DNA of 64,000 nucleotides from Neoarius graeffei (taxonomy: Eukaryota; Chordata; Actinopteri; Siluriformes; Ariidae): positions 47,004,559-47,068,558 of the forward strand of contig NC_083574.1 of NCBI RefSeq assembly GCF_027579695.1. The letters are read 5' to 3'. The position numbers and the translations under genes were made by a program. Each line of letters opens with the position of its first letter. Positions within the stretch are counted from its first letter, which is position 1. Under the pieces are notes generated by a model. That model did not search any database, was not told the origin of the DNA, and saw nothing but the letters and a program-made list of their open reading frames with translations. Below are positions 1 through 64,000 of this stretch, one piece after another.

Positions 1-87
1 CAAGTTCCCTCTGGATATCCTGGTCTGCTGGCAAGAGGTGCCCCAGCATACCACTCAGCCTGCCAAGATATGGAAGTACCTGCAGCG
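1..87 (-). pseudogene. hAT-type transposase C-terminal fragment, inverted copy
   Basis: This stretch is the reverse complement of about 1975-2060, with only a few mismatches over about 85 bp. It is therefore a piece of the same hAT-like coding relic in the opposite orientation, cut by the window edge. The two copies lie at the outer sides of the foldback and the YqaJ-family unit between them. Confidence 0.6.
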
Positions 88-475
88 ACCTCCTTGCCCT
101 TTGGGTCAATATCAAACCCCCCCCCCCCCCCCCCCCCCCCCCCAATTTTTTTTTCTCATCGGATCTACACGATTCACGTAGGTCACCCATTTTGGTTTCA
201 AAATGGCGAATTTCGCTGAAAGGTGAGGGATTTTCATGCATGCGCTGCACTCAGTGTAATGCGCTGGCTCACATTTTTTTGTCATACATGTAGCTATGAT
301 AAAGGATAGCGGCGAGGTTATTATTCATAGTTGGCTTATGAAAATCCCTCACCTTTCGGCGAAATTCGCCGTTTTGAAACCAAAATGGGTGACCTACGTG
401 AATCGTGTAGATCTGATGAGAAAAAAAAATGGGGGGGGGGGGTTTGATATTGACCCAAAGGGCAAGGAGGTCGCT
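88..475. mobile_element. Foldback (palindromic) element with poly-C/poly-G tracts
   Basis: Two arms of about 140-150 bp, near 92-243 and 335-473, are reverse complements. Each reads inward through a CCTTGCCCTTTGGGTCAATA block, a homopolymer C (or G) run, an A/T run and a block containing GATTCACGTAGGTCACCCA. A roughly 90-bp spacer separates them. No coding sequence is convincing. The structure is what a foldback MITE or an inverted duplication would leave. The homopolymer lengths differ strongly between arms (about 24 C against 10 G), so they may be unstable or misassembled. Confidence 0.6.
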
Positions 476-812
476 TCGCACCCATAGACAGTCCGTGCCG
501 GTTTGCGCCTCCTCCTCCTGCTTTGATATTGACGCCATAGCGACGAGTACATCTCGCTGCGAAGGGCAAGCAGCATCATTTCGCGCCTCTTCTCCTGCTG
601 GCCAGAGCGTGCACACATCAGTCAGAGTGCAGACCAGACCGCTGGAAGCTGGATGGAGTCATCGGACTGAATTTCCTACTTTTTTCAAACTTTCCTGATT
701 TGCCATCAAAACAAACAAAACTTCCGGCTTGATTACGTCAGCATTCGAAAGAGGGCGCGCGCGTCTTTTGACAGTCCCTGTGTCCGAAATTGCTCCCTAC
801 TCACTATAGAAG

Positions 813-1834
813 GATTTCACTGACGTCACCCGAAACCGGAAGTAAACAGACCCTGCGCCATTTTGGAAGACCAACAAACTCGTGATTAGGGGGAAATAAC
901 GGCAGCGGTATGTGAACCCACGAGAATAAAGTGGAGTGGCAAACGACTTAAACAAATCTGAGCTGTTTTATTTATGATTTATTGGCCCAACAGTAGACTT
1001 GAAAGAAACCTGTGTGAGACTTGGCAAAAAACTGTGGATATAATGGATAAGTCTGTGCATGATCTGCGGACACTTTGAGGTAAGCAAACGCAAGAAATTC
1101 AGATTTAAAACATGCTAAATTGGCCCCAAGTTGAAAAACTGTATGAGGAGCAAGCCTTCCAGACTTCTACAATTTAATAATAATAATAATAATTTAGGAT
1201 GGTTTGGGGCTTGCTCTCCCTCCTATTATATAAATAAAGCATAGTTGTTGTGTAGGCATATATCATAAATACATATGTATAATTTGGATAAATTAACCTA
1301 AATTATGGGTACCTTAATAGTAACAAAAAGTATTAATTTTTCAACTGAAAAGATATATTATTAAAAGATAAATATCAACAAGATTACCTTGGCCATAACT
1401 ATGTGTAGGTTATTCTTAATAACAGCTGTAATATCACGAACCAAGCCACTAACAACATAATTGTAAGCCTGTAGCCCTTTGTAGGCCTTCAAGTCATCAG
1501 CAGTGTAGGCACTGGGTGTAAACAACAAATCATTTACAATGTCTGGGTAGCAAACAGATGGCAGAATTGGTGTCAGGTCCTCCTTATGTTTCCATTCTCC
1601 CTTGCCCCGAGTCTTATCATATGGGTCAAACCCATCAATCACAGCCAGTTTCTCCACATACCGTGCCCTTTCTGCAGCTGGTAATGTACTCACATAACCA
1701 GAATTATCATCCATCGTGTCACTTTACTCTCGCTCGTACTTTGTTTTATATTGTGAGTGCATGTACTTGGTCTTCCAATATGGCGCCTAACAAAATCTCG
1801 CGGCATGGTGACGTCATCCGGTAGCCCTCTATAG
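813..1834. mobile_element. Candidate mobile unit carrying a YqaJ/SWIM-family exon, with CRE-like ends
   Basis: The two ends share an inverted series of blocks. The left end has TGACGTCACC and then GCGCCATTTTGGAAGACCAA. The reverse complement of the right end has TGACGTCACC and then GCGCCATATTGGAAGACCAA. Looser similarity continues towards the gene start. The outer flanks, 778-812 and 1831-1876, look like two halves of one common fish repeat (GTGTCCGAAATTGCTCCCTA on the left, GCCATTTTGTAGTGCTGTCC on the right), as if the unit had inserted at a TATA-containing site. The exact boundaries are inferred. Confidence 0.4.
1386..1714 (-). CDS. First coding exon of a multi-copy fish SWIM/YqaJ-type gene (function unknown)
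   Basis: An open frame starts at an ATG (1712-1714, - strand) in the context GTGACACGATGG and begins MDDNSGYVSTLPAAERARYV. It ends near a splice donor, ATGGCCAAG followed by GTAATC. From memory it resembles the N-terminal exon of large teleost gene families whose later exons carry a SWIM zinc finger and a YqaJ-type nuclease domain; those later exons are not visible here. It could be a functional exon of a gene continuing outside the unit, or a stranded exon. The TGACGTCA motif about 95 bp upstream could act as a promoter element. No enzymatic role can be read from this exon alone. Confidence 0.45.
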
Positions 1835-1974
1835 GGCACTGTATAGTGGAGACGCCATTTTGTAGTGCTGTCCGTGCTGAAAGAAATCAAATTAAAAGTC
1901 TCAAATTTGATTTAATAAAAGACAGCAGCAAAGAAGAAAGTATTCAGCCTTGATTTAAAAAGAACTGAAAGCTG

Positions 1975-2605
1975 CAGGTTCTTCCATAGCTTGGCAGGCT
2001 GAGTGGTATGCTGGGGCACCTCTTGCCAGCAGACCAGGATATCCAGAGGGAACTTGTGCGATTCAGTGTTGACCTGACCATCCCCAGCTTCAAGGAGGGA
2101 GAGAGCATCGTGGAGTGGTGGGGTCATGTCTTCGACAAACCAGACAAGTACCCCTCCCTGGGTGCACTGGTTGTGTTGCCTCTCCATCTTTCATGGACCT
2201 AGAGTCGAGTCCTCATTTAGTCTGATGAATGATGTAATTGATCAAAGGAGTGGCAACATGAATGTGGAAACATTTAATGCAATACAGACGGTCAAGTACA
2301 CGCTGATGTCCGGGGGGAAGACAGCTATGCAGCTCTTTAGAAGGGAGGACGTGAAGTTTGGGGAAGTGGACAGAACATTGTGCAAGAACATTAACTCTGC
2401 AGCAGCCACATACAAACACCAGCAGAGGGTGAACAAGGAGGAAAAGCAGCAGAGCAAGTATGGCTCTCAAGCAACTTGCAGCGCTCAGCAGGCCAAGAAA
2501 CCGACTGCTGAAGGGGAGAAGCGGGCAAGGCTGAAACATGTGGCAACTCGGCGAAAGCGGGCCATGGAGACACTGGTGGTCCAGGCAAATAAAAGGAAAA
2601 AATGA
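1975..2605 (+). pseudogene. hAT-like transposase C-terminal (dimerisation) region, frameshifted
   Basis: Two overlapping frames make one product. The first (about 2008-2172) includes SFKEGESIVEWWGHVFDK and KYPSLGALV. The second (about 2172-2605) includes FHGPRVESSFSLMNDVID and continues through a lysine-rich tail to a stop at 2603-2605. The motif series WW, YPSL, ES/SSFSLM with many charged residues is typical of the C-terminal dimerisation region of fish hAT-type transposases. A frameshift near 2172 breaks it. The upstream DDE core is absent because the copy starts abruptly near 1975. The lysine-rich tail may be a nuclear localisation signal. Confidence 0.55.
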
Positions 2606-2689
2606 TCACTATTCCTTGTGTGTTCCACTTTCTTCGTTCTATTATTCGCATTTTTTTCCAGGGCATAATTTCACTATAACTACATGTAT

Positions 2690-3625
2690 TTGTACTGTAT
2701 GTCCTTGTGCAAATGTCAATACAGTATACTTAGTAAGGAGGCTATAATATTTATTCTGGGGGAGGACCCCTCAAACAAAATAAAACAACACCAGAGGCCA
2801 CGTCACCACTCGCGCACCCTTCTCACCTTTTTCACCCCGACCCGTTTTCATGCCTGGTTAATAGAATATCCTGATATTAAGTGAACAGACGTCGGAGATT
2901 GTTGAAGTTGAGGAAACGGTGATTAATATCCTACAAAAAATGTGTGAATACTAAATACATTAGGTATAAACAGCTTAACGTTTTTCTATCGGCTACAACC
3001 ACCAATCTGTTGCAATGGATAGGGTAAATTCAGGTAAAGTGGGACACTTTTTTAAATAAAATGCGGTTTTAACAATCTAAATCCATTATAATGATTCAAA
3101 TGTGTGTATGTTTTCTTTAAATAGATTGTTAAGAACATATCAAAGGGGAAATTAATCTAGTCAGTGAATTTATAAGAGCCTTTTACATCCTTCAACACAA
3201 TCTGACCCCCCCTTCAGCAAAGCTGATGGATTCAGGTTGAGTGGGGCACTTTGTTTGGTATGTAGGACAATGTGTGATGACCATATATTGACCACAAACA
3301 TTTTTTTTGTTTGTTTTAAAGCATATCAAAACATTTATTTATAACAAATTAATGTCAAACATAAAAAATATAACAATGTAGTAAATGAATAAACTAGTAA
3401 AAAATAAAAAAGGTAGTATACGAATAAACATTTAATAACAATATATATAATATTAGCATACAACATTAAAACATGACTCGTGAAACCACTTATCACACTT
3501 ACAGCAGGCCACCCATTCCTCCATTGCCTTTCGGTCATTTGTGGACATCAAAATGGACATCATTTACCTTGATATATATGAGTATCTCGCGCTTATCTCA
3601 CCACTCCAAGATGGTGACCGTATTT
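2690..3625. other. No gene seen; AT-rich intergenic DNA
   Basis: I see no credible coding sequence. Two related short blocks, near 3025-3050 (GGTAAAGTGGGACACTT) and 3230-3255 (GGTTGAGTGGGGCACTT), suggest an old repeat. The rest is AT-rich with poly-T and poly-A runs. Confidence 0.5.
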
Positions 3626-3629
3626 CTCG

Positions 3630-5190
3630 CGTCAGAACAGCCAACGCTCCGTCTACGTAATAATAGGATGTCTATGGGGGGATCCAGCCCCACTGAGCAT
3701 CAACGGGGACTGTGTCCAGCGGGTGTCCTCCTTCAGGTTCCTTGGGACACATACTGTATAGCCGAGGACCTCTCCTGGACTGCCAACACATGTGGTAAAA
3801 AAGGTGGTAAAAAAGGCCCGACAGCGACTCCACTTCCTAAGGATACTCAGAAGGAACCATCTGGAGGAGAAACTGTCACTACGTTCAGACTGCAACCTGA
3901 AACGACCCATATCCGATTTGTTGTGAAATCCGATTTTTTTGTTAGGCCGTTCACATTACCAATTATATGAGACTTGTATGCGATCTCCAATATGAACGGA
4001 AAACGACCCAAAAGTGTCCTGCATGCGCAAATTGACACGTAATAAGCACATCTACGTAATACGTAAACAAAAAAAAAAGCGCACTCTTCAAGTTTGCAAG
4101 TAAAGCATGGAGATGAGGGGAGACCTGGCGATGTGGTTTTTGTGGCGGCGGCGGAACTCGCACAATAATCTGATTAATGTGGGCAGCAGACTAATGAGAC
4201 CGAAGGTGTCAAATTACTGGAAATTTCCAGAACAATCTTGTAATACAGGATGGTTTAAGTTATAAATCGGTTATAGAAACTGTTTTATTTAATCAGGCTA
4301 ACAGATCAACATCCAGGTCCCTACCAAATCCACCATTAGCTTGATCAATTCTATAAAAGTCTATTTAAGTTCTGAAAACTGTACAAATGTTGTTGTTTTC
4401 CACCAAAGAGGCGGGATTAGCCAACACAGAATAGTGACGTTTGTCTCTTGTTGATGACGTGTAGGTCGCATGAATGCGACCTGTCCGGTCAGACTGCAGT
4501 CGCATGTGAAAATAATGGATATGCATCGGAATTAGGACCACATATCCAAGCGGCCTGGGTCGCATGTGAAAAAAATCGGATCTGTGTCATTCAGATTGTC
4601 AATAACAAATCGGATACGGGTCGCATATGGGCAAAAAAATCGGATATGGGTCGTTTCAGGGTGCAGTCTGAACGTAGACTACGTGGCCTTTTACCGCAGC
4701 ACCATCGAGAGCGTCCTGACGTACTGCATTACAGCTTGGTACGCCAACTGCTCTGTGGCAGAAAGAAAGAACCTGCAGAGGGTCATTAAAACTGCACATC
4801 ACTGGCAGTCCCCTACCCTCGCTAGAAGACATCGCTAGCACACGGTGTCTCAGGAGAGCGAGGGCAATCACTGCTGACCCCTCACACCCGGGACAGCACC
4901 TGTTTACCCTCATGCCCTCTGGCAGGAGATACAGGTGCCTCAAAAGCAGGACAAACAGACTTAAAAACAGTTTCTTTCCCTGGGCCATCAGGTCCCTGAA
5001 CTCATAAGAGAGTGCATTCCTTTCTTATTTCTATTTTACTCCTTTCTTATTCTTATTTTACTGTTTTCTTTTAATATTTTACTGGGATTTTTTTATATTT
5101 ATTATGCACCAGGCGGAGAAGCACTGCAATTTCATTGTATACCTGATGTTCAATGACAATAAAGATTCTATTCTATTCTATTTAATACAC
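3630..5190 (+). mobile_element. L2-like LINE, 3' part of the reverse transcriptase ORF plus 3' tail
   Basis: On the + strand, 3690-3870 reads INGDCVQRVSSFRFLGTH, then ARQRLHFLRILRRNHLEEKL. After an interruption, 4680-5000 reads FYRSTIESVLTYCITAWYANCSVAERKNLQRVIKTA and ends LFTLLPSGRRYRCLKSRTNR followed by SFFPWAIRSLNS and a stop. This is the C-terminal end of an L2-type reverse transcriptase ORF. The tail contains CAATAAAGATTCTATTCTAT, the short-repeat tail usual for L2 elements. A GGTAAAAAA duplication near 3791-3815 and stops show the copy is dead. The LINE is 5'-truncated and split by the TIR element at 3880-4676. Confidence 0.75.
3880..4676. mobile_element. Non-autonomous TIR element inserted in the L2-like LINE
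   Basis: The ends are inverted repeats of about 40 bp: TACGTTCAGACTGCAACCTG at the left and CAGTCTGAACGTA at the right, continuing inward as CCTGAAACGACCCATATCCG. Removing 3880-4676 rejoins the LINE reading frame (EEKL to FYRST). Candidate duplications CACTACGT and GACTACGT overlap the inverted repeat, so the exact boundary is uncertain. No transposase is present. The interior repeats GGTCGCATGTGAA-type blocks. A hAT-type MITE is most likely. Confidence 0.7.
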
Positions 5191-5211
5191 TGCAGCTTAT
5201 TCGTGCCCTTA

Positions 5212-5325
5212 GGATGGTGTAGTGGTTAGCACTGTCGTTTCACTGCAAGAAGGTTAAAGGTTTGAATCCCATGGCCTTTCTGTGTGGAGTTTGCATGTTC
5301 TCCTCATGTCGGCGTGGGTTTCCTT
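5212..5325 (+). repeat. tRNA-derived SINE, left half (split copy)
   Basis: This is the 5' half of a DANA/Mermaid-like SINE: TGTAGTGGTTAGC (A-box like), a degenerate B box, then GTGTGGAGTTTGCATGTTCT. It stops at GGTTTCCTT and resumes at 8592 with CAGGTGCTCTGGTTTCC, so one SINE was split by the 3.26-kb element between. Confidence 0.75.
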
Positions 5326-5383
5326 CAGGGGCGTAGTTAGGATTTTTCAAATGGGGGGTCACACACTGACTGGCAGCCTGAGT

Positions 5384-5961
5384 GAAGAAAAAGAAAGAAA
5401 GCACAACTTTATTCATCACACACTTATGAAATTTCCTCTCTGCATTTAACCCATCTGAAGCAGTGAACACACACACACCCAGAGCAGTGGGCAGCCATGC
5501 TAACAGCGCCCGGGGAGCAGTTGGGAGTTAGGGACCTCGCTCAAGGGCACCTCAGCCCAAGGCCATCCCATATTATCCTAACCTGCATGTCTTTGGACTG
5601 TGGGGGAAACCAGAACACCTGGAGGAAACCCACGCAGACACGGGGAGAACATGCACTCAAAAAAAACCCCATTGGATTTACTTAACCGAGTTATGGCAAC
5701 CAGTCCCACGAAACTGTGTTAATTTAGATGTATTGAATACAGTTATGTTGAGTTATTCAAAACATAACTGTATTCAATACATCTAAATTAACACAGTTTC
5801 GTGGGACCGGTTGCCATAACTTGGTTAAGTAAATCCAATGTTTTATTTTTTTGAGTGTGCAAACTCTGCACAGAAAGGCCCTCGCTGGCCACTGGGTTTG
5901 AACCCAGAACCTTCTTGCTGTGAGGCGACCGTGCTAACCACTACACCACTGTGCCACCCAT
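5384..5961 (-). repeat. SINE, variant-tail subfamily, interrupted by a palindromic MITE
   Basis: The - strand copy has the same tRNA-like head (reverse complement near 5885-5958) and central CCCCCACAGTCCAAAGACAT block as the main SINE. Its 3' part is different: on the + strand it reads GCACAACTTTATTCATCACAC and CTCTCTGCATTTAACCCATC, then AAGAAAGAAAG. The same tail occurs at 8985-9257. It is split at 5650-5857. Confidence 0.7.
5650..5857. mobile_element. Near-perfect palindromic MITE
   Basis: The sequence from CACTCAAAAAAA to TTTTTTTGAGTG reads almost the same on both strands. The arms carry GGATTTACTTAAC, GTTATGGCAACC and ACTGTGTTAATTTAGATG, meeting around TTGAGTTATTCAAAACATAA near 5750-5770. 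It interrupts the SINE sequence AACATGCAAACTC, leaving AACATG on the left and TGCAAACTC on the right, so the duplication is only 2-4 bp. It could form a long hairpin if transcribed. Confidence 0.8.
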
Positions 5962-6224
5962 TATGAGTACATTATGAAACAAAAAATAATTACCATTGCT
6001 AGTTTTAGGTAGCTTAGAAACCGGCTCTTCCATTATTGCTGTTTCTTCCACGTTTTCTTGATGTTGTGTTCTAGAAACGGCACACTAAAACTTAGCTTCG
6101 AAGCCACAAAATGCAATTTTGATGGAAAAAAATATAATAAATTGCTTTCCTCTCTTCACATCGAAAGAAGGAGGAAAGTTTCGCTTGTTTTGACATGGCA
6201 GATTATTAACACGAGGAAATACTC

Positions 6225-6525
6225 GTAATTAACCCCGCCGACAGTAGTCGGAGGGGTTATTATTTTCACCTGCGTCAGTCTGTGTGTGTGTGTGTGTATC
6301 TGTCTGTCTGTCTGTCTGTGTGTCTGCAAGATATCTCAAGAACCAATGGATCGATTTGGACCAAATTTTGTACATGTGTTGCCAATCACCCAGGAAGGAA
6401 ACCATTAAATTTTGGAGGTCAAAGGTCAAGGTCATGGCAGAACTTCGAAATTTTTGCCCAATGTATTTTAATAGGGAAAAGGCGGGGTTTGCACTCGTTA
6501 GAGTGTCCCTGTCTAGTTCACAACT
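6225..6525 (+). repeat. Dispersed repeat with TCTG/TG simple repeats (unclassified)
   Basis: It starts with AACCCCGCCGACAGTAGTCG, a short hairpin, runs through (TG)n and (TCTG)n near 6281-6325, then CAAGATATCTCAAGAACCAA and GGTCAAAGGTCAAGGTCATG. I recognise the layout as a dispersed repeat seen in fish and other aquatic animals, but cannot name it. It has no coding capacity. Confidence 0.5.
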
Positions 6526-6625
6526 AAAAAGACTGCAGCTACCGGTACACTGGCAGCTTGACCGTGCTTTCTAGTGCAATCGTGTTGCGCTTGCGCAGAA
6601 CTGTGTCAGTCCCGCGTACCTTGGC

Positions 6626-7590
6626 TTGCGTTGCGCCAAGCATGAGATCTCTAAAAAGTTTTCGGAGTCTGGAGCAAAAATAGATTATGTTATACCAAAT
6701 GAGGCGTCTCCACGTGATCTACGTCCTGGAAAGGCATACGGCACGATCAGAGTTACAGAACTTCTATATGCTGCTGATGTTGTTGTTTTCTCCAAAAGCA
6801 TAAGTGAGCTTCAAGAAATACTTGAGATCTACGATAATACTTTCAAGCGATACGGCCTATGTATGTCATACAAAAAAACTGAGACCATGGCTTTTAATGT
6901 CAGTGAGAGTTTGAAAGACCAGAAGAGCCTTATTATGGTAGATGGGATTCCACTGAAAAACGTAAGGCAATTTCGCTATCTTGGACACATGATAACAAAC
7001 ACCAGGAATTCTTCAGCCTTTCTTCACCAACGCATATCCTCAGCCTTTGAAAAATGGAATGAACCGAAACAATTTCTGACGGACTGCGAGATATATCTTT
7101 CTGCACGTATAAAGATACTAAACGCGTGCGTACGGAGCAGATTACTATATAGTGTCTAAGCATGGCAACTCTCATCAGCAGAGGCCAAGAGACTGGACAT
7201 TATTTGGAACAGTTTTCTTAGGAAAATGGTTGCTGGTGGGTTTCCCAGGAAGAACACAGATCCTACTATAGGAGAAGTGGACTGGGCCTTTAAAATATCT
7301 AACCCCCGTCTCCATGAGATGACCCAGAGCCAACGAATTGAAGAATTTTGCCATATTCAACATCTCCACTATATTGGTCATCTATGTAGAATGGACAATA
7401 CTTCCCTCCTTAAACGGGTCCTATTCGATAAAAGGCGAAATTGGGGTAAAATGGGGAAAATATGGAACATTGAAAAAAGACAATTGATAAAAACATGCAT
7501 GGACAAAAAGGACATCATGCAACTTATTTAAGTCGCAAGCCCCATGACCGTTCACATGTCAAGTGGGAAAATCTGATGATGATGATGATG
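6626..7590 (+). pseudogene. LINE reverse transcriptase, C-terminal half (RTE-like, degenerate)
   Basis: Reading frames 6626-7159 and, after an in-frame stop, 7160-7531 give one product. It contains TELLYAADVVVFSKSISEL (a decayed form of the YADD catalytic box), QFRYLGHMI, RIKILNACVRSRLLY, and further on NSFLRKMVAGGFPRK and GHLCRMDN. These are standard landmarks of the palm, thumb and C-terminal part of LINE reverse transcriptases. The copy lacks its 5' part and endonuclease and ends in a (GAT)n tail near 7575-7590. Loss of the first catalytic Asp (AAD for YADD) and a stop show it is inactive. Clade is uncertain. Confidence 0.65.
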
Positions 7591-7832
7591 GCTCGTGCAC
7601 CTGAAGGCACGCCTCCTGCGCATGTGTTCCTAATGAAGAACACCTGTCTTTAATCAATGAACTATGTTTGGGCTATTTAAGGACTGCGCCCATGCAAGGA
7701 TGATGTGAAGTATTACGCCTCGTCTAGTGTGTCTTACAGATCCTTGTTTCCTGTCCTTGTTGACCTCCTGGTTTTTCGACTCCTGTTTCTTGTCCCTTGA
7801 TCTTGTATAGATTTGCCTCTGATATTCTGCCT

Positions 7833-8211
7833 GGGGGCGGCATGGTGGTGTAGTGGTTAGCGCTGTCGCCTCACAGCAAGAAGGTCCAGGTTCGAGCCCC
7901 ATGGCTGGCGAGGGCCTTTCTGTGCGGAGTTTGCATGTTCTCCCCGTGTCCGCGTGGGTTTCCTCCAGGTGCTCCGGTTTCCCCCACAGTCCAAAGACAT
8001 GCAGGTTAGGTTAACTGGTGACTCTAAATTGACCGTAGGTGTGAATGTGAGTGTGAATGGTTGTCTGTGTCTATGTGTCAGCCCTGTGATGACCTGGCGA
8101 CTTGTCCAGGGTGTACCCCGCCTCTCACTCGTAGTCAGCTGGGATAGGCTCCAGCTTGCCTGCGACCCTGTAGAACAGGATAAAGCGGCTAGAGATAATG
8201 AGATGAGATGA
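7833..8211 (+). repeat. tRNA-derived SINE (full length)
   Basis: A full-length main-subfamily copy. The head has GGTGTAGTGGTTAGCGCTG (A box) and GGTTCGAGCCCC (B box), the body has CCCCCACAGTCCAAAGACAT, and the end is GCGGCTAGAGATAATGAGAT with a GAGAT-repeat tail. Flanking GATATTCTG (7821-7829 and 8212-8220) is the target duplication. Confidence 0.85.
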
Positions 8212-8213
8212 GA

Positions 8214-8540
8214 TATTCTGTCCGTGCCTCGATTGACCTCCTGCCTGTTTCCTCGATTACAACTTTGCCTGCTGTTTCAGATTGTTTGCCTGTTGTGTGC
8301 ATTTCACGCACTTTATGCACTGGGCATATTATTTAACATATCAGCACTTACATCCAACTCTCCTGCACACACTCTGGCAAACTGGGTTTTCGCACGCAAA
8401 CCACAGGAAGTCCATACAAGGTTATAGAAACCCTAATGAGGCTGAGGTGACAATCTTGTTTAAAAAAATGTTAGAAAAATTACAGTGGGCACTTTTCTAA
8501 TATTCTTATGTGGCTATTGAAAAAATGTATGGTCCAACAA
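8214..8540. other. No gene seen; interior of the 5326-8586 element
   Basis: This stretch continues sequence that flanked the SINE at 7833-8211 (both sides contain CCTGTTTC and GATTGACCTCCTG-type text). I see no coding motif. Confidence 0.35.
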
Positions 8541-8591
8541 AGTGGGAGTCACGGGCACCCCAGGACCCTCCCAGCTACGCCCCTGTCCTTC

Positions 8592-8640
8592 AGGTGCTCT
8601 GGTTTCCCCCACAGTCCAAAGATTGAGTAAAGCCACTAGG
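8592..8640 (+). repeat. tRNA-derived SINE, right-hand remnant of split copy
   Basis: CAGGTGCTCTGGTTTCCCCC and the CAGTCCAAAGA block continue the SINE interrupted at 5325. The copy then decays into unrelated sequence. Confidence 0.65.
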
Positions 8641-8779
8641 GTTATACAAACCAGTGCATACTTTGTGTGCTGGTTCCAAGCCCAGATAGATTGGGGAGGG
8701 TTGTGTCATGAAGGGCATCTGGTGTAAAACCTATGTAGAACAAATCCACATAACAGGCTCCATGACGCACCGCCTCGTA

Positions 8780-9420
8780 AGGATAGGAAGAAAGGAATAG
8801 ATCCAGCAACTCAAGTTGAAGGTCAACTCAACTGGGCACTCAAGATATCAAATCAACAGCTATATGAAATTACAAGTTCACAGCCAGTTCAAGAGTTTTG
8901 TCATCTACAGTTCCTCAAGTATTTGGCTCATGTCTGCCATATGGAAAATGATGCAATACAAAAGCAAGTTCTGTTTGACAGAAAGAAAAAAAGGAAAGCA
9001 CAACTTTATTCATCACACACTTGTGAAATTCCTCTCTGCATTTAACCCATCTGAAGCAGTGAACACACAGGTGAGCAATGAGCACACACACATACCCAGA
9101 GCAGTGGGCAGCCATGCTAACAGTGCCCGGGGAGCAGTTGGGAGTTAGGTGCCTCGCTCAAGGGCACCTCAGCCCAAGGCCGTCCCATATTACCCTAACT
9201 GCATGTCTTTGGACTGTGGGGGAAACCAGAGCACCTGGAGGAAACCCACGCAGACGCACTTCAAATAGACTTTGGAGAAAAGTTGAAGACCTTCTGGGAG
9301 TGGACCAGCAACATGCAAGGAAAGCAATGATGGACAAAATGAACTTCAAGTGTCTATTGGAACAACGGTTCCAATGACACACCCCAAGGCCGATCTTGTG
9401 CCATGCGGGAAAATATGATG
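8780..9420 (+). pseudogene. LINE relic of the same family as 6626-7590, split by a SINE
   Basis: The + strand at 8818-8975 can be read as VNWALKISNQQLYEIT, EFCHL and KYLAHVCHMEND, matching EVDWAFKISNPRLHEMT and GHLCRMDN of the copy 1.5 kb upstream. The relic resumes after the SINE (about 9258-9380) and ends in a GATGACGATGATGA tail, like the upstream copy. It is 5'-truncated and inactive. Confidence 0.55.
8985..9257 (-). repeat. SINE, variant-tail subfamily, inside the LINE relic
   Basis: It carries the same 3' tail text as the copy at 5384-5961 (GCACAACTTTATTCATCACAC, CTCTGCATTTAACCCATCTG, GGGCACCTCAGCCCAAGGCC) and the CATGTCTTTGGACTGTGGGG block, but lacks the tRNA-like head. Confidence 0.65.
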
Positions 9421-9649
9421 ACGATGATGACCCCTTGGAAGTTGTTGTTTATTTGTACATTTGCAATTCAATTATTTAATCTTCTGTAAATGTATCTGAC
9501 TTGTACATAACCTGTCAGTTAGAAATAAAAACTAAACCACATCTGTTTTATTAATGTATAAAACAGAAATGTTTGTTTCCTCTGTAAAAAATTTACAGTA
9601 TTGTGCAATAGTGTTAGGCACATGCAAAGAAACATTGTAGAGCAAACAT

Positions 9650-9840
9650 TACATTACATTATAGGCATTTAGCAGATGCTCTTACCCAGCGCGATGTACA
9701 ACATATCCCAAGCAGCCTGGGGAGCATTTGGGGGTTAGGTGCCTTGCTCAAGGGCACTTCAGCCATTCCTGCTGGTCCAAGCATTCGAACCTGTGACCTT
9801 TTTCTCCCAAAGCTGCTTCTCTAACCATTAGGCCATGGCC
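9650..9840 (-). repeat. Second tRNA-like SINE family, reverse orientation
   Basis: CATTACATTACATTATAGGC and CATTTAGCAGATGCTCTTAC, then GGTGCCTTGCTCAAGGGCAC and a B-box-like region AGCATTCGAACCTGTGACC near 9778-9800 and TCTAACCATTAGGCCATGGC near the end. This is the layout of a common fish tRNA-derived SINE read from its 3' end. It differs in its 3' half from the DANA-like family. Confidence 0.55.
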
Positions 9841-10379
9841 TTCAAAAATAATGAAATTAAATGTTTCTACATTTAAAAACATCTATCATGAGCAGTAAAC
9901 AGTAATAAATGGGGGAACAAAAAGCCAACATTTGGTGTGACTGCCCTTTGTTTCAAGAAACAGTATTAAAGAAATACTGAAGAAACAGGGTACAGTGAGT
10001 GCAGTTTTATAAGGAAATGAGCTGTACATTTTACTGAGTATCTTGCAGAACCAGTCACAGTTCTTCTGGAGACTTTCAGAAATTCAGCAGGCTTCATTAT
10101 GTTATTTGTCTGAAAAGTTGTCTCTTGCATAATACGCTGCATTCTTTACTGACATGCAATAATTTTTCTGTGATATTTAATTTTGTCCTGAGAACTAATG
10201 TTTGGAAATCTAAAATGTTTTTGTACTGGTTCAATAATGTAAAAGTCATAAAATAAAAACCTATTCCAAAGTTTTTACTAAAAAAAAGGGGGGGGGGAGG
10301 CAAAGACCTTTGCATAGTACTGTACTTCTCTCTTCCAATACTGGCCCTTTCTCTTAAAAATGTCCTCCAATATTTCTCC
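9841..10379. other. No gene seen; AT-rich flank of the hAT copy
   Basis: AT-rich single-copy-looking sequence with an A7-G9 run near 10280-10299. It ends in ATTTCTCC (10372-10379), the left target duplication of the next element. No coding signal. Confidence 0.4.
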
Positions 10380-10499
10380 CAGAGGTGGACAGTAACGAAG
10401 TTCATTTGCTTGAGTACTTTACTTAAGTACACTTTTTGAGTATCTGTACTTTACTGGAGTAATTTTTTTTTAAAAAAACTTATGACTTTAACTTCACTA

Positions 10500-10791
10500 A
10501 TCTGTGGTTGGTAGAAGAGAGCAACTGGACTTGCTTGAAGATTCTTGAAAACATTTCACCTCTCATCCGAAAGGCTTCCTCAGTTCTGTCTGACTAGTAG
10601 GGAGTATCAGGTATTTATCCTCTCATGGATCATCATAGAATCCGAATTCTGATGGCTGCATTGTAGGTGGCTGATAAAAGATGTCTTAGACACCCACCTC
10701 TGTTCAGTGAATCTTCAAGCAAGTCCAGTTGCTCTCTTCTACAACCACAGATTACTATGTACCTGGATGACTGAGAATCTTCACAGACATG
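10500..10791. mobile_element. Retroposed fragment with inverted arms and 13-bp TSD
   Basis: TTTAACTTCACTA occurs at 10487-10499 and 10792-10804, an exact 13-bp duplication around a 292-bp insert. The insert has inverted arms of about 40 bp, CAACTGGACTTGCTTGAAGA and its complement near 10715-10745. The reverse strand contains CTGAGGAAGCCTTTCGGATG and AGAGGTGAAATG, text I associate with Penelope-like element ends in fish. A 13-bp duplication favours retroposition over a DNA transposon. Confidence 0.5.
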
Positions 10792-11025
10792 TTTAACTTC
10801 ACTACATTTGAAAGGCAAATATCGTACTTTTCACTCCACTACATTTCTATCAAGGTCCTCGTTACTCATTACTATGAAGCAGCTTTGAAAGTGGATGTTT
10901 TTTTCTTTTCTTTTCTAAAACGTGATGTTTTTTTCGCAGGTGACACTGAGACAGCCCATCAGTAATCACTAGGGTCAGGTCACGTCCATACACTGTATAA
11001 AATAAAGATCAATGATTTCTCCACA

Positions 11026-11396
11026 GGCGGCACGGTGGTGTAGTGGTTAGCGCTGTCGCCTCACAGCAAGAAGGTCCGGGTTCGAGCCCCATGGCCGGCA
11101 AGGGCCTTTCTGTGTGGAGTTTGCATGTTCTCCCCGTGTCCGCGTGGGTTTCCTCCGGGTGCTCCGGTTTCCCCCACAGTCCAAAGACATGCAGGTTAGG
11201 TTAACTGGTGACTCTAAATTGACCGTAGGTGTGAATGTGAGTGTGAATGGTTGTCTGTGTCTATGTGTCAGCCCTGTGATGACCTGGCGACTTGTCCAGG
11301 GTGTACCCCGCCTTTCACCCGTAGTCAGCTGGGATAGGCTCCAGCTTGCCTGCGACCCTGTAGAACAGGATAAAGCGGCTAGAGATAATGAGATAA
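11026..11396 (+). repeat. tRNA-derived SINE (full length)
   Basis: Main-subfamily SINE with intact A box and B box text, inserted into the hAT copy. The 12-bp duplication GATTTCTCCACA is exact at 11014-11025 and 11397-11408. Confidence 0.9.
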
Positions 11397-11439
11397 GATT
11401 TCTCCACAGCATTATTTAACACAATCAGTTGATGGCAGA

Positions 11440-11619
11440 ATGGAAGGAGGCAGTTCTTCTGGGGAGTGCACGCACCCATGGCCATACCTGGAACCCATGT
11501 CTCAGTTTTCTGAAAGGAATAAAGAGTCATTTCATTTTAAACATTTGCTTTGTTTGCCTAAAACAGAACACGTCACAGCCTACAAAAACTTGCTGTCTGA
11601 CCTGCAGAAGCATTTTGAG
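11440..11619 (+). pseudogene. N-terminal BED-like zinc finger exon of a hAT transposase (relic)
   Basis: An open frame reads WPYLEPMSQF, FHFKHLLCLPKTEHVTAYKN and LLSDLQKHFE, then reaches a splice donor (GAG followed by GTATGT at 11620). The pattern of aromatic start, CLLCLPK with a later H is typical of the first zinc-finger exon of BED-containing hAT transposases. The first cysteine of the expected CxxC pair is missing (HLLC), so zinc binding is probably lost. No downstream transposase exons remain in the element. Confidence 0.55.
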
Positions 11620-12397
11620 GTATGTAAACATTTTATTCCAAGAGAAAGTTTGTAATGAAGTTGTCTGTGCTTTTAGAGCTAGCGATAATGTTGCAATAGC
11701 TATGCAGTCTGGTTAGTCAAATGACTTTCTCTGGATTTGCCCACCAAGTTGCCACAGCCTTGTCCACGGCTAACATTTACACATAGCTAGTTAACTTGGA
11801 CACCATTAGTTAGCATGTAAAAACGGAGTTACGCTAACATGAATAATGTTAACTTATCTGAAGTGGTTTCAGAAATAGGTTTTAGCATAATCTTGCCAAA
11901 TAAACAAAATGTAGAAATCTTTCTTTTCTAGTAATGTTAGCTAGCCAATATGATTTCGAGATTGAAAAGATTTTGCTAGCATGTCAGGTGGAGCTTCACT
12001 GACTAGCTAGCTTAACGTTAATTCCACAGGCAGATTCATATGTGTATGAATACACACACACATGCATGCACGTGCGCGAGAGACCTGTGAGATGGACAGT
12101 ATTGTACTAGTCAGTGACAACAAATTGCTGAAATTTTTTGTTTTGACGTCAGATGATGGTCTTGTGTTGTTTTTTTTTTTTTGTCTTACTTAAAGCAGTG
12201 TTGCTGTTAGGCAGTTATTAAGCTCGAAGTGTGGACCTGGGTTTTAATCAGGTTGGATTGTCATTTTTATTTTCTGAGCAAGCTGCATTTACAGCTACTC
12301 CACTGTCTTCCTGATTAACATACACATACATGTGTGCACACACTGCCAGAGCTGGGTCAGAACACTACCATGCTGCTTTGTGGGGGTGGAGAGGAGT

Positions 12398-12776
12398 CTC
12401 ATCTCATCTCATTATCTCTAGCCGCTTTATCCTGTTCTACAGGGTTGCAGGCAAGCTGGAGCCTATCCCAGCTGACTACGGGCGAAAGGCGGGGTACACC
12501 CTGGACAAGTCGCCAGGTCATCACAGGGCTGACACATAGACACAGACAACCATTCACACTCACATTCACACCTATGGTCAATTTAGAGTCACCAGTTAAC
12601 CTAACCTGCATGTCTTTGGACTGTGGGGGAAACCGGAGCACCCGGAGGAAACCCACGCGGACACGGGGAGAACATGCAAACTCCGCACAGAAAGGCCCTC
12701 GCCGGCCACGGGGCTCGAACCCGGACCTTCTTGCTGTGAGGCGACAGTGCTAACCACTACACCACCGTGCCACCCC
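12398..12776 (-). repeat. tRNA-derived SINE (full length), reverse
   Basis: Complete main-subfamily SINE on the - strand. The 12-bp duplication GTGGAGAGGAGT flanks it at 12386-12397 and 12777-12788. It lies inside the hAT copy. Confidence 0.9.
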
Positions 12777-12796
12777 GTGGAGAGGAGTGTTACAAT

Positions 12797-14090
12797 TAAA
12801 AAATAATAATAATAAAAAAAAGACAATGGCTCTTTTTCAGTTCAGTTGTGTTTCATTTTGTAATATTTTACCAGGTGTTTATTCTCCAGGTTCTACAAGC
12901 TAGTCAGTAAATCCAGTCGGTTGTTTCAGAAGCATTAGGTTTTGTAAGTGATATGGCAATAATACAAAGATTCGTTGACAGAAAATGTACTTTTAATACT
13001 TAAGTATTTTTAAAAGCAAATACTTCAGTACTTTAACCTAAGTAAAATTTTGACTCTACAACTTTCACTTGGGGGCGGCATGGTGGTGTAGTGGTTAGCA
13101 CTGTCACCTCACAGCAAGAAGGTCCGGGTTCGAGCCCCGTGGCCGGCGAGGGCCTTTCTGTGTGGAGTTTGCATGTTCTCCCCGTGTCCACGTGGGTTTC
13201 CTCCGGGTGCTCCGGTTTCCCCCACAGTCCAAAGACATGCAGGTTAGGTTAACTGGTGACTCTAAATTGAGCGTAGGTGTGAATGTGAGTGTGAATGGTT
13301 GTCTGTGTCTATGTGTCAGCCCTGTGATGACCTGGCGACTTGTCCAGGGTGTACCCCGCCTTTCGCCCGTAGTCAGCTGGGATAGGCTCCAGCTTGCCTG
13401 CGACCCTGTAGAAGGATAAAGCGGCTAGAGATAATGAGATGAGATGAGAATAATAAAAAAAAGACAATGGCTCTTTTTCAGTTCAGTTGTGTTTCATTTT
13501 GTAATATTTTACCAGGTGTTTATTCTCCAGGTTCTACAAGCTAGTCAGTAAATCCAGTCGGTTGTTTCAGAAGCATTAGGTTTTGTAAGTGATATGGCAA
13601 TAATACAAAGATTCGTTGACAGAAAATGTACTTTTAATACTTAAGTATTTTTAAAAGCAAATACTTCAGTACTTTAACCTAAGTAAAATTTTGACTCTAC
13701 AACTTTCACTTGGGGGCGGCATGGTGGTGTAGTGGTTAGCACTGTCACCTCACAGCAAGAAGGTCCGGGTTCGAGCCCCGTGGCCGGCGAGGGCCTTTCT
13801 GTGTGGAGTTTGCATGTTCTCCCCGTGTCCACGTGGGTTTCCTCCGGGTGCTCCGGTTTCCCCCACAGTCCAAAGACATGCAGGTTAGGTTAACTGGTGA
13901 CTCTAAATTGAGCGTAGGTGTGAATGTGAGTGTGAATGGTTGTCTGTGTCTATGTGTCAGCCCTGTGATGACCTGGCGACTTGTCCAGGGTGTACCCCGC
14001 CTTTCGCCCGTAGTCAGCTGGGATAGGCTCCAGCTTGCCTGCGACCCTGTAGAACAGGATAAAGCGGCTAGAGATAATGAGATGAGATGA
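12797..14090. repeat. 641-bp tandem duplication including a SINE
   Basis: The block from AATAATAAAAAAAAGACAAT through the following SINE is present twice in tandem: landmarks at 13081 and 13722 are 641 bp apart. The two units are almost identical; the visible difference is TGTAGAAGGAT in the first SINE against TGTAGAACAGGAT in the second. The junction lies at the end of the first SINE tail, near 13448. Such high identity means a recent event or an assembly duplication. Confidence 0.85.
13072..13448 (+). repeat. tRNA-derived SINE, first unit of the duplication
   Basis: Full-length SINE preceded by AACTTTCACTTG. Its right-hand duplication is missing because the second tandem unit begins directly after its GAGATGAGATGAG tail. 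Confidence 0.85.
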
Positions 14091-14091
14091 G
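13713..14091 (+). repeat. tRNA-derived SINE, second unit of the duplication
   Basis: Full-length SINE with AACTTTCACTTG on both sides (13701-13712 and 14092-14103). This marks it as the original insertion whose left flank and body were then duplicated. Confidence 0.9.
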
Positions 14092-14186
14092 AACTTTCAC
14101 TTGTATCGGAGTAACATTTGACCAGTGGGATCTGTACTTTGACTTAAGTAATGAAGTTGGGTACTTTGTCCACCTCTGATTTCTCC

Positions 14187-14685
14187 AGTACAGACCATAT
14201 TCAGGAACATGTCATTAACTTCATACTTTATACATAAGAATAAATGCAACAAGATTGCTCCTAAAATCAGCATTTTGATTGTAGGAATTAATTATATGCA
14301 TTACTTAGTCATTAATAATACAAAAATAACAGATTGTTGAAATGTTATGGTTTTGTATCTAAACCCTTAAGTGTGTGTGTGTGTGTGTGTGTGTGTACAA
14401 TTTGTTTATAGATACAGTATTTACATAATCGTTTGTCTCTGAAGTCAAAATTACTACACACAGCATCAAAAGTAAACGAAGTAGCATTTTTTGTTTTTAA
14501 ATTGAGTTATACTGTGTATTCAAGTATTTGCTTTAGATCGGTCACATGCAGACACATTAGCTTGTTAAATCTATAACACTGACTATACAGATCACTGTTT
14601 GGGGAGGAAAATATATATCACTCATCACAGTTCATCCAGAATCAAGGGTCTGGCCTTCATGGTGAAAAGAGGATTCAAGGCGTCT
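14187..14685. other. No gene seen; contains (GT)n at 14373-14396
   Basis: AT-rich sequence with a GT microsatellite of about 12 units. I see no coding or RNA motif. Confidence 0.4.
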
Positions 14686-14762
14686 GAATGGAGGTGTGGT
14701 TGGGAAGTAGTTAAGGCTCTAGATTACTGATCAAGTGTCAGGGGTTCAAGCCCAGGCAGCTC
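14686..14762 (+). repeat. tRNA-derived SINE head (different family), split
   Basis: GTGTGGTTGGGAAGTAGTTA and GGGGTTCAAGCCCAGGCAGC resemble the A and B boxes of a tRNA-derived SINE head. The body resumes near 16189 with GCTGCCACTGTTGTGCCCTT, so the SINE is split by the element between. Confidence 0.5.
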
Positions 14763-15420
14763 TAATACCCCTTTCATGCCAAGTGGCCAGCCTGGGTAAT
14801 ACCCACATTGAAAGGGTTAGCCTATATTGTCCAACTCAGCTTTGCAACCCACCTTTTGAGCTGAGTTGCTAACAGCCAGGGTGGAACTAATGAATCTCAT
14901 GCAAATAGTGGCACAGTGCTTTGCCCTACGGGTACACACAACATAAACTTCATTTATTTTCAGGCGTATTAAGCAAGACAAGCTGCATGTGCCTTTTTTT
15001 TTCTCAAGTTACTCAGCATGTTCAGGGTGAAAACAAATACCTCTTTCATACCAAAGACCAGGTTGGACCTGTTCAACCCTTCTTTTATCAATTCAAACAA
15101 AACAATGCAGCTGAAATAAAGCACGTGCCTGTTCTCGCACATCTCCTTGACTATAATTATTAGGCAATACTCTTTATGCACTGAGTCACTGTACTCCGTT
15201 TCTCTGCACGCTTGCTGTTTTTATGACATTAAAATGTGCACGAGCACCAGCTCACACTATTTCATGCACACACACACACACAGCACATGAGTGGCGAATT
15301 AAACCTGAAAATGTGAATAAAAGTATTTCGATGCACATTATTTGTGCATGCAAAATGTGCTTCATTATTTCTTAAGTTATTTATGTTAATGAGTGCTAGA
15401 TGATGTCACATCATTAAAAC

Positions 15421-15785
15421 TTCCATCCGTCCATCGCTGCTTATCCTGTGCAGGGTCGCAGGCAAGCTGGAGCCTATCTCAGCTGACTACGGGTGAGAGG
15501 CGGGGTACACCCTGGACATGTCGCCAGATCATCGCAGGGCTGACACACAGAGACAAACAACCATTCACACTCACATTCACACCTACGGTCAATTTAGAGC
15601 CACCAGTTAACCTAACCTGCATGTCTTTGGACTGTGGGGGAAACCGGAGCACCCAGAGGAAACCCACGTGGACACAGGGGGAACATGCAAACTCCACACA
15701 GAAAGGCCCTCGCTGGCCACGGGGCTCGAACCCGGACCTTCTTGCTGTGAGGCGACAGTGCTAACCACTACACCACCGTGCCACC
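15421..15785 (-). repeat. tRNA-derived SINE, reverse
   Basis: Full-length - strand SINE with a CCATCCGTCCATCG tail. The exact 13-bp duplication ACATCATTAAAAC is at 15408-15420 and 15786-15798. Confidence 0.9.
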
Positions 15786-15972
15786 ACATCATTAAAACAT
15801 TTACGGACCGGTTAATTTCTCTAAAATTGTTTGAACACAATTTTTTTTACTTTGCTTGTACAAACAAATTTAAATACTTATTGATGTTCTTATCACATCG
15901 GGTACCAACTAAAGCCATCACAGAGAGACGCTGCAGCCAAGAGGAAAAGAGTGTGTGAGAGCCAGACACTCT

Positions 15973-15974
15973 GA

Positions 15975-16024
<50 letters not shown>
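15973..16024. repeat. (TG)n(AG)n microsatellite
   Basis: A compound run of about 11 TG units followed by about 15 AG units. Confidence 0.9.
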
Positions 16025-16029
<5 letters not shown>

Positions 16030-16188
16030 TAATTGTTATGCATCTCTCCAGGGTTGTAACCCAGATCCTTTCTGAATTGTCATGACCAAGGGTTAACCAG
16101 TGTTGACTCTTTTGGTTTGAATTGACAAAAGAAGGGTTGAACAATAGTCAAATAACCTCAGTCCAACTCTGGTCTTTGGTATGAAAGA

Positions 16189-16280
16189 GGTAGAAGCTGC
16201 CACTGTTGTGCCCTTGAACAAGGCCTTTAACCCTGTCTGCTCCAGGGGCATCACTTCACGGCTGACCCTGTGCTCTGACC
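16189..16280 (+). repeat. SINE body, right part of the copy begun at 14686
   Basis: GCCACTGTTGTGCCCTTGAA, AAGGCCTTTAACCCTGTCTG and CTGACCCTGTGCTCTGACC are the standard body text of a tRNA-derived fish SINE whose head is at 14686-14762. Confidence 0.5.
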
Positions 16281-17271
16281 ACAACTTCCTGATGAGCTGG
16301 AATATAATTTTACTGTGCTATAAAGAATATGTGGCAAGACTTCTTCAGTTACTTCCTCACAAAAAAAGAACACTGAGGTATCCTTGTTTTTTTTTCCACT
16401 TCGCAATTTGAATATGACGTCATTCAAACTTGTAATTACCACTTGCAAGGCAAGGCAAATCTACAGTCATTAACACATGAAAAGTAGGAAAAATCCATTT
16501 GAAAGTTCCAGCTTTTTTTCCGGAGAGCTCAAATTTTTTTAAATTAATAAACATGAAAGTAATACAACGAGAAAACACAAAAGGCGATGTTAGGGGGTTC
16601 TATACAAGCAGAAATCACAGAAATATATTAGGAAAGAAATATGTTAAAAGTACACATAAATCCAAGGTTTTGAGGGCTTTGGGGGATTTTTTAGAGAAAA
16701 AAAAAGGTTTTTAATGTATTGCTTGGTTTCTCTTTCAAACACAATAAAAGAGGGTTTCGCATTAGAAAATTTTGACTTGTGTGCTTTAGTAAGTATTAAG
16801 TTGATTTTCCGAAGAGCTCTAATTTCTCCGAGTTGCGATTCCATGACGTCAATTCAACATGGTGGCGCTCATAGAAAAAAAAGAAGAAAAAAAAACCCAC
16901 CAGTGTGATTTAAGGTTTTTAATGTTGTCTTTAATTGATTTCTTTTTATATTCAAAATCACTAAATACTGTGTTGTACTTTGATAATTGACATGTTGAAT
17001 TCTTTCTGCAAGATTTTTAATCAAGTTGCTCTTTGATGTAGATCTAATTTTTGTCACTGTTCACAGTGAATTAGCCTATCACATCCACTTTAAAAAATAA
17101 ACAATAATCAAACAACTGTTTAATTCCAGCTTACAAAATTAACAGTGTTAATTTTATTTCCGACTTCAAGACGGCTGAGTTCCTTCTGAATGCTCTAATG
17201 TGGAGGTTATTATGAGATCGTCTTCTTCCTCCATGTCCAGTACTGTTGCCAGGTCGGGGTCCATGTGGACC
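16281..17271. other. No clear gene; short acidic reading frame at the right end
   Basis: Mostly AT-rich. Near 16835-16870 TGACGTCA precedes CAACATGGTGGCGC. On the - strand, about 17265 down to 17167, ATGGACCCCGACCTGGCAAC opens a 32-codon frame beginning MDPDLATVLDMEEEDDLI and ending at a TGA. It has good codon texture but no family I recognise; it may be the tail of a cut-up transposon or host exon. Confidence 0.25.
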
Positions 17272-17506
17272 CTATTGATCAGACCTGGGCATTTTACGGC
17301 CCGCGGGCCGCATCCGGCCCTTTGGTTCATTCTGACCGGCCCGCGTAAGGTTAATTAGAAATTACAAAATAAATGTATTTTCTAATTTTACCTCATGCAT
17401 AGACTGAATGTGCATTGCTTTTATTTTGAAGTTGTTCAACAAAAACGCAATGCGCACGACATGAACATGACTTTTTTTTTCTTTTTTTTATTACAGATAA
17501 CAAACA

Positions 17507-17884
17507 GGCGGCACGGTGGTGTAGTGGTTAGCGCTGTCGCCTCACAGCAAGAAGGTCCGGGTTCGAGCCCCGGGGCCGGCGAGGGCCTTTCTGTGTGGAG
17601 TTTGCATGTTCTCCCCGTGTCCGCGTGGGTTTCCTCCGGGTGCTCCGGTTTCCCCCACAGTCCAAAGACATGCAGGTTAGGTTAACTGGTGACTCTAAAT
17701 TGACCGTAGGTGTGAATGTGAGTGTGAATGGTTGTCTGTGTCTATGTGTCAGCCCTGTGATGACCTGGCGACTTGTCCAGGGTGTACCCCGCCTTTCGCC
17801 CGTAGTCAGCTGGGATAGGCTCCAGCTTGCCTGCGACCCTGTAGAAGGATAAAGCGGCTAGAGATAATGAGATGAGATGAGATG
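17507..17884 (+). repeat. tRNA-derived SINE
   Basis: Full-length + strand SINE. AGATAACAAACA precedes it (17495-17506) and AGATAACAACAAACA follows it, an imperfect duplication. Confidence 0.85.
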
Positions 17885-18590
17885 AGATAACAACAAACAA
17901 GCACAGAATTGTATGAACGAAAGAAAGATACAATAACTACACGCCAGGGGTTATACAGTATACATACATAAAGCAAAAACACACATTTACAATACAATAT
18001 TAAACTTCGTACACAGTTTCACAGTCTTGATAGCTTTTGTGTTAAGTGAGGCAGAAATGGTATTAATATAAATCTCTAGATCTTTAGCAAAATAAGTAAA
18101 GGATGGCTTAATTCTTATGACCTTGCACTTATGAATATGGAATTTAGCTAAAATAATAATTAAATTACAAAGAAAATATTCCTCCTCCAACTCCTTGCTA
18201 TAAGTGGTAAAACCAAATAAAACATCTTGTAAACGTAACTGAAAAGTATCACAGATATGGTCAATTATAAAACGACAGATTTTACGCCAAAATTCTTTTG
18301 AGAAGTCACAAAACCAAAAGAGATGAATGAGTGATTCTGAATGTGTATTACAAAAGGTACAATTGGTATTAATATCTTTTCTGAACTTAGCTAAGTAGGA
18401 TTTCACCGGGTAACAACGATGCATAATTTTAAAAGAAACTTCTTTTACTTTATTAACTAGTAGAAATCTGCTGGGTAGCGTCCAAGTCTTGGCCCAACAT
18501 ATATTTTGGGCATATCCACTCCAAGCTGAGATAGCACATGGTACTGAAATAAAGTCCTTTAGAAATAGATTGCGCACACATCGGTTATTA

Positions 18591-20180
18591 CAAAAAAGTT
18601 GGGACAAAGTACAAATTGTAAATAAAAACGGAATGCAATGATGTGGAAGTTTCAAAATTCCATATTTTATTCAGAATAGAACATAGATGACATATCAAAT
18701 GTTTAAACTGAGGAAATGTATCATTTAAAGAGAAAAATTAGGTGATTTTAAATTTCATGACAACAACACATTTCAAAAAAGTTGGGACAAGGCCATGTTT
18801 ACCACTGTGAGACATCCCCTTTTCTCTTTACAACAGTCTGTAAACGTCTGGGGACTGAGGAGACAAGTTGCTCAAGTTTAGGGATAGGATTGTTAACCCA
18901 TTCTTGTTTAATGTAGGATTCTAGTTGCTCAACTGTCTTAGTTCTTTGTCATATCTTCCGTTTTATGATGCGCCAAATGTTTTCTATGGGTGAAAGATCT
19001 GGACTGCAGGCTGGCCAGTTCAGTACCCGGACCCTTCTTCTACGCAGCCATGATGCTGTAATTGATGCAGTATGTGGTTTGGCATTGTCATGTTGGAAAA
19101 TGCAAGGTCTTCCCTGAAAGAGACGTCGTCTGGATGGGAGCATATGCTGCTCTAGAACCTGGATATACCTTTCAGCATTGATGGTGTCTTTCCAGATGTG
19201 TAAGCTGCCCATGCCACACGCACTAATGCAACCCCATACCATCAGAGATGCAGGCTTCTGAACTGAGCATTGATAATAACTTGGGTCATCCTTTTCCTCT
19301 TTAGTCCGAATGACACGGCGTCCCTGATTTCCATAAAGAACTTCAAATTTTGATTCGTCTGACCACAGAACAGTTTTCCACTTTGCCACAGTCCATTTTA
19401 AATGAGCCTTGGCCCAGAGAAGACATCTGCACTTCTGGATCATGTTTAGATACAGCTTCTTCTTTGAACTACAGAGTTTTAGCTGGCAACAGCGTCTGGC
19501 ACGGTGAATTGTGTTCACAGATAATGTTCTCTGGAAATATTCCTGAGCTCATTTTGTGATTTCCAATACAGAAGCATGCCTGTATGTGATGCAGTGCTGT
19601 CTAAGGGCCCGAAGATCACGGGCACCCAGTACGGTTTTCCGGCCTTGACCCTTACGCACAGAGATTCTTCCAGATTCTCTGAATCTTTTGATGATATTAT
19701 GCACTGTAGATGATGATATGTTCAAACTCTTTGCAATTTTACACTGTCGAACTCCTTTCTGATATTGCTCCACTATTTGTCGGTGCAGAATTAGGGGGAT
19801 TGGTGATCCTCTTCCCATCTTTACTTCTGAGAGCTGCTGCCACTCCAAGATGCTCTTTTTATACCCAGTCATGTTAATGACCTATTGCCAATTGACCTAA
19901 TGAGTTGCAATTTGGTCCTCCAGCTGTTCCTTTTTTGTACCTTTAACTTTTCCAGCCTCTTATTGCCCCTGTCCCAACTTTTTTGAGATGTGTTGCTGTC
20001 ATGAAATTTCAAATGAGCCAATATGTGGCATGAAATTTCAAAATGTCTCACTTTTGACATTTGATATGTTCTCTATTTTCTATTGTGAATACAATATCAG
20101 TTTTTGAGATTTGTAAATTATTGCATTCCATTTTTATTTACAATTTGTACTTTGTCCCAACTTTTTTGGAATCGGGGTTG
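18591..20180 (-). mobile_element. Tc1-like transposon inside the LINE (copy 1, dead)
   Basis: It shares sequence throughout with the copy at 52467-54071. The right terminal repeat (CTTTTTTGGAATCGGGGTTG) is intact and followed by TA. The left terminal repeat lacks about 12 outermost bases, starting at CAAAAAAGTTGGGACAAAG. Transposase pieces are on the - strand at 19872-19549 (paired helix-turn-helix DNA-binding region with [19 protein letters not shown]) and 19518-18949 (catalytic region with [15 protein letters not shown] and [11 protein letters not shown]). A frameshift between them and an early stop after RIIKRKI inactivate it. Confidence 0.85.
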
Positions 20181-22562
20181 TATTACAGTTAGTGGACCTA
20201 AACCATATTTCACCAACATATGTTTTAAGAGGATCAAGTTGAGTAGTCACAAAAGAAGAAGAATATCCTTTCAAGAGCATGACCACTCCCACTGGAATTG
20301 CATCAAAAACAATGGCAAATTGTTTAGGAGTTACAGGTATTTTTACACTCTGAAGAAATTCTTGATAGTTGAAAAGATTACCCTGCTCATTAATAAGTTG
20401 GTTTACTAAAACAATTCCATTCCTAAACCAGTTATCAAAAAAATATAGATTTCTTTTTATAACATATATCCCTATTATTCCAAAGAAAGTAAGTATTTGG
20501 AGAGAAATTGTGCTTATAAATACGAGACCAAGACAAAAGAGCTTGCTTGTGAAAGTTTGACAACGATACAGGAAGCCTATCAATGTTGTAATTGCAAAGT
20601 AAAATAAACTTTAAGCCACCCAATTGAGAAAACACATGACGAGAGATAAAATTCCATATGGACGCAGGTTCTTTTAAGTGCTTTTTAATCCAATTAACTT
20701 TAAAGGTGTTATTCAGTATACTAAAGTCGATGAAGTTGAGGCCACCCTTGTTGTAGTCGTTCATCATAACAGATTTTTTAATATAATGTGTTTTGTTTTT
20801 CCAAACAAAATTATAGAGTAACTGGTCAATATGTTTACAAATTTTGCTATCCACACCCAACGCTATTGCTGCATATGTCAATCTGGATGCCTTCTGCTTT
20901 TGAGAGTAGAATCCTACCCTTCAAAGACAAATCTCTCTGAAGCCACATATTAAGTTTTTTTTGGTCTTATCAATTATGGGGTTAAAGTTAATGCTACACC
21001 TGAGAGTCTGATCCTTAGTTATGAATATGCCCAAATAGGTAACTTGTTCCTTTACTGGTATATTAGAAATAGAAACAGCATTACAACCTTTTACTGCCAT
21101 CAGTTCACATTCAAATAAAGACCTGACGCTAAAGAAAAAACCTGAATAACGTCTAACGCAACCGAGATCTGAGCTGAATCTTTTAAGAAGAGTGTAGTGT
21201 CATCAGCCAGTTGACTAATAATGATCTCTCTGTCTAACACAGACATTCCCTTTAGACCACTGCTCTTAATATGATTAGCCAATAATTGGGTACACAGCAA
21301 AAATAAATACAGGGAAATGGGACAGCCTTGACGAATGCCACGTTTTAATTCAAACCTGGAGGATGAGCCATTCTTTAATTTAATCGAGCTATTTCCATTA
21401 CAATATAGAGTTCTTATAGTTCTACAGAAAAAAAATCATCAAAGCCAAATTTGTTAAGTGTTTTAAAAATAAATTTGTGCTCAATTGAATCGAAAGCTTT
21501 GTAAAAATCCAGAAATAGAATGAAACTGTCATTCTGAATGTACTCAGGATAGTCTAGTATATCTAGCACTAGGCGAATGTTATTTGAAATGTGTCTATTT
21601 TCCATAAAACCTGACTGAGTCTCATCTATGATATCAGGCAAGGTGGATTTTAGTCTTTTGGCAAATACAATGGCTAAAATCTTATAATCATTATTCAATA
21701 GGCTAATCGGGCGCCAGTTGTCAATCATCAGATGGTCTTTTTTAGGTTTTGGCAATAGAGTTATTAAACTTTGTGTCAGGGTTGCAGGAAGGGTGCCTTT
21801 ATAAATACTTTCTTTAAACACTTGCAACAAAAAAGGGGCCAAGTTTTTGGCAAAGGCCTTATAGAATTCGGAGGTAATTCCATCCACACCAGGTGATTTA
21901 TTAACTTTTAGGCTTTTTATTGCATCTGTGATCTCCTTAATATAAATTGGACAGTCACAAAGTTCTTTGTCAGTCTTGCTTATTGGGTTAACAACTAATG
22001 AATTCAGGAATGAGCTAGTACTGTCGTCACAATATTGAGAACTGTATAAATTTCTGTAGAAGTTAGAGCAAAAGTTTGCTATCTGTTTTGCATCATCACA
22101 CACTGTATTCCCTATTCTAAGTTGGTGTATAGTGTTGTAAACTGATTGAGATTTTTCTAACCTGAAAAAATATGCTGAATTTTGCTCCCCTACCTCTAAC
22201 CAACGCCTTCTAGATCTTACATAAGCCCCATCAGCTTTAGCTTTATATAGATTATCAAGTTTACCTTGATAATCAAACAATGTCTCTTTGTCTTCAGGGG
22301 TTAGTTTATCAGGGCACAAAGAGGATAAGGCAGTAATTTTTGAAATTATATTTTCCTCTTCAATTCTTTTTGCTTTAACTAGAGAACTACAGTAACTTCT
22401 GAAAAACTGCCCAACTTCAAATTTAAATAGTTCCCATTTAACTCCATACCTTTCCTCTACTACAGCTTCATTCCAAAAGACACGGATAAGTTCCTTAACC
22501 TTTGCTTTAACCCATGCATGACTCAGAACAGAGCTATTCATTTTCCAATATGAGCTTCTTGG

Positions 22563-22972
22563 CACGGGCGCAGATAGAAGGGGGGACGGGTGGGATTCGT
22601 CCCACCCAGATTTAAATTCACCTCGTTCGGTCCCCCCCCACTTATAGGGAGGAAAAAACGTCTATGCTGTCTTTCTTTGCATAAGGCAAACCTCACGGAA
22701 AAATCAAAAGACTAATTACCATTCGGTTTATTGAGGTGCACAGCAGAATATACATAGTTGCAACAACTCACATAAAACAAAACAAAGACTGATATTCGGT
22801 TGGTTGAGCTGCGCAGACTGCACAGGTTGCGAGCTCGAGCTTGGTTGCTATGGTTACCCACAACAAGTTTGACAGGCATATCGGGGTTGGGGTTGGTTTG
22901 CTGGCAGCTTTGTCCCCCCCCCCCCCCTAGTTTTTTGTCCCCCCCTGTTCAAAAAACGTATCTGCGCCCCTG
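22563..22972. mobile_element. hAT-type MITE, 410 bp, TSD CTTCTTGG
   Basis: CACGGGCGCAGATAGAAGG and TATCTGCGCCCCTG form the ends. CTTCTTGG flanks it exactly (22555-22562 and 22973-22980). Removing it rejoins the LINE frame between the endonuclease and the reverse transcriptase. It contains a run of C at 22914-22927 and no coding sequence. Confidence 0.85.
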
Positions 22973-24369
22973 CTTCTTGGGCAGTTCAAACTTGGGAGAA
23001 GAGAAATGTGAATCCTAATGGCCTTATGATCAGTGAGAGGAGTAGGGAGAATCTCTGTTTTTGTGTTGCTTTTAAGATTGCTAGATATTAACCAAAAATC
23101 AATTCGTGATTGTCTAGATTTTGATGCATTACTCCATGTAAACAATATGTCAACAGGAAAATGTTCCCTCCATATATCTATTAAGTCAAACCTTTGCATG
23201 AGAGATTTTAATGCTGCACTGGAGTTGCTTTGGGAACCTGGTGGCCATCTGTCAACTGCGTTATCCAAAGTAAGACAGCCAATGCAGGATTCTACTCTCC
23301 ACATCAGTGAGAAGATTATTGTTATCATTTACTGTGTTGTAACCATATATGTTAATTATAATGAAAAAAAAAACGTCATGAATGCTAATGATTGAGCATA
23401 CATAGTGACCATTTCTATCTGTATCTGTATGCAGTATACTTTGCGTAAACTTATTTTTAAAGGTACAAACACCTGCGGAACGTGTTGATGCATGCGAAAA
23501 GGATGCTTTATTGCCCCACTGTGATTTCCAAAAAAGTACGTCATCACTTACAGAGTGTGTTTCCTGAAAAAAACAAAAATCCGTGTTGCATTGTTTTGCA
23601 AATAAAAATAACGCTTTGCGCTTTATATTGTCTCTTAAACCCCTGGCGTTGAGAGAGACTATAGATAAAGAAATAGTATCAAATGAACAGAAAAATAAAT
23701 TGGTAAGTAGCCTACAGCTTCAAAGCTGGAACTAGTAACTTGTTGCGATGCCTTGAAAACAGCATCAAGTAGCCTATCTATTTTCAAGTAAAAACCACAA
23801 AAATAGCCTACATATTCCCACAAAACTTTCAAGTGTGCCCAATTAATTCTCAGTCAGTGAACTATCACCAGTTGGAACCGGGTTCATGGCTGAATACAAC
23901 TCATTAAAGACCAGCAGAGACTAGATTTCTCTCACTGAACAAATAAAAAACTGAAAAACACCAAATGAGGTGATTAAACTACAAATGTGGGCATCATTAT
24001 TATAATATGATGTATCTTGCTTGATATTTGGAGTAGAAAGACAATATTGTGATGTCTTTATTGTGTTTTGGGGTGAATGTGACTGAAAAAAATGGTACAA
24101 ACGTTCACATTTTGTTAACCATTGTTTTGGGAAATTTGACTGAATAAATTACATTTTTTGTAAGGCAACCTCGTTTTTTCCATACTCTTACCAGTCTTAG
24201 CAGCTTGTAAAAACAATGTTATTTACTGCTTTATATAAAGAAATACAATTAATATTATGCAGAATTTAGTTCAGCCTTTTGGTCCGGCCCTCCACAAAAT
24301 TTTCTGCTTCTCATGTGGCCCCATGGAAAAAATAATTGCCCACCCCTGCTATTGATCCACATGTCATAT

Positions 24370-24640
24370 TAATTGGAGCATATAGTTTTACGCCGGATGT
24401 CCTTCCTGCCGCAACCCTCTGGGCTTGGGAAACAACCAGTCACACCTATGGTCAATTTAGAGTAGCCAGTTAGCCTAACTGCATGTCTTTGGGGGAAACC
24501 AGAGCACCTGAAAGAAAACCAGGCAGACACGGAAAGAACATGCAAACTCCATACAGAAAGACCCCTGTCGGCCACTGGGCTCGAAGCCAGTACCTTGTTG
24601 CTGTGAGGCACCAGTGCTAACCACTACGCTGCCTTAATCA
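24370..24640 (-). repeat. Degenerate tRNA-derived SINE, reverse
   Basis: GTCAATTTAGAGTAGCCAGT, CATGTCTTTGGGGGAAACCA and a decayed B box (GGGCTCGAAGCCAGTACC) identify an old copy that has lost parts of its body. Confidence 0.65.
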
Positions 24641-24945
24641 TTACGAGATAGCAAGTCATAATTATATTAAGTAATTATTATGAAACAGGGTTTTATTATT
24701 ATGTCCGGAAGCTGAGCTCGGCCATGCCTGCAATATTTTTAACGCCGTTTTGTCACGATAACGAGAAAATAATTGCTTGAGCCTATTTCGAGATAAAAAG
24801 CTTGTTTTTCATTATAAATAATGAGAAAATTATTTATAAATTATAATTAATTATTTATATATATATTTTTTATTTAATATTTATTAATTTTGTTTTTATG
24901 TAGCCTAGATATTGATGTATTTTATTGGTTCATTATTTATTTATT
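24641..24945. other. No gene seen; AT-rich, relic of an ATAACGAGA-type repeat
   Basis: TTACGAGATAGCAAGTCATAA here and GTAAGTCATAATTATGATAA near 26300 are similar text that may be two ends of one old element enclosing the 18S relic and SINE duplication. I could not establish boundaries. Confidence 0.3.
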
Positions 24946-24947
24946 TT

Positions 24948-25083
24948 TCCATTCATGCAGTAATTGCAGTCCCAGCCCCAGTCATGAACAGGGTTCAGCA
25001 GATTCCCCGCATCTCCCACTGGCACACGCTGATCCAACCACTGTGGCGTGCATGCAGCCCCGGACATCTTAGGGCATCACACG
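24948..25083 (-). pseudogene. 18S rRNA pseudogene fragment (3' domain)
   Basis: The reverse strand reads GTGATGCCCTAAGATGTCCG then GGGCTGCATGCACGCCACAG, GGATCAGCGTGTG, CTGCTGAACCCTGTTCATGA and GGGACTGCAATTACTGCATG. This follows, in order, eukaryotic 18S rRNA in its 3' major domain (GATGCCCTTAGATGTCCGGG, GCACGCGCGC, TCAGCGTGTG, GTTGAACCCCATTCGTGATG, GGGGATTGCAATTATT). About 135 nt are covered, with many substitutions and an altered stretch at the hairpin after CAGCGTGTG. It is a relic, not a working rRNA gene. The GC-rich block stands out from AT-rich surroundings. Confidence 0.8.
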
Positions 25084-25097
25084 TGATTTCACATTCG

Positions 25098-25470
25098 TTC
25101 ATCCATCCATTATCTGTAGCCGCTTATCCTGTTCTACAGGGTCGCGGGCAAGCTGGAGCCTATCCCAGCTGACTATGGGTGAGAGGCGGGGTACACCCTG
25201 GACAAGTCACCAGGTCATCACAGGGCTGACACAGAGACAAACAACCATTCACACTCACATTCACACCTACAGTCAATTTAGAGCCACCAATTAGCCTAAC
25301 CTGCATGTCTTTGGATTGTGGGGAAAACCAGAGCACCCGGAGGAAACCCATGCAGACACGGGAGAACATGCAAACTCCGCACAGAAAGGCCCTCGCCAGC
25401 CATGGGGCTTGAACCCGGACCTTCTTGCTGTGAGGCGACAGTGCTAACCACTATACCACCATGCCACCCA
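25098..25470 (-). repeat. tRNA-derived SINE, reverse (first unit of a tandem pair)
   Basis: Full-length - strand SINE with CCATCCATTATCTG tail. CACATTCGTTCA on the left and CACATTCATTCA on the right are a near-exact duplication. Confidence 0.85.
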
Positions 25471-26125
25471 CATTCATTCAGTCTGTTAATAATGAAAAAA
25501 ATAATAATAATAAAATAAATGGATAAATAAAAGTAGGCTTACATAAATAACTGCGTAAAACAAAATGAATACATATTAAATACAAAAAATATCATTATTA
25601 GTAATTAATAATATCCATCCATCCATTACCTGTCGCTGCTTATGCTGTTCTACAGGGTCGCAGGCAAGCTGGAGCCTATCCCAGCTGACTACGGGTGAAA
25701 GGCGGGGTACACCCTGGACAAGTTGCCAGATCATCACAGGGCTGACACATAGACAACCATTCACACTCACATTCACACCTACGGTCAATTTAGAGCCACC
25801 AGTTAACCTAACCTGCATGTCTTTGGACTGTGGGGGAAACCGGAGCACCCGGAGGAAACCCACGCGGACACGGGGAGAACATGCAAACTCCGCACAGAAA
25901 GGCCCTCGCCGGCCACGGGGCTCGAACCCAGACCTTCTTGCTGTGAGATGACAGTGCTAACCACTACACCATCGTGCTGCCCACATTCATTCAGTCTGTT
26001 AATAATGAAAAAAATAAAATAAAATAAGTGGATAAATAAAAGTAGGCCTACATAAATAACTGCGTAAAACAAAAGGAATAAATATTAAATACAAAAAGTA
26101 TAATTATTAGTAATTAATAATCGTT
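25471..26125. repeat. Tandem duplication of SINE plus flank, ~512-bp period
   Basis: The flank CATTCATTCAGTCTGTTAAT, with AAAGTAGGCTTACATAAATA and GTAATTAATAAT, occurs after the first SINE (25471-25610) and again after the second (25983-26122). The two flanks differ by scattered substitutions and small indels, so the duplication is older than the one at 12797. Confidence 0.8.
25616..25982 (-). repeat. tRNA-derived SINE, reverse (second unit)
   Basis: Second copy of the duplicated SINE, lacking a few bases (CACATAGACAACC) compared with the first. Confidence 0.85.
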
Positions 26126-26370
26126 AATAAAATAATTAACTTATCATGAGTAAACGAACTTTGTTATCTCGAGATCAGGCAATAAGTTTATTTTTACCAC
26201 AAGAAAATGGCATTAAAAATATTTCAAGTTCTCTGTTTTCATAATTTGAAACAGAAAGTCATAATCATGAGAAAATGATCTCATTATTTTTGAAAACGTA
26301 AGTCATAATTATGATAACCCTTCTCATTATTATGGTACCGGAAACGGGTTTCATACAAAATAAAAGTTTG
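26126..26370. other. No gene seen; AT-rich
   Basis: Contains TTATCTCGAGATCAGGCAAT and GTCATAATTATGATAAC repeats resembling 24641-24860. No coding signal. Confidence 0.3.
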
Positions 26371-26384
26371 CCGTGCACTTTTTA

Positions 26385-26440
26385 TCCACGGCGACGTGAC
26401 GTCATTTGCGGAAGTTGCGTCAAAAAAAAGTTGTGATTTT
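26385..26440 (+). promoter_or_regulatory. Possible promoter core (CRE plus ETS-like motifs)
   Basis: CGGCGACGTGACGTCATTTG followed by CGGAAGTTGCGTC contains a perfect CRE palindrome TGACGTCA and an ETS-like CGGAAG within 25 bp, in an otherwise AT-rich area. It lies 4.5 kb upstream of the first spata2l coding exon, on the right strand for a non-coding first exon of that gene. The link to spata2l is inference; no splice donor could be fixed. Confidence 0.3.
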
Positions 26441-26644
26441 TTTTCTTGTTTGTTTTCGTTTTCGCTTCGGTCAACTATTAAGGTGTGCTGTCGTTCAAAG
26501 ATTTTGTTTTAGCACAACTTTAATCCGTAAAACTGAAGAAAGTGGACAAACATCAGGTTGTTACAAGTTTTATGACTTTAAATTACGAGATTTTAAAAAG
26601 TTCCGTGTTCGTCAGGTTGAGAAAAGTCGCTCAGTTGACTGATA

Positions 26645-27600
26645 GGAAACTAATCACCGGGAAATGTCTCCATTTTGGATTTAAAAAATTAAAGTTGTGT
26701 TTACGAATATTGCCTTAGCTGTAGTTAGTAACTTGTTAATTATTTAACTCGGTCATCTTCGGGTATAAACAGCTTTCGTTTTCATGGTGTTTGTTAGCGA
26801 GCTATGATGGATGTAACTTAAATGCTCACAGTAAGACTGTTGGCTGAGCTTATTATTTGTTTATTCATGCTTTATAGGATTTCACAGCATTTTCCCATGA
26901 CTGTTAATGTAGTTGTGTAGGTTAATAAAGGGTTGTTTTATAATCAGGGTACAAAGTTTGTGTCACAGGGGCCCAAAATTCAAATTGATTTAAACTGGTT
27001 CTTGTACCGGTTTTTAAGTGAAGGACAAGTTAAAGAACAGATTTCAGGTAATTTTTTGACGTGTGTATGGTAGTTTTGTGTAATCTGCTATAAGATAAAG
27101 AAGGTTAAGTGTAGCTTTAAGCAGGGCTGGGAGAAACAAATGAAGTGATTCTCGGAGAGGACGTTTTTTTTTTGACAATTCAGAATCCACTACTTCCATA
27201 GTGCTTTTAAATAGAAGGCTGTAAGCTTTGTGTTAGTTGTCTCTAATATTTATGTCCCAATATCTTGACCACATTTTAGGATGAAAATAATCATTTTAGA
27301 TATGTTATTTTATATTGAAAAATTAGCTGTCTCGGAGAGCTACATACTAATTTGATCAAAATAGTCTGAAAACTTACTGGCATTCAACATTAAAACTTAA
27401 CTATGTTTCCAATGATATGGAACCAAATATGTGTTTTATGGTATGAAGAATGATGTAAGTGCATCCCTTTTGGAGCTGCCTGTGGTCAAAAAAAGCACTT
27501 TTTCTAAATGACACGAGTAATTTTGCTAAATATGACATATATTGCCATACATTCACCAAAAATAATGTTATCACCAATTTTTTTTCTTTTTTTGCATGGT
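26645..27600. other. No gene seen
   Basis: AT-rich DNA without a recognisable coding sequence or named repeat. If spata2l has an upstream non-coding exon near 26400, this would be its first intron. Confidence 0.35.
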
Positions 27601-27613
27601 AAATAGAGCTATC

Positions 27614-27988
27614 GGCGGCACGGTGGTGTAGTGGTTAGCGCTGTCGCCTCACAGCAAGAAGGTCCGGGTTCGAGCCCCGTGGCCGGCGAGGGCCTTTCTG
27701 TGTGGAGTTTGCATGTTCTCCCCGTGTCCGCGTGGGTTTCCTCCGGGTGCTCCGGTTTCCCCCACAGTCCAAAGACATGCAGGTTAGGTTAACTGGTGAC
27801 TCTAAATTGACCGTAGGTGTGAATGTGAGTGTGAATGGTTGTCTGTGTCTATGTGTCAGCCCTGTGATGACCTGGCGACTTGTCCAGGGTGTACCCCGCC
27901 TTTCACCCGTAGTCAGCTGGGATAGGCTCCAGCTTGCCTGCGACCTTGTAGAACAGGATAAAGCGGCTAGAGATAATGAGATGAGATG
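27614..27988 (+). repeat. tRNA-derived SINE (full length)
   Basis: Full-length + strand copy with exact 13-bp duplication AAATAGAGCTATC at 27601-27613 and 27989-28001. It carries ACCTTGTAGAACAGG where most copies have ACCCTGTAG. Confidence 0.9.
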
Positions 27989-28199
27989 AAATAGAGCTAT
28001 CACAGGGCTACAATAAACAACCAAGTTTATTTAGTCAAGCCTTTTGATATTGAAGATAATAAGTGTTAAATGTGATTTTTAGCTTGCGTACCCTGATTGT
28101 AAAACAACCCTTATGTCATTTTGTAATCATAGTTGAGCTACTTTCAGATGCTATTTTTATAAGTGCTCTCAGTTTGTTTGTTTTAAGCTATTAAAAAGC

Positions 28200-28257
28200 C
28201 TTGCCTGCGACCTTGTAGAACAGGATAAAGCGGCTAGAGCTAATGAGATGAGATGTA
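28200..28257 (+). repeat. 5'-truncated SINE tail
   Basis: Only the last ~55 bp of the SINE is present (TTGCCTGCGACCTTGTAGAA to GATGAGATG). It shares the ACCTTGTAG variant with the copy 0.6 kb upstream. Confidence 0.75.
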
Positions 28258-28324
28258 ATACAAATTGAAGATTTATGTTGTGACTATTGAAACCAAAAGT
28301 CCACAAACATAAACAAATTATAAT

Positions 28325-30771
28325 ATAGAGCGGCGGCTACAATTATTGACACTTTAATGATCTTTTGGCCATTGTAAAAGTAGAAAAGACTTTCAATATG
28401 TAAATTGTGCATGAATAATTATTCAAATTTCCACTGGAAAAAAAAGTCTATTCCCAATTACTTAGCATATCAGATCACGTGACACCGTTCCACAAAAGGC
28501 TATTTGCAGGAATTGGTCACGTGTCAATTTTCCCCATAGCAACAAGCCTGTGGTGGGCAAGCTAACTTGACATTCCTTGACAACCATAAGAGTTTGACAT
28601 GCGATGCGAAGCAGTCCATTTCTATAACGGCTGTTTTTACCTTTTCTACTGTCTTTTTTTTACCTGAATTTTCATCTGTACTTGGAAAAAGTTTGTGGTT
28701 TTAACTTCTGTCATAAGTTAAAGCAAATCGTTGGCTGTAAAAGAGAGTTTTTTGGACTCAAGTTGGTCGCTGCCAAAAGAAATTCACGTGCAAAATGGTG
28801 GATATATCTGTGTTTATATATCTCATCTCATTATCTCTAGCCGCTTTATCCTGTTCTACAGGGTCGCAGGCAAGCTGGAGCCTATCCCAGCTGACTATGG
28901 ACGAAAGGCGGGGTACACCCTGGACAAGTCGCCAGGTCATCACAGGGCTGACACATAGACACAGACAACCATTCACACTCACATTCACACCTACGCTCAA
29001 TTTAGAGTCACCAGTTAACCTAACCTGCATGTCTTTTGGACTGTGGGGGAAACCGGAGCACCCGGAGGAAACCCACGCGGACACGGGGAGAACATGCAAA
29101 CTCCACACAGAAAGGCCCTCGCCGGCCACGGGGCTCGAACCCGGACCTTCTTGCTGTGAGGCGATAGCGCTAACCACTACACCACCGTGCCACCCTGTGT
29201 TTATATATCTGTATTTATTTTCAAGAATCTTCACACAGTAAGTGAATGATAAAGGTAGAAAAGGAGAACTTATAAGTTATAAGCATACCTGAGAAATCCA
29301 CCATTTCGCACGTGAATTTCTTTCGGCGGCGACCAACTTGAGTCCAAAAAACTCTCTTTTACAGCCAATGATTCGCTTTAATTTTCGACAGAAGTTAAAA
29401 CCACAAACTTTTTCCAAGTACACACGAAACTTCAGGTCAAAAAAGACAGTAGAAAAGGTAAAAACAGCCGTTATAGAAATGGATTGCTTTGCATCGCCAG
29501 TCAAACTCTTATGGCTGTCAAGGAATGTCAAGTTAGCTTGCCCACCACGGCCTTGTTGCTATGGGGAAAATTGACACGTGACCAATTCCTGCAAATGGCC
29601 TATTATCGACATTGTTCCACAATTATCGATACCCAGGCGATTATTTATTTAAAAATAAAATCAGTATGTGGTATTAAGTAAACAAAACATAGTTTTTATT
29701 TAAAATTTATTTTACATAGACTTATATTTAGTATCTTTTATATAAATATATCGATGTCGGTGCTTACGCAAATGAGGAAGTAATTCTAATGTTCGTAAAC
29801 AAATGAACTGATAATGTTTAACCTGTCAGAAAATCTTTTTGTTCCACTTTCTACCCACTTTCTAAGTATTTTCATAGATCATGTTTTGTTCATCATTCGT
29901 TGTTGTTTGTAGTTTTGTAGTTTACCAATAAATGTCAACAGACAGTAGACATTATAACCACATGAAAATCCAGGTCAACGGTCGATATATGTATATATTT
30001 TTTTTTTAATTGAAATTTTAAATTTACATTTAAAAATATAAAATGTGTACTGATATTGTAATATGTGGTAGATATCTACAACAAACTGCAAAAAATTCTG
30101 AATGGAATACAAAAATATGAATATTTCAAACATGTAATTCTTTATATGCTAGGAATTTAATTCTGGTCGAATTCTATGTATTGCAACAGGATTCCAAATA
30201 CTCCATAAGCATTCGATTCTGTTATGAATCAGAAAAAATATATAAATCACAGCACTTTTTTTTTAATATAAAGTACTCCATCTACTTCAACAATGTTACA
30301 CAAAGATTGATCCATAACAGTTGTAAATGTCACTTAATAATTCCACAGGGTGTCGATAATGGTGGACACCAGTGAAAGTGATCACTATTATTGAAATATC
30401 ATGTGACTTTTCAAACGCGTGTTTAGATACAAAATGGTGACTCAAATGAAAGAATAAGAAACAAAGTAGGTTTCGACAAGGATATCATGAAATATCAGTG
30501 AATTTGATAAGTAGAAACATCTCCATGATCTTTCCACCATTCTTACCTGCGATGATAACGTCCGGGTTTTTCTCAAATTGCTGATCGTGCTGAAAAAAAA
30601 ATTCCATCTCAGGTAACGAGCTGCATCATCAGATGGCAAGAGCGGGGGGGAGGGGGGGTTCCAGTTGATTAATTAACCAGTAATAACTGTTGTAACTGAA
30701 ACGCACCTTTGCAAAATTGTTTTTTATTTGTAAATCTGAAAAGGCGTCGATAATTGTAGCCACTGCTCTAT
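28325..30771. mobile_element. TIR element (2.4 kb) with internal long inverted repeat
   Basis: TAGAGCGGCGGCTACAATTA at the left matches the reverse complement of the right end, TAGAGCAGTGGCTACAATTA, and continues TYGACRCYTTT. TA lies at each outer edge, consistent with a Tc1/mariner-type target site. Inside, 28492-28806 and 29288-29618 are inverted copies of one ~310-bp sequence (AGGAATTGGTCACGTGTCAA, CTTGACATTCCTTGACA, GAGAGTTTTTTGGACTCAAG). No transposase is visible. Confidence 0.6.
28824..29194 (-). repeat. tRNA-derived SINE, reverse, in the loop of the inverted repeat
   Basis: Exact 16-bp duplication CTGTGTTTATATATCT at 28808-28823 and 29195-29210. It sits between the two arms of the inverted repeat. 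Confidence 0.9.
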
Positions 30772-30958
30772 TATGTTTCACTTTAAAAATATCAGCTGTA
30801 TCTCTCAAGGGTTTAGGTGTAAGAAAGAATATTTCTTTGAAATATCTAGGAAAATAAACCAATCTAAAGAGGTTAATATTAATTTCTTAAAATTTTATAT
30901 TTAATTATTTTAAACGAGTCAAAGTTTAAAATAAGCTTCTCTGTATCCTGTTTTCAGG

Positions 30959-31294
30959 ATGAGTGCTGTAATTAGAAAAAATGGGATTGGTTACTGGGAA
31001 GTTTATCAGGCGAGCCTGGAACGACGACTTCAACAAGGCGAGTGGGATCTGGTGTGCCGGGATGAAGAGTTGTGTAAGGAAGTTGAAGCACGTCTGTCTG
31101 AATGCAGTCCTCAAGACTTCCACCCTCCGCTTGGGCTAGACACACTGTCAGTGATAGAAGCTTCGCTCCGAGCATCACACCACACTTTGGGCCAAAATAG
31201 GCTCAAAAGTCTCGTTAAGGCATTCGAAGTGCTAGAGCTTGCAGCACTAAATCTCTACTTATGCCCATGGCGGAAGGAGTACAAGGTGGTGAAG
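30959..31294 (+). CDS. spata2l: Spata2-like protein (spata2l), coding exon 1
   Basis: This exon encodes residues 1-112 of a 595-residue protein when joined to 32145-33596. The ATG follows a polypyrimidine-rich acceptor (TGTATCCTGTTTTCAG at 30942-30957), so an upstream non-coding exon is likely. It ends at a donor, AAG followed by GTATGC, in phase 0. Residues 1-112 include YWEVYQASLERRLQQGEWD and AFEVLELAALNLYLCPWRKE, the start of the PUB-type region of the SPATA2/SPATA2L family. Known biology: SPATA2 uses its PUB domain to bind the deubiquitinase CYLD and link it to the linear ubiquitin ligase complex in TNF-receptor signalling in the cytosol. The FEVLELAA-LYL-PWRKE stretch resembles SPATA2L more than SPATA2 as I recall them; the paralogue call is inference. 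Confidence 0.8.
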
Positions 31295-31374
31295 GTATGC
31301 TGATTTGTTGAATTTTGTTAAATGGGACCTTAAAAGCTTGATTTTACAATTTGTTCTATGATATTTAAGTTTAA

Positions 31375-32083
31375 AGGAACAGTTCACCGTACTTCCATAA
31401 TGAAATATGCTCTTATCTGAATTGAGACGAGCTGCTCCGTACCTCTCCGAGCTTTGCGCGACCTCCCAGTCAGTCAGACGCACTGTCACTCCTGTTAGCG
31501 ATGTAGCTAGGCTCAGCATGGCCAATGGTATTTTTTGGGGCTGTAGTTAGATGCGACCAAACTCTTCCGCGTTTTTCCTGTTTACATAGGTTTATATGAC
31601 CAGTGATATGAAACAAGTTCAGTTACACAAATTGAAACGTAGCGATTTTCTATGCTATGGAAAGTCGGCACTATAATGACAGGCGTACTAACACCTTCTG
31701 CGCGCTTCCGCAGCGCATTGATACGGAGCTCAGATATCAATGCGCTGCCGAAGCGCGCAGAAGGTGTTAGTACGCCTGTCATTATAGTGCAGACTTTCCA
31801 TAGCATAGAAAATCGCTACGTTTCAATTTGTGTAACTGAACTTGTTTCATATCACTGGTCATATAAACCTATGTAAACAGGAAAAACGCGGAAGAGTTTG
31901 GTCGCATCTAACTACAGCCCCAAAAAATACCATTGGCCATGCTGAGCCTAGCTACATCGCTAACAGGAGTGACAGCGCGTCTGACTGACTGGGAGGTCGC
32001 GCAAAGCTCGGAGAGGTACGGAGCAGCTCGTCTCAATTCAGATAAGAGCATATTTCATTATGGAAGTACGGTGGACTGTTCCT
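31375..32083. mobile_element. Palindromic TTAA MITE in the spata2l intron
   Basis: AGGAACAGTTCACCGTACTT at the left and its complement at the right end (ACTGTTCCT) are bounded by TTAA on both sides (31371-31374 and 32084-32087), the piggyBac-type target site. The element is a near-perfect palindrome about 709 bp long; the centre is around ACGGAGCTCAGATATC (31723-31738). Both strands give near-identical reading frames because of the symmetry; neither is a real gene. It supplies most of the 850-bp intron. Confidence 0.85.
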
Positions 32084-32144
32084 TTAAGATTACCTAAGCT
32101 AGGAATCTGACTTCCTTTTTTATTTTATTTTTTTGGGTAAATAG

Positions 32145-33596
32145 ATGTTCTCAGGCATGTTCACTCACTGCATCAAACCTGCTCTGACGACACAGCAAGC
32201 TAAAGAGCTGTTTGCATTACTCGGATACCAGCCAGCAAGCAGCAATGACGAGGAGCTGAGGCTTGGCACAATACCGGTTCACTCACACGCCCTTCTCCAG
32301 CTGGCATGTGGTTTCTTCATTGCTCGTATAGAGTGCCACCTGCTGCTTACTGCTGTGGCCTCCCTGGGTGGCAGCACAGAGTGGGTGCTTCAAATCATTC
32401 AGGAAAGAAAGCGTGGCTGCACTTTTCAAATAGCACTGGACAGGGCAAAGAGAAAGCTGGAACCTGCTTCATCTGATTCACCATTAGTTCTAGATGCAAC
32501 TCTAGATCTGTACACAGACAACACTACAGAAGAGCATAGTCACATGGCTTCACCACCCAGCCTTCCTTACATTCCACCCAGTGAAAATCCCCGAGCACAT
32601 ATGTCCCGCAGTAACATTTCTCAGTCAGACAAGGAGAGGAATGAAAAGAAGGCACAGTCTGTCTCATCCCTGACCTGTCAAATCAAAGCAACGCTGCAGA
32701 ACACTGACTCGAGTCTAAAGCCATGTGAAAATGAAAGACGGTTTACGACAGTGAGTAATGCCCAGCTTGGTGCATCAATAGAAGGACAACATGTATATAA
32801 CTGTTTAAAGTCATATGACTCCTCCTATCTTAAGCCATGCCTCCAGTGTGAAGAAAATCATAGTACGGATTGCGCTTGTATTCGGAGCTGCACTGAGCAA
32901 GAGCACGAGGTTATGAAGTTTATGCAGCAGCACATGATGGATACACGATCCCACACCAGACAGGATCAGACGCAACAGTGGGAAAATCTACCAAAAGATG
33001 ATCTGAAGCAGCACAGCTGTATAAACAAACCCAGCAACAATTTTTTCTTCGTGTGCCATGATTGTCATTATATCCATGATGTAAACTGTAAGGAACTTCA
33101 ACAGTGTCTCCATGAAAGCCATAATGTGCAAACTACAGGAAGGTTACAGCCGGCTCAAGTAGAACAAGGGCTGACTGCACATACATGTTTTAAAGTAGCA
33201 GGTACACAGTATGCAGTCTGCCATACATGCAACAAATCCCACGACTTGTTTTGTAATGAACTACAGAACTGCAGCAGTTCTGGCCACAATGTGACATACC
33301 TGCTTGAAAATAATGAAACCGAAGCCAAGCCCATGCCTATGCACCAGTGTTGTACATCCGCAGAGCCAAATTTTGCCTGCCTCAATTGCAGAGTTTTCCA
33401 TGCCGTTTCCTGTGATGATAATCAGTGCCAAAGACAACATGAAGTGCAGAGTCTCCGATACGTGTGCTGTGTGTGCTCAAACACTCAGCTTTTCATTCTG
33501 TGCAGGTACTGCTGTGCCCAATATTGCAAAACTTGTTGGTTTAAAAATCCCCTGGAATGCAAATGTGGCATGCCTTTTGATAACACGGCTGTTTAA
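32145..33596 (+). CDS. spata2l: Spata2-like protein (spata2l), coding exon 2 (C-terminal)
   Basis: The acceptor is TTTGGGTAAATAG before 32145. Residues 113-595 follow in phase 0 after exon 1, so VVK joins MFSGMFTHCI, the same junction context as human SPATA2L (IK-TFSGGY). Residues about 113-220 finish the PUB-type region (HALLQLACGFFIARIECHLL). Residues 233-235, DLY in TLDLYTDN, match the place of a conserved LDLY in SPATA2L and could be a PUB-interacting motif. A Ser/polar linker follows. Residues 330-590 hold four tandem Cys/His units and a final Cys-rich module ending ECKCGMPFD. At 595 residues it is longer than human SPATA2L (424, from memory), mainly through this array. The stop is TAA at 33594-33596. 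Confidence 0.8.
   Translation: MFSGMFTHCIKPALTTQQAKELFALLGYQPASSNDEELRLGTIPVHSHALLQLACGFFIARIECHLLLTAVASLGGSTEWVLQIIQERKRGCTFQIALDRAKRKLEPASSDSPLVLDATLDLYTDNTTEEHSHMASPPSLPYIPPSENPRAHMSRSNISQSDKERNEKKAQSVSSLTCQIKATLQNTDSSLKPCENERRFTTVSNAQLGASIEGQHVYNCLKSYDSSYLKPCLQCEENHSTDCACIRSCTEQEHEVMKFMQQHMMDTRSHTRQDQTQQWENLPKDDLKQHSCINKPSNNFFFVCHDCHYIHDVNCKELQQCLHESHNVQTTGRLQPAQVEQGLTAHTCFKVAGTQYAVCHTCNKSHDLFCNELQNCSSSGHNVTYLLENNETEAKPMPMHQCCTSAEPNFACLNCRVFHAVSCDDNQCQRQHEVQSLRYVCCVCSNTQLFILCRYCCAQYCKTCWFKNPLECKCGMPFDNTAV
32796..33578 (+). other. Tandem zinc-binding-type units in spata2l
   Basis: Four units of the spacing C-x2-C-x3-H-x3-C-x5-C-x4-H occur at protein residues ~330-370, 402-446, 458-498 and 512-549; the fourth is x4/x3 in the last two gaps. 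Each has an earlier Cys 10-11 residues before the CxxC and ends in H-N/E-V. Examples are CHDCHYIHDVNC, CHTCNKSHDLFC and CLNCRVFHAVSC. A last module (residues 551-590) has CCVC, CRYCC, CKTC and CKC. Zinc binding is inferred from residue type and spacing. Confidence 0.75.
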
Positions 33597-33633
33597 GGAA
33601 TGACTTTATACCGTATTTATCTAGCTGCTTTAA

Positions 33634-34046
33634 AGGAACAGTCCACCGTACTTCCATAATGAAATATGCTCTTATCTGATTTGAGACGAGCTGCTCCGTA
33701 CCTCTCCAAGCTTTGCGCGACCTCCCACGCAGTCAGACGCGCTGTCACTCCTGTTAGCAATGTAGCTAAGCTCAGTATGGCCAATGGTATTTTTTGGGGC
33801 TGTAGTTAGATGCGACCAAACTCTTCCACGTTTTTCCTGTTTACATAGGTTTATATGGCCAGTGACATGAAACAAGTTCAGTTACACAAATTGAAACGTA
33901 GCGATTTTCTATGCTATGGAAAGTCCGCACTATAATGACAGGCGTACTAACACCTTCTGCGCGCTTCGGCAGCGCATTGATACGGAGCTCAGATATCAAT
34001 GCGCTGCCGAAGCGCGCAGAAGGTGTTAGTACGGTGGACTGTTCCT
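33634..34046. mobile_element. Palindromic TTAA MITE after the spata2l stop (deleted right arm)
   Basis: Same family as 31375-32083. It is bounded by TTAA (33630-33633 and 34047-34050), with AGGAACAGTCCACCGTACTT at the left and GTGGACTGTTCCT at the right. The left arm and centre are complete; the right arm jumps from GAAGGTGTTAGTAC to the terminal GGTGGACTG, losing about 290 bp. It starts 37 bp after the stop codon, so it is probably in the 3' UTR. Confidence 0.85.
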
Positions 34047-34050
34047 TTAA

Positions 34051-34600
34051 AGGCACGTTACCAGATCTGGTTTCATTTGTTATTACAGCCAAATCACTAT
34101 AGTAGATAAATTTACTAGATGGACACAAACCATGCCTTAAGCGTTACTTTGTCTTGAAGTTGTTAAAAAAAACCCTAAAAACACCATGACCTTATCAAAC
34201 AGCTGATATGGTTCTAAACAGCTCTGCAGTTCGAGTTTAATACATAACAAACCTGAAGTATGTGTTTGCTTCCTCATTTTTGGGATACGTCTTAATAGCT
34301 CTTTTGTTTTGTTTTCTCTAAAATAAATGTCTTAGAACTGCTCTTCTGAAAATTCCAGTCTGTGATTTTGAAGTTTGACTGACATTTTAAATCAGTTTTT
34401 TGTGTAGCGATAGTGTTGTTATAAATGTCTGATCACGTGGGATGATTCTTCCCACAAATGAGCATGAAAAGAATTTCCTTAAACTTTACATGTAGTTGCA
34501 CTTATTGTTGTATTAGAATAATGTATTTTAACTACTTATTTTTGTTACCGTGGGAAAAAAAGTTCATTTAAACCACAAATTTTGAACAAATGTACATTTT
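34051..34600. other. Intergenic, between convergent spata2l and pdf
   Basis: AT-rich. AATAAA-type signals for + transcripts occur at 34322 (AAATAAATG). It likely holds the 3' ends of both genes; I see no other gene. Confidence 0.4.
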
Positions 34601-34615
34601 TTTAATGCAGAACTG

Positions 34616-34773
34616 CTATTCGTTGTATTCTTCCCAGTTGACATTAATAAACGTTTTACTGTCCATACGGTCGACATAAAGAATTCCATCAAGGTGATCC
34701 ATCTCATGCTGCAGTATCCTTGCTGGCCAGCCACTTGCTTGCCAGGTGACGGGCTCGGCTTTTTCATTCAGTC
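34616..34773 (-). CDS. pdf: Peptide deformylase, mitochondrial (pdf), coding exon 2
   Basis: On the - strand, after an acceptor (TTCTCTTTTTCCAAAG), the exon starts in phase 1. With the exon 1 base it reads [20 protein letters not shown], then [10 protein letters not shown], ending EEYNE and a TAG at 34616-34618. HEMDH (residues 212-216) is the third conserved deformylase motif, giving two metal-binding histidines and the catalytic glutamate (E213). The match to human PDF ([29 protein letters not shown]) is close. Total length after joining is 241 residues; human PDF is 243. The enzyme removes the formyl group from the N-terminal methionine of mitochondrially made proteins. Confidence 0.9.
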
Positions 34774-34839
34774 CTTTGGAAAAAGAGAATAATCAGAGGG
34801 GTATATCACTAGACAGTTGAGCATTTTAGTTGTAACTGT

Positions 34840-35148
34840 TGTCACAATCTACTATTCTTCTATCTTTGGTTCTGCCCCTGAATTTAACTGTTACCAGTCA
34901 TCTGTTTGTTTTCATTAATCACTTTGTCCTGGTCAGGGTCATGGTAGATCCGGCGCACTGGCCGTAAGGCAAAACAGATGGGACACCAGTCCAGTGCAGC
35001 ACAATGCGCGCACACTGACACACACTCACACACAGGGGCAATTTAGTGTAGCCAGTCCACCTACTAGCAGGGTATTTTAATACTTTTTTTTACATGAAAT
35101 GTCATTATGGAAGACAAATAAATAAACATATGTTTATATTGTGTTATA
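34840..35148. other. Intron of pdf: degenerate SINE-like text
   Basis: GGGACACCAGTCCAGTGCAG and GGGGCAATTTAGTGTAGCCA near 34980-35060 are decayed text of the 3' part of a fish repeat related to that at 37075-37165. No gene. Confidence 0.35.
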
Positions 35149-36729
35149 CAGTGGTGCTTGAAAGTTTGTGAACTCTTTAGAATTTTCTATATTTCTGCAT
35201 AAATATGACCTAAAACAATCAGATTTTCACACAAGTAGATAAAGAGAACCCAGTTAAACAAATGAGATAAAAATATTATACTTGGTCATTTATTTATTGA
35301 GGAAAATGATCCAATATTACATATCTGTGAGTGGCAAAAGTATGTGAACCTCTAGGATTAGCAGTTAATTTGAAGGTGAAATTAGAGTTGTGTTTTCAAT
35401 CAATGGGATGACAATCAGGTGTGAGTGGGCACCCTGTTTTATTTAAAGAACAGGGATCTATCAAAGTCTGATCTTCACAACACATGTTTGTGGAAGTGTA
35501 TCATTCTGAGGACCTCAGGAAAAGCGTTGTTGATGCTCATCAGGCTGGAAAAGGTTACAAAACCATCTCTAAAGAGAGTTTCGACTCCACCAATCCACAG
35601 TCAGACAGATTGTGTACAAATGGAGGAAATTCAAGACCATTGTTATCCTCCCCAGGAGTGGTCAACCAACAAAGATCACTCCAAGAGCAAGGCGTGTAAT
35701 AGTTGGCGAGGTCACAAAGGACCCCAGGGTAACTTCTAAGCAACTGAAGGCCTCTCTCATATTGGCTAATGTCAATGTTCATGAGTCCACCATCAGGAGA
35801 ACACTGAACAACAATGGTGTGCATGGCAGGGTTGCAAGGAGAAAGCCACTGCTCTCCAAAAAAGAACACTGCTGCTCATCTGCAGTTTGCTAAAGATCAC
35901 GTGGACAAGCCAGAAGGCTATTGGAAAAATGTTTTGTGGAAGGATGAGACCAAAATAGAACTTTTTGGTTTAAATGAGAAGTGTTATGTTTGGAGAAAGG
36001 AAAACACTGTATTCCAGCATAAGAACCTTATCCCATCTATGAAACATGGTGGTGGTAGTGTCATGGTTTGGGCCTGTTTTGCTGCATCTGGGCCAGGACG
36101 GCTTGCCATCAGTGATGGAACAATGAATTCTGAATTATACCAGCGAATTCTAAAGGAAAATGTCAGGGCATCTGTCCATGAACTGAATCTCAAGAGAAGG
36201 TGGGTCATGCAGCAAGACAACGACCCTAAGCACACAAGTCGTTCTACCAAAGAATGGTTAAAGAAGAATAAAGTTAATGTTTTGGAATGGCCAAGTCAAA
36301 GTCCTGACCTTAATCCAATCGAAATGTTGTGGAAGGACCTGAAGCGAGCAGTTCATGTGAGGAAACCCACCAACATCCCAGAGTTGAAGCTGTTCTGTAC
36401 GGAGGAATGGGCTAAAATTCCTCCAAGCCGGTGTGCAGGACTGATCAACAGTTACCGGAAACGTTTAGTTGCAGTTATTGCTGCACAAGGGGGTCACACC
36501 AGATACTGAAAGCAAAGGTTCACATCCTTTTGCCACTCACAGATATGTAATATTGGATCATTTTCCTCAATGAATAAATGACCAAGTATAATATTTTTGT
36601 CTCATTTGTTTAACTGGGTTCTCTTTATCTACTTTTAGGACTTGTGTGAAAATCTGATGATGTTTTAGGTCATATTTATGCAGAAATATAGGAAATTCTA
36701 AAGGGTTCATAAACTTTCAAGCACGACTG
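35149..36729 (+). mobile_element. Tc1-like transposon in the pdf intron (dead)
   Basis: The left end is CAGTGGTGCTTGAAAGTTTG after TA. The right end, AACTTTCAAGCACGACTG, matches its complement with small changes, followed by TG in place of TA. The + strand transposase is broken into 35484-35580 (DAHQAGKGYKTISKE), 35612-35880 (TVRQIVYKWRKF frame; DPRVTSKQLKASL, ESTIRRTLNNNGVHGRVARR) and 35814-36509. The catalytic part has WKDETKIELFG, QQDNDPKHTSR and SPDLNPIEMLW, with 34 residues between second D and E. Two frameshifts, near 35580 and 35870, inactivate it. Confidence 0.9.
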
Positions 36730-37074
36730 TGGCTATTTTGATTTGAGAGCAAGGAAGTAAAATAAAATTCTTAGAAATAACTAGTGTTTTGTAAACCTAA
36801 AATAAAGTTTAAAAGTCACATGCAGATATAACCTGCATCAAGAGCTGCCCCAATCACTGAAAAGAGTTTTGTTTGTTAGTTTCAATAATTAATTATATTC
36901 CTGATTATTGAGATCCTGGATTCAATCCTGAGCTCAGTCACTGGAAGCTCATGAGTTCAAATCCGAGCTACTTTTAGGCCCTTGAGCAAGGTCCTTAATC
37001 CCTAAAAACTGTTTGTCTCTCTTCTTAGTTGTAAGTTGCTTTGGATAAAGTAGTGTTTATGTTGTTTTGCATGT

Positions 37075-37456
37075 TCTCACGGTGTGTGTGTTGGTTTCCA
37101 GTTTCCTTCCACCTCATACAAAATACATGAAGGTGGATTGGCAATGCTAAATTGCCCCTTAGTGTGTGTGAGAAAGAGTGAGAGTGTGTGAGAGAGTGAG
37201 TGTGTGCGCATAGACTGGTGTCCCATTCTGCATGTCCCATTTCCAGGTAGATGATGGTAGATTAGCAACACTAAATTGCCCCTTAGTGTGTCTGTGTGTG
37301 AGAGTGCGCGTGTGAGAGAGAGTGTGCGCGTGTGAGAGAGAGTGTGCGCGTGTGAGAGAGAGTGTGAGAGTGTGTGTGTGTGTGTGTGAGAGAGAGACAG
37401 TCTGTGTGTGTGTGTGCGCGCGTGAGAGAGTGCGCGCGTGTGTGAGTGCGCGCGTG

Positions 37457-37506
<50 letters not shown>

Positions 37507-37539
37507 TGTGCGCATGTGTGAGTGTGTGTGTGAGAGAGA
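37075..37539. repeat. Degenerate SINE text and long (GT/GA/GC)n microsatellite
   Basis: 37075-37285 has decayed SINE-like text with two related blocks (GCTAAATTGCCCCTTAGTGT twice, about 130 bp apart). 37160-37539 is dominated by TG, AG and CG dinucleotide runs. Long Ser/His/Thr-rich frames here are simple-repeat artefacts. Confidence 0.8.
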
Positions 37540-37959
37540 GTGTGCGCCACTGGCGGCTCGTTAATAGGGGCGATTTGGGCGACACTCCCAAACAGGGAGG
37601 GAGATTTTTTTTTTTTTATCTACTCCTACTACCAACAGTAATGTCATTGTCCAATTAGGCTAAGGTCGCGCCTGGTGTAGCCACGCCCTTTTGGGGCGAT
37701 TTCTGTCAGGTTCAGATTTGCCCCAAAATCTCCCATTGACACTAATGGTACGTACGTTTTTTTCGAAAATCCTGCTCTCAATGCATTTTCTATTAGGTTT
37801 TATGTGCGCGCACAAGCAGCGTGCTTACGTCATACGCCTGTTGCGCCGCGCAAGTGTTGCCAGATTGGTTTTAAGTGCATTTTGGCGGGTTTTGAACATA
37901 ATTTTGGGCTGGAAAACGCAACTTGCACGGGAAACGTGTGAACATTCTATGAAGAAGAT

Positions 37960-38235
37960 GGCGAGTGTTGAGTGCAACAATACGATAGCGTCTCTGAAAG
38001 AAGTTCCCTTTAGTCGTCGTACCAATGAGGAGAAAACGGCAATCAAACAGCTAGGACCTCCGAGACCGAATTTAAACATCAAGCAAGTGTCTACGAAGGG
38101 GGAGAAGACCTACTCAAGAGGTTTTAACAAGAACTGGTACCACCGGAAAACTTAGCGAGCTGGCTGTGATGTAGTCAATGCTCGTTTTTGCTACCCTTGC
38201 GTTCTCTTCCACCCTGGAAGTAGCACAGCAGACGG
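37960..38235 (+). pseudogene. TTF-type zinc-finger N-terminus of a hAT transposase (relic)
   Basis: The + frame starts MASVECNNTIASLKEVPFSR at 37960 and continues KTYSRGFNKNWYHRK. After an in-frame TAG at 38153 it reads RAGCDVVNARFCYPCVLF. GFNKNWY, then C-x6-FCYPCVLF, is the TTF-type finger seen in ZMYM-like hAT transposases. The stop and loss of all downstream transposase show a dead deletion derivative. Confidence 0.6.
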
Positions 38236-39059
38236 TACAGTGATATCTGATATTTGAATTTACTAGGCAAAAGTTGTGTGTGTGTGTGTGTTTTACCAAT
38301 GGCAGTTTAACATTGCCATGTTTTTGTTTTACCAATGGCAGTTTAACATTGCCATGCTTGGAATATTTCAGTAGCCTCAAGTTCTCTCTGACTTGGTGTA
38401 AATTAAGCATATTTTCAGTTTTTATATATTGTACAGTAAGTGTTCATTGGAGCCAGCAGCACCTTACCTTTTTTCCAACTTGTTAAGCCAAGTTGCACTG
38501 ACTACAAAACCTTGTGTAACCTTGTGTGTGTGTATAGCTAAATAACTAAAGCGTTTTGTGTTCATTGACATGCTTGTAATACTTTAAATTTCCTTTTAAG
38601 GCATGGCTTTCTGGAGGAATTCTTGGGGAAAAAAACTGCAGAATTTATTTAGAATTATTTGTTGTTAAAATGGTGCAATTCCATATAAAAAAAACACATA
38701 ATTAAGCTGCACATGTTTGTTTGATGGTTATGCTTTTCTTCATCTTTTTCAAAACTTAAACACTTGTTTTGGATTTATATCCTGCCACTTTAATTGCATT
38801 CTTTAGAATTGAAGAAATTAGAATATGTTTATAATTAAGAATTTGTGTCTACTTATTATAGAATACTGGAATAATATGAGAAAATAAATGAGTAATGTAA
38901 TATTAATTGATTGTGATGCCAAATGTTTTGCTTTGAAGGCTTCACAATGAATCTTCCTTAGTTTTAGCCTGGCAAGCCAGACTAAATGTGAATATTTGCC
39001 ACTCGTAGGCAAAAATATTTTTGGCCGCTAGGCGGGTGGGTCTAGTTTACTAGGCTACC

Positions 39060-39730
39060 TAATGGCCCTTTTCCACTACCCTTTTTCAGCTCGCTTCAGC
39101 CCGACACGGCTCGCGTTTCGACTACCAAAAACCAGCACGACTCAGCTCGCTTCAGCCCTGCTTAGCCCCTAAAACTCGCACCGTTTTGGAGTGGGGCTGA
39201 AGCGAGCCGAAGCGAGCCGAGTGAGGTTGGGGGCGTGAGCAGACACTCCCCTGTGCACTGATTGGTGAGGAGGAGTGTCCTCACATGCCCACACACGCCC
39301 CGCGAGCACGCTGGGATCTGTAAACACCGCAAACCCGGAAGAAGAAGAATTACGAGAATTTCTGAAGCCTTATGCGCCTCGCCTCATCTATACGCTCTTG
39401 CCAGTATCTGTTGGCGTTGTCGGTGACAACAAGCCACAGCACCAAGACCAGCAACACTAACGACTCCATGTCCTCCATGTTTATTGTTTACTATTCGGGT
39501 TGTGAGACTACCACTTAAAAGCTCACTGATCTGTTTGCGCTGCTTAACGACATCACCTGACGTCCACCCACTTTCGCTAACTCCACCCAAAGTGTCCACC
39601 CACTTCCAGCCAGCACGGTTCAGCGCGGCTGTAGTCAAAATGCAACTTCAATAGCCTCACTCGGCTCGACTCAGCACGGCACGGCTCAGCCCGACTCAGC
39701 CGCGTTTGTAGTGGAAAAGCGGCATTAGTT
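39060..39730. mobile_element. TIR element, CCTTTTCCACTAC family
   Basis: TAATGGCCCTTTTCCACTAC at the left and GTAGTGGAAAAGCGGCATTA at the right are inverted. Inside each end runs a GC-rich series of CAGC/GGCTC motifs (CGACACGGCTCGCG; GGCACGGCTCAGCCCG). No duplication could be fixed. Similar design to 61450-61955. No transposase. Confidence 0.6.
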
Positions 39731-39803
39731 TGCCACCTTTAACTTGTTCAGTGTTGCCACCTAGTGGAGAGAAGAGATATTGTCTATATTGATATCTGAA
39801 TTT

Positions 39804-40178
39804 CATCTCATCTCATTATCTCTAGCCGCTTTATCCTTCTACAGGGTCGCAGGCAAGCTGGAGCCTATCCCAGCTGACTATGGGCGAAAGGCGGGGTACA
39901 CCCTGGACAAGTCGCCAGGTCATCACAGGGCTGACACATAGACACAGACAACCATTCACACTCACATTCACACCTACGGTCAGTTTAGAGTCACCAGTTA
40001 ACCTAACCTGCATGTCTTTGGACTGTGGGGGAAACCGGAGCACCCGGAGGAAACCCACGCAGACACGGGGAGAACATGCAAACTCCGCACAGAAAGGCCC
40101 TCGCCGGCCCCGGGGCTCGAACCCAGGACCTTCTTGCTGTGAGGCGACAGCGCTAACCACTACACCACCGTGCCGCCT
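39804..40178 (-). repeat. tRNA-derived SINE, reverse
   Basis: Exact 13-bp duplication GATATCTGAATTT at 39791-39803 and 40179-40191. Nested in the hAT copy of the pdf intron. Confidence 0.9.
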
Positions 40179-40330
40179 GATATCTGAATTTACCAGGCAA
40201 AAACAAGTTCGGCCAATTGATTTGCTACCTAGGTCAATTTACTTCAGTCCTGTGGACATTTACGGTCCGTGTAGACATAACAGGGGAAAACTGCCCCCCC
40301 CCCCGAAAAAAAATTCAGGAGCCGCCACTG

Positions 40331-40379
40331 GTGTGCGCGTGTGTGAGTGAGTGTGAATGTGTGTGTGTGTGTGTGAGAG

Positions 40380-40415
<36 letters not shown>

Positions 40416-40485
40416 TGTGTGAGTGTGTGTGAGTGAGTGAGAGTGAGTGTGTGTGAGTGAGTGAGTGTGCGTTTGTGCATAGACT
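40331..40485. repeat. (GT/GA)n microsatellite, right half
   Basis: Continuation of the microsatellite at 37160-37539 beyond the hAT insertion, followed by GCATAGACTGGTGTCCCATT, which also follows the repeat at 37207. Confidence 0.85.
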
Positions 40486-40571
40486 GGTGTCCCATTCTGC
40501 ATGCCCCATTCGCAGGGACCGACTCTGGCCAGGATAAAGGAGTTAAAGACTGAAGAAGTGAGACTTGTCAC

Positions 40572-41139
40572 CTGAGACCTCTACCGAGATGTAGCGCGGG
40601 ACAGAAGCCGAGAAGCCCGAGATGCTCTCACAGGCCTCCGGGAAGCTGACAGTGCGTCCGTTTAACACGCGGAGCTGCGGGTTAATGAACACCTTGAGGG
40701 GCACTGAGCGCAGCCCGCGGGCCGCGATGGCGGCTGGAGCGCTCTCCCGCAGCAGCTCCTCCGGATACTCCACAGCGACGATGCGCAGAGCCACTCCGAC
40801 CTGCGGCGCGCTCAGCCCCACACACCGCAGCCTGCGCATCACCGTTACCATGGTGCGAACCACGCGCTGCACTTCCGCTCCCTGCACAGCTGCCGGCTCC
40901 ACATCTGCAGCTCTGCAGCGCAGCACCGGATCTCCCACCTGACACACGCGGCTGTACGGAGGGGCTCTGGGTGCGAGGAGTTTCCTTTTAACGTACTGCA
41001 GGTACGAGCGCGTTTTCACGGCCGTGGACTGAGAGCGGAGCGGTGCAGCGCATGTGGAAGGACACAGACAGGAAGTCCTGCTGGAGGACAAATCAGTCCT
41101 CAACAACCAACCGAGACATGTCCTCAGCTGTCTGTTCAT
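40572..41139 (-). CDS. pdf: Peptide deformylase, mitochondrial (pdf), coding exon 1
   Basis: Encodes residues 1-189 plus one base of codon 190; donor CAG followed by GTGACA. The first ~45 residues are rich in Arg, Ser, Leu and Thr with almost no acidic residues, suiting a mitochondrial presequence. The catalytic domain starts about residue 60 (YSRVCQVGDPVL). Motif I is CVGLSAPQ (106-113). Motif II is EACES (168-172) with metal ligand C170; human has EGCES. With HEMDH in exon 2, all three metal ligands and the catalytic Glu are present, so the enzyme is probably active. The exon is GC-rich compared with flanks. The start at 41139 gives a product two residues shorter than human PDF. Confidence 0.92.
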
Positions 41140-41343
41140 TCTCAGTGCAGTTCAGCTCCTCTGAAGAACAAAATAACACACAGGCTGGAGTTTCAAAAAT
41201 ATACACCGACCCGGCGTGAAATAACGGGACAATAAAATAAAAACCACACACTCAGTATTTAATGCTCATTATTGCACAAACAACTCAAACCCCAAGCCGA
41301 ACTCTTCTCTCTTCGTTTATTCGTCCTTCCTGTAATCCAATAT

Positions 41344-42895
41344 GGCCGTGAATCAACAGGACTTTTCCACCTTCAAAATAAAAGTCCAAAGCTCTAAATA
41401 GATGCACACTCGTATATAATTGATATAATAAGATCATAATTATGGCTACAATTGTAAATTTTCTGAACAAATTCAATGTACACATTTTATGAAGTGGCTT
41501 TGAAGTCATAATTGGTGTTCCAGAGGTGGTTTTTTTTTTTTATGGGCCGTGAATCAATATGACTTTTTCACCTTCAAAATAAAAGTCCGAAGCTCTAAAT
41601 AGATGCACGCTCGTATATAATTGATATAATAAGATCATAATTATGGCTACAATTGTAAATTTTCTGAACAAATTCAATGTACACATTTTATGAAGTGGCT
41701 CTGAAGTCATAATTGGTGTTCCAGAGGGTTTTTTTAATCGGCCGTGAATCAACAGGACTTTTCCACCTTCAAAATAAAAGTCCAAAGCTCTAAATAGATG
41801 CACACTCATGTATAATCAATATAATAAGATAATAATTATGGCTACAATTATAAATTTTTTGAACAAATTCGATGTACACATTTTATGAAGTGGCTCTGAA
41901 GTCATAATTGGTGTACCAGAGGTGTTTTTTTTTTTTTTTATGGGCCGTGAATCAAAAGGACTTTTCCACCTTCAAAATAAAAGTCCAAAGCTCTAAATAG
42001 ATGCACACTCGTGTATAACCGATATAATAAGATCATAATTGTGGCTACAATTATAAATTTTCTGAACAAATTCGGTGTACACATTTTATGAAGTGGCTCT
42101 GAAGTCATAATTGGTGTACCAGAGGTGTTTTTTTTTTTATGGGCCGTGAATCAGCATGACTTTTCCACCTTCAAAATAAAAGTCCAAAGCTCTAAATAGA
42201 TGCACACTCGTATATAATTGATATAATAAGATCATAATTGTGGCTACAATTATAAATTTTCTGAACAAATTCAGTGTACACATTTTATGAAGTGGCTCTG
42301 AAGTCATAATTGGTGTTCCAGAGGGGTTTTTTTAATGGACCGTGAATCAGCATGACTTTTCCACCATCAAAATAAATGTCCAAAGCTCTAAATAGATGCA
42401 CACTTAAGTATAATCGATATAATAAGATCATAATTGTGGTGTAGTGGTTAGCACTGTCGCCTCACAGCTAGAAGGTCCTGGGTTCGAGCCCAGCAGCCGG
42501 CAGAGGCCTTTCTGTGTGGAGTTTGCATGTTCTCCCCGTATCTGTGTGGGTTTCCTCCAGGTGCTCTGGTTTCCCCCACAGTCCAAAGACATGCAGGCTA
42601 GGTTAGGTTAATTGGTGGCTCTAAATTGACCGTAGATGTGAATGTGAGTGTGAATGGCTGTTTGTCTCTGTGTCAGCTCTGCGATAACCTGGTGACTTGT
42701 CCAGGGTGGACCCCGCATCTCGCCCATAGTCAGCTGGGATAGGCTCCAGCTTGCCTGCGACCCTGTAGAACAGGATAAGCGGCTACAGATAATGGATGGA
42801 TGGAATTATGGCTACAATTATATATTTTCTGAACAAATTCGATGTACACATTTTATAAAGTGCCTCTGAAGTCATAATTGGTGTTCCAGAGTTGT
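41344..42895. repeat. ~200-bp tandem array, six units, upstream of pdf
   Basis: Units start at GGCCGTGAATCA-type text near 41344, 41545, 41740, 41943, 42142 and 42337. Each contains CTTTTCCACCTTCAAAATAA, AAAGCTCTAAATAGATGCAC, TAAGATCATAATT and ACATTTTATGAAGTGGCT, then a poly-T run of variable length. Unit length is 195-203 bp. The sixth unit is interrupted by a SINE. The array starts about 200 bp upstream of the pdf start codon. Confidence 0.9.
42435..42804 (+). repeat. tRNA-derived SINE, GATGGATGG-tailed variant, inside the array
   Basis: Starts at GTGTAGTGGTTAGC (head slightly truncated) and ends GATAATGGATGGATGG. It splits AAGATCATAATT from ATGGCTACAATT of the array unit, with AATT at each junction. 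The body differs from the main subfamily (ATTGGTGGCTCTAAATTG, GTTTGTCTCTGTGTCAGC) and ends GGATGGATGG instead of GAGATGAGAT. Confidence 0.85.
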
Positions 42896-42924
42896 TGTTT
42901 TTTAACCTATACCTTTGTGTTATG

Positions 42925-43549
42925 CAAGGAGTAGACGTAAAGAAAGTTGGTGAGTTTAGGTACCTGGGGTCAACTGTGCAGGAAAATGGGGGCTGCGATA
43001 GCGAGGTGAGAAAGCGAGTGCAGGCAGGGTGGAGCAGTTGGAGAAGGATTTCGGGAGTCATTTGTGATAGGAAAGTCCCAGCAAAAGTGAAAGGTAAGAT
43101 GTATAAGACAGTAGTGAGACCAGCTGTGAAGTATGGATTGGAGACCGTAACCTTAACGAAGAGACAGGAGGCAAAGTTGGAGGTGGCGGAGTTGAAGATG
43201 TTAAGGTTTGCGATGGGAGTGACGAGGTTGGACAGGATAAGGAACGAGCACATCAGAGGGACAGCACATGTGGAGAGCTTGGGAATTAAGCTAAGAGAGA
43301 TGAGACTGAGATGGTATGGGCACATCCTGAGAAGAGATGCAGAGCATGTTGGAAGGAGAATGTTGAGGATGGAGCTGCCAGGCAAACGAAAACGAGGAAG
43401 GCCAAAGAGGAGATACATGGATGTGGAGAGAGAGGACATGAAAGTGGCAGGTGTGGTAGAGGAGGATGCAGAGAACAGGGAGCAATGGAGACAAAAGATC
43501 CACTGTGGCGACCCCTAATCGGGAGCAGCCAAAAGAATAATAATAAGAT
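42925..43549 (+). mobile_element. RTE-like LINE, 5'-truncated (reverse transcriptase C-terminus)
   Basis: The + frame from about 42928 to 43518 reads EFRYLGSTVQENGGCDSEVR, KVKGKMYKTVVRPAVKYGLE, ELKMLRFAMGVTRLDRIRNE, RWYGHILRRD and RRMLRMELPGKRKRGRPKRR, the C-terminal region of RTE-clade fish LINEs. The stop follows IHCGDP. The 3' end is CCCCTAATCGGGAGCAGCC then (AATA)n. The duplication CTTTGTGTTATG is exact at 42913-42924 and 43550-43561. The frame is intact over the retained part, so insertion is fairly recent. Confidence 0.85.
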
Positions 43550-43561
43550 CTTTGTGTTATG

Positions 43562-45344
43562 AATAGCGATATGATAATATTGTATATACAGTTGTGTATA
43601 CAAGTAGTTTGTGGGAAATTTGCATTTTAATTTTATAATTCATCACTTTTGGGAAAACAATCAAAATTTTGTGATAATTCATATCCAGGCAAAACCTTGT
43701 GATCATCCAATTAAATGGTCTGTAGAACCACATATGTCCCACCCTCAGACATGGGCCCTATTGAAGCAGCACATTAGCAGTAAACATGATTCAGCAGGGA
43801 ATTTTGGCTGTGCATTGTCCCACACATAAATATCTTTCCAGCTATTTCTTTTAAAGAGAGAAGGAATTTGTGCAAGGTCATGGTTATGTGACAGCCACTT
43901 CTTAAATGAGTGTTTTCCCAGCTTGGGGTCCTTCATTATCTCACTTCCTCAGTCTGAGCAGGAGTGTGATTCTGTTTTTGTTAGGTTTTGATCTTTCTGT
44001 ACTGGAGGCATTGACAAAGTATGATCAAGGAATGTGGACCTCTCCCGCCTAAGAGATTCTGCCTCACGGATATCCAGAAAATTCTGCCTCACAGGTCGAT
44101 CAGGGAGCACGCAGCTGCTCAGAGATGTTTCTCAGTTTATTGTAGGACAAACATGAGTATATATTCACATTCAAGTGTGTGCTAGGTGTGTCTATGTGAT
44201 TGGATGATGATGACTTAATTGTCGAAGCTGTTATCTGTAGGTATCATGCCGCCATTTTGTCTCTTTAAGAAACTACATTTCCCATCAGCCTACTTCCGCA
44301 TTGACCTACGTCACGCTGGGGCGGGATCATCTACGTCGTCATACAAGGAAGCATAAAACAATGGGACAACGCTTCCATCTTTGTCTCTCGCGTCCGGACT
44401 TCAACGAGTCTAGACGCACAAAAGGGATGCTCTCCACCCAAAAAGACGTCTTCTTTCTTGCAAGATCCATCACTCAGCACGATTTTCTTTCTTACCCTTG
44501 GCAAAGGTAAACTCTAGAGTCGCGCGATCTTTAAACTCAACCTGAGTTACAACCGGTTTACTTGTATTAGAAGTGACGTCACGACTGCAGGCCAGGCAGT
44601 TAAAAGTTAAGAAGCGATTGAATCCTTTTTAACTCAAAAGCGCTGTGCATCTTATTCTGATCAGAGACTTTTCCTCACGAACGCTGAGGTTCGGACCAAG
44701 AATCCTCTGCTTTCCACGGGAACCTCCCAAGTGCTCCGCTGGACCCGAAAGTTTTCTACGCCTCCATCACGAGCGGCTCACGTGCTCCCACGGCGAGGCC
44801 CGAAACTACACCGGCGAACAGTTCTTCATATCTTGCTAAAGGCAGGATTAAGTAAGATTTTGGCATTTGGGCATAATTAAGATAGTCTTAGGAATTTGCT
44901 TTTATTGGAATAGTGTGAATTTAAACCCAGGTTTATCTGTTACACTGTTAGACATGCAGCGTGTTGATTTATTTTGGTTCTATGTTCTCTCAATTGTTTA
45001 ATAGATAGGCTGCGCATGCTTTTCTTTGCTTACTAACATTTTAATTTCCTTATCATACATTTTGACCTTATCAAGGCTTCAGTGAGTTTGGTAATGTTAT
45101 GAGTGTGGAATCTTTTTGTTACTGAGAAAACACGTGCTCAACAGGCCTGACCAGGCCTGATACACTTTAGATAGCTTCCCTTTGTCTTTAGCGACACGTG
45201 CTCAGTAGGCCTCACCAGGCCTAACCAACACACTTTAGCTAGGCCATAGGGCCGTTCACAAACACACACTAGCAACACAAGGCTAATCTAGGCCTCCACC
45301 ACATGTAGTTAGCTACACGAGGCTAAACACATGGTCAAGTCCTT

Positions 45345-45383
<39 letters not shown>

Positions 45384-45570
45384 TAGCAACAGAGCTAATC
45401 CTTTGTTCTACTTGGATAACATTCCTTTGTTTTAGCTAGCAACAAGCTAGGCCATACACACACACCACACATGTATATACACCTCAGTGCTTGTATATAT
45501 TGATTTATTATTTTTATCTTTGTTATAATAAATTCATTTATTAAACAAACTGTGTTTTATTTGTGTGAAC
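43562..45570. other. No recognised gene; possible LTR-like or repeat sequence
   Basis: The middle (44270-44860) is GC-richer, with CCTACGTCACGCTGGGGCGG and GAAGTGACGTCACGACTG. An ATAATAAATTCATTTATTAA stretch at 45525 could be a polyadenylation region. This could be a solo LTR, but I could not define ends or a duplication. It also contains (CA)n at 45344-45382. No coding motif was recognised. Confidence 0.3.
45344..45382. repeat. (CA)n microsatellite
   Basis: About 18 CA units. Confidence 0.9.
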
Positions 45571-45582
45571 AATATATGAAGT

Positions 45583-45953
45583 GGCGGCACGGTGGTGTAG
45601 TGGTTAGCGCTGTCGCCTCACAGCAAGAAGGTCCTGGGTTCGAGCCCCGGGGCCGGCGAGGGCCTTTCTGTGTGGAGTTTGCATGTTCTCCCCGTGTCCG
45701 CGTGGGTTTCCTCCGGGTGCTCCGGTTTCCCCCACAGTCCAAAGACATGCAGGTTAGGTTAACTGGTGACTCTAAATTGACTGTAGGTGTGAATGTGAGT
45801 GTGAATGGTTGTCTGTGTCTATGTGTCAGCCCTGTGATGACCTGGCGACTTGTCCAGGGTGTACCCCGCCTTTCGCCCGTAGTCAGCTGGGATAGGCTCC
45901 AGCTTGCCTGCGACCCTGTAGAAGGATAAAGCGGCTTGAGATAATGAGATGAG
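45583..45953 (+). repeat. tRNA-derived SINE
   Basis: Full-length + strand copy with 11-bp duplication ATATATGAAGT at 45572-45582 and 45954-45964. Confidence 0.9.
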
Positions 45954-45964
45954 ATATATGAAGT

Positions 45965-46850
45965 CCCCAATCTCCTTCGAATTCAAAGGGTGCATATAAA
46001 AGTTATGTAATGTGGTAAGTGATTGTAATAATTTGGAAATATACCATAATCTAGCTGTTTGGTAATTTATTATTAAGCACCAGGATTAATGGTGTGATTC
46101 ACTAAATGATTCACTAAATGATTCATTGGTATGATTCACTAAATGAGACTGATTTTATGGTATGATTCAATTCAAATGAGTCAAAGTAAATGATTCAATG
46201 GGATTATTTTAATTATTAACCTTTAAACTTAATGAGACTGATTTAATGAGATTGATCACTTAATTTCAATAATTAACTGATTGCACCCACATATCTAAGT
46301 ATAACGTAAATGGGTGATGAAGCATTACATCATTGGTTTCGACTACACTATTGTATGAAAGAAGAGAGACATTATGTACCATTACATCACCCATCAGGAT
46401 CATAGTCTTATGAAAAGAAGAAATACATGACTGGTCAACGTAAATTTCATTAAGCAGAGAACAGAATGTGCGAGTGAGGATAAAGCTCAAGGATTCAATA
46501 AACCAAAACAAGTAGCAATCAGGACCGCCTGTACCAGTTTCAAGAACAAGTGGCAATCAGATCAGCCTGTATCAGTTTTATATGCCCTTGTCTGAGCTTC
46601 TGTATCACGAAGAGTAAGTAATAGACTCTCATTAATCTCTTTGCTGTTCCTCATGTTTAATTATCTCATGAAGCTACTGTCTGGGTTCATTAGGGGTGTG
46701 CTGTATCTCTAAATCTACTGGCTGTTGTGTAAGTCAGTCATGCACTTTAACACAACGTCACTCTGACTTCCTGTTTCAGAAGGAAGTATATCTGCATACA
46801 GAATCAAACTAGAAGGGCAGTCAGTAGAGTGCATACCTCCACCAAGCCAC
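45965..46850. other. No gene seen; short tandem motif
   Basis: 46085-46260 repeats variants of GATTCACTAAATGA and GAGACTGATTTAATG. The rest shows no coding or repeat identity that I recognise. Confidence 0.4.
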
Positions 46851-46869
46851 ATGGTAGGATATCCACAAA

Positions 46870-47506
46870 AAAATCGTGTTAGTTTAGTTTATTGGTTTTT
46901 GTTAACAGGGACCGTGCACAACCCAGCTGTTGCACCAGAGTTAGCTATAAGCTAATTTTCATCTGTGGTCCCTAGGCAGGCAATATAAAAGCATATACAA
47001 AACAACAATTAACTACAACAACTAACAATATTTACAACAATACAGTATCACAAATATACACCATACAGAACATACACTACATGGTCACAACATTCAGTTC
47101 TGCACAAAGATCAATGATCACATGATTGATTTGTCTTGAGCCATGTTTTAAGTGTTGTTTTAAAAATACTAAAACTTGTGCAATTTCTGATATGGGTGGG
47201 AATAGAATTCCATTTTTCTGCTGCTCTGACTGAAAATGCTGATTGACCAAAGGCAGTTTTCCTGTATTTGGCCGAACAGTCACCTCTCACTGATGCCCCG
47301 GAGACCCTGGCATTGTCTCTGCAGAATGACACACAGTTTTTAAGCAGCAGTGGAACAAGATCATGAATTAATTTAAATATTAAGCACATATCTGCAAAAA
47401 AAAGGAAACTATCAAAAGTTAGGATCCACATACATATCTGGATTTGCATCAAAATCTAATCAATTGTTCCTTGGCCCATGGTTCACCTTTCCTCAAAATT
47501 TCATCA
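46870..47506 (-). mobile_element. CR1/L2-like LINE, 3' end, reverse
   Basis: The - strand from 47452 to 47111 encodes LIFKLIHDLVPLLLKNCVSF, YRKTAFGQSAFSVRAAEKWN and SIPTHIRNCTSFSIFKTTLK, the standard C-terminus of CR1/L2-type reverse transcriptase ORFs, then a stop. The 3' UTR continues to about 46870. The relic is interrupted on its 5' side by a SINE at 47523. Confidence 0.7.
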
Positions 47507-47522
47507 AAATCCATGTTTGTCT

Positions 47523-47899
47523 CATCTCATCTCATTATCTGTAGCCACTTTATCCTGTTCTACAGGGTCGCAGGCAAGCTGGAGCCTATCCCAGCTGACT
47601 ACGGGCGAAAGGCGGGGTACACCCTGGACAAGTCGCCAGGTCATCACAGGGCTGACACATAGACACAGACAACCATTCACACTCACATTCACACCTACGG
47701 TCAATTTAGAGTCACCAGTTAACCTAACCTGCATGTCTTTGGACTGTGGGGGAAACCGGAGCACCCAGAGGAAACCCACGCGGACACGGGGAGAACATGC
47801 AAACTCCACACAGAAAGGCCCTCGCCGGCCACGGGGCTCGAACCCAGACCTTCTTGCTGTGAGGCAACAGCGCTAACCACTACACCACCGTGCCGCTCC
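47523..47899 (-). repeat. tRNA-derived SINE, reverse
   Basis: Exact 16-bp duplication AAATCCATGTTTGTCT at 47507-47522 and 47900-47915. Confidence 0.9.
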
Positions 47900-47939
47900 A
47901 AATCCATGTTTGTCTCCCATGATTTGGACCACTTTTCTT

Positions 47940-48235
47940 TAAAAAAAAAAGTTAAACAGCAGATCCATAAAGGCAGTAGAAAAGCCAGATCCAGAGTTTA
48001 TTCTGCTTTATTCTCTCCCAAAGACAAATCAATAGCCACAGCTTATATAGAAAACAGCTGCAAGATTTCTAAGATCATGAGAAGGGGCTATGCCACTCCA
48101 ATCCTAAACTCCTTACACTGGCTTCCAGTAAGTTTCAGAATTGATTTTAAAGTGCTGCTACTGCTATATAAATCACTCAATACTGCGGAGCAAAATAAAT
48201 TTCACATATGCTTACAATATATAAACAAAGCAGGA
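47940..48235 (+). pseudogene. LINE reverse transcriptase fragment, + strand
   Basis: The frame reads RGYATPILNSLHWLPVSFRI and DFKVLLLLYKSLN, the NSLHWLPV-R--FK-LLL-YK-LN signature near the C-terminus of CR1/L2-like ORF2. It is truncated at both sides. Confidence 0.65.
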
Positions 48236-48880
48236 TGACACAGTGGTGAGAACTGTTGTCTTCCATCAAGCAGGTTCTGGGCTTGAACCTGCAAGTCGAC
48301 TGAGGCCTTTAAGAAGAAGAAGAAGCCTTTATTTGTCACATGTACACGCAAGTACAGACTTAAGTGAACACATACATGCACACACACGCACATACCCAGA
48401 GCTGTGGGCAGCTATGCTACAGCACCCGGGTTAGGTGCTTTGCTCAAGGACACTTCAGCCCAATCTCAGGCCATGGCTGCCCCTCACTGCATGTCTTTGA
48501 ACTGTGGGGGAAACCGGAGCACCCAGAGGGAACCCACACAGAAAGGCCCCCATTGGCTCAGACCCAGAACCTTCTTACTGTGAGGTAACAGTGCTAACCA
48601 CTACACCATCGTGCCACCCTTTTGATATGGAGTTTGCATGTTCTCCCCATGGGTTCCCTCCGGGTGCTCTGGTTTCTTCCCACAGTCCAAAGTCATGGGG
48701 ATTAGGTCAACTGGCTACACAAACTTGTCCATAGTTGTGAATGTGATAGTGAATGGTTGTCTGTCTCTCTGTGTTAGCCCAGCATTAGACCTGTCCAGGG
48801 TGTACCCGACCTCTCACCAAAAAATCAGCTGGGATTGGTTCCAGTTTGCCCCTGACCTGCAATAAGCAGTCCAGAAAATG
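48232..48880. repeat. Old SINE split by a variant-tail SINE
   Basis: A + strand SINE head (48232-48310, CACAGTGGTGAGAACTGTTG) resumes at 48625 with GGAGTTTGCATGTTCTCCCC. Between them lies a - strand SINE (48311-48622) with an (AAG)n tail, CAGAGCTGTGGGCAGCTATG and an inverted head ACCACTACACCATCGTGCCA. CCTTT at both junctions may be the duplication. Both are diverged. Confidence 0.6.
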
Positions 48881-49038
48881 ATAATAAACATTTTGTTTTA
48901 TTGCTTTGTCATTGTGAAGTACTTTGAGTTGTCTTGGTATATTGTGCTATACAGTTAAATTTGTATACAGTGTGTATGGTCTATAAATGTCTGGTGTTTA
49001 TTTTGTAATTATATAATTAATATAAAATATTATGCTTA

Positions 49039-49213
49039 GGGTGGCACGGTGGTGTAGTGGTTGGCACTGACGCCTCACAGCAAGAAGGTCCTGGGTTCGA
49101 GCCCAGCGGCCGGCGAGGGCCTTTCTGGGTGGAGTTTGCATGTTCTCCCTGTGCCTGCATGGGTTTCCTCCGGGTGCTCCGGTTTCCCCCACAGTCCAAA
49201 GACATGCAGGTTA
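49039..49213 (+). repeat. tRNA-derived SINE, 5' half only
   Basis: Ends abruptly at GACATGCAGGTTA and is followed by the inverted 3' end of a LINE (AATGAATGAATGAAGGCTTT). Confidence 0.8.
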
Positions 49214-49420
49214 ATGAATGAATGAAGGCTTTATTTCAAACATATCAAAGTAGTACAAAACAGAAGAAAAACAAAAACAAAAGAACAAATAAAAACACTT
49301 AATTCAATTAAAAACAATGGAAACAATATTAACTTAACATGTTTGAAAAGGAGTAGGAAGAAGCATTAGCTTATTTAATCCTACCCCTTTTCCAATTAAT
49401 TAATAATACTATTTACTTCC

Positions 49421-49425
<5 letters not shown>
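49214..49425 (-). mobile_element. LINE 3' UTR fragment, reverse
   Basis: AATGAATGAATGAAGGCTTT, AAGTAGTACAAAACAGAAG and GAAAAGGAGTAGGAAGAAGC read in reverse as the tail of a CR1/L2-type fish LINE, with the (ATTC)n terminal repeat at 49214-49225. Confidence 0.5.

Positions 49426-49427
<2 letters not shown>

Positions 49428-49467
<40 letters not shown>
49428..49467. repeat. (TA)n microsatellite
   Basis: TGTGTGTATATATA run directly left of the TIR element; about eight TA units reappear on its right (50231-50240). Confidence 0.9.
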
Positions 49468-49470
<3 letters not shown>

Positions 49471-50230
49471 TGCTGTCAAGCGATTAAAATATTTAATCGC
49501 GATTAATGTCGCGACTGTCATAGTTAACTCGCGATTAATCGCAATTTAATCGCACATTTTTGTCACATGAAAAACCATTGTAATTCTCTTATCAGCATAA
49601 AAAAGTGAATGGGCTTGCTCACCGTTCGAACTACGGGGGTACTCGGGGGATCCGAGATCCCCTGAAACAGACATGAGATCCCTTGAAAACATGATTTGGG
49701 AAATGTTGGGGGGTCTCTAAAATATTGGCAAAATTATGTTTATTGACATAGCAATCGTGTGTAACGGGAAGCATTTGCATATCCAAAGCGAGCGCGCGAT
49801 GGAGATCCGCGCTCTGAGACAAGCGCAAGCACCCCCCCCAAGGGAAAAAAAGGGACCCCCCGAAAATATCGGCATAGTTCGAACACTGGTTGTACCAATG
49901 TTTTTTTTTTTTTATTGCAGAGCATAACACGTCTTATCACAGCCACTGCAAAGTGGGGCTGGAGCCGCCGATGGGAAAACGAAACCTAAAGCCGAGCACT
50001 GTGGCTCTTCGGGGGAGGGCAGAGGACTCTGGCTGTGCGGGGCGTGGCATTACAATCTAGCTGCTATCGTTTTTCTAAGCAAAGTCTCTGTTCCAAGTTC
50101 CTGGCAGTTTCAAAAGCTTATGAAAAACCTACATCATGTCACAGAGCGTTAATCTCGCGATAAAAAAATTATCGCCGTTAAAATTGAGTCAAGTTAACGC
50201 GTTAATAATGCGACATTTTTGACAGCACTA
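49468..50230. mobile_element. hAT-type TIR element, 763 bp, in TA repeat
   Basis: TAGTGCTGTCA at the left and TGACAGCACTA at the right are exact inverted ends. Subterminal blocks of AATCGCGATTAA, TCGCGATTAATCGCA and the inverted CGTTAATCTCGCGATAA mark a known style of fish non-autonomous hAT elements. ATATATAT at each side could be an 8-bp duplication but is ambiguous within the TA repeat. No transposase. Confidence 0.75.
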
Positions 50231-50269
50231 ATATATATATAATTAATTTATTTTTATTGTTATTATTAT

Positions 50270-50650
50270 GGATGGCACGGTGGTGTAGTGGTTAGCGCTG
50301 TCGCCTCACAGCAAGAAGGTCCGGGTTCGAGCCCCGTGGCCGGCGAGGGCCTTTCTGTGCGGAGTTTGCATGTTCTCCCCGTGTCCGCGTGGGTTTCCTC
50401 CGGGTGCTCCGGTTTCCCCCACAGTCCAAAGACATGCAGGTTAGGTTAACTGGTGACTCTAAATTGACCGTAGGTGTGAATGTGAGTGTGAATGGTTGTC
50501 TGTGTCTATGTGTCAGCCCTGTGATGACCTGGCGACTTGTCCAGGGTGTACCCCGCCTTTCGCCCATAGTCAGCTGGGATAGGCTCCAGCTTGCCTGCGA
50601 CCCTGTAGAACAGGATAAAGCGGCTAGAGATAATGAGATGAGATGAGATG
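50270..50650 (+). repeat. tRNA-derived SINE
   Basis: Full-length copy with TTATTATTAT duplication at 50260-50269 and 50651-50660. Confidence 0.85.
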
Positions 50651-51871
50651 TTATTATTATTTTATTTACTATTTTTAAATCACATACTCCTAAATACAAG
50701 TAATTAAACATATTTACCTGTACCAACAAAATAGAAAATAAACAAAATAAACAAAGTTAATAAAAATATGTGCAAAAAACCCTAGTGCTCATCCCACCCT
50801 TCTTCCTCCCTGTACCTAGTGAATACCATGTGTTTGTACCGCCGTTTGAATATACTCATGCTTGGACATTGCTTCAGCCCCCCTGACAGTCTGTTCCACA
50901 ATTTCACTCCACATACTGAGATGCAATGTGTTTTTAAGGTTGTGTGAGCAAAAAGATGTTTAAAGTTCATTTCCCCCCTCAAATTATATCCCCCCTCTTT
51001 CTGAAAAAACAGTTTTTGAATGTTAACTGGAAGTAGGTTGTTTATTGTTCTATACATGATTTGTGCTGTTTGAAAATGAACCAGATCTGTGAGTTTGAGT
51101 ATTTTTGATTTTAAGAATAAAGGATTAGTATGTTCTCTGTAACCAGTGTTATGAATTGTCCTTATGGCTCTTTTCTGCAGTATAATCAATGGTTGTAATG
51201 TACATTTATAAGTATTACCCCAAATCTCTACACATTAATTTAAGTATGGTAATATTAGTGAGCTGTAAAGAAAGTGGAGTGATTTGTAGTCCAGAAAGTG
51301 TTTTGCCTTACTCAGTACTGAAATGCTCCGTGACAGTTTGGTTTGTACATGTTTTATGTGAGATTTCCATGTGATTTTATCGTCCACAATTACACCAAGA
51401 AATTTATTTTCATATACCCTTACAATATCAACCCCATCTACCTGTATTAGTGCTTGAGTATTCCTTTTACAATTCCCGAATAACATGAATTTAGTTTTGT
51501 TAAGGTTTAAAGATAATTTGTTCCTGTCAAACCACTTCTTTAATTTAGACAGTTCTGCGGTGATCATCCCCAGAAGATCCTGTAAATTCCCCCCTAAACA
51601 AACAATATTTGTGTCATCTGCAAATAAAACTAATTTTAATAACTTAGAAACTTTGCAGATATCATTTATGTAGAGCAGGGGTCACCAAACTTTTTTCCCT
51701 GGGGGCCACATTGTCGTTCCTGACTGTGATGGGGGGCCGGGGTCGGGTCAGCTATATAACATAGAATTGTATGACCCAGACAAATATGACCACCAGCAGG
51801 CCTCATTGTGTAGTAGAGATTACTAGCCTGGCACAGCCATCCCCACTACTATACCCCCACTACTATATCCA

Positions 51872-52230
51872 TCCATCCATCCATTATCTCTAGCTGCTTT
51901 ATCCTGTTCTACAGGGTCGCAGGCAAGCTGGAGCCTATCCCAGCTGACTACGGGCAAAAGGCAGGGTACACCCTGGACAAGTCGCCAGGTCATCACAGGG
52001 CTGACACATAGACACAGACAACCATTCACACTCACACCTACGGTCAATTTAGAGTCACCAGTTAACCTAACCTGCATGTCTTTGGACTGTGGGGGAAACC
52101 GAAGCACCCGGAGGAAACCCACGCGGACAACATGCAAACTCCACACAGAAAGGCCTTCGCCGGCCACGGGGCTTGAACCCGGACCTTCTTGCTGTGAGGC
52201 GACAGCACTAACCACTACACTACCGTGCTG
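51872..52230 (-). repeat. tRNA-derived SINE, reverse
   Basis: Exact 17-bp duplication CCCCACTACTATATCCA at 51855-51871 and 52231-52247. Short internal deletions compared with the consensus. Confidence 0.9.
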
Positions 52231-52466
52231 CCCCACTACTATATCCACACTACTATATCAATACTTGATTCCTGGCACATATTTGTTTATCTTTACTAGT
52301 GGTTTGCAAAAGTAGTAATCGAGTCTTCACACTTTGTTTTAATTTGAAATACCACAGATATTCCATTTATTTATTTTCTAATAAAAATAACATCAAAGCT
52401 GTCAAGGTAAGAAACATCTGCCTAGTTGAGGTGATTGACACTGGCAAAGGTGAGTGAAAAATTATA

Positions 52467-54071
52467 CAACCCCGATTCCAAAAAAGTTGGGACAAAGTAC
52501 AAATTGTAAATAAAAACGGAATGCAATAATTTACAAATCTCAAAAACTGATATTGTATTCACAATAGAACATAGACAACATATCAAATGTCGAAAGTGAG
52601 ACATTTTGAAATTTCATGCCAAATATTGGCTCATTTGAAATTTCATGACAGCAACACATCTCAAAAAAGTTGGGACAGGGGCAATAAGAGGCTGGAAAAG
52701 TTAAAGGTAGAAAAAAGGAACAGCTGGAGGACCAAATTGCAACTCATTAGGTCAATTGGCAATAGGTTGTTAACATGACTGGGTATAAAAAGAGCATCTT
52801 GGAGTGGCAGCGGCTCTCAGAAGTAAAGATGGGAAGAGAATCACCAATCCCCCTAATTCTGCGCCGATAAATAGTGGAGCAATATCAGAAAGGAGTTCGA
52901 CAGTGTAAAATTGCAAAGAGTTTGAACATATCATCATCTACAGTGCATAATATCATCAAAAGATTCAGAGAATCTGGAAGAATCTCTGTGCGTAAGGGTC
53001 AAGGCCGGAAAACCATACTGGGTGCCCGTGATCTTCGGGCCCTTAGACGGCACTGCATCACATACAGGCATGCTTCTGTATTGGAAATCACAAAATGGGC
53101 TCAGGAATATTTCCAGAGAACATTATCTGTGAACACAATTCACCGTGCCATCCACCGTTGCCAGCTAAAACTCTATAGTTCAAAGAAGAAGCCGTATCTA
53201 AACATGATCCAGAAGTGCAGACGTCTTCTCTGGGCCAAGGCTCATTTAAAATGGACTGTGGCAAAGTGGAAAACTGTTCTGTGGTCAGACGAATCAAAAT
53301 TTGAATTTCTTTATGGAAATCAGGGACGCCGTGTCATTCGGACTAAAGAGGAGAAGGACGACCCAAGTTGTTATCAGCGCTCAGTTCAGAAGCCTGCATC
53401 TCTGATGGTATGGGGTTGCATTAGTGCGTGTGGCATGGGCAGCTTACACATCTGGAAAGACACCATCAATGCTGAAAGGTATATCCAGGTTCTAGAGCAA
53501 CATATGCTCCCATCCAGACGACGTCTCTTTCAGGGAAGACCTTCCATTTTCCAACATGACAATGCCAAACCACATACTGCATCAATTACAGCATCATGGC
53601 TGCGTAGAAGAAGGGTCCGGGTACTGAACTGGCCAGCCTGCAGTCCAGATCTTTCACCCATAGAAAACATTTGGCGCATCATAAAACAGAAGATACGACA
53701 AAAAAGACCTAAGACAGTTGAACAACTAGGATCCTACATTAGACAAGAATGGGTTAACATTCCTATCCCTAAACTTGAGCAACTTGTCTCCTCAGTCCCC
53801 AGACGTTTACAGACTGTTGTAAAGAGAAAAGGGGATGTCTCACAGTGGTAAACATGGCCTTGTCCCAACTTTTTTGAGCTGTGTTGTTGTCATGAAATTT
53901 AAAATCACCTAATTTTTCTCTTTAAATGATACATTTTCTCAGTTTAAACATTTGATATGTCATCTATGTTCTATTCTGAATAAAATATAGAGTTCTGAAA
54001 CTTCCACATCATTGCATTCCGTTTTTATTTACAATTTGTACTTTGTCCCAACTTTTTTGGAATCGGGGTTG
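52467..54071 (+). mobile_element. Tc1-like transposon, 1,605 bp (copy 2, near intact)
   Basis: CAACCCCGATTCCAAAAAAG and its complement CTTTTTTGGAATCGGGGTTG are the ends, each next to TA (52465-52466 and 54072-54073). A second TTGGGACA block recurs inside. The + strand transposase fills 52775-53851. Confidence 0.92.
52775..53851 (+). pseudogene. Tc1-type transposase, one premature stop
   Basis: The ATG at 52775 opens MTGYKKSILEWQRLSEVKMG. A TAA at about 52868-52870 replaces the CAA (Gln) of the copy at 18591-20180. From 52874 the frame is open for 325 residues to TAA. The N-terminal region holds the paired helix-turn-helix ([20 protein letters not shown]) and a GRKT basic motif. The catalytic triad is D in WSDESKFE, D in HDNAKPH and E in SPIENIW, with 34 residues between the last two (DD34E). 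One base change separates it from a full-length frame of about 358 codons. A shorter product from the ATG at 52874 would lack the first part of the DNA-binding region. Confidence 0.85.
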
Positions 54072-54204
54072 TAAATTGTAGGTAGGCCTTTTGATATTAT
54101 TAATAATATTAATAATAATTGTGTGCAGCACTTAATAAAGGTCAAATAAATAGGCCTATAAAATAAATACATTTAAAAAAAACAGTGAAATTATAATAAT
54201 ATGA

Positions 54205-54825
54205 TCAATAGATCATCAGTTGTGCTGTGTCCTGCATGTCATTGCTCTCATCCATGGCCAAAGCAAAAAACTCGAATTCTGACGCTCTCTCATTCAGCTG
54301 GTCATACACGTTGTCCCCCAAATCTTCGGTTCGCCTGGTCATAGTAGGTGCGGAGAGACTCACCGTGTTGAGCGCATCCTTCTTGTCGGGACACACCTCC
54401 TCGGCCACAGCAAGCATGCATACTTTAACAAAGTCCCCATCAGTAAACGGCTTTCCATGGGTAGCTAGTAGGTGAGCTACCTTATAGCTAGCTCGGACAG
54501 CAGCCTGGTTGATCTGGGTTTGGCGAAGGAATACATTCTGTTGTGCAGCCAGTCTGCATTTCATCCTCTGAATCCTGTCTTCTCTTGTTTGCCCTCGCAA
54601 ACTAGCATACTCTTTGTGACGGGTTTCGTAGTGACGACGCAGATTATATTCTTTGAAAACCAACACACTTTCTTTACATACAAGACAAACTGCATGGTCC
54701 TTACACCAAATGAAAAAATAATCGGTGGTCCACTGTTCTTTAAAAACTCTGCACTCTCTGTCAACTTTTCGCTGACCGCTAGCCATTTTGCTGTCCTGAA
54801 CACTGACAGTTCTCTGCGCGTGCAC
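54205..54825 (-). pseudogene. hAT transposase N-terminal region with BED-type finger (truncated)
   Basis: On the - strand the frame reads MASGQRKVDRECRVFKEQWT from 54786 (an upstream ATG at 54825 is also in frame). It continues through CLVCKESVLVFKEYNLRRHY, ETRHKEY (C-x2-C...H-x4-H finger), GKPFTDGDFVKVCMLAVAEE and EFFALAMDESND. This matches the N-terminal third of GTF2IRD2/ZBED-like hAT transposases, where the ALAMDESND block contains the first catalytic Asp. Translation stops after DMQDTAQLMIY. The remaining catalytic and dimerisation regions are absent, so this is a deletion derivative. Confidence 0.75.
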
Positions 54826-56515
54826 TGCCTGTCACTGCTTAATCGCAAGCATATGACGAAAATTCGGAAAATATAAATAGTTAATTTTATAACTAAATAT
54901 CAATTTTAATTGATAAAATCAACAAAATACAAGATGCAGACATGTTATTATTTGCCAAAAAGCAATTTAAAAAAATAGGCCATAGGGCTGGTTCAAGTGG
55001 TGGGGGCCGAGGGGCTGGGGGGCCGGTCAAAGGGGGGTGGCGGGCTGGAGTCGGCCCGCGAGCCATAGTTTGATGACCCCTGATGTAGAGAATGAACAGT
55101 TTTGGACCCAATACTGACCCCTGGGGGACACCACAAGCAATGTCCAAGCATGAGGAAGTGTAATCTCCCAACTTCACAAACTGTCTCCTATCCCTTAAAT
55201 AACTTTTCACCCAGTGCAAAACTATCCCCCTGATCCCATACCGTTCCAGTTTATTGATTAATATATCATGATTGATTGTGTCGAAAGCTTTCTTGAGGTC
55301 GATGAATATTCCACTTGCGTACTGTTTGTGATCTATAGCGTTAGTGATTTCCTCAACTGATTCCATTCATGCCAGTGATGTTGAACTGTTTGATCTAAAT
55401 CCGTATTGACTATCAGAGAGTAATTTATGCTTATCCAGGAATTTGTCTAATCTGTTGTTGAATATTTTTTCTAGAATTTTTGAGAATTGTGGTAATAAAG
55501 AAACAGGCATATAGTTTGTGTAGTGGTGTCTAGCCCCAGTTTTATACAACGGCACAACTTTAGCTATTTTCATTTTGTTTGGAAATTTGCCAGTTTGGAA
55601 TGATAAGTTACAGATGAAAGTTAATGGTTTTGAAATTCCCTCAATAACCCTTTTCACAATTTTCATATCAATGTTATCACAATCAGTAGATGTTTTATGT
55701 TTACAGTTTTTTACAATATCAATTATTTCTTTTTCTTCCACTGCTGTGACAAACACTGAGCTTTGATTTCTATCTATAAGGTTATCATTCCAATCCTGCG
55801 ATGACGATGGATCAGGGATTTTTTCTGCCAGGTTTGGTCCAACACTTACAAAAAATGATTAAAACTATTAACTATATCATCTATATTGTCTATCTTAATG
55901 TTGTTATCTATAAAGTACTGAGGGTAACATTGTCTAGAGCCATTTTTGATTATATTATTTAATAAATCCCATATTCCTTTAATATTGTTTTTATTTTTAT
56001 TTAATATTTCATGATAGTATTCCTTTCTGCTAGCTCTAATAATATTGGTTAACTTATTTTTATATTTTTTATATTTATTCTCTGCCTCTTTAGTTTTCTG
56101 TTTTATGAATTCTCTATACAGCATATTTTTCTTTTTACAGGCATTTTGTAATCCCTTGGTGATCCATGGTCGATCCGTGTATTTATGTTTCCTGCTATAT
56201 TGTTTAATTGGACAATTTTTGTTATATAGTGATGCAAATATCCTCAAAAATGTTTCATATGCATTGTCAATATCATTATTCTTGTATATAGCATCCCAGT
56301 TTTGCACTAGCAAGTCATTCTTAAATGCATTCATGTTTTCCTCTGTCCTCAGTTGTCTATATATTGGTCTTGTATCTGGATGATTTCCTTTAAAATTGCC
56401 GTCATAAACTGTAAAAACTGGTAGGTGGTCACTGATGTCAATGATAAGTAATCTGCTCACAGTATTGTTTTCAATGTCATTAGTGAATATGTTGTCGATT
56501 TAATGTGGAACTATA

Positions 56516-57020
56516 TAGAGTTGAGCCGGATACTCGGCTGAAACGAGTATCCGGTATGGATAAAGCACTTTTGCCGAGTATGAGTATTATACGAGTAGTA
56601 CGAGTCAATATCTGTGCTCGGCCTGAATGAAAATCCTCACACAGCGTTACAGCACCCCTCCCCTACACACACCGCTCTGCTCACTCACACAGAGAACAGC
56701 TCTCTGTCTCTCCCTCAGTCACTCAGGTTCGCGGCTCTTTTCTGTTAATGTTTCGGGTTTCTTCAGCTTCAAGTTTGTTTTTATTTCAGTTTGTACTTAC
56801 TTATAACCAGTAGAGTTCTGGTAAACGTGGGCTCATTCAGATGTGGTGCTTGGTAAAAAGCGACTCGCGTTGTGTCTCTGCCTGTCGGAGATTTTTTTTC
56901 TTTTTTTAACCGTTGGTTAAAAACAGTTTTTTTTTACTTCACGCATTGAGTGTCTGACACTTTCTTGCTGTAATTCATGTAAAAATAAAGGTAGTAGTGG
57001 TATAAGTAATACAAATTAAG

Positions 57021-57057
<37 letters not shown>

Positions 57058-57205
57058 CTCTCTCTCTCTCTCTCTCTGCTGGTCGTCAGAGTTTTTTGTT
57101 TTTTTTTAAACCGGCAGTTGGCTCTAACCAGTTTTATTTTACTTCACGCACTGAGTGTCTGACACTTTCTAGGTAGTAGTGGTATAAATAATATTACAAA
57201 TTAAG

Positions 57206-57243
<38 letters not shown>

Positions 57244-57718
57244 GGTGTGGAAATAAAAAAAATAAAAAAAGAACCAAAAAAAAAAAAATCACACTGATCA
57301 TAAAAAAATTAAAAGTTAAAAAAAGAAAGTTATGTTGAGTATGAAAACTCTTGTTCATTACATTTCATTTCATAATTGCAACCGCATGTGTTGTATTCAT
57401 TGTTGCAAAACTTGTTCTGTAAATAGTTCGTTTGCTCTCGTGATCAAAACCATTGATCTGAAGCTCAGTGCTGATGCTGTCCTGTAAATAGTTTTCTAAT
57501 CAGCAATAAATATAACAATTTCTGATCAACCCATATCAATTGCATGCTTAAAATAACATACTGGTTAAAGCCCCGCCCGTTTCAAGACAACCAGACCCAC
57601 TTCCGGGTTAAATCCCGCCCACTTCTGGGTTAGGCCCCGCCCACTCCGAGTACGGATACGGATACAGATAATTCATATGGTTAACAGATACAGATAATGC
57701 TGTACTCGCTCATCCCTA
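56516..57718. mobile_element. hAT element, 1.2 kb, TSD GAACTATA, inside the LINE
   Basis: TAGAGTTGAGCCGGATACTC at the left and GCTCATCCCTA at the right (TAGRGWTGAGC inverted). GAACTATA is exact at 56508-56515 and 57719-57726. Subterminal GAGTATCCGGTATGG and CGAGTACGGATACGG are inverted relatives. It contains two CA repeats and a duplicated block (CACTGAGTGTCTGACACTTT, near 56944 and 57148). No transposase. Confidence 0.9.
57022..57242. repeat. (CA)n(CT)n and (CA)n microsatellites
   Basis: CA/CT run at 57023-57077 and CA run at 57207-57241, each after an AATTAAGCTACACACA block, part of an internal duplication of about 185 bp. Confidence 0.85.
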
Positions 57719-58554
57719 GAACTATATGATGTGATTCTGCTAGGTTTGGTGATTTTTGGATAAAGACTCATACTATACATTGTATGAATGAATTCGTCAG
57801 TCATTTTATGCTTCTTAGGATTTAAAAGGACAATATTAAGATCACCACAGATGAAAATAACTTTCTGATTCATCCTCGAAAAGATGCCTCAATCCAGTCT
57901 TTAAATAAGTCCATACTAGAACCTGGTGTTCTATATATACAGCTGATTATTACATTATTGTTTTTTTCTGTACAGATTTCAATAGTTATACATTCTAACA
58001 GATTGTCAATTGCAGTTGAAATATTTTCCAATATCCTATAATCTAAATTTTTGTCCACATATACAGCCACACCTCCTCCGCCTTTGCTCTTCCTGTTTAT
58101 ATAATTGAGTTCATATCCATCCATCTCAAAATCCATCCCCTTATCAGCATTGATCCAAGTTTCTGATATTGCAATAATTTTGAACGGTTTTGTAAACTAA
58201 CTTAAGTAGTCCTTAATGTTATTAAAGTTTGCATACATGCTTCTGCTGTTGAAATGGATTATGGATAATTTGTTGTCAGTTCTAATGGTCTGATTGTACT
58301 GTTCGTTTGTATAATAATAGCAGTTGTCATTAATATTGAAAAAGAAGTTGTTGTCCGGATCTATATCGTTTTCTACATCCAGTAAATTATAATCGGAATA
58401 TTGAAAGGTTTTTAGCTCCATATTGTTATGATCAGGAATCCTTTGAGATGTGCCATCATTAACTCCAGATACAGGTGAATGAGTTATTTCCGACGATGTC
58501 ATGGTTGTGTGCTGTGAAATGAGTCATCATGCCTTACAGTCCAGTTTATGGTGA

Positions 58555-59277
58555 TTATTGGTACCTGTCCAGATCCTCCATGGTCTTGGTGATCACAACC
58601 TTGGATTGCTCTGGCGTTCCATTAAGCTTAATGAATATTTTACAATTATTGGTCCATGTCCATGTACTGGTCCATGTCCAGATTGGTCCAATCTTTCCCT
58701 GTCTTTTCAAGTTGCGTGCCTTTCTTGCAATGTCAGAGTTTCGTTTTATGAGATGCTTATTTATGAAGACGTCTGTCCCTTTCAATTTCCTTCCCTGTTT
58801 CAGCAGTACAGTCTTGTATTTTCTGTTTATGAATCTCATGACTACAGCCGGTGTATTTCTGTCATTTCTCCGGGGCAAAGTATGGCATGCCTCCACGGTG
58901 TTTAAATCCACTTCAACGCCCTTTGAGTGGAGGAAAGCAGCCACCTGTTGCTCTGTCAATCTGTCATCCTGCTCACCGGGCTCCACCCCGTTGTCAGTGG
59001 TCACTGCCCGGGCATATGACCGGGGTTTGATGTGGAGCCCGGTGATAATCACATCCTTGATCCTGGAGTACTGCTCCAGATCCACCACTCTGTTCTCCAG
59101 TTCCGCCAGACGCCGGTCTTTCTCGGCATTCTGGATCCGGAGAGCCTTCACCTCCTCCACCAGCTCCAGGATGCCTTTCTGCTGCTGTTTAACAGCAGAA
59201 ATCTCCTTAATCAAAAACTCGAGGGTCGTCTTGAATTCCTCGCCCTCCTCTGCTGTCATTGCCCTCTTCGGCGGCAT
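58555..59277 (-). pseudogene. LINE ORF1 protein (coiled coil plus RNA-binding-like region)
   Basis: A 240-residue open frame on the - strand starts MPPKRAMTAEEGEEFKTTLE. Residues about 10-75 have regular hydrophobic spacing (ILELVEEVKALRIQNAEKDR, then LAELENRVVDLEQYSR), a coiled coil for trimer or dimer formation. KDVIITGLHIKPRSYARAV begins an RRM-like fold, and NTPAVVMRFINRKYKTVLLK follows. The short repeat WTWTSTWTWTN near the C-terminus looks like a small internal expansion. Such ORF1 proteins bind LINE RNA. The frame is open, but the element's ORF2 is broken. Confidence 0.75.
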
Positions 59278-59483
59278 GCTGCTGCTAGGTAACGCTGCCC
59301 AACGCCGGGTCAGCTATTTGCCTAGCCCCGGCTAGTTAGTTTGCAAACTAGCCAATTATCGTGCAAATCCAAGTTCCAAATCAGTGTCGTAAACCAGGCA
59401 CTGTCCACTGGCCAAAATCCAAAATCACTAGTCGAGAATCAGTAGTCAAATTAACTTAAAAATATAATCCGAAGCCAAGCACC

Positions 59484-59869
59484 ATCTCATCTCACCTCAT
59501 CTCATCTCATTATCTGTAGCCGCAGAACATTATCTGTAGTCGCAGGCAAGCTGGAGCCTATCTCAGCTGACTATGGGCGAAAGGCGGGATACACCCTGGA
59601 CAAGTCGCCAGGTCATCACAGGGCTGACACAAAGACACAGACAACCATTCACACTCACATTCACACCTACAGTCAATTTAGAGTCACCAGTTAAGCTAAC
59701 CTGCATGTCTTTGGACTGTGGGGGAAACCGGAGCACCTGGAGGAAACCCACGCGGACACGGGGAGAACATGCAAACTCCGCACAGAAAGGCCCTCGCCGG
59801 CCATGGGGCTCGAACCCGGACCTTCTTGCTGTGAGGCGATAGCGCTAACTACTACACCACCATGCCGCC
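59484..59869 (-). repeat. tRNA-derived SINE, reverse
   Basis: AGCCAAGCACC on the left and AGCCGAGCACC on the right are a near-exact duplication. Internal GCCGCAGAACATTATCTGTAG shows a small local repeat. Confidence 0.85.
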
Positions 59870-59894
59870 AGCCGAGCACCAAACACGTTTAATT

Positions 59895-60090
59895 AATGGC
59901 TCTAAATTGACTGTAGGTGTGAATGAGTGTGTGAATGGTTGTCTGTGTCTATGTGTCAGCCCTGCGATGACCTGGCGACTTGTCCAGGGTATATCCCACT
60001 TCTCGCTCATCGTCAGCTGGGATAGGCTCCAGCTTGCTTGCATCCCTGTAGAACAGGATAAGCGGCTAGAGATAATGGATGGATGGATAT
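59895..60090 (+). repeat. tRNA-derived SINE, 3' half
   Basis: Starts within the body at AATGGCTCTAAATTGACTGT and ends GATAATGGATGGATGG, the GGATGG-tailed variant as at 42435. Confidence 0.8.
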
Positions 60091-60690
60091 TATACTTAGA
60101 CAAAACATCATAGAAAAGCCAATGACACAGTTGAAAGTGTTGTTTTACATTTTATATCTAATCACTAATTTCTGTGAACTTATTTCACCCCGCAAACCAC
60201 ATATCATGACACAAAACTAACTAACTAAATATAATTGTCGTGGCAGAAGTGTTCGTTGTCTTTTCTGATGTTTTGACAGGACTAACCGGACTGTGACTGC
60301 GCAGTATTATTGACTTGAATCGGTCTGCGTAAATTGAACGCACCTATAAACGCCTCGATGTTGTGTCACGTGACTTCTAGCAGTGTTGTTGAGAGACCAA
60401 CATGGCGCAGGTGGATTAGTGCTGCTTGACGATTTGGAAGAAGACAACCAGAGGGATAAAAATTATTTCTTTTTTTGGAAAAGCTCGATCTTGTACAATG
60501 CAAGGGTGAAATGGTCTCAATCTTGATTTGGATCACTTCTACTGCTTCGTTGATGACTAAAAGGCGACCAGGACGCAGGAATACTTTCAACGCCATTCAT
60601 AAACATTTCTATAGGACTTCAAATCCCTGAGTGTTGTTGTTGTTGGATATTTAAAACAATTGCTTACAGCAGAGCATCGCTGGTAAAGTG
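60091..60690. other. Probable promoter/5' UTR region of the exon at 60694
   Basis: Contains ACTGTGACTGCGCAGT and GTTGTGTCACGTGACTT (CACGTG E-box) at 60290-60380, then ACCAACATGGCGCAGG and a short frame that stops. No TATA box is convincing. Assignment to the downstream exon is inference. Confidence 0.3.
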
Positions 60691-60693
60691 AAA

Positions 60694-60747
60694 ATGAGCA
60701 GTGATTTACCTAAAGGCGTGGATAGATTCAAAGAGGAACACAGGAAG
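60694..60747 (+). CDS. Probable first coding exon of an unrecognised gene
   Basis: ATG at 60694 in the context AAGTGAAAATGAGC opens MSSDLPKGVDRFKEEHRK and stops at a good donor, AAG followed by GTAATG (60748), in phase 0. The 18 residues have ordinary coding composition, and the upstream region is promoter-like. I do not recognise the family; any further exons would be downstream of the intron starting at 60748, and I could not identify one before the window ends. It may be a false exon. Confidence 0.35.
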
Positions 60748-61023
60748 GTAATGAATAATCATTTAAGCTCTGTGCACATTGTGTGTGTGTGTGTGTGAGG
60801 GAGGGAGGGTTAACTTGTAGCACCAATCTTTATTCTGCTTCCACGTTAAAGGAATACAAATTACTACCATTTGCACAGAAATAATCCTGAAATATGTGTT
60901 TTTCTAGATTGTTCTAAACTATCACGTGTTTTCCTGCTAGCTTGGCTCGCCACATGGGAAGATGATGCTAATGCTACTCAGGCTTTCTTTTTAGCCAGTT
61001 AGTTACAACAGTGTATTCTTTCT

Positions 61024-61383
61024 CATCTCATCTCATTATCTCTAGCTGCTTTATCCTGTCCTACAGGGTCGCAGGCAAGCTGGAGCCTATCCCAGCTGAC
61101 TACGGGCGAAAGGCAGGGTACACCCTGGACAAGTCGCCAGGTCATCACAGGGCTGACAGACAATCATTCACATTCACACCTACGGTCAATTTAGAGTCAC
61201 CAGTTAACCTAACCTGCATGTCTTTGGACTGTGGAGGAAACCAGAGCACCCGGAGGAAACCCACGCGGACACGGGGAGAACATGCAAACCCCACACAGAA
61301 AGGCCCTCGCCGGCCACGGGGCTCGAACCCGGACCTTCTTGCTGTGAGGCGACAGCGCTAACCACTACACCACCGTGCCACCC
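61024..61383 (-). repeat. tRNA-derived SINE, reverse, in the putative intron
   Basis: Exact 12-bp duplication TGTATTCTTTCT at 61012-61023 and 61384-61395. Confidence 0.9.
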
Positions 61384-61449
61384 TGTATTCTTTCTGTCAT
61401 GTATATTTAATCCTTGTATATTCCAGAGCAATATGAGTGAGACTCACAC

Positions 61450-61955
61450 ACTCCTTTTCCACCAAATCAGTTCCAGGGCTGGTTCGGGGCTGGTGCTGGT
61501 TCACAACTCGTTCAACTTGCGAGCCAGTTGAGAACCAGTTTGCTTTTCCATAGCTCGCGGTGCTAAGCGGAGCCACGTCATTACGTCGCTGTATACGTCA
61601 GTTACGTCGCTACGTTTACATAAACCTTGGCGCGAATATCAAAGCAAAAACAACACGGAAGAAGAAGCAGCAGCAACAACAATAATAATGGATGACTTCG
61701 CGTTTGTACAGCTGCTGCTTCTCGGCGCTTAAAAATGGCGATCTTTCACGGTCTTATTGTTGTTGGTCTTAACTCCGCCCCCCGCTGACGTAAGCGGTTC
61801 TTTCCTCTGGCCCAGCAGAGTGTTGGTGCTAGCCTGGAACCGGTTTTTCTGGCCCCAGAGCCAGTTCTTTGTCAGTGGAAACAGAAAACCCGGTTCCAAA
61901 CTAAGCACTGGCTCCGAACCAGCCCTAGAACTGCTTTGGTGGAAAAGGGGCAACA
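61450..61955. mobile_element. TIR element, CCTTTTCCACCAAA family
   Basis: CCTTTTCCACCAAATCAGTT then CCAGGGCTGGTTCGG at the left; CGAACCAGCCCTAGAACTG then CTTTGGTGGAAAAGGGG at the right, inverted for about 35 bp. Internal CGTCATTACGTCGCTGTA and GGTTCCAAACTAAGCACTGG are part of this fish repeat style. No duplication fixed and no transposase. Confidence 0.7.
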
Positions 61956-62289
61956 GAGGAACTACTTCTTCTCTTTGTGTCTGTGTGAACATGAAAAATT
62001 CAACATCTAACGTAACTCAAGTTCAAGATCAAATCAGGGACACTGGATCTGTGAGGTGGCAACTGCACACTTCTGTCAGTTCATTAGAGGACAGGGTTTT
62101 CTTGGTCGGCCTATACAATGCGTGGAATATAGTATAATGTGCAGGATGTGTTCTATAATGTATCAAATATGTATATATTTGAGTGTGACTATGATTTGAT
62201 TTATTAGCTTTGCCATAGCAAGATCTGTATATGTACATACATTATGGCTGGGAAACCACTACAGCTTGCGCCAATTACAGTGGCCTAAT

Positions 62290-62465
62290 TGTACCAAATC
62301 TGCATGTTGTTGAACTGTGGGGGAAACCAGAGCACCCGGAGGAAACCCATGCAGATACGGGGAGAACATGCAAACTCCACACAGAAAGGCCCCTGTCGGC
62401 CGCAAGGTTCGAACCCAGGACCTTCTTGCTCGAGGCGACAGTGCTAACCACTACACCACACAGGA
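62290..62465 (-). repeat. Degenerate SINE fragment, reverse
   Basis: GTTGTTGAACTGTGGGGGAA, GAGAACATGCAAACTCCACA and a B-box complement GTTCGAACCCAGGACC. The 3' half is missing. Confidence 0.75.
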
Positions 62466-62503
62466 ATACAGTGTAGAATGCATATATTTTAAAGTGTGTT
62501 AGA

Positions 62504-62875
62504 ACATCCATCCATCCATTATCTGTGGCCATTTATCCTGTTCTACAGGGTTGCGGGCAAACTGGAGCCTATCCCAGCTAACTATGGGCAAGAGGCGGGT
62601 ACACCCTGGATAAGTGAACAGATCATCGCAGGGCTGACACAGAGACAAACCATTCATACTCGCATTCACACCTACGGTCAATTTAGAGCCACCAGTTAGC
62701 CTAACCTGCATGTTTTTGGACTGTGGGGGAAACCGGAGCACCCGGAGGAAACCCACACGGACACGGGGAGAACATGCAAACTCTGCACAGAAAGGCCCCC
62801 GTTGGCGACTGGGCTCGAACCCAGGACCTTTTTGCTGTGAGGTGACAGTGCTAACCACTACACCACCGTGCTGCA
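62504..62875 (-). repeat. tRNA-derived SINE, reverse
   Basis: CCATCCATCCATTATCTGTG tail, full body and head (ACTACACCACCGTGCTGCA). Flanks GTTAGAACAT and GTTATGGAACAT are a loose duplication. Confidence 0.85.
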
Positions 62876-63115
62876 GTTATGGAACATAGTGGAAGATTTG
62901 TTATAGACTATAGTGTAGTGTGTTTTATAGAACATAACATTAAATGTGTTCCAGAATATAGTGTAGAATGTGTTAGTGTGTAGAGTGTATTTGGAATATA
63001 GTGTAGTGTGTTTTATAGAACATTGTGTTACAGAATATGCTGTAGATTGTCATGTAATATAGTGTAGAATGTGTATGGAATCTAGTGTAGAATCTGTATT
63101 AGGGCAGTGGGCATG
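62876..63115. repeat. Degenerate short tandem repeat (TAGTGTAGAATGTG-like)
   Basis: Variants of GAATATAGTGTAGAATGTGT and TTTTATAGAACAT recur about every 40-60 bp. No coding signal. Confidence 0.6.
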
Positions 63116-64000
63116 TGCTGTCCTTGACCGCCATGCAATGGAGTAGTAAGGCATCTGCTTCCATCCACTAGCCTGGGGTGGTGCCTTGAGCAAGCACTAG
63201 CAACTCCTTGTTCCCCCGGTTAGGGTTATGACCGAAGACCGGACTTGGCAGACTGTGCGGAGGAGACCACCACCTGGTGGTTCAATGGGCAGGAAGGTGG
63301 ACCCAGCAAAGCATTTGTGGAGCGCAGTCAGGGCACAGTAGAACACTGTTGGCCATCCACTGCATCCCGACCTAGCTCTGGCCGTCTTGATCCTGTCTTG
63401 CTTCTGAACTCAGTTAGGTTGGGATGAGAGAGTGAGGCTGACTGCTGTGCAACTCTTCCTCACTCTAATCCAAGTCACGCACAAGTCATGCCTTCAAATT
63501 CAAGTCCCGTGGCTATGGGCAAGTGGTGAAGCAGAGGTGTGGAAACAGTGGAAGCTGTAGTCACGAACCTGCACACAGGTGACCCAGGGCATAGGGTTGC
63601 TCTCTGCTGGAATGAACAGGGCTTTCCACTAAGGCTCATACTAGCCAGCCATGACAAATAAGTAGCCAGCCGGGGGGGTGGGTAGTAAACACAAAAAACT
63701 CCTGTGCACGCAGTTCCCAGGATTAAATGTATTTTCCACAGACCATTTATTTATTCACTTTACTCAAATACAAAGTAAAATGGCAGTAAATCTTCTTTCT
63801 TTTCTTGTATTCAACTGACAAACTGAGGTTGCAGGTCATTATAACGTGTTGAAGAACAGTCAGAGCGACAAAAATATAACCTAAAATGTACAAATAAAAA
63901 TACTCTGCAGTATTTACTAAATCACATACTGCAACAGTAACAATATAACACATGTAGGCCTACGTTAATTATGGTATAAGTGCTACCATTGAAATAAATA
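63116..64000. other. No recognised gene; possible old repeat, then AT-rich end
   Basis: 63110-63660 is GC-richer and has repeat-like text (GTTAGGGTTATGACCGAAGA, GGAGACCACCACCTGGTGG) which I cannot name. 63690-64000 is AT-rich without a coding motif. Confidence 0.3.

Follow-up and report, generated by a model that had tools for sequence, protein, structure and literature searches.

In mammals, SPATA2 bridges the enzyme CYLD and the linear-ubiquitin machinery. SPATA2 connects CYLD to receptor complexes, and SPATA2L was no simple substitute for it in the human cells tested, according to the passages of PMC5031558 used here. In the same passages, SPATA2 pairs with CYLD in a 2:2 complex, the B-box of CYLD dimerises CYLD, and HOIP carries a CYLD-like B-box. 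Residues Y114 and T115 of human SPATA2 lie on its CYLD-binding surface; its PUB-interacting motif (PIM), which docks HOIP, consists of D336, L337, Y338 and T339, followed by D340, and HOIP-docking PIMs have the pattern Asp-Leu/Met-Tyr (PMC5031558). SPATA2L is itself reported to interact with CYLD in passages of PMC5031558 and PMC8511506. Among the matches listed, no title or abstract opening in the SPATA2/SPATA2L literature mentions a repeated zinc module in SPATA2L, and our full-text coverage comprised passages of PMC5135002, PMC5031558, PMC8511506 and PMC8213371.

Here we describe a spata2-like gene of Neoarius graeffei whose product ends in an array of Cys/His modules. The window, that is, the whole stretch of 64,000 nucleotides analysed, represents 47.00-47.07 Mb of contig C6 in an assembly of 2.34 Gb and 38 contigs.

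Results

A two-exon gene with a PUB-like domain and a PIM-like motif

Two coding exons, joined by GT-AG sites in phase 0, give an intact frame for a 595-aa protein. The gene and its N-terminal features are as follows.

30959..31294, + strand: coding exon 1 (aa 1-112), holding the N-terminal half of the PUB-like domain; donor AAG/GTATGC
32145..33596, + strand: coding exon 2 with the stop codon (aa 113-595), a 483-codon open frame behind an AG acceptor
32148..32414, + strand: C-terminal half of the PUB-like domain, from the PF21388 and 5ljm alignments
32505..32519, + strand: DLYTD, PUB-interacting-motif-like (aa 233-237), from the sequence

An earlier note on this DNA had called the protein spata2-like, and the PUB-like domain that extends over both exons bears this out. 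The Pfam model PF21388 (SPATA2_PUB-like; cut-off 27) matches exon 1 over positions 5-98 with 36.5 bits (E 4.9e-9) and the start of exon 2 over positions 100-185 with 22.8 bits (E 7.6e-5), the latter alone being under the curated cut-off, so that the model runs continuously over the splice junction. For both halves the best PDB match is 5ljm, the PUB domain of human SPATA2 (E 4.4e-5 for exon 1, E 0.26 for exon 2). F114 and S115 of the fish protein align with human Y114 and T115, where the human numbers assume that chain and protein positions differ by 4, as deduced from the aa 7-219 construct. Human SPATA2L has FSG at the 114 position and DLYR as its PIM. The DLYTD of the fish protein, read from its sequence, fits the PIM pattern and is identical to the human SPATA2 PIM plus the next residue. 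The protein thus resembles human SPATA2 (5ljm for the PUB domain, 5ljn for the PIM with HOIP) in the location of the PUB-like domain and in DLYT with the following Asp.

The sequence CCTGTTTTCAG, immediately 5' of the ATG, is splice-acceptor-like and may point to one more exon in the 5' UTR. A foldback element (31366-32092) fills most of intron 1; its two 358-nt arms are 98% complementary and lie 11 nt apart, and the pre-mRNA would carry a very long hairpin. A shorter copy of this foldback (33628-34052), with 25-nt perfect terminal inverted repeats, starts in what is presumably the 3' UTR, about 30 nt past the stop codon; where it matches the intron copy, the two are 96-97% alike.

Four homologous units and a terminal module of another type

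The C-terminal region holds five modules.

32790..32906, + strand: unit 1 (aa 328-366), from motif, ladder and profile
33012..33122, + strand: unit 2 (aa 402-438), from motif, ladder, profile and structure model
33180..33287, + strand: unit 3 (aa 458-493), from motif, ladder and profile
33342..33440, + strand: unit 4 (aa 512-544), from motif, ladder and profile
33465..33566, + strand: terminal Cys8 module (aa 553-586), CxxC-x8-CxxC-x4-CxxC-x7-CxC

The strict motif C-x2-C-x3-H-x3-C-x5-C-x4-H occurs three times (aa 344-366, 416-438 and 471-493), and a fourth copy (aa 524-544) has two spacings one residue shorter, confirming the earlier reading of three exact copies and one with two small changes. 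Shuffling the last 270 residues, which include 32 Cys and 18 His, gave on average 0.000155 strict and 0.000855 relaxed matches, and at least three relaxed matches appeared in 0 of 200,000 shuffles. The region first noted, 32796-33578, agrees closely with the 32790-33566 spanned by the units and the terminal module. The core motif from which the unit had been defined is real, but the definition left out a pair of the form HxC (in unit 1, H-x3-C) that lies 9-11 residues upstream in each unit; with this pair, the full unit comprises four pairs, or eight candidate ligands.

These pairs were written as a ladder derived from the units themselves: [H/C]x1-3C, CxxC, [H/C]x2-3C and Cx1-6[H/C]. The strict ladder matches the protein five times, at units 1-4 and the terminal module; when aa 221-595 were shuffled 20,000 times, this number was reached 0 times. 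A loosened version, in which two of the limits were relaxed by one residue, found the same five, again with 0 of 20,000 shuffles reaching this number.

Judged from their sequences, the four units are homologous to one another, as had been proposed for four tandem related units; both leave-one-out profiles and shuffles support this. When three units were used to find the fourth, unit 2 scored 27.3 bits, unit 3 26.5, unit 1 11.3 and unit 4 5.4, the i-E of 0.0027 for unit 4 coming from a three-sequence database, where E-values flatter. The units agree in ligand spacing and in some flanking residues. With Cys and His held fixed, pairwise scores were above chance for units 2 and 3 (reached by 2 of 2000 shuffles) and units 2 and 4 (18 of 2000); there was no excess over chance for units 1 and 2 (301), 1 and 3 (343), 1 and 4 (346) or 3 and 4 (693, each of 2000). 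Since no pair involving unit 1 exceeds such shuffles, its likeness to the others rests mostly on ligands and spacing.

The fifth Cys-rich module that the earlier note had placed after the units is indeed present there, but is of a different type. The terminal module scores negatively against the unit profiles, which led us to reject it as a fifth unit, and aligns instead with M1, a Cys module of a paralogue on contig C13: the score is 64 against 29.9 +/- 5.6 for shuffles, reached by 0 of 1000 shuffles, or by 2 of 1000 with Cys and His kept. On this alignment the terminal module is a SPATA2-type module common to the C13 paralogue, and part of the C-terminal region is therefore older than the family split.

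Predicted fold of the units

Modelled from an alignment of the four units only, unit 2 gave a fold of two-zinc type with a mean pLDDT of 80.1 and a pTM of 0.57 (the other four models gave 78.9, 76.1, 73.7 and 38.4), its strands and helix arranged in a ZZ/B-box-like order, and with weak structural matches; the whole C-terminus, predicted without an alignment (AlphaFold single sequence, 272 residues, 32778-33593), reached a pLDDT of only 33.6. This last value would agree with a redox-active or disordered metal-buffering tail in which the Cys/His pattern does not form folded domains, as would the lack of Pfam zinc-finger matches in the units. However, the conserved ligand spacing and some conserved flanking residues, together with the ordered model of unit 2, argue against such a tail, which we regard as unlikely. 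On the strength of the model, the units plausibly bind zinc, and each module would fold into a small domain around two zinc ions, cross-braced in a RING-like way as in ZZ and B-box domains, a fold predicted for unit 2 only.

ZZ, B-box and UBR-box domains are grouped as RING-like cross-braced treble clefs in the part of PMC4999995 used here. Against VIA, 17 ZZ and 5 B-box structures by title were among the 27 matches listed for the unit 2 model, in addition to 7z36 and 2yvr, which are also B-box structures. About 33 of 43 Foldseek rows were ZZ (10), B-box or KAP1/2yvr (10), HDAC6 ZnF-UBP (12, three of them assigned from incomplete titles) or UBR-box (1). ZZ domains (p62/SQSTM1, HERC2, CBP) thus supply the top structural rows, and they share with the units eight ligands in four pairs; the ZZ ligand set is CxxC/CxxC/CxxC/HxxH, whereas that of the units is HxC/CxxC/HxxxC/CxxxxH. 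B-boxes (TRIM proteins, CYLD, HOIP) form the second group in the VIA list and also appear in Foldseek. Neither Pfam zf-B_box nor Pfam ZZ matches units 1-4, and the one weak match to zf-B_box, short of the cut-off at E 0.049, lies in M2, the second Cys module of the C13 paralogue. No Pfam family exceeds its cut-off in the C-termini of the C6 protein and the C13 paralogue; leads to DUF2459, AcrIC5 and Papo_T_antigen were under the cut-off and judged chance.

The units might then form a private class of zinc module, with a likeness to ZZ and B-box domains that arose by convergence and not by descent. Consistent with this, no score to a known family is significant in Pfam, PDB or Foldseek, and the only PDB profile match for a unit, RNA polymerase subunit Rpb12 (E 0.027), was rejected as a relative, the first ligand pair being missing. 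On the other hand, the order of ligand pairs is that of ZZ and B-box domains, whose spacing is also similar, and M2 leans towards the B-box. We consider separate origin possible but doubtful.

Paralogues and gene order

A search of the genome with PF21388 recovered three genes: the spata2-like gene on C6 (34.5 + 24.8 bits) and two paralogues.

C13, 3514880-3516069: C13 paralogue, 122.4 + 97.4 bits (two exons)
C28, 55622461-55624242: C28 paralogue, 48.3 + 64.3 bits

Against human SPATA2, the exon-2 PUB half scored 51.7 bits for C28, 46.8 for C13 and 13.3 for the C6 gene, with queries of differing length. From these scores and those to PF21388, the C13 and C28 genes are SPATA2-like in the PUB domain and the C6 gene is divergent; by sequence, the latter is probably a SPATA2L-type member of the family. 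Both paralogues have F-T at the CYLD-surface position. The C13 paralogue (locus C13:3508000-3517900) has DLYT followed by M1, a His-rich linker and M2; the C28 paralogue (locus C28:55621000-55630900) has neither DLYT nor an eight-ligand module. The strict ladder matches neither, M1 and M2 each being off by one residue, and the loosened ladder finds M1 and M2 in C13 (two matches reached by 0 of 20,000 shuffles) and none in C28. The eight-ligand modules therefore number five, two and zero in the C6, C13 and C28 genes, respectively.

Units 1-4, M1 and M2 have an identical ligand order, and this order looks like a feature of the SPATA2 family. Descent of units 1-4 in common with M1 and M2 was not supported: the unit-profile scores are negative, and 42 of 1000 full shuffles did as well as the best such pair, unit 4 with M2, as did 151 of 1000 in which Cys and His were kept. 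Among the three family genes, the profile finds the unit in the narrow sense in the C6 gene only, and the array is thus not general to the SPATA2 family; the SPATA2-type C13 gene differs in having two Cys modules and no such unit. Elsewhere in the genome, a single-protein search returned below E 0.1 only the spata2-like gene itself. Candidates on C1 (E 0.154) and C3 (E 4.51) both contain stops and were judged chance, and no relatives were confirmed among viral contigs.

The window also contains the following.

about 34616-41151, - strand: peptide deformylase (pdf) gene, Pep_deformylase in two pieces (E 6e-24 and 4.8e-13)
18952-19548 (-), 35808-36506 (+) and 52871-53848 (+): DDE_3 transposase frames (E 6.1e-13 to 3.3e-15)
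6575-7156 (+) and 21417-22661 (-): reverse transcriptase (RVT_1) frames (E 3.2e-8 and 1.9e-17)
54208-54831, - strand: Spin-doc zinc-finger frame (E 2.8e-11)

One of the three transposase frames also has a Tc3-type HTH. The next recognised gene, pdf, and the spata2-like gene face each other tail to tail, and tcf25- and cog8-type genes are also on C6, about 40 Mb away; the human counterparts of pdf, tcf25 and cog8 are on 16q. No VPS9 match was found on C6, and a FANCA query gave no match, but its control queries were also silent. Gene order helps little in placing the gene as SPATA2L.

Age of the array and comparison with mammals

Human SPATA2L, with 424 aa, probably has one unit of the form HxC..CxxC..H..C..C..H. 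The C6 protein, which has a terminal Cys8 module in addition to its four units, would then differ from a shorter human protein with one unit. A putative human SPATA2L fragment gave 19.0 bits to the unit profile and was equalled by 24 of 2000 Cys/His-kept shuffles; its likeness to the unit is a lead only. The module may have been multiplied in this fish, as first suggested, but a loss of units in mammals is possible too.

A multi-unit array may instead be ordinary and ancestral for SPATA2L, in fishes at least, with reduction in mammals and nothing multiplied in this lineage. The cores of units 1-3 share few residues (7 of 25 for units 1 and 2, 7 for 1 and 3, 13 for 2 and 3) and 31-43 of 75 bases, and no DNA-level tandem repeat was found over the array, which points to an old duplication. 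The terminal module in common with C13 also fits an ancestral array, since it places part of the region before the family split. Against it, the profile finds the unit in neither of the other two SPATA2-family genes of the genome. We give the ancestral array an even chance.

Discussion

Our results lead us to favour, with some reserve, a SPATA2L-type adaptor that links CYLD to the linear-ubiquitin ligase and whose zinc-module array provides repeated interaction sites. By homology, its PUB domain would bind the catalytic domain of CYLD and DLYTD would engage the HOIP PUB domain; because of these two contacts, the protein could bring CYLD to the ligase. The C-terminal ~265 residues, which hold four homologous eight-ligand Cys/His modules and one Cys8 module, would most likely serve as repeated protein-interaction sites. 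Valency might be raised via self-association, by analogy with the B-box that dimerises CYLD, or via a partner that is itself repetitive, for example ubiquitin chains.

A further-reaching version is unlikely in our view: that SPATA2L, in this lineage or in non-mammals generally, is a multivalent scaffold whose four ZZ/B-box-like modules self-associate or grip ubiquitin chains and so cluster CYLD on LUBAC, with unit number setting the strength of linear-ubiquitin editing, a means of control that mammals would have lost or never possessed.

Within the adaptor reading, a repeated, probably zinc-binding module gives a C-terminus that has no Pfam family an architecture and a testable role, namely valency. 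The eight-ligand modules, at five, two and zero in the three genes of this genome, may be counted across vertebrates.
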